Part shown: in pieces, positions 1 to 20,989 of the stretch
Layout: the number at the start of each line of letters is the position of its first letter
Numbering within the stretch: the first letter of the stretch is position 1
Origin: a virus
Strand: one strand, 5' to 3'
DNA length: 20,989 bases
IMG/VR virus record: IMGVR_UViG_3300014497_000220
Location: 1-20,989 of that record
Program-made: the position numbers and the translations under genes
The notes under the pieces: generated by a model
Databases searched by the model: none
What the model was told of the DNA's origin: nothing
Seen by the model: only the letters and a program-made list of their open reading frames with translations

Positions 1-118
1 CAACGAATCTGAGGCTGAAGCGATCCTTCATGCGGACACTTTGCACCTGGCAGCCAGGCACGCCGAGGTTCTCGCGGTCATCCAACTGCACGCGTCGAAA
101 GCGGGGAAATCCAAATGA
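1..118 (+). CDS. 3' end of an unknown protein (partial)
   Basis: An open frame enters from the left edge in the frame starting at base 2. It runs 38 codons, is rich in Ala, His and Leu, and ends at the TGA at 116-118. That TGA overlaps the ATG of the next gene as ATGA, the usual sign of translational coupling in an operon, and this is the main reason to believe the frame is coding. The gene body lies outside the window, so no function can be given. A second frame from 30 to 260 is a shadow. Confidence 0.6.
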   Translation, partial: NESEAEAILHADTLHLAARHAEVLAVIQLHASKAGKSK

Positions 119-480
119 CTCAGTTGCCAGCAGTACAGGAATATCAGGACGTGCTCAAAGCAGCAGCGCTTGTGTTTTTGGAGCGTCACCACTGCGAACA
201 CCTGGGCGACGATCAACAGTTGTTCGACCGCGCCGTGCAGCACCTGGTCAGCGACTATGACGTGCTCACACAGACCGCTGAAAAACTGGTGCATTTGGCC
301 TGCAGCGAAATGACCGCCGTCCGCGATCGGCAGCGCCTGGACATCGTCAGCAGCACATCGACGCATACCGTCATCATCGACCCGGCCACCGGCAAAGCTT
401 GGGCCGTCCCGGTCAGCCTGATCTATGAACGCATTCTCAACGCACCGGACAACGGTCGTTTCCGCATAGCCGCACCGTAA
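115..480 (+). CDS. Small hypothetical protein of the integrative element
   Basis: The frame codes for 121 residues and starts at the ATG inside the ATGA overlap with the preceding gene. The N-terminal half (to about residue 75) looks helical and soluble, with paired His/Cys (RHHCEH near residue 25). The C-terminal half has a DPATGKAWAVPVSL stretch typical of a small beta sheet. There is no signal peptide or membrane segment. I do not recognise the family. Position in an operon upstream of a replication primase suggests an element maintenance role, which is inference only. The long opposite-strand frame over 28-741 is a shadow: it has no ribosome site and conflicts with the overlap-coupled genes. 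Confidence 0.75.
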   Translation: MTQLPAVQEYQDVLKAAALVFLERHHCEHLGDDQQLFDRAVQHLVSDYDVLTQTAEKLVHLACSEMTAVRDRQRLDIVSSTSTHTVIIDPATGKAWAVPVSLIYERILNAPDNGRFRIAAP

Positions 481-482
481 TC

Positions 483-520
483 CCCAAACAATAAACCGCC
501 TGCCCCCCCGTGGGTTTGGG
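483..520 (+). other. Possible hairpin in the operon gap
   Basis: CCCAAAC at 483-489 is exactly complementary to GTTTGGG at 514-520, with a C-rich 24-base loop. It lies in the 69-base gap between two operon genes and has no T-tract, so it is not a standard terminator. It may stabilise or process the transcript, or may be chance. Confidence 0.25.
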
Positions 521-549
521 TGAGCTGCGCCCGAAATTGAGGTTTGACG

Positions 550-783
550 ATGGAAAACGCCATGAACATCAACGCAAAACTGACGCCCGATCAGGCGAAG
601 GCGCTCTTGGCCAGCCTGCGCGAGCAATACCGTCTCAGCTTCAACGACCTCTGGTACGCAGACCAATACCGCTTGATTCCCGATGGTTTGCGCCACGGAT
701 CGATCCTTGCCAACAGCCCTGTGATGGCCGCTCAGAAGCATCTGATCGGCGCCCTCACCCTCAGCCTCAAAGCAGTGAAATAA
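550..783 (+). CDS. Small hypothetical protein upstream of the primase
   Basis: The protein has 77 residues when started at ATG 550. TTGAGG at 537-542 sits 7 bases upstream of that ATG, which favours it over the in-frame TTG at 544. The protein begins MENAMNINAKLTPDQAKALL and continues as a compact helical protein with a central aromatic patch (FNDLWYADQYRL). The family is unknown to me. It ends two bases before the primase ATG, so the two are almost certainly co-translated. It may be an accessory factor of the primase or only an operon neighbour. Confidence 0.7.
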   Translation: MENAMNINAKLTPDQAKALLASLREQYRLSFNDLWYADQYRLIPDGLRHGSILANSPVMAAQKHLIGALTLSLKAVK

Positions 784-785
784 CC

Positions 786-3488
786 ATGAGAGAAGATCTG
801 CGTCACGACGTACTGCAGCGCCTTGAGTCCGACTACGGACTCAAACACCGCAGTGGGACCGACTACATGCGTGGCGGTACTTGCCCGAACTGCAATCAGA
901 AAACTCTGTTCACGCGATTTTCCGCGCCTTGGATGGTGATCTGCGGTCGTCCTGAGAAGTGCAAACACACCATGCCGGTCAAGGAGATCTACAACGACCT
1001 GTTCGAAGACTGGAGCAAGCGCGCCCCTGTTACGAATGATCAGCCAAACGCAACAGCTCGGGCCTATCTGGAATTCGGCCGAGGCTTCCGCGTTGAAATG
1101 ATCTCGGGCTGGTTTTCACAAGACAGCTACTTTTCCCCCGAAGTAAATGCCGGCAGTGCCACCGTGCGCTTCGCCTTGGAAAAAGGTGGCTACTGGGAAC
1201 GATTGATTGATAAGCCGCATCGTTTCGGCAAGAAGAAAGCACGCTTCAAACCGGGTGAAAGCTACAAGGGCGTGTGGTGGTGTCCGCCGTGCGTCGACCT
1301 GCTCGAGGTCAAAGAGCTGTGGATCACCGAAGGGATCTTCGACGCCATTGCGCTTATCCACAACGACATTGCTGCAGTGGCCGCTATGTCATCCAACGCC
1401 TTCCCCGAAGCATCGCTGAAAAAGCTCGTTGAGCTACGCGGCAACAAACTGCCGACGCTGGTATGGGCTCCAGACAATGAGCTGGAGGCTTGTGAGTATG
1501 CCCGGCGGTGGGTTCGCTTGGCCCGTGAGATGGGGTTTACCTGCAGGGCAGCATTGATCCCGCAGCCAGGCCGCAAAGTTGACTGGAACGACCTACATCA
1601 GCGCTGGCAGTTCGAGGATGACGAACAGAAGCGCAATCACCGGCGCACTCGTGACTTTGATACGGCACGTCACCATGGTGACCTGTTGCTGGCTGAGTCT
1701 GCCCGTGAGAAGGCGCTCTTGATCTATAGCTGGGAAGAAGAGGGATCAGAGTTCCACTTTGACTTCCACAACCGCTTGTACTGGGCGAAGTTCGACCTGC
1801 ACAAACTCGACGAAGAGCAGCGCGAGCTGCTGAACAGTGACGATCACGAAGACCAACTGCTGACCGAAAAAGGAGCCAGGCGCAAAGCGCTGGAAACGGC
1901 CTGCTCGCTGAAGCTTTTGGCGAACTGCAATTTCGATACTTTGTATAAGCAACTGAACGAATCCACCGGTGAGGCTTGGTATTACGTTCGCATTACTCCG
2001 CCAAACGACGCCCCCAGCGAGAAGATCACCTTTACCCTGAAACAGTTTGCGTCGAGCAGTGAGTTCAAGGCGCGGCTGCTGTACTCCAGCGCTACTTGGC
2101 TCGGCGCTCAAAAGCACCTGGATCAAATCTCGATGAAACAGATCGAGGGGATCAAGACGGTCGAAACTGTCGATTTCGTGGGCTATAGCAAAGAGCATGG
2201 CGCTTACATTTTCAGTGACCTCGCCTGTCACAACGGCACGGTTTACAAGGCCAATGCTGAGGACTATTTCGAGTTCGGTAAACGCCGCGTGAAGTGTCTG
2301 GTCAAGAACGTGAAAATCAACCCAAAGGCCAGCAACGACGGCTATCGCGATGATTGGCTGGCGAAGCTGTGGCTGTGCTTCGGCGAGAAGGGATTGATCG
2401 CATTGACGTATTGGTTTGGGTCGCTGTTCTCAGAGCAGATCCGGGCCCAGTACGAAAGCTTTCCTTTTCTTGAGGCTACCGGCGAACCGGATGCCGGCAA
2501 GACCACGTTGATCATGTTCCTTTGGAAACTCTTCGGTCGCCACTATGAGGGCTTCGACCCAACCAAGGGCACCGTGTCCGGTCGTAGCCGCTCGATGGGC
2601 CAGGTTGCCGGCATGCCGGTCGTGTTGATCGAAGGCGATCGGAACAGCGACGCATCGAACACCAAATCCTTCGACTGGGACGAGCTGAAAGACTTCTTCG
2701 GCGGTGGCCTGCTGGGCACCCGTGGTGTGAAGAACAATACGAACGAAACCTATGAGCCAGAGTTTCGCGGAACGATCGTGATCAGCCAGAACGCCCCTGT
2801 AACCGGCCATGAAGCCATCATCAGTCGGATCGTCAAGCTTCACTTCCTCAAGCCCAAAATCACGCCCGAAAGCAGTGCTGCGGCTGATGCGCTCAATCAA
2901 ATGGAAATGGACGAAGTCAGCAACTTCCTTGTCCAGGCGATCAGTCACGAACCTCAGGTGATGGCCCGGTTTTCCGAAACCTATCCGAAGCACCGCGAAC
3001 ATCTGCGTTCGTTGCGCACACTCAGCTCGGCTCGGATCATCAAGAACCACAGCATGATGCTCGCTCTTGTCGATTGCCTTGCCCTGGTGTTGCCACTGTC
3101 CGAAACCATGATCACCGGTGTGCGCCAAGAACTCATCGAAATGGCCCACGAACGGCAGGCAGCGATCGTCACCGATCCGCCTGAAGTCGTCGAGTTCTGG
3201 CAGGTCTATGAGTACCTGGAATCGCTTACTGGCGAGCCCTTGGTGAACCACAGCAAGAAGCCCGACGTCATCGCGATCAACCTCAACGGCTTCGCCAAAG
3301 TCGCCGCAGAGCACCGCCAGAAACTCGCCGACATCGGCACCCTTCGCCATCTGTTACGCGAGTGCCGCTCCCACAAGTTGATCGACATCAACCGCACGAC
3401 ATCCAGCGCGATTAACAGCATTCAACGCCGAAACAACTTGGTGAATCCACCACCTGAATCGGTGAGCTGCTGGCAATTCAAGGCCTAA
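786..3488 (+). CDS. Zinc-finger/Toprim primase-helicase (P4 alpha-like)
   Basis: This 900-residue protein should replicate the element after excision. An N-terminal zinc finger shows C33, C36, C53 and C59 (CPNC then CGRPEKC). A Toprim-type primase core follows, with WITEGIFDAIAL (catalytic Glu182) and the acidic APDNE at 228-232. The C-terminal half is a helicase: Walker A GEPDAGKTT at 566-574, a hydrophobic strand ending VVLIEGD (612-618) as the Walker B region, and TIVISQNAP later as a sensor-like strand. Domain order and size agree with P4 alpha-type and phage Toprim primase-helicases. The ATG at 786 is chosen because it begins the zinc-finger domain three bases after the preceding gene. 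The frame is open back to 510, but that extension overlaps another gene and reads as low-complexity sequence. The large opposite-strand frame at 2430-3350 is a shadow. Confidence 0.9.
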   Translation: MREDLRHDVLQRLESDYGLKHRSGTDYMRGGTCPNCNQKTLFTRFSAPWMVICGRPEKCKHTMPVKEIYNDLFEDWSKRAPVTNDQPNATARAYLEFGRGFRVEMISGWFSQDSYFSPEVNAGSATVRFALEKGGYWERLIDKPHRFGKKKARFKPGESYKGVWWCPPCVDLLEVKELWITEGIFDAIALIHNDIAAVAAMSSNAFPEASLKKLVELRGNKLPTLVWAPDNELEACEYARRWVRLAREMGFTCRAALIPQPGRKVDWNDLHQRWQFEDDEQKRNHRRTRDFDTARHHGDLLLAESAREKALLIYSWEEEGSEFHFDFHNRLYWAKFDLHKLDEEQRELLNSDDHEDQLLTEKGARRKALETACSLKLLANCNFDTLYKQLNESTGEAWYYVRITPPNDAPSEKITFTLKQFASSSEFKARLLYSSATWLGAQKHLDQISMKQIEGIKTVETVDFVGYSKEHGAYIFSDLACHNGTVYKANAEDYFEFGKRRVKCLVKNVKINPKASNDGYRDDWLAKLWLCFGEKGLIALTYWFGSLFSEQIRAQYESFPFLEATGEPDAGKTTLIMFLWKLFGRHYEGFDPTKGTVSGRSRSMGQVAGMPVVLIEGDRNSDASNTKSFDWDELKDFFGGGLLGTRGVKNNTNETYEPEFRGTIVISQNAPVTGHEAIISRIVKLHFLKPKITPESSAAADALNQMEMDEVSNFLVQAISHEPQVMARFSETYPKHREHLRSLRTLSSARIIKNHSMMLALVDCLALVLPLSETMITGVRQELIEMAHERQAAIVTDPPEVVEFWQVYEYLESLTGEPLVNHSKKPDVIAINLNGFAKVAAEHRQKLADIGTLRHLLRECRSHKLIDINRTTSSAINSIQRRNNLVNPPPESVSCWQFKA

Positions 3489-3509
3489 CACCACCAGGAG
3501 AAGAGAACT

Positions 3510-3833
3510 ATGCACGTCCAAGTCATCACCGGCGACGGTCCGAACGGAGAGACGTTCCGACTCAGGCACATAAAGGGGCTGCAGGACTGGCTCGGCGAAA
3601 CGGCAAAAACCGTTCATGCAGAAGCCTATGGCGCGGCTGGACTGGTCGAGATCCTCGAAGTCCGTGCAGTAAACGAGCGGGAGATCCTGGTGCTGGATTG
3701 CAGCAGGGAACAGATCCAAGCGGTGCTGGAGTGGCAATCGGCGACTGATGAAGTCATCGAGCTCGAGGACCTGGTGCTTCACCTGGTGAAGCAAAAGCAA
3801 TCACCAGAAATAACGGCCGGCGAAAACCGGTAA
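3510..3833 (+). CDS. Small hypothetical protein downstream of the primase
   Basis: The protein has 107 residues and an AGGAGAAGAG ribosome site just upstream of its ATG. It starts with a beta-rich segment (MHVQVITGDGPNGETFRLRH). Its C-terminal half is acidic and probably helical (EVIELEDLVLHLVKQKQ). There is no membrane segment or known motif. It lies 21 bases after the primase and belongs to the same operon. I do not recognise the family. Confidence 0.7.
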   Translation: MHVQVITGDGPNGETFRLRHIKGLQDWLGETAKTVHAEAYGAAGLVEILEVRAVNEREILVLDCSREQIQAVLEWQSATDEVIELEDLVLHLVKQKQSPEITAGENR

Positions 3834-3840
3834 CAAGAAC

Positions 3841-3872
3841 GGTGCCGAGGAGTTCGCACCTCCCCGACACCA
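3841..3872 (+). other. Imperfect intergenic hairpin
   Basis: GGTGCCGAGGAG at 3841-3852 pairs with CTCCCCGACACC at 3861-3872, with two internal mismatches and a short loop. It sits between two operon genes and has no T-run. It could be an RNA processing or attenuation site. Confidence 0.3.
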
Positions 3873-3893
3873 GCCACCACTGAGGGCAACACC

Positions 3894-4157
3894 ATGCAAG
3901 CACAGCACCAAAGCAGCAGCGACCCGAAGGCTAACACATCGACCAATGACGGCACCCAGTCGGCACGACATCTGATGGCCATCCGGATCGTCGGCACCGC
4001 GCTATTCGATTACCAGGTGCGGAAAACTCCCGATGCACGGATCCGCCTTGAATGCCTCGCCACCATGGCCCACGAACTCGGCGACATCAGCACGAACGAG
4101 GCCGCTGTTGTGGCCCAGCTGCTGGCCAAACCAATTTTCATCGGAGCATCTGTATGA
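3894..4157 (+). CDS. Small hypothetical protein
   Basis: The protein has 87 residues. GAGGG at 3882-3886 lies 7 bases before the ATG. The first 25 residues are polar and Gln/Ser/Thr-rich and probably disordered. The rest is helical (RHLMAIRIVGTALFDYQV, then LECLATMAHELGDISTNEAAVVAQLL). The stop overlaps the next start as ATGA. There is no known motif; its function is unknown, and it is likely an accessory gene of the element. Confidence 0.7.
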   Translation: MQAQHQSSSDPKANTSTNDGTQSARHLMAIRIVGTALFDYQVRKTPDARIRLECLATMAHELGDISTNEAAVVAQLLAKPIFIGASV

Positions 4158-4756
4158 GCAGCTACTTCTACAAATCGTCCACACATAAGACAGTGGCGAT
4201 CGTTCGCGATTTCTACAACTGTAAGGATGCTCAGCTCGAGGCAATGAAACGTCTTGGCGAGCATTTTGGCGGCACAGTTGCCCCTATGCGCGACATTACT
4301 TCCCACTTTGCCGGTGGCGTGAAGCTGAGCAGTAGCCGTGAACTAGACGTGCATTGGCGACGACCTGACGACTTCGGTTACCGGTCATTGCGACAAAACC
4401 CTATTCCACCGAAAGGCATCACCAAAGAACAGCGAGTAGCCATCCGTGAAGAACATAAACGCCTGGTTGGCTTGTGGGGCGAACACTGTCCGCCGCGATT
4501 GTGTGCCCACAAATACTGGGAACAGCTCGGCGTAAACACTGGAAATCTAATGCTCTCAGGAGGGATCAAGTTCGAGGTAAGCGGTATGGCCTATTTCAAT
4601 CTCGGGTTCGACATTAATGAGGCGGATCATTTGGCCAAGCTCGCGGCCGACAAACCATCCTTCGGCTGGATCGAGGGCGCAGTCGAAATCACTGCCAGCG
4701 AATTTGAAGCAGCCAGGAGAGTGAAGCTCGATAGCAAGGAGGTCGCTAGTGCTTAG
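4154..4756 (+). CDS. Hypothetical element protein, 200 residues
   Basis: The start is the ATG in the ATGA overlap with the preceding gene, with GGAG 7 bases upstream. The frame is open further upstream to 4052, but that part overlaps the previous gene. The protein begins MSSYFYKSSTHKTVAIVRDF. It has a basic middle region (ITKEQRVAIREEHKRLVGLWGEHCPP), two CPPRLC cysteines, and an acidic helical C-terminus. No signal peptide or membrane helix is seen. I do not recognise a family. It sits in the replication/regulation operon of a P4-like element. Confidence 0.75.
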   Translation: MSSYFYKSSTHKTVAIVRDFYNCKDAQLEAMKRLGEHFGGTVAPMRDITSHFAGGVKLSSSRELDVHWRRPDDFGYRSLRQNPIPPKGITKEQRVAIREEHKRLVGLWGEHCPPRLCAHKYWEQLGVNTGNLMLSGGIKFEVSGMAYFNLGFDINEADHLAKLAADKPSFGWIEGAVEITASEFEAARRVKLDSKEVASA

Positions 4757-4964
4757 CACCACCGTCACCCGCGAGCGTCCAGCGATGGCCAGCAAGCGGC
4801 TAGATCTGCCCAGCATCTGCGACATCTGCGGGACGGCACGATCGACCCGCAAACACCAGACCTGCAGCCGGATTCGTCAGCAACGTATGACGGTTGAGTG
4901 GGAGGCAGTGATGGCCGAAAAAGCCGCGGCCAAACAGTTGAAGGGACAACGCTATGCACGCTAG
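4749..4964 (+). CDS. Small putative zinc-binding protein
   Basis: The protein has 71 residues and starts at GTG 4749. A full AAGGAGGT ribosome site at 4736-4743 lies 5 bases upstream, which decides the start although it overlaps the previous gene by 8 bases. CDICGTARSTRKHQTCS shows three Cys plus a His in a zinc-ribbon-like spacing. The C-terminal third is a Lys/Ala-rich helix. Similar small Cys-containing basic proteins occur beside AlpA genes in phage-like elements. A nucleic-acid-binding role is inference. Confidence 0.65.
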   Translation: MLSTTVTRERPAMASKRLDLPSICDICGTARSTRKHQTCSRIRQQRMTVEWEAVMAEKAAAKQLKGQRYAR

Positions 4965-5005
4965 TGGCCGGAGTAGCAACATAACGAGCAAAAGGGGTAA
5001 CCAAC

Positions 5006-5209
5006 GTGAGTAAGCTGGATCGTTTCATGCGTGAAAGGGACGTGATCGAAGTAACGTCTCTTTCACACTCCACCATCTGGCGTGCCATGAAGGATGGGCG
5101 CTTCCCCCGGCCCATCCTAATATCCCCAGGCCGCGTTGGATGGCGGGAGTCTGCAATCATCGCTTGGCAGACAAACCCAGCAGGATGGAGAGCCACAGAG
5201 GCCGCGTAA
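5006..5209 (+). CDS. AlpA-family transcriptional regulator
   Basis: The protein has 67 residues and starts at GTG 5006, with AAAGGGG about 9 bases upstream. Its sequence fits the AlpA/MerR-like excisionase-regulator fold: VIEVTSLSHSTIWRAMKDGRFPRP is the helix-turn-helix with the typical wing GRFP, followed by ISPGRVGWRESAIIAW. In P4-like elements such proteins control integrase expression and excision. It is the last gene of the rightward operon and faces the integrase tail to tail, so it may act on the integrase promoter about 1.2 kb away rather than on its own neighbour. Confidence 0.85.
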   Translation: MSKLDRFMRERDVIEVTSLSHSTIWRAMKDGRFPRPILISPGRVGWRESAIIAWQTNPAGWRATEAA

Positions 5210-5217
5210 GCGGCCTC
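5198..5217. terminator. Hairpin between convergent alpA and integrase genes
   Basis: GAGGCCGC at 5198-5205 is perfectly complementary to GCGGCCTC at 5210-5217, with loop GTAA. The stem contains the last alpA codons and its stop, and the right arm enters the integrase stop codon. No long T-run follows on either strand, so it may be a weak two-way terminator or a transcript-end protector. Confidence 0.5.
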
Positions 5218-6415
5218 ACTCCGTCGCGACGATATTCTTGTGCAACCACAACGACCAACGCTGCAGGCCGCGCTGCTTTTCTTTGAAGTAGTCGTACCGG
5301 TCGTAGTGCTTGGACGACACATCGTTAAATGCGTGGCCCTGGATCCGATCGCGCAATTCCTTTTCCAGGCCCGCAACTCCCATTAGCGTTTTACAGGTCC
5401 GTCGAACATCGCGGAGTGTGAACGGCCCGTCGAACAGCTTTGTATGTCGGCTGTAAAGCTTCGTCACTGCCCTGGACAACGACTGCGTGTGCAACGGCTT
5501 GTCTTCCATCTTCCCCATGAACCGATAGGCGCTCGTTTCGCTGATCTCATCCAGCGTTTTCAGGCTTTGCCGCATCAGTCTGTTGTAGGGCACTGCGTGC
5601 AAGATCCGCTCACCGTCGACGCCCTTGAGGTTACGAATGACCAGGTGATCATCGAAGTATTGCTTGCGCGTGGTGCCCAGGAGTTGCTGGGGACGCTGGC
5701 CACCTGACGCGATCAGGAACTTGATCAGTTCAGACGTCACCAGTGAAAGCTGCTCGGGGAGCAGGTTCCATAGAGACTTTAGTTCAGCAACAGACAACGC
5801 CCTGTTACCTGGTTGCTCCCAATCAGCCTGCACCGGAATGCTGGCCACCGGATTGCTAAGCAGTCCGAACTGAACCTTGTTCTGCAGATAATTCCGAGGG
5901 TTGTGTTCTTGCTCCAGGCCCAACTGAAATGCGGCATGTAACTGCGATCGCACGCGGTTGCAGTAAGTAGTGATGCCGTTGTCGATCATCCTCGCGATAA
6001 CAGTGCGGATCTCGACCGGTCCAATCATTGCGACCGGACGCTGAACCATTTGCGGAAAAGGTCGGGCCACATAACGTTCGAACGAGCTTTTCACATCTTC
6101 GACTGACGCAGCATTTTCGGCCCGGAGCTTGGCGATGTAGTTGTCCAGGAGCTGCTGGAATGTACCTGCCGAAATTACCAGTTCCTTTTCTTCACGGCAG
6201 TTGTCCCTGGCAACGGTCAGGCTCAATGCCGGCCATGTGCCCAACTTTGTGAGCTTCTTCTTCCCGCCAACGAAACGCTGAAAATAGAACTCCTTTGTCC
6301 CGTTCGGGCGAATCTTGAGTAGCAATACACCCTCTCCCCTCGCACTACGCCCGTCCGATATGACGAAGGGCTTTTCTCGGGGCTGCAGCGCCCGTATCTG
6401 CTTATCCGTGAGCAT
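5216..6415 (-). CDS. P4-type tyrosine recombinase (integrase)
   Basis: The protein has 399 residues when started at ATG 6415, matching the family length of about 400. The frame is open up to 6595, but that extension reaches the attachment site and is unlikely to be translated. An arm-binding N-terminal domain (MLTDKQIRALQPREKPFVISDG, an incomplete DUF4102-like block) is followed by a core-binding helical region at about 85-190 and the catalytic domain. Catalytic residues visible are R241 (ASGGQRPQQLLG), R338 (LRDVRRT), H361 (QGHA) and Y371 (SKHYDRYDY). The box II position that is usually His is Arg335. The gene reads away from the tRNA-Gly fragment 170 bases upstream, the expected target of this enzyme. 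Confidence 0.93.
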   Translation of the reverse strand: MLTDKQIRALQPREKPFVISDGRSARGEGVLLLKIRPNGTKEFYFQRFVGGKKKLTKLGTWPALSLTVARDNCREEKELVISAGTFQQLLDNYIAKLRAENAASVEDVKSSFERYVARPFPQMVQRPVAMIGPVEIRTVIARMIDNGITTYCNRVRSQLHAAFQLGLEQEHNPRNYLQNKVQFGLLSNPVASIPVQADWEQPGNRALSVAELKSLWNLLPEQLSLVTSELIKFLIASGGQRPQQLLGTTRKQYFDDHLVIRNLKGVDGERILHAVPYNRLMRQSLKTLDEISETSAYRFMGKMEDKPLHTQSLSRAVTKLYSRHTKLFDGPFTLRDVRRTCKTLMGVAGLEKELRDRIQGHAFNDVSSKHYDRYDYFKEKQRGLQRWSLWLHKNIVATE

Positions 6416-6435
6416 CGGTATCTCGTCCTGGTAGT

Positions 6436-6461
6436 TGGTGACAGTTCGTGGTGACAGTTCG
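6436..6461. promoter_or_regulatory. 13-bp perfect tandem repeat upstream of integrase
   Basis: TGGTGACAGTTCG occurs twice with no gap at 6436-6448 and 6449-6461, 21 bases upstream of the integrase start and about 130 bases from the attachment core. The position suits integrase arm sites or binding sites for an AlpA-like regulator controlling the integrase. The repeat is seen directly; its role is inference. Confidence 0.5.
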
Positions 6462-6588
6462 CCGGAACTACTTTGATCCGAACTGAACAAGCACTGAATG
6501 CCGCACCACGCTGAAAGGCACGATTCTACTGGGCCAAGGGGGGTTAATGATATTCCCCGGCAGATGATGGCATTACGCCAATAATAGA

Positions 6589-6632
6589 TTCCCAAGCTGA
6601 TAACGAGGGTTCGATTCCCTTCACCCGCTCCA
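6589..6632 (+). other. tRNA-Gly(CCC) 3'-half fragment: attachment site junction
   Basis: The sequence from the anticodon loop TTCCCAA (6589-6595) through the T arm GGTTCGATTCC to GCTCCA (ending 6632) matches the 3' half of a bacterial tRNA-Gly with anticodon CCC, as I recall it. The upstream bases do not supply a D arm or a 5' acceptor strand beginning GCGGGTG, so this is not a complete tRNA. Such 44-base pieces are left by integrases that rebuild the 3' end of their target tRNA. It marks the right boundary of the left element. Confidence 0.8.
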
Positions 6633-6885
6633 ATCAGATTTCAGTCTCACGTCGTTTTTTGACGGGGGATGCAGGTAAAGAAAAAACCGGCCTTGATGGC
6701 CGGTTTTTTTGTGCCTGGGGTTTGGTGGAATCGGGCTATGAGGCATCTCCCCTTTTTCGTCCGTTGTTCGCTGATCGATGAGTAAGTGCTCTCGGGGCGT
6801 TAGCGACTATCCTGAAATCCGTTAGCGTTTTTTTCGAAAAATACGGATTTATTATCGAATTTCATCAAGCGTTAATATTTTCATA
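6606..6885 (+). repeat. 280-bp direct repeat, copy A
   Basis: The stretch recurs without gaps at 20488-20767 (offset 13,882), with about 14 mismatches by eye. It contains the tRNA-Gly T arm and acceptor end, a terminator, and the first part of the fic promoter region. It bounds the right-hand island on its left side. The match ends abruptly after TTTTCATA. Confidence 0.9.
6681..6710 (+). terminator. Rho-independent terminator after tRNA-Gly 3' end
   Basis: ACCGGCC at 6686-6692 and GGCCGGT at 6698-6704 form a 7-bp stem around TTGAT, extended by an A-run on the left and a T7 run on the right. It is probably the native tRNA-Gly terminator, carried along with the repeat. Confidence 0.85.
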
Positions 6886-6936
6886 TCTACGGAAATTAGC
6901 GTTTTCGCATATGATCGACGTTCTGTTAGCGTTTTT
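6799..6936 (+). promoter_or_regulatory. Five iterated GTTAGCGTTTTT-like motifs upstream of fic
   Basis: GTTAGCG occurs at 6799, GTTAGCGTTTTTTT at 6821, GTTAATATTTT at 6871, ATTAGCGTTTT at 6895 and GTTAGCGTTTTT at 6925. All are in the same orientation in the non-coding region before fic, and the last ends 25 bases from the start codon. Iterated sites of this type usually bind a repressor or bend DNA. Copy B of the long repeat keeps the first three in part. Function is inferred. Confidence 0.55.
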
Positions 6937-6961
6937 CTTGCCCCAGTAAAGGATTTCGTCA

Positions 6962-8527
6962 ATGCAAGTCGGTTTCAAGACCCTCGCAAACCGTTACGAC
7001 ATCGCACTGGCACAGCCTCTACGAGTCGACTCGATGATCGGCACTGTACGTGTCAGTCGCGAAAGTGACGGCAATGTGGAGAACCGGTATCCGGTAAGCT
7101 ATCGGCCCGCAGACGATTTCGCAGGACATTTCGAATTCGGCCTCAAGTACGAAGAGATCCATCTCGAGTTCTTCGCCCGCCTGTTTGCGACCATAGGTCC
7201 GCAGCCTGTCGAAGACTGGTGTCGACGGGAGCCATTCGGTCAGTATGCCCGTCGCACGGGATTCCTCTACGAATGGCTGACAGGGCAACGTCTGGATGTG
7301 CCAGACGTAACCAATGGCGGCTATGTTGATGTACTTTCGCCAAAAGATTACCTGACTCGTCGCGAGTCACTGCGAACTCGGCGTTGGCGAGTCAATAACA
7401 ACCTGCCGGGGACGGCTGAGTTCTGCCCCTTGGTTCGTCGTACGGTGCCAGTGCAGGAGGCCCTGCAATTCGATCTACGCGAGGCATTGGATGAATTGGA
7501 TCAGGCCTTTGGCCCCGACATCCTGATGCGTACCGCCAGTTGGCTGACGTTCAAGGAATCGCGCGCGAGCTTTCTCATCGAAAAGGAAGCCGACCAGGCC
7601 GATCGTATCCAGCGGTTTGCCCATGTCATCGCCCAGTACTGCGGACATATCAAAGACCCGTTGAGCAACGACAGCCTGCACTCCCTGCAAGCCGGCATTC
7701 TGGGGCGTGATGCCATTGGACTGGGCCTGCGGCGCTCTCCGGTGTTTGTGGGACAAGCCACGATGCGCGAGGACATCGTGCATTACATTGCCCCACATTT
7801 CGCGGATCTCGCTCAGCTATTGGCAGGACTCAACGAGTTTGAAGTTGCAACGCGTGGCGCGGAATCATTGGCACGTGCCGCTGTGTTGGCCTTTGGCTTC
7901 GTGTACATCCATCCCATGCGCGATGGCAATGGCCGGATTCATCGTTTCCTGATCAACGACACCCTGATTCGGGATAAGGCAGTGCCCGACGGCGTGATAC
8001 TGCCGGTGTCAGCCACAATCACGAGCTCGATCGACTTCAGGGCCGGCTACGACCGTACGCTCGAAGTGTTCTCGCGACCGTTCATGCGACGTTACGCAGC
8101 GGCCTATCGGTTCGGCGAACTCGTGACCTACGAGGACGGGACTCGCAGCAACTTCATCTTCGATGAATACGAGGACGCGTGTTTCGCCTGGCGCTATCCC
8201 GATCTGACCGAACACGTCCTGTACACCGCACGTGTCGTCGAGCACACGATTCGAAAGGAAATGGCGGATGAAGCCAGAGTACTGGTAATCTTTCAGCGAG
8301 CTCAGGAACAGCTGAAAGAGGTACTGGAAATGCCAGACCTGGATGCGAACCGCATCATCCGCTCCATCAAGGAGAACGGCTGGATAGTGTCCGGCAAGCT
8401 AAAGAAAGGGTACCCGCAGCTTGAAGATGCGCGCATGGCGGAGCGCGTTGTGGAGGCCGTGCGTTCTGCGTTTGAGGATCGAGAGATGAGTGCAGGCGAA
8501 GAAGGATTTTTCGGCGAGTCCGGGTAA
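6962..8527 (+). CDS. Fic-domain protein (putative AMP/UMP transferase)
   Basis: The protein has 521 residues with AAAGGA 8 bases before ATG 6962. The Fic core motif HPMRDGNGR starts at His317 within FVYIHPMRDGNGRIHRF and matches the family signature HPFxxGNGR, with Met in place of Phe. Fic proteins transfer a nucleotide, usually AMP, to hydroxyl side chains of target proteins. An upstream helix reads SRASFLIEKE, with Ser203 and Glu207, matching the autoinhibitory S/TxxxE(G/N) motif except that Lys replaces Gly. This points to a class II arrangement with the inhibitory helix N-terminal to the core. The last 130 residues form an extra helical region of unknown role. The gene stands alone between a repeat-rich promoter and its own terminator, so it is probably monocistronic. 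It may be a cellular regulator, a toxin or a defence effector. Confidence 0.9.
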   Translation: MQVGFKTLANRYDIALAQPLRVDSMIGTVRVSRESDGNVENRYPVSYRPADDFAGHFEFGLKYEEIHLEFFARLFATIGPQPVEDWCRREPFGQYARRTGFLYEWLTGQRLDVPDVTNGGYVDVLSPKDYLTRRESLRTRRWRVNNNLPGTAEFCPLVRRTVPVQEALQFDLREALDELDQAFGPDILMRTASWLTFKESRASFLIEKEADQADRIQRFAHVIAQYCGHIKDPLSNDSLHSLQAGILGRDAIGLGLRRSPVFVGQATMREDIVHYIAPHFADLAQLLAGLNEFEVATRGAESLARAAVLAFGFVYIHPMRDGNGRIHRFLINDTLIRDKAVPDGVILPVSATITSSIDFRAGYDRTLEVFSRPFMRRYAAAYRFGELVTYEDGTRSNFIFDEYEDACFAWRYPDLTEHVLYTARVVEHTIRKEMADEARVLVIFQRAQEQLKEVLEMPDLDANRIIRSIKENGWIVSGKLKKGYPQLEDARMAERVVEAVRSAFEDREMSAGEEGFFGESG

Positions 8528-8545
8528 GGCGCTGGGGTGGATTAG

Positions 8546-8575
8546 AAAAAAACGGTCTTGATAGCCGTTTTTTTT
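8546..8575 (+). terminator. Rho-independent terminator after fic
   Basis: A7 followed by ACGG, a TCTTGATAG loop region and CCGT with a T8 tail forms a terminator 18 bases past the fic stop. Its sequence and the next 30 bases resemble the tRNA-Gly terminator at 6681-6732, with roughly ten mismatches in 51 positions, so it is a diverged copy. Confidence 0.75.
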
Positions 8576-8615
8576 GTACCCGGGATTTGGTCGAGTCATG
8601 ACCGACCCATCTGCT

Positions 8616-8639
8616 TGCTGATAAATATGCTGATAAATA
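8616..8639. repeat. 12-bp perfect tandem duplication
   Basis: TGCTGATAAATA is repeated exactly at 8616-8627 and 8628-8639, shortly after the fic terminator. It may be a slippage product or a pair of binding sites. Confidence 0.5.
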
Positions 8640-9114
8640 AATCCGTCACCTTTTCCCCAAGCGGGATGAGGAGATCAAAAGGTTAACGAAGAAAAGAAAA
8701 TGAGCAGACGGTAGGGCCTCCTAGCCCGACTAGGTCGGGAACCCCACATAACCATCCGCAGCATGCTGCGTCGTACGGTAGAGAGAATATCACCGTGTCA
8801 CGTCTGTTCGTCACAACCGTAACGCACATCGGTAGTGAAATGGGAGGGAAACAGACCTAGACCAGAGGTCTGAATAAATGGGTGCAATGGCAGATATATG
8901 CTAAACCCTAGGTAGGTTCGCAGTGGTCCACAGGCCGATACAAGGCTATTGCTGTCGGGTAGCCAGGGTAATATCCTTCGCCGCCGCATCAAAGGTGGCA
9001 GGTCTATCGCGCCGTATCGACAGTCAAAGGCTGTCCGTGGTCTCCTAGTACCGATCTCCTATGTCACTTTCAACAAGGAAGCTGCTCCGCTGTCAAATGG
9101 ATGACGAACCTACT
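8640..9114 (+). ncRNA. Candidate structured RNA leader (unclassified)
   Basis: These roughly 470 bases have no convincing gene but hold many hairpins. CCTTTT (8649-8654) pairs with AAAAGG (8677-8682). CCCGAC-TAG-GTCGGG (8724-8738) has a competing CCTAG/CTAGG fold. CGCAGCATGCTGCG at 8757-8770 is a perfect palindrome. CAGACCT (8852-8858) pairs with AGGTCTG (8866-8872) around a 7-base loop. GGCTA/TAGCC occur near 8943-8966, and GACAG (9019-9023) pairs with CTGTC (9031-9035). The stretch ends just before the ribosome site of the 82-residue gene. It could be a long 5' leader, a stand-alone small RNA, or the RNA part of a lost retroelement. I see no reverse transcriptase nearby and recognise no known RNA family. 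Confidence 0.4.
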
Positions 9115-9128
9115 AAAGGAGAACGAAG

Positions 9129-9377
9129 ATGAGCAAAAGTCGTGAGCATAAAAGCCTGATGGATAGGTTGAAAGGCTACTACATGGGTGCAGAGCGCGAT
9201 GCCGCGAAAACAACACCGTTCTACGTCACTGGAGACGGCGTGATGTTTGCTAATCCTAAAGAAGTGATTCGCTCGCAAGCCGTGCAGCACCAATTGTCGG
9301 CGTTTGAGTCGTTGAGGACTGAGATGCAGGACAAAAAGAACGATGATGCCGATAAACGGGCTGCTCAAGGCGATTAG
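9129..9377 (+). CDS. Small soluble protein, first gene of a membrane-protein operon
   Basis: The protein has 82 residues with a strong AAAGGAGAA site at 9115-9123, 5 bases before the ATG. It is highly charged and helical (MSKSREHKSLMDRLKGYYMG at the start, EMQDKKNDDADKRA near the end), with a short beta-like middle (TPFYVTGDGVMFANP). It has no membrane segment or known motif. It precedes the membrane protein by 36 bases, including an intercistronic hairpin, so the two likely act together. Its family is unknown to me. Confidence 0.75.
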   Translation: MSKSREHKSLMDRLKGYYMGAERDAAKTTPFYVTGDGVMFANPKEVIRSQAVQHQLSAFESLRTEMQDKKNDDADKRAAQGD

Positions 9378-9395
9378 ACAAGGCGTTTAATCGCC
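9369..9395 (+). promoter_or_regulatory. Intercistronic hairpin between the two operon genes
   Basis: GGCGATTA at 9369-9376 is perfectly complementary to TAATCGCC at 9388-9395. The left arm carries most of the first gene's stop codon (TAG 9375-9377), and the right arm ends 4 bases before the AAGGA ribosome site (9400-9404) of the second gene. Without a T-tract it is more likely a translation-coupling or mRNA-stability element than a terminator. Confidence 0.5.
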
Positions 9396-9413
9396 GCCTA
9401 AGGATGGGTTTGA

Positions 9414-10271
9414 ATGCTCAAAGCAGCGTTAGCATTTTTCCCGTTGATAGCGGGCTATCTTTTTGTAACCACTTGGCACAAAACGAGATACCTCATCAAG
9501 CGTGAGGACTCCCAAAAAATCTATATCAGAGCCGCTTTTTGGGGCCTCTGGCTCTTCCTTCTAGCGTTTACTTTCGTCACCTCGATCAAACAGGACGTGG
9601 AGCCGTATCTGGCATTCGTACGGGTATGGGCAGATCTAGCAATCCTTCAAGACTCTAGCGACCGGCAGACAGACACAGCTTTTTGGGTGCTCGTCCTATT
9701 CTCCACATTAGCTCTGGGAATGTTTGGCGGTTACCTGCTCAACTGGGGCCTGGCCTTCGGAACCATTTCTAGAAAAGAGTTTTTTCGGTTACTCGTACGT
9801 CGAATTAAACACCGCGACCCTCATTTTTTTCGCCAAATCTATGACTACTCAACCCGCGCAGCACTCAAAAAAGTAATACGTGATTTGAATGCCGACCTTG
9901 AAATCATCGTAATGAGGGCATTGGAGCTTACGATGCCCGTCTCCGTAACTATGGGGAACGGCAAGGTTTATATAGGTTATGTGACTGGGGCGATTGATCC
10001 TGGAGACAAACGCGACATGCTCCGGATTTTGCCTGTGGTGAGTGGTTATCGTGCGGGAGAGGAAATGACGCTTCGTTTCACAACTTGGTACACAACGGTA
10101 TATCAGCGTTTCAAGGAGGATGAGTCATTAAGCCACCTAAACCCTGAGTTGTTTGAAGTGGCCTTTCCTCTGAGCGAAATCAGAGCGATCAATCTGTTTG
10201 ATGCCGAGGCATATCAAGCCTTTCAGCAGGAAAATGCTCCGGCCGTTCGAATTTACCTCCCCGATCCATAG
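9414..10271 (+). CDS. Three-helix membrane protein with cytoplasmic C-terminal domain
   Basis: The protein has 285 residues with an AAGGATGG site upstream of the ATG. Hydrophobic helices lie at about 3-21, 38-58 and 89-112. The remaining 170 residues are soluble and mixed alpha/beta. A stretch near the middle, VTMGNGKVYIGYV followed by MLRILPVVSGYRAG and MTLRFTTWYTTVY, recalls small beta-barrel domains of DUF6338-like membrane proteins, an impression rather than a search result. The protein has no transport or enzyme motif I can identify. It sits behind a small soluble partner and a hairpin-rich leader. A membrane anchor with a cytoplasmic sensor domain fits an abortive-infection effector, but this is speculative. 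The 3' flank has short GC hairpins (GCGCC-GTA-GGCGC at 10327-10339) without a T-run. Confidence 0.8.
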   Translation: MLKAALAFFPLIAGYLFVTTWHKTRYLIKREDSQKIYIRAAFWGLWLFLLAFTFVTSIKQDVEPYLAFVRVWADLAILQDSSDRQTDTAFWVLVLFSTLALGMFGGYLLNWGLAFGTISRKEFFRLLVRRIKHRDPHFFRQIYDYSTRAALKKVIRDLNADLEIIVMRALELTMPVSVTMGNGKVYIGYVTGAIDPGDKRDMLRILPVVSGYRAGEEMTLRFTTWYTTVYQRFKEDESLSHLNPELFEVAFPLSEIRAINLFDAEAYQAFQQENAPAVRIYLPDP

Positions 10272-10829
10272 CTCTCTACCTCCTCACGCAACATTACGAC
10301 CTGCTTCACATGAGTCGCAGCCTGTAGCGCCGTAGGCGCCCCCCCCAGCTTACTCTCAGGCCGGAAGCATTTGCGGCCATGATGCAAAAGTTTGATGGAA
10401 GCAGGAATGGATGGTCAGCCAGCTACAACGCAAACATCACCGTCTAAGCCTGACCCGAAGGGTTGACGCTGTCGTTGCCCGAGGCAGGGAGCTAGGGTAA
10501 CGACAGCCCTCCGCTAACGGTGGCATGCCCTCACTGCTTCCCAAGTTCAAACCAATACGACGAGGGCCGAAATGGCCCACGATAAACTTAGCGAGCAAGA
10601 GGCCAACATCTGGGTGTAAGCAAGTGCGATGATAATGCCGGCAAGCATCGCGCGGGTCTCCGAGGGTGGGGCATTCTAGAGGGGCATCCAGGAGATGCTT
10701 TCGCATTAAACTACGTATACGCGGCTTATGAACTGCCGTTTATTGAAGCACAATTATTCGCAGGTTCCGATGAATGTTTGAACCTTGAACTTACAGCTAG
10801 GAAATTGAAGATACATAGGAGAAGGAAGG
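10272..10829. other. Hairpin-rich non-coding stretch
   Basis: This 558-base gap has no credible gene. It contains GGCCG/CGGCC at 10359-10378 and a striking stem at 10468-10507: GCTGTCGTTGCCC pairs over 13 positions with GGGTAACGACAGC, one pair being G-T, around a 14-base loop. A GGGCC-GAAAT-GGCCC hairpin follows near 10564-10578. An opposite-strand 89-codon frame (10437-10706) covers the same area but lacks a ribosome site. The stretch could be a relic of a mobile element or a structured RNA; I do not recognise it. Confidence 0.45.
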
Positions 10830-11282
10830 ATGAAGCTACAGGATATTCTAGGTAATGACTCTCTTGAGGAAATTGAGGATGTATCAGTCTTCCTTCCTAC
10901 AGAGCTGCTTCGTCAAAGCGGTATTGCACTGGAGAGCTACTGGCAGCAAGACAGTAGTGGTTGGAGCTATCGTGTTGATCCGGAAAATCCGAACATACCA
11001 CTGCAGCGTCATGTCCATATCGCCAAGACGAAGCACACCCAGAGCAAGGATTTGCAGGTGTCATGGAATGTTGATGGCTCTCGACATGACAAGAAGTCAT
11101 TCAATGCATCCCTTGGAGCGCAACACTTCCCGCAAGAGCTGGCGAGACGTGTCCTGAACCTTGCCGATAGTGTTGTGCTCGAGGATTTTGGCTCCAAAGA
11201 GATTCGCATTCTTAGCGACGAAGCGACGTTCTCGACGGATGGCAAAGAAGCCTTCGTTCGCTTTTCGTTGAGTCTTAGCTGA
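10830..11282 (+). CDS. DUF6367-like protein
   Basis: The protein has 150 residues with AGGAGAAGGAAGG directly before the ATG. The centre reads QRHVHIAKTKHTQSKDLQVSWN then DGSRHDKKSFN, a His-rich pattern I associate with the DUF6367 family, whose role is not known to me. The N-terminus (LQDILGNDSLEEIEDVSVFLP) is acidic and the C-terminus is beta-rich. No catalytic set is certain, although the HVH and RHD residues could bind metal. It stands alone, facing the PIN-like gene tail to tail, with a hairpin between them. It could be a small defence-island accessory protein or a nuclease inhibitor; neither is shown. Confidence 0.75.
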   Translation: MKLQDILGNDSLEEIEDVSVFLPTELLRQSGIALESYWQQDSSGWSYRVDPENPNIPLQRHVHIAKTKHTQSKDLQVSWNVDGSRHDKKSFNASLGAQHFPQELARRVLNLADSVVLEDFGSKEIRILSDEATFSTDGKEAFVRFSLSLS

Positions 11283-11290
11283 TCTGTCCG

Positions 11291-11327
11291 GCTGGCCCCT
11301 TTTTTGTTCATGACATGCAGGGCCAGC
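11291..11327. terminator. Hairpin between convergent genes
   Basis: GCTGGCCC at 11291-11298 is perfectly complementary to GGGCCAGC at 11320-11327, with a 21-base loop holding a T6 run and CTTTTTC shortly after on the right. It lies between the ends of two convergent genes and probably serves as a two-way terminator. Confidence 0.5.
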
Positions 11328-11357
11328 TGCATCTTTTTCAAAGCCCCGGCATCAGGT

Positions 11358-11945
11358 CTAGGTGTTATTGCCAGCAAGGTTGTTCAACCGGCACTGCAGT
11401 GCTATGCCGTAGGCTGTCGAAAGATGGCGGGCCAGAGAACCACCCATTTCGATGTGTTGGGATAAAACCGTCTGGTGATCCGCATCTGTAAGGATGTTTG
11501 TAAAGATGAGCCAGGAATGCAGGTGTGGGGTTGTTTGGGTAATCGCTTGAGCAACGCTTTCTGAGAGAGCTCTCGCCTTGCGATCATCGGTAATGAATGC
11601 TTGGCGGATCCTACTTGCGAAGGCGATCGATGATAGCTCGCCTTTACCTAGTCTTCTTCGGCTTTCAAGATTTGCGATGGCTTGGAGATCGTCAATACTA
11701 CAGGAATGCGACGAAAATTTACCCTTGGCCTGCTCTTGCTTTAGGCGCTCTTTCAGCTCTAGGTCGGCTTCGGTGGGGGCTGTGCGAGGCTTGACCAGGC
11801 ATTCGTAAAGGACGAAACCCGTCATGCAGAACTCGCATTTGGCTTCCTGAGCTGCCGCATACAGCTGACGCGAGGACAAAATGTTCCAAACCGAGCAGGT
11901 GTCGGCCACATTGATCTTGTGGAATTTCGATGGATCAATAGCCAT
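11358..11945 (-). CDS. PIN-like nuclease, putative toxin
   Basis: The protein has 195 residues starting at ATG 11945, with AAGGA 7 bases upstream and an 11-base overlap with the XRE/ImmA gene's stop. The frame is open further upstream but without a better ribosome site. Features of a PIN-like RNase are visible: D15 in NVADTCSVWNILSS, E48 in LYE, G102-E103 in GKGELSSIAFA, and D120-D121 in FITDDRKA. These four acidic positions would form the metal-dependent RNase site. Pairing with an upstream XRE plus ImmA/IrrE protein matches a predicted toxin-antitoxin arrangement with DUF4411-type PIN proteins. The toxin role is inferred from this context. Confidence 0.75.
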   Translation of the reverse strand: MAIDPSKFHKINVADTCSVWNILSSRQLYAAAQEAKCEFCMTGFVLYECLVKPRTAPTEADLELKERLKQEQAKGKFSSHSCSIDDLQAIANLESRRRLGKGELSSIAFASRIRQAFITDDRKARALSESVAQAITQTTPHLHSWLIFTNILTDADHQTVLSQHIEMGGSLARHLSTAYGIALQCRLNNLAGNNT

Positions 11946-13065
11946 GTATTGTCCTTCCATACAGGGAAGCAAGTGCCGCCAGTTCGCCATAGCCGCAAAG
12001 GAGAGCTTCGGCGAGCCTGCCGAGGCTGATAATGCCTTGGCTATGCGCATCTAGGCAGAGCCTCACATAGTGATCGGACAGCCCACGTTCGAGTAGCGCA
12101 GCTTTTCTGGAGCGTTGTTGGGGGGTGAGGCTCTCTGGTAGTTCGGGGTCTATCTTTGCTTGCCGAGTAACACGATAACCTCGGATACGTCGACTGGTTT
12201 CAAGGTCAGCTCGCTGTGCAGTCTTTAAGGCAATTCCTAAGGCGTCACAGCTAACTCGAAACTTATTCGCCCACTCTTGAGCGTCCACTTCAGACCAGGT
12301 AGCCGGGTCGGAAAGCAAGCTGAGTGTTTCTGGAGGCATGAGGTAGCAGGAGGCGAACCTGTTTGCCCGCACTTCCCTGATGTCTTTGTCCCCCGGAATG
12401 GTCACGCCTGCCCCTTCTTCACTATCAAAAATACAGTGAGCCATTTCGTGCGCAGCACTGAATCGTTGTCGGTATACATCCTCGTTGTAGTTGACCAAAA
12501 TGCATTTGCCAGCGACAGGGTGCATCACAAAGAGACCTGAGATTTTGGAGTTGTCTAACTTTCGCCGGAACACATGTACACCGACTGAGCGAAACTCGGA
12601 GTAGATGTCTCGGGGCACCTCTCGGTCGGTATGACCCATTTGCCGGCGAAATTCCTTTGCCGCGCCTTCGGCATGAGCGAGGAAGTAGTTACCCCGTGGG
12701 GTGTAGGCAAAGGTACTGGCAGCACCACGGAGCTCTTGGGTTAAAAACTCTTCGGTTTCGCAGAGGTACAGAAACTCTTGAATGGCAGAGCGATCTTCCT
12801 TCGAGAACTCACGGCCATGCGCCCGGTAGAGCGTTTCAGTTTGCTTAAATGGGGCGACCTGCTCGTTTGATATAAAGAATTTGAAGTCGCATCGATAGTA
12901 GTCGGCAAGGATGAGCACCTCATCTCCTGTAGGCTCCAGTACACCCCTCTCGATATTATTCAGGCGTTCAACGTTGATGGCTGTGAAGGCTGCTATTTCG
13001 TCAACGGTTCGCTGAAGCTGGATACGATAGCGATGGAGCTTGTCGCCTAGGGCCTGGAGATTCAT
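11935..13065 (-). CDS. XRE-type regulator fused to ImmA/IrrE metallopeptidase
   Basis: The protein has 376 residues. An N-terminal helix-turn-helix of the XRE type occupies about 5-60 (TVDEIAAFTAINVERLNNIERG). A zinc peptidase domain of the ImmA/IrrE family follows: AAHEMAHCIFD gives H206, E207 and H210, and REVRANRFASCYLMP supplies the third ligand at about E231. The C-terminal 100 residues are helical and unassigned. Such proteins bind their own promoter and cleave a partner protein upon stress, or act as antitoxin. The gene overlaps the PIN-like gene by 11 bases, so they are co-translated. It diverges from the ATPase operon, and inverted repeats in the shared 237-base upstream region may be its operators. 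Confidence 0.88.
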   Translation of the reverse strand: MNLQALGDKLHRYRIQLQRTVDEIAAFTAINVERLNNIERGVLEPTGDEVLILADYYRCDFKFFISNEQVAPFKQTETLYRAHGREFSKEDRSAIQEFLYLCETEEFLTQELRGAASTFAYTPRGNYFLAHAEGAAKEFRRQMGHTDREVPRDIYSEFRSVGVHVFRRKLDNSKISGLFVMHPVAGKCILVNYNEDVYRQRFSAAHEMAHCIFDSEEGAGVTIPGDKDIREVRANRFASCYLMPPETLSLLSDPATWSEVDAQEWANKFRVSCDALGIALKTAQRADLETSRRIRGYRVTRQAKIDPELPESLTPQQRSRKAALLERGLSDHYVRLCLDAHSQGIISLGRLAEALLCGYGELAALASLYGRTIHGY

Positions 13066-13155
13066 GCGGGGGTCGGCTTCCTATAAGGTAATGCTTCGAG
13101 ACATCATAGCTCGGTTTTTTAAGCGCCCCTTCTCTAGACCCGACTACGTTTCCTT

Positions 13156-13211
13156 GCCGAAGCGAGAATCGGCGCATCCGTAAAAGGATCATAGCCAATG
13201 CGAATCTTCGC
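13156..13211. promoter_or_regulatory. Two inverted repeats in a divergent promoter region
   Basis: GCCGA (13156-13160) with TCGGC (13169-13173), and GCGAA-TC-TTCGC (13200-13211), lie between the divergent XRE/ImmA gene and the ATPase operon. XRE regulators normally bind such dyads, so these are candidate operators for one or both units. No clear -35/-10 pair could be assigned. Confidence 0.4.
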
Positions 13212-13302
13212 TCGCCTTGGCCCCTCGTTGAGGTAGCATTCTCGAAACCGGCTGCGCCCACAAGCTCCACCTGCGCGCCACACAGTTCCAAGGAGGAAAT
13301 CC

Positions 13303-13476
13303 ATGTTCGACAAAGCTAGTTGTTTGTCCTTGCTTGAAGACGACTATCACCAATATGAGCTTGGGCCTGTGGCCCATGCACCTCAGATGGCGCTTACTGA
13401 GCTACGCCCAACCGCTGACCAACTTGATAATAGTGTTCCTCTGCCGGGCCGAATAACAGGTAAGGAGATGCCTTAG
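13303..13476 (+). CDS. 57-residue protein, first gene of the ATPase/HNH operon
   Basis: This short frame begins with MFDKASCLSLLEDDYHQYEL. A full AAGGAGGAAAT ribosome site sits just before its ATG, one of the best in the window. It ends at TAG 13474-13476, 43 bases before the ATPase start. The sequence is acidic, with a Pro-rich tail (PLPGRITGKEMP), and has no membrane helix. I know of no such gene in standard Septu operons. It could be a regulator, an inhibitor or a trigger of the ATPase/HNH pair. Strong translation signals and position are the whole case for it. Confidence 0.6.
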   Translation: MFDKASCLSLLEDDYHQYELGPVAHAPQMALTELRPTADQLDNSVPLPGRITGKEMP

Positions 13477-13519
13477 TGCTCCGAAGATCCTCAAGAACTC
13501 TTGTCAAGGAAGGTGTCGT

Positions 13520-15232
13520 ATGAAAGTGTATTACCACGCAGGAACTGACTGGAACAGAACTCCATCCAATCTAAAAACAGAAAAAAACCTGCTCGCACTC
13601 TCATATAATAACTGGGACGACTACAGCGTGAGAACGACGCTGAATGCCGTATTCTACTACGAAAATAAAAGCATTCTTGAATTTAGCCTTAAACTTTTGA
13701 TTGAGGGCGATGTAGACTCTCCGATAAAACTTAATGCCATGCGTAAGGATGGATGGGACGGCTTCTTTCCTATTCCGAAAACAAACTATGTGTCTGTCCC
13801 AAGTGATATCGAATTTTACGACGCACTGATCACCAAGCTTGGCGTTCAGGAAGCTAAAAATATTCTGTTGTTAATTAGAGATGCAGGCTACCTAATTAAT
13901 ATTTCTGGCGACAAAGCTGCGAAGCTCCTTACAGCCGATTCCAGTTTTGAAACCTCTCCGTTACGAGAAGCTGGCGCACGCAAATCATTCTCCGACGGTT
14001 GGAAAGCCTTCACCGGGAGTTCGTTGTCGATCCAAGACTTTACTCTCTACACACCAAGTCGTAATTTGCAAGGTGTTGACTCGATCAGATTTAGATTCAA
14101 CTCAGAAACGTTGCCGTATGATATCAACGTATTGATTGGGCCAAACGGCATCGGAAAATCTCACACGCTTAAAAACCTAGTCGAGTATTGGCTAGGCATG
14201 GCAGGCGGATCCCAGCGAGAGCTTAGCAAGACGAAGCACAAGCCATTTGATGTTAGCCCGAATATATCAAGGCTCATTCTTATCTCGTATAGCCCTTTTG
14301 AAGATTTTGTGCTCGATTTATCCAAGTCAAAACTGAATGACAAAACAGCTTATAAATACTTTGGCTTCAGAAGGGGGGCTGTGTCAGCCGCAGGGAAGCG
14401 CCAAAGCACTATCAGCCGAAACTTGCCAGCAAGCGACTCTGTCGAGTCTATATTTAAGGCTTTCGAAGATGACGAATCTTTTGCTTATCTAAGCAACTGG
14501 ACATCTAAGATCGACACTATCTGGGACGTCCTACAGCCGGCGCTGAATTTTGAAAAAATCGTCGTCGAGGTTGATCAGAAGTATGAACTACCCATCTCAC
14601 TTAAGAGGTTTTTAATTGAGGGTAAAGATCAGAAAAAATATATGGAATTGAATGGTAGTTCTTTCAGCAAACTTCACAAGCTGGATCCTAGTTTTGATGG
14701 TCTTGTAATTGCCAAGGAAGGTGTCGTCTTTCTGAGGGATTCCGAGCGGTTGGATTTGAGTTCTGGTCAGCGGCTTTTTGTATATATGGTTATTAACATT
14801 TTAGGACAAATTAAAGCGGAAAGTCTGATTGTTGTGGATGAGCCTGAGCTGTTTTTGCATCCGACTTTTGAAGTTGAATTCATAATGCTTTTGAAAAAAG
14901 TCCTGGCAGCTTTTAACTCAAAAGCAATACTTGCAACACACTCTCTCGCAATAGCTCGCGAAATACCTGCAAACTGCATGCATGTTTACCGAAAAGGCAA
15001 ACATGGCGTGGAAATTGATTATCCGCCTTTTGAGACCTTCGGAGGTGATATGCAGAGAATATCCTCATATGTCTTTGGTGATAGCAAACTAACTAAGCCG
15101 TTTGCACAGTGGATCGATAGAGCCGTCCAAGATGCTGGGAGCCCCAAGAAGCTTTTGGCTAAACTAAAAGGAGAGTTGAATGAAGAGATGACCATCAAAA
15201 TTCTAAACGCAGGAGTTCCTGATGGTCGCTAA
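13520..15232 (+). CDS. ABC-type ATPase, PtuA/Septu-like
   Basis: The protein has 570 residues with AAGGAAGGT at 13506-13514 before the ATG. ATPase motifs are complete: Walker A GPNGIGKS at 207-214, ABC signature LSSGQR at 413-418, Walker B LIVVDEPE at 436-443 and the H-loop ATHS at 472-475. These are typical of SMC/RecF/OLD-like defence ATPases. The first 200 residues form an extra domain of mixed fold, larger than I expect in classical PtuA. The stop overlaps the HNH gene by 11 bases. ATPase followed by HNH nuclease is the Septu (PtuA-PtuB) layout, in which the ATPase controls a DNA nuclease during phage infection. Codon use is much more AT-rich than in the left element, a sign of separate origin. 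It could also be an unnamed ATPase/HNH type. Confidence 0.85.
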   Translation: MKVYYHAGTDWNRTPSNLKTEKNLLALSYNNWDDYSVRTTLNAVFYYENKSILEFSLKLLIEGDVDSPIKLNAMRKDGWDGFFPIPKTNYVSVPSDIEFYDALITKLGVQEAKNILLLIRDAGYLINISGDKAAKLLTADSSFETSPLREAGARKSFSDGWKAFTGSSLSIQDFTLYTPSRNLQGVDSIRFRFNSETLPYDINVLIGPNGIGKSHTLKNLVEYWLGMAGGSQRELSKTKHKPFDVSPNISRLILISYSPFEDFVLDLSKSKLNDKTAYKYFGFRRGAVSAAGKRQSTISRNLPASDSVESIFKAFEDDESFAYLSNWTSKIDTIWDVLQPALNFEKIVVEVDQKYELPISLKRFLIEGKDQKKYMELNGSSFSKLHKLDPSFDGLVIAKEGVVFLRDSERLDLSSGQRLFVYMVINILGQIKAESLIVVDEPELFLHPTFEVEFIMLLKKVLAAFNSKAILATHSLAIAREIPANCMHVYRKGKHGVEIDYPPFETFGGDMQRISSYVFGDSKLTKPFAQWIDRAVQDAGSPKKLLAKLKGELNEEMTIKILNAGVPDGR

Positions 15233-16082
15233 AATCCCAAGACCTGGCGAAGACTGCATCGACGTTTTAAATCTTGTTCTTGGAGAACGAGTAAAATTTC
15301 GGAAATTTTATGGGCGGATAGCGCCCGCTCTTTCCGCCCAGTACGTATTGTACGAAGAGCAAAAGGGCTGCCCTTCTGGGATGCCACCATTAGAGCTGAG
15401 CAACTACGTTGACTCAGAGGCTGAGGTCGATGCCCGTAAAAAGTCGTTGATTGGATTGTACGCTCCAGACAAGGGGAAACACCCCTTTAACGAACTAGAA
15501 AAGCTCAGGAAAAAAAACAAACTTCTTGCGTGCCCTATTTGCGGGGAGCCGGGAAGGCCAAGGACACTTGACCATTGTTTGCCGAAGACGACATATCCAG
15601 AGTTTTCTATAAATTTGCTTAACCTAGTTCCCGCCTGTGACTGGTGCCAGGGTGAGAAACTTGCAGATTATAAAAACCCTGCAGGTTCGAGAAGTTTTAT
15701 TCACCCCTATTTTGATGATGTAAATCGTCCTTTATACACAATATCTCTGAAGAAACCTTATCTGACTCCTGTCATCTCCCTAAAGGTAAATGCAACCTTG
15801 CCATTGGAGCTGCAAGTGCTCGTGGCATCGCATTTAAAGGGTATCGATTTCTGGGAGCGATTCAAAGAATATTTTGAGTCTAGCTATCAAGGTATTATAC
15901 GCATTGCGAGCTCAGCCCGAGCCGGAGGCCAGATCACTGTAACTGAAGCCATTCGAAGTTCTTACTTGCTGACTGCTGAAAAAGGAGTCAACTGTTGGGA
16001 TGCGGTTTTATATCGTTCAATACTTGATGATGATCACGTCCTGGACTTCCTTGAGAATGGGAGACTGTCTATATTTCCTTGA
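15222..16082 (+). CDS. HNH endonuclease, PtuB-like
   Basis: The protein has 286 residues. AGGAG at 15211-15215 lies 6 bases before ATG 15222, inside the end of the ATPase gene. The HNH/zinc motif is clear: CPIC (C104, C107), then LDHCLPKTTYPEFS (D117-H118), NLVPACDWC (C139, C142) and K146. The two Cys pairs hold a structural zinc and the DH supplies the catalytic His. About 100 residues precede and 140 follow the nuclease core, probably for contact with the ATPase. The layout matches PtuB of Septu systems or HNH partners of retron-linked ATPases. There is no obvious terminator immediately after it. Confidence 0.87.
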   Translation: MVAKIPRPGEDCIDVLNLVLGERVKFRKFYGRIAPALSAQYVLYEEQKGCPSGMPPLELSNYVDSEAEVDARKKSLIGLYAPDKGKHPFNELEKLRKKNKLLACPICGEPGRPRTLDHCLPKTTYPEFSINLLNLVPACDWCQGEKLADYKNPAGSRSFIHPYFDDVNRPLYTISLKKPYLTPVISLKVNATLPLELQVLVASHLKGIDFWERFKEYFESSYQGIIRIASSARAGGQITVTEAIRSSYLLTAEKGVNCWDAVLYRSILDDDHVLDFLENGRLSIFP

Positions 16083-16197
16083 TGTTAAACCGTTAGCCAA
16101 GATGTTAGTTTAGTGCCAAGTCGAGCTCAGCATATCCATTGATATCACTAGAGCCCACTTGGGTGTGTTGGTGCAAGTCGGCTCCCGCGTGGAGCCA

Positions 16198-16749
16198 TCA
16201 GGACGCGGTATCCCAGGCATCCATTGCCCCACTCACTGTCTTGTTCCAGCCGAGCTCAGCGTTCTGTAAATTGCGTGCGACTTCCCTATTTACACTGGCA
16301 TCGACCCAAGACGGTAGACTTTCCTGATCGCCTGAGCAGAGGCTAGTCGTAGCTACCGCGTACCAACCAGTGCTCGTGGACTGGAGGCATACGTAGCGCA
16401 CTGCTGCTCCACTGGGAAGCCGACGCCAAGCCACCACCTCAATACAGTCCATGGCACTCACTGGAGCCTCTACGGCGGGACTCGCTTCCTGTTCCACCTG
16501 GACGTCTGCCGCAGCTTTGAATAGCCCGTTAGGCGTTCCTGGTTTGTGGACAAGATGCTTCAACTGCTCACGTGAGGCGATTATTTGTTCGCGGAGCTCT
16601 TCGGGGTCGATAGACATGCCACCACGCTCGGTCGTCGAAAGGGTCTTTAACCCGTTCACCGCGGCGATGAAGTCACGCTCTCACGCTTTCTCCCAGCCGG
16701 GGCGGCGGTCGGGGAACAGCCAAGCTGCAAGTCGCTGGAGGTTGACCAT
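16198..16749 (-). pseudogene. Unknown gene interrupted by an in-frame TGA
   Basis: Reading leftward from ATG 16749, 22 codons (MVNLQRLAAWLFPDRRPGWE then KA) are followed by TGA, and the same frame continues without shift as ERDFIAAVNGLKTLST for another 160 codons to 16198. The two parts read as one protein, so a single base change (for example CGA to TGA) probably broke it. A GTG at 16659 or ATG at 16617 could restart translation of the longer part, but neither has a strong ribosome site. The main part has a helical N-terminus (PEELREQIIASREQLKHLV) and a beta-rich C-terminus. I do not know the family. The rightward frame 16451-16915 is probably its shadow. Confidence 0.6.
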
Positions 16750-16952
16750 GGTGTATTCCGCAGCGCAGGTTGATGCCGGGAGGCCCGATAGGCTAACACT
16801 CGAATGCACGCTTATCCCAGAAGATGATGCTCGTGTAGCTTCAAGTGTATTCAGCGCTACCGGTCGGAACGTGCATTGTCTAATCCAATCAGACTCCCAA
16901 CAGGAAGCTTCATAGGCTAAAATCCCACGTTTGCGTCCACCTGGAGCTCTAA

Positions 16953-17540
16953 GTGCTCAGAGATAAAGAAATTCGAAGCGCTTTGGTTGACCACTTGATG
17001 AAGAGGTCGCCTAAACCTGCTCGAGTGATCGAAGAGCTCACCATCGACAATGGCAATGCCATCGCTGACGTAGTTGCGTGCTACCGTGAGATGCATTGCT
17101 ACGAAATCAAAGGCGAGACTGATAACGTTCGAAGAATTCTGTCGCAGTCGGAGTTCTACTCTAGGTCGTTCCCGAAACTGACCTTGGTCACCACTGAGAA
17201 CCATGTGCGCTGGGCAAGGGACAAAATCCCATCCTACTGGGGCATCATTCTTGCCACACCGGTTAAAGATCGGACAATCTTGCGCTACGTCCGCAAATCC
17301 GGTACGAATCCAAAGTTCTCCAAGAAAGATGCCCTTCTCATGCTTTGGAAGGCGGAGTTGACGGCCATTGCGAGCGCGCATCCAGAAGTGATCTTCAAAA
17401 AATCCTTCAACCGGGACGCCATTGCTGAGCAGATCAGCTATCAGTTAAGCCGCGACGACGCCTTGGCTGGAATCCAAGGCGCCCTCATCGAAAGACGCTC
17501 AAATGTTATTAACCACGAAAGTGATGTGAGCGGCGGTTGA
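16953..17540 (+). CDS. sce7726-family protein, PD-(D/E)XK-like nuclease
   Basis: The protein has 195 residues starting at GTG 16953, with CTGGAG upstream. The N-terminus MLRDKEIRSALVDHL and the series E28 (VIEELT), D39 (AIADVV), E51-x-K53 (CYEIKGETD) form the pattern of a PD-(D/E)XK nuclease core as seen in the sce7726 family. Several conserved-looking aromatics follow (SYWGIILATP). The family is often found next to sce7725/Beta-type proteins, and here a Beta-family gene lies directly against it, on the other strand with a 42-base overlap of 3' ends. DNA cleavage is inferred from the motif only. Confidence 0.75.
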   Translation: MLRDKEIRSALVDHLMKRSPKPARVIEELTIDNGNAIADVVACYREMHCYEIKGETDNVRRILSQSEFYSRSFPKLTLVTTENHVRWARDKIPSYWGIILATPVKDRTILRYVRKSGTNPKFSKKDALLMLWKAELTAIASAHPEVIFKKSFNRDAIAEQISYQLSRDDALAGIQGALIERRSNVINHESDVSGG

Positions 17541-18575
17541 ACTTTTTATCCACGTCCCAGGGTTACCCGTTTTCTTTGACCTGACTGGAGCCTTATAACT
17601 CCTATCATGAATGTATTGCTCGCCATAAGAATAATGCGGCGTATTTAGCCTGAAGAATGGCTCGTTCACAATCACATCGGAAATATCAAAGTATTGCTTA
17701 AACTTGTGAGTTTTAAAGCGCCGCCCACGCACAATAAAGAAAGTATCGTGATAGGTATAGAAAACCTTTGGCGCGGCCCGGCTGCTAATAAACTCAGGTT
17801 CCATCTCGAAATCCGAATATTCCGGACTGACCACTCCATAGTCTCCAAACAACACCTCCTTGAAGGCTGGAGTGGAGTTCAAAGCACGCCAGAGTTTGTA
17901 TTCCTCCCGAGATATATGCGCCTTGGAATTCGTCGAAAGCAGTCCAGCGATAGATGCCGGCACCACTGAGCCAGAGACAACTACTGTGGTGCCAGGGAAG
18001 TCTCCCTGGAAGCTAGCCACAAACCGTTCCACTTTTTTCTTGGAATCCACAGGATCGTCGATGATTCGCAGATCAACCAGAAGGAACACTGACTGAGGTT
18101 TGGCGACCGCTAAGTCAGCCCACAGAGCCTTAAGATTGCTCTTCGTAAGGTTGTAGCTTTCTATGTCGATCATCTGAAGTCGTATACCGACATTTGTCCC
18201 TGGTCGCGACTTGACAAAATCAAGCGCCGCAACGTTATGATCCGGATGTCGATCAAATGCCAAAACAGGCATAACTTGATAATTCGACAGCGTCGCAAGA
18301 ACTACTCGATACTGCGGAACGCCACCCAAATCGACGCTATCGTCGATATCAAAATTATCAACAAAAAATCTGTAATCTATATCCTTTCCCTGTGCGCTCT
18401 TTAGCTCTTTGTCTGCAATCCGCAAGCGATCAATGACTTCATCTTCATCCATCACTTTCTGCGTTCGGGGAATGTCATACATAGGAGCGATTTGATCACG
18501 GATCCCTCCATCCAGCACCCCAACACTTTGGATTTCATTCTGCTTAAGCTTAAGAAAAGGAACATATCTAATCAT
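17499..18575 (-). CDS. Beta-family protein (T4 Beta / sce7725-like)
   Basis: The protein has 358 residues starting at ATG 18575, which overlaps the ImmA/IrrE stop by 8 bases; an in-frame TTG at 18581 is an alternative. The N-terminus MIRYVPFLKLKQNEIQSV and the repeated strand patterns (VFLLVDLRIIDD, GTTVVVSGSVVPASI) fit the Beta_protein family (PF14350), named after a phage T4 protein, probably a TIM-barrel-like fold. The biochemical role is not established to my knowledge. It is third in an operon after a GNAT acetyltransferase and a metallopeptidase, and its end overlaps the convergent sce7726-like gene. Confidence 0.75.
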   Translation of the reverse strand: MIRYVPFLKLKQNEIQSVGVLDGGIRDQIAPMYDIPRTQKVMDEDEVIDRLRIADKELKSAQGKDIDYRFFVDNFDIDDSVDLGGVPQYRVVLATLSNYQVMPVLAFDRHPDHNVAALDFVKSRPGTNVGIRLQMIDIESYNLTKSNLKALWADLAVAKPQSVFLLVDLRIIDDPVDSKKKVERFVASFQGDFPGTTVVVSGSVVPASIAGLLSTNSKAHISREEYKLWRALNSTPAFKEVLFGDYGVVSPEYSDFEMEPEFISSRAAPKVFYTYHDTFFIVRGRRFKTHKFKQYFDISDVIVNEPFFRLNTPHYSYGEQYIHDRSYKAPVRSKKTGNPGTWIKSSTAAHITFVVNNI

Positions 18576-19434
18576 TGGCAAACCCGAAAGCGCTTTTAAC
18601 GTCCATAGAGTGATGCAATTCAGGGTAAAGCTTGTAATTTCTAGACTGGTGGCGAATCATCCCGGCCATGATGGATGGGTGCACTTCAGCTCTAGAGCAA
18701 ACATCCAGCAGCTGCTTTCTATCAGCCCTGACATTCCAGGCCATTCGCCAGTATTGGCGAGAGACCAAGCTATCTTTCGCGATAATATTGGCCTCAACCT
18801 CGCGATCAGAATCGTTATCCTCTTCAAGGTCGTCCAAAATGGGATTATCGAGATAGTCGTAATGCATATAGATATGGGCAAGCTCGTGCATTAGCGTGAA
18901 CCAGAAGTTATCGTAGCGATTGTAGCGAAGCGCTATCCCAACAACTGGCGTACCCTGCGACAGCTTGAAAGTACACCCATCCATTTTCATCGACTTGAAG
19001 CCAGGCTCCACCACCAGGAGCACCCCATAAGAGTCGGCCAAAATATCGACCAGGGATGTGATGCTATCCGGCTTAAGACTTAGAAGGGCAATTTCCCGGA
19101 GTTGTTGAATGCTCAACCCCTGGAAACCAGGCATCATCCGGCTCAGCAAAGTGAACTTGGATTTCTCATTGATCAGCGACAACCAAGCTTGAATCTTGGT
19201 CTCTTCCGCAGAGTCATTCTTGCGATAGAGCACCGCGTTGTTATTGGTCGCATTGAGGGCAAGGCGAATGATGAAGTCGTCATACGCCTCACCTGGTCGA
19301 GCATGCGTTTTGGCATCCGCTGGCTTCAAGACTTTCTTCAAGCTTGAAAGAGCCACCGTAAACTCAATCGCAGCGTCCCGCGAGGATGGATAAACCTCGA
19401 AGTCCTCTGGGAGCCCTTCTGGAGAGTCAGGCAT
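18568..19434 (-). CDS. ImmA/IrrE-family metallopeptidase
   Basis: The protein has 288 residues. The start overlaps the acetyltransferase stop by 8 bases, with GGGGAGG 7 bases upstream of the ATG. The zinc-peptidase motif is FTLMHELAHIYMH (H183, E184, H187), with REVEAN at about 211-216 giving the third ligand, as in ImmA/IrrE proteins. Unlike the other peptidase of this island it lacks an obvious helix-turn-helix; the N-terminal 110 residues are helical and include a stretch resembling antitoxin C-terminal regions. It probably cleaves a partner protein in response to damage or infection. Candidates are the Beta-family or acetyltransferase neighbour. Confidence 0.85.
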   Translation of the reverse strand: MPDSPEGLPEDFEVYPSSRDAAIEFTVALSSLKKVLKPADAKTHARPGEAYDDFIIRLALNATNNNAVLYRKNDSAEETKIQAWLSLINEKSKFTLLSRMMPGFQGLSIQQLREIALLSLKPDSITSLVDILADSYGVLLVVEPGFKSMKMDGCTFKLSQGTPVVGIALRYNRYDNFWFTLMHELAHIYMHYDYLDNPILDDLEEDNDSDREVEANIIAKDSLVSRQYWRMAWNVRADRKQLLDVCSRAEVHPSIMAGMIRHQSRNYKLYPELHHSMDVKSAFGFAND

Positions 19435-20113
19435 GATGAGCCTCCCCTGCCAGCATCCCAGCTATGTCAGGAGGCGCTTCGAAGTAGCGCAGGTTCTCTT
19501 TTTCGGCATCAACGTCGTACTCAATCATGCCCAGGTAGCGGTAGTACCCCTCCGCAGTCGGCAGAGAGTGCAAACAGAACCCTGGACGGTAGCCGAGCGT
19601 GTTGATGGCGAAGTGGGAGGCATGGGCAATCAGGATCCGACTGACGCTCCCGAACTGCTTCACATAGTTCGGTCGGTCTCGATTCCAGTACGCGGACGCA
19701 ACGTAGTCGATGTAGAAAATGCGCTCCCCATCCAGGCGGCTTTCCTTAGGATGGTAGATGACGCACGTCGCCTGGATCCGCCCCTGTGCACTCAGGAAGA
19801 ACCAGTGGTAATCATCGCTACGGAAAGCGAAGGCTTTATCCAGCCAACTCCAATGGAAATCTGATAACCCGTAGGCGGGCAGTTGGTCGAAAAGCACGTT
19901 GGGGTCGTCGACGGCAGCTGGAAAGTCAGCCATCAGCTGCCTCATGATCTGGCGCTTCTCAGTATCCCATTGCTCGCTCAGCTGGAACACATACATCGGT
20001 GCCAAGCCTTGCTGGATTTGGTAGGGAACCTGTTGACCTGTATGACGGCATAGAAGTAACGGCTCACCCATGTGGGCATCCTCCCGTACGGGCTTGATCA
20101 CTCCCCAATCCAT
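19427..20113 (-). CDS. GNAT-like acetyltransferase
   Basis: The protein has 228 residues. AGGA lies 9 bases upstream of ATG 20113. The central part has the GNAT beta-strand and acetyl-CoA-loop order: HWFFLSAQGRIQATCVIYHP, then IFYIDYVASAYWNR, then SVSRILIAHASHFAINTLGYR, then GFCLHSLPTAEGYYRYLGM. The classical Q/RxxGxG/A loop is not clear, so CoA binding is less certain than the fold. It is first in a three-gene operon with a metallopeptidase and a Beta protein. Acetyltransferases in such clusters may modify tRNA, proteins or small molecules; which applies here is not visible. Confidence 0.7.
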   Translation of the reverse strand: MDWGVIKPVREDAHMGEPLLLCRHTGQQVPYQIQQGLAPMYVFQLSEQWDTEKRQIMRQLMADFPAAVDDPNVLFDQLPAYGLSDFHWSWLDKAFAFRSDDYHWFFLSAQGRIQATCVIYHPKESRLDGERIFYIDYVASAYWNRDRPNYVKQFGSVSRILIAHASHFAINTLGYRPGFCLHSLPTAEGYYRYLGMIEYDVDAEKENLRYFEAPPDIAGMLAGEAHHA

Positions 20114-20282
20114 TTGGCGTCATCCTAGAAATCCTTATCTGCTGATGGCCCGATGATGCCATCTATCGCGCTATGCCTCAATGACTCTGTTTTGCCGTCT
20201 AAATACTGTGCCTACCGTACTAAAAAGGTGTGTCCTTACTAATCGGCCCGCAAATACGTTATGAGAATTTACTGGATATTGC

Positions 20283-20318
20283 CCGGCGTGATGCCGGCTA
20301 CGGGGGCAGCCCCCCCGT
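20283..20318. repeat. Two adjacent GC-rich hairpins in the island's right margin
   Basis: CCGGC-GTGAT-GCCGG (20283-20297) is followed at once by ACGGGGG-CAGCC-CCCCCGT (20300-20318). They lie in the 370-base non-coding stretch between the acetyltransferase start and the right long repeat. Paired hairpins resemble REP-type elements, but I cannot match them to a known Pseudomonas REP. Nothing else is seen in that stretch. Confidence 0.4.
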
Positions 20319-20487
20319 GATTCAACTGAAACGGTCAGGCGGGCCAAGAGCAAAGCTAGGCTTCAGTAGTCACAATGTGAGCCAAGGCAGACGCGAAGAC
20401 TCCCAACCCTGCAACCAACGACTACGGGAAGAATCGTCGACCGGCCACCTACACACCTACACGATATTGCTACCTAGGTGTCCTTTA

Positions 20488-20767
20488 AGGGTTCGATTCC
20501 CTTCACCCGCTCCAATCAGATTTCAGTCTCACGTCGTTTTTTGACGGGGGGTGCAGGTAAAGAAAAAACCGGCCTTGATGGCCGGTTTTTTTGTGCCTGG
20601 GGTTTGGTGGAATCGGGCTCTGAGGCATCCCCCCATTTTCCTCCGTTGTCCACTGATCGATGAGTAAGTGCTCTCGGGGCGTTAAAGACTACTCTGAAGT
20701 CCGTTAGCGTTTTTTTCGGAAAATACGGATTTATTATCAAATTTCATCAAGCGTTAATATTTTCATA
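20488..20767 (+). repeat. 280-bp direct repeat, copy B, with 27-bp tRNA-Gly attachment core
   Basis: The stretch matches copy A (6606-6885) without gaps. The first 27 bases (20488-20514) are the T arm and acceptor end of tRNA-Gly; the bases to the left differ from the tRNA. The match then covers the terminator and the first promoter motifs. It closes the right-hand island. Confidence 0.9.
20563..20592 (+). terminator. Second copy of the tRNA-Gly terminator
   Basis: The sequence is identical in stem, loop and T-run to the terminator at 6681-6710. In this position no complete tRNA precedes it. Confidence 0.8.
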
Positions 20768-20773
20768 GCGTTA

Positions 20774-20816
20774 GGGATTCCTCTACGAATGGTTAACTGG
20801 GGAGCGTCTGGATGTG
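20774..20816 (+). pseudogene. 43-bp relic of a fic gene
   Basis: The bases align without gaps to 7258-7300 of the intact fic gene (offset 13,516) with 5 mismatches. They still read GFLYEWLTGERLDV against GFLYEWLTGQRLDV. The relic follows copy B of the long repeat directly, so promoter DNA was joined to an internal piece of fic, removing the start and about 100 codons. The rest of the gene is absent. Confidence 0.75.
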
Positions 20817-20989
20817 GCGCTGCAATGCAGAATTCGTCAGCCCCTCAACCGCCCCAGACCTTGACGCCTCCGGCCCCGCATACTAGCGAATGCTATACTT
20901 CCTACGGATTGCATGAAGTGTGCAACGTTCCCCACGGGCGCAGATACCGACTGCAAATCTCAGTTTACGGCTGCGGGACAGAGGAGGCC
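20817..20989. other. Unassigned right edge
   Basis: Two frames run off the window end, from ATG 20825 (55 codons) and from ATG 20913, neither with a ribosome site. The first could be a partial gene. A TATACT at 20894-20899 resembles a -10 box but has no well-placed -35. No firm call is possible. Confidence 0.3.

Follow-up and report, generated by a model that had tools for sequence, protein, structure and literature searches.

A four-gene cassette carried by a virus record (hereafter the window, meaning the whole stretch of 20,989 bases that we analysed) is probably an anti-phage module of the toxin-antitoxin type, working along the lines that we propose below, and it can be placed as a variant of the group formed by gop-beta-cII and PD-lambda-2 because of the family identities of its cII, Beta and PD-lambda-2B-like proteins. 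Across the loci that we typed the common architecture is a Beta gene, usually convergent with a cII gene, that carries exchangeable cartridges, and in the window the cartridge consists of a GNAT-like protein and an ImmA/IrrE peptidase. The two known systems have been catalogued separately; they now look like two forms of a single modular system, of which the GNAT and ImmA combination, with 14 examples, is a third.

The cassette genes are listed in Table 1. The three leftward genes overlap by 8 bp at 19427-19434 (GNAT and peptidase) and at 18568-18575 (peptidase and Beta), and Beta shares a 42-bp 3' overlap with the convergent sce7726 gene, so that the coordinates and strands bear out an earlier note, made on this DNA alone, that had described both the 8-base junctions and an operon end facing a rightward PD-(D/E)XK-like gene. 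The GNAT-like gene may in truth begin at an internal Met near 20071. Promoter and terminator signals in the cassette did not exceed shuffled expectation. We also considered the gene at 16198-16750 as a fifth member and rejected it; it is present only in the window and two related loci (L013 and L080), and a stop codon interrupts its reading frame in the window. Other defence candidates adjoin the cassette in the window.

Table 1. Genes of the cassette, with positions in the window.
Gene product	Coordinates	Strand	Length	Attributes
GNAT-like acetyltransferase (P0004)	19427..20113	-	228 aa	First gene of the operon; putative toxin slot
ImmA/IrrE (M78) metallopeptidase (P0003)	18568..19434	-	288 aa	HELAH motif; without Xre domain
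Beta protein (PF14350)	17499..18575	-	358 aa	ATG start at 18575; P4 beta / PD-lambda-2C family; predicted TIM barrel
sce7726 / P4 cII homologue (P0001)	16953..17540	+	195 aa	GTG start at 16953, stop at 17540; predicted PD-(D/E)XK nuclease

Judged by its sequence, the convergent gene is homologous to cII of satellite P4: its product matches NF033832 (E 1.2e-45) and the PADLOC cII model (E 1e-19), and P4 cII is itself named a sce7726 family protein in RefSeq. Sequence profile searches against the PDB gave weak matches only for this protein. Its structure model (pLDDT 91.5) reaches Z scores of 7-10 to PaqCI, Can2, EndoMS and BstEII (8.8 to Can2 and 8.6 to EndoMS), and residues E28, D39, E51, K53, Q65 and Y69 are invariant among 32 sequences. 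The predicted fold is that of a PD-(D/E)XK nuclease, and together with the invariant E28, D39, E51 and K53 it agrees with the nuclease-like character that the earlier note had given this protein; fold likeness alone does not establish activity.

The Beta protein matches PF14350 (E 3.5e-49) and the PADLOC PD-Lambda-2_C model (E 1.3e-42) and gives no match to the PADLOC P4 'beta' model, which leaves it nearer to the PD-lambda-2C models than to that of P4. A sequence profile search of the PDB found no real relative. The structure model (pLDDT 92) contains eight beta-alpha units and aligns with TIM barrels at Z up to 12.5 (213 residues, rmsd 3.5), from which a TIM barrel is predicted. The active site of such barrels usually lies at the C-terminal ends of the strands. 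Of the 31 Beta positions at which at least 80% of 30 sequences agree, 10 fall in the C-terminal strand-end zones, which span 64 residues, and 2 in the N-terminal zones, which span 72; K11, E14, D73, D168, P206 and D245, all invariant or nearly so, sit at or near C-terminal strand ends.

The peptidase matches PF06114 (E 1.4e-7), with HELAH and a Glu further downstream, and matches PADLOC PD-Lambda-2_B far more strongly (E 3e-50), over model positions 161-396 of 402 only; it corresponds to the C-terminal two thirds of PD-lambda-2B. No Pfam match to a helix-turn-helix (HTH) domain was found in it, the Xre domain of PD-lambda-2B being missing, and the PDB profile search gave weak ImmA/CapP-like matches only. 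P0004 has no direct match in Pfam, PADLOC, NCBIfam or PHROG and no real relative by sequence profile search of the PDB, and we call it GNAT-like on the strength of weak matches to the Pfam domain Acetyltransf_10 among its homologues (7 of the 12 scanned, the best at 4.4e-5) and of the GNAT annotation carried by its relatives. The profile searches that had been suggested for all four proteins return the expected families for PF14350, PF06114 and sce7726, and for the GNAT only weakly and by way of its homologues. The acetyl-CoA loop RxxGxG, or at least its xxGxG part, is kept in 11 of the 14 P0004 orthologues, whereas the clade of the window departs from R/QxxGxG/A (QFGSVS in the window and L013, QFGNVS in L080), and acetylation may therefore have been lost there.

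GNAT relatives also occur without Beta (L003, L004, L005, L101 and L102), where an RHH gene precedes the GNAT and ImmA genes follow it. The RHH gene is present in 5 of 5 proteobacterial loci of these free-standing modules, which adjoin multiubiquitin/ThiF, CBASS or other genes; no RHH gene lies upstream of the GNAT in the window or in the 12 other cassette loci scanned.

The GNAT, ImmA, Beta and convergent cII genes recur in the same order at 14 loci, made up of the window, eight genome loci (L013, L076, L079, L080, L082, L083, L085 and L110) and five viral contigs (L124, L125/L209, L126, L207 and L208). Flanking sequences are unrelated except among the window, L013 and L080 and between L083 and L085, which gives at least 11 contexts. 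The four proteins co-diverge, their distance matrices correlating at r 0.92-0.96 (0 of 2000 permutations reach the observed value), and all four genes are under purifying selection in close pairs, with dN/dS of 0.04-0.12 in the closely related pairs that could be computed; comparisons with the L013 Beta yield no ratio, their synonymous sites being saturated. At L013 Beta alone has given way to a diverged allele, which shares 66-67% nucleotide identity with its counterparts in the window and L080, while the ImmA and cII of L013 are 87-97% identical to theirs; Beta is thus exchangeable by itself as well. The constant order and the co-divergence uphold the proposal that the four genes form one unit.

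Co-occurrence points the same way. PF14350 is present in 37 of 399 Pseudomonas and 13 of 398 Pseudomonadota genomes. All seven Pseudomonas genomes (of 399) that carry the GNAT family have it within the cassette, against a background of 37 genomes with Beta (hypergeometric 3e-8). A cII-like match occurs in 41 of the 399, 28 of which also have Beta, that is, 28 of the 37 Beta genomes (2e-25); the matches in the other 13 are longer and weaker. On viral contigs Beta is present at 79 of 80 cII loci, many of these being prophages nearly identical to one another, and of 51 distinct viral Betas 50 face a convergent cII, all with a 3'-end overlap; searching viral contigs with single window proteins found no related loci. 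Both figures from the 399 genomes exceed chance, as the earlier note had expected. It had also held that its reading would fail if sce7726 genes regularly kept other partners and were missing beside this operon. This came true only in part: Beta-cII pairs are indeed often alone or with other partners, as is expected of a shared chassis, and Beta is missing from 13 of the 41 Pseudomonas genomes that have a cII-like match.

When the loci were typed, the main difference lay in the slot before Beta, which holds HigB, DUF6932, GNAT, membrane/coiled-coil or gop genes. HigB with an Xre-ImmA protein is PD-lambda-2 proper, and no cII was found in the fetched stretch of any such locus surveyed (about 4.5 kb). 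DUF6932 with Xre-ImmA (L010, L011, L066, L069 and L104) and GNAT with an Xre-less ImmA (the 14 loci above) are accompanied by cII in every case. A membrane/coiled-coil protein of ~100-270 aa, a label assigned by eye, is paired with a short CapP-like ImmA at L077, L078, L084, L106, L107, L108, L112 and L114, with cII at all but L108. The gop cartridge is found in P4 and L081. Gop as an ImmA peptidase was ruled out; the protein has 133 aa and no Pfam match that passes the cut-off, and visual inspection shows two hydrophobic stretches and a coiled coil. Eleven Pseudomonas loci have convergent Beta and cII without a recognised cartridge, and four have a separate HTH-like and ImmA pair beyond cII.

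From these comparisons we infer abortive-infection defence in which GNAT and ImmA would act as the toxin module; the defence role, the identity of the toxin, the trigger and the order of steps are all put forward on the same footing. Beta and the convergent cII nuclease would form the chassis, and the GNAT with its Xre-less ImmA the cartridge. In a healthy cell the GNAT, as the toxin, and ImmA, as its partner, would be inactive, held as a complex under the control of Beta. Infection would be sensed via Beta, and sensing would release the cartridge (the protease and/or the GNAT, with a stop to translation), while cII, as an accessory nuclease, would cut nucleic acid, and the infected cell would halt ahead of phage production. 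The GNAT, or the GNAT-ImmA pair, seems a better toxin candidate than the mere sensor or modifier that the earlier note had made of it, because RHH-GNAT-ImmA modules exist elsewhere and toxin-like proteins occupy the same slot in other loci.

The identity of the toxin may nevertheless be reversed here, since in PD-lambda-2 it is B, the Xre-peptidase, that is toxic alone and A, the HigB-like protein, that rescues (Vassallo et al. 2022, PMC9519451). On that model the ImmA peptidase would be the toxin and the GNAT its antidote or modifier, with Beta arming the protease upon infection, which we regard as possible. P0003 corresponds to the C-terminal portion of PD-lambda-2B, and the GNAT of the window clade has a degraded loop yet a dN/dS of 0.05-0.08, which fits a role in binding only; with the toxicity of PD-lambda-2B this degraded loop is why killing in the window clade may fall to the protease. 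Against it, the loop is retained by most orthologous GNATs (11 of 14), toxin-like folds are found among the other cartridges of the slot, and the toxicity of PD-lambda-2B may reside in its Xre part, which the window peptidase lacks.

The scheme of the earlier note strikes us as doubtful; it makes an effector of the cII/sce7726 nuclease, gives sensing or modification to Beta and GNAT, and casts the peptidase as a switch. The predicted PD-(D/E)XK fold with its six invariant residues is what such an effector would call for, and cartridge-free Beta-cII pairs are common (Beta stands at 79 of the 80 viral-contig cII loci), so the pair can stand alone and the chassis may serve a purpose independent of any cartridge. 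However, the surveyed HigB-type loci lack cII within about 4.5 kb, making it dispensable for the group, cII is a separate convergent transcription unit, and P4 Gop is toxic by itself, that is, without beta (Rousset et al. 2022, PMC9122126). Very unlikely, finally, is a regulatory module in which a CapP/PprI-like ImmA cleaves a repressor when single-stranded DNA appears and so turns on neighbouring defence genes, for although CapP and PprI, to which it is related, are proteases that ssDNA activates to cut HTH repressors, and GNAT-HTH-ImmA modules adjoin CBASS and multiubiquitin/ThiF operons, the cassette contains no HTH or RHH protein and is followed by no constant operon, its flanks being unrelated.

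The proposed module with a GNAT-ImmA cartridge on a Beta-cII chassis has practical consequences. Tools that require PD-lambda-2 A or gop would probably miss the locus in the window, since the family models used here match neither in it. The models also suggest testable roles for two P4 genes that have long been known, with a TIM barrel predicted for beta and a PD-(D/E)XK nuclease for cII, and the natural cartridge swaps offer a means of asking which part senses the phage and which kills. A broader reading, speculative and on balance unlikely, would make Beta-cII the core of a single defence superfamily that shares one infection signal and swaps its warheads. Beta, as a TIM barrel, would then serve as an enzyme or small-molecule sensor and gate cII and unrelated toxins alike across the gop-beta-cII, PD-lambda-2, GNAT, DUF6932 and membrane variants.

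Among known systems, RHH-GNAT toxin-antitoxin operons (of the TacAT, AtaRT and KacAT type) share a GNAT-like protein with the cassette and are resembled by the free-standing GNAT relatives, which stand after an RHH gene and before ImmA genes; the Beta-linked cassettes differ in lacking the RHH gene and, in the window clade, in their altered acetyl-CoA loop. CapH-CapP and PprI-DdrO likewise have an M78 metallopeptidase with HExxH, but the cassette has no HTH substrate and its peptidase is closest to PD-lambda-2B, not CapP. The earlier note knew of no described system with this set, and for the exact four genes our literature search, whose scope excluded many subscription journals and all preprints, agrees in having found no description; its parts are familiar, Beta with sce7726 being the beta-cII half of gop-beta-cII, and ImmA with Beta being PD-lambda-2 B and C.

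The gop-beta-cII system of satellite P4 gives protection from lambda and P1 (Rousset et al. 2022, PMC9122126). Its genes run gop, beta and then convergent cII, so that P4 and the window have in common a Beta family protein facing a convergent cII/sce7726 and a toxin-like gene directly upstream of Beta, whereas the 133-aa membrane/coiled-coil Gop is replaced here by GNAT and ImmA; among all the loci collected, the window operon (L001) included, the gop profile matches only P4 and L081/L034 (one locus). PD-lambda-2, whose Beta-type C protein is needed for defence and dispensable for neutralisation (Vassallo et al. 2022, PMC9519451), has an ImmA peptidase directly before Beta as the window does, and the PADLOC PD-Lambda-2_B and _C models both match. 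It differs in that its HigB-like A is exchanged for a GNAT (the window slot gives no PD-Lambda-2_A and no HigB profile match), in the Xre domain of B that is missing here, and in the convergent cII, which the surveyed HigB-type loci do not have. With Beta and cII convergent as in P4, ImmA before Beta as in PD-lambda-2 and a GNAT in first place, the cassette therefore lies between both systems, and since it has no HigB-like A, no Xre domain and no gop, we file it within the group as a further variant that belongs to neither.

In L013, one of two genome loci that carry the same four-gene cassette in flanks related to the window's, the Beta allele has been swapped as a unit and is flanked by conserved ImmA and cII genes, its nucleotide identity to the Beta of the window and of the other such locus (L080) being 66-67%. 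Given this replacement as a unit between conserved neighbours, we think that Beta may be the specificity part of the cassette. The gene lying divergent from cII has homologues in both loci and is intact in L013, encoding 180 aa; the window copy is broken by an in-frame stop close to its N-terminus.

Features of the window and of locus L013
Locus	Position	Strand	Feature	Remark
Window	6606-6885; 20488-20767		280-nt direct repeat	Copies 95% identical
Window	7258; 20774		43-nt repeat	
Window	11358-13065	-	Xre-ImmA protein, then PIN-like ORF	PADLOC RmrA-like; PIN-like by eye
Window	13520-16082	+	AAA ATPase and HNH nuclease pair, Septu-like	PADLOC candidates PDC-M01A/B, E 7e-227 and 2e-93
Window	16198-16750	-	Homologue of L013 180-aa gene	
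L013	3918-4988		Beta	
L013	5725-6267		180-aa gene	

The defence cargo of the window is enclosed between repeat copies. Read by eye, the longer repeat starts with the apparent 3' end of a tRNA-Gly gene; ARAGORN found no whole tRNA there, and the repeat looks like duplicated attachment-site DNA. The window's Xre-ImmA gene and PIN-like ORF make up a second ImmA-based, toxin-antitoxin-like pair, separate from the cassette.

On three plasmids (L003, L004 and L005) a four-gene RHH-GNAT-HTH-ImmA module directly adjoins CBASS or multiubiquitin/ThiF operons, systems that such modules possibly regulate; in L003, the locus scanned, the HTH protein is CapH-like and the ImmA protein CapP-like. Around the convergent Beta and cII genes, four Pseudomonas loci (L086-L089) repeatedly place a 111-aa HTH-like protein and then a 345-aa ImmA protein beyond cII. 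In loci L010, L011, L066, L069 and L104 a DUF6932 gene, then Xre-ImmA, precedes this gene pair, a further PD-lambda-2-like variant; by eye, the DUF6932 protein has a motif (GSF..KP..GDxDxCW) like that of nucleotidyltransferases.
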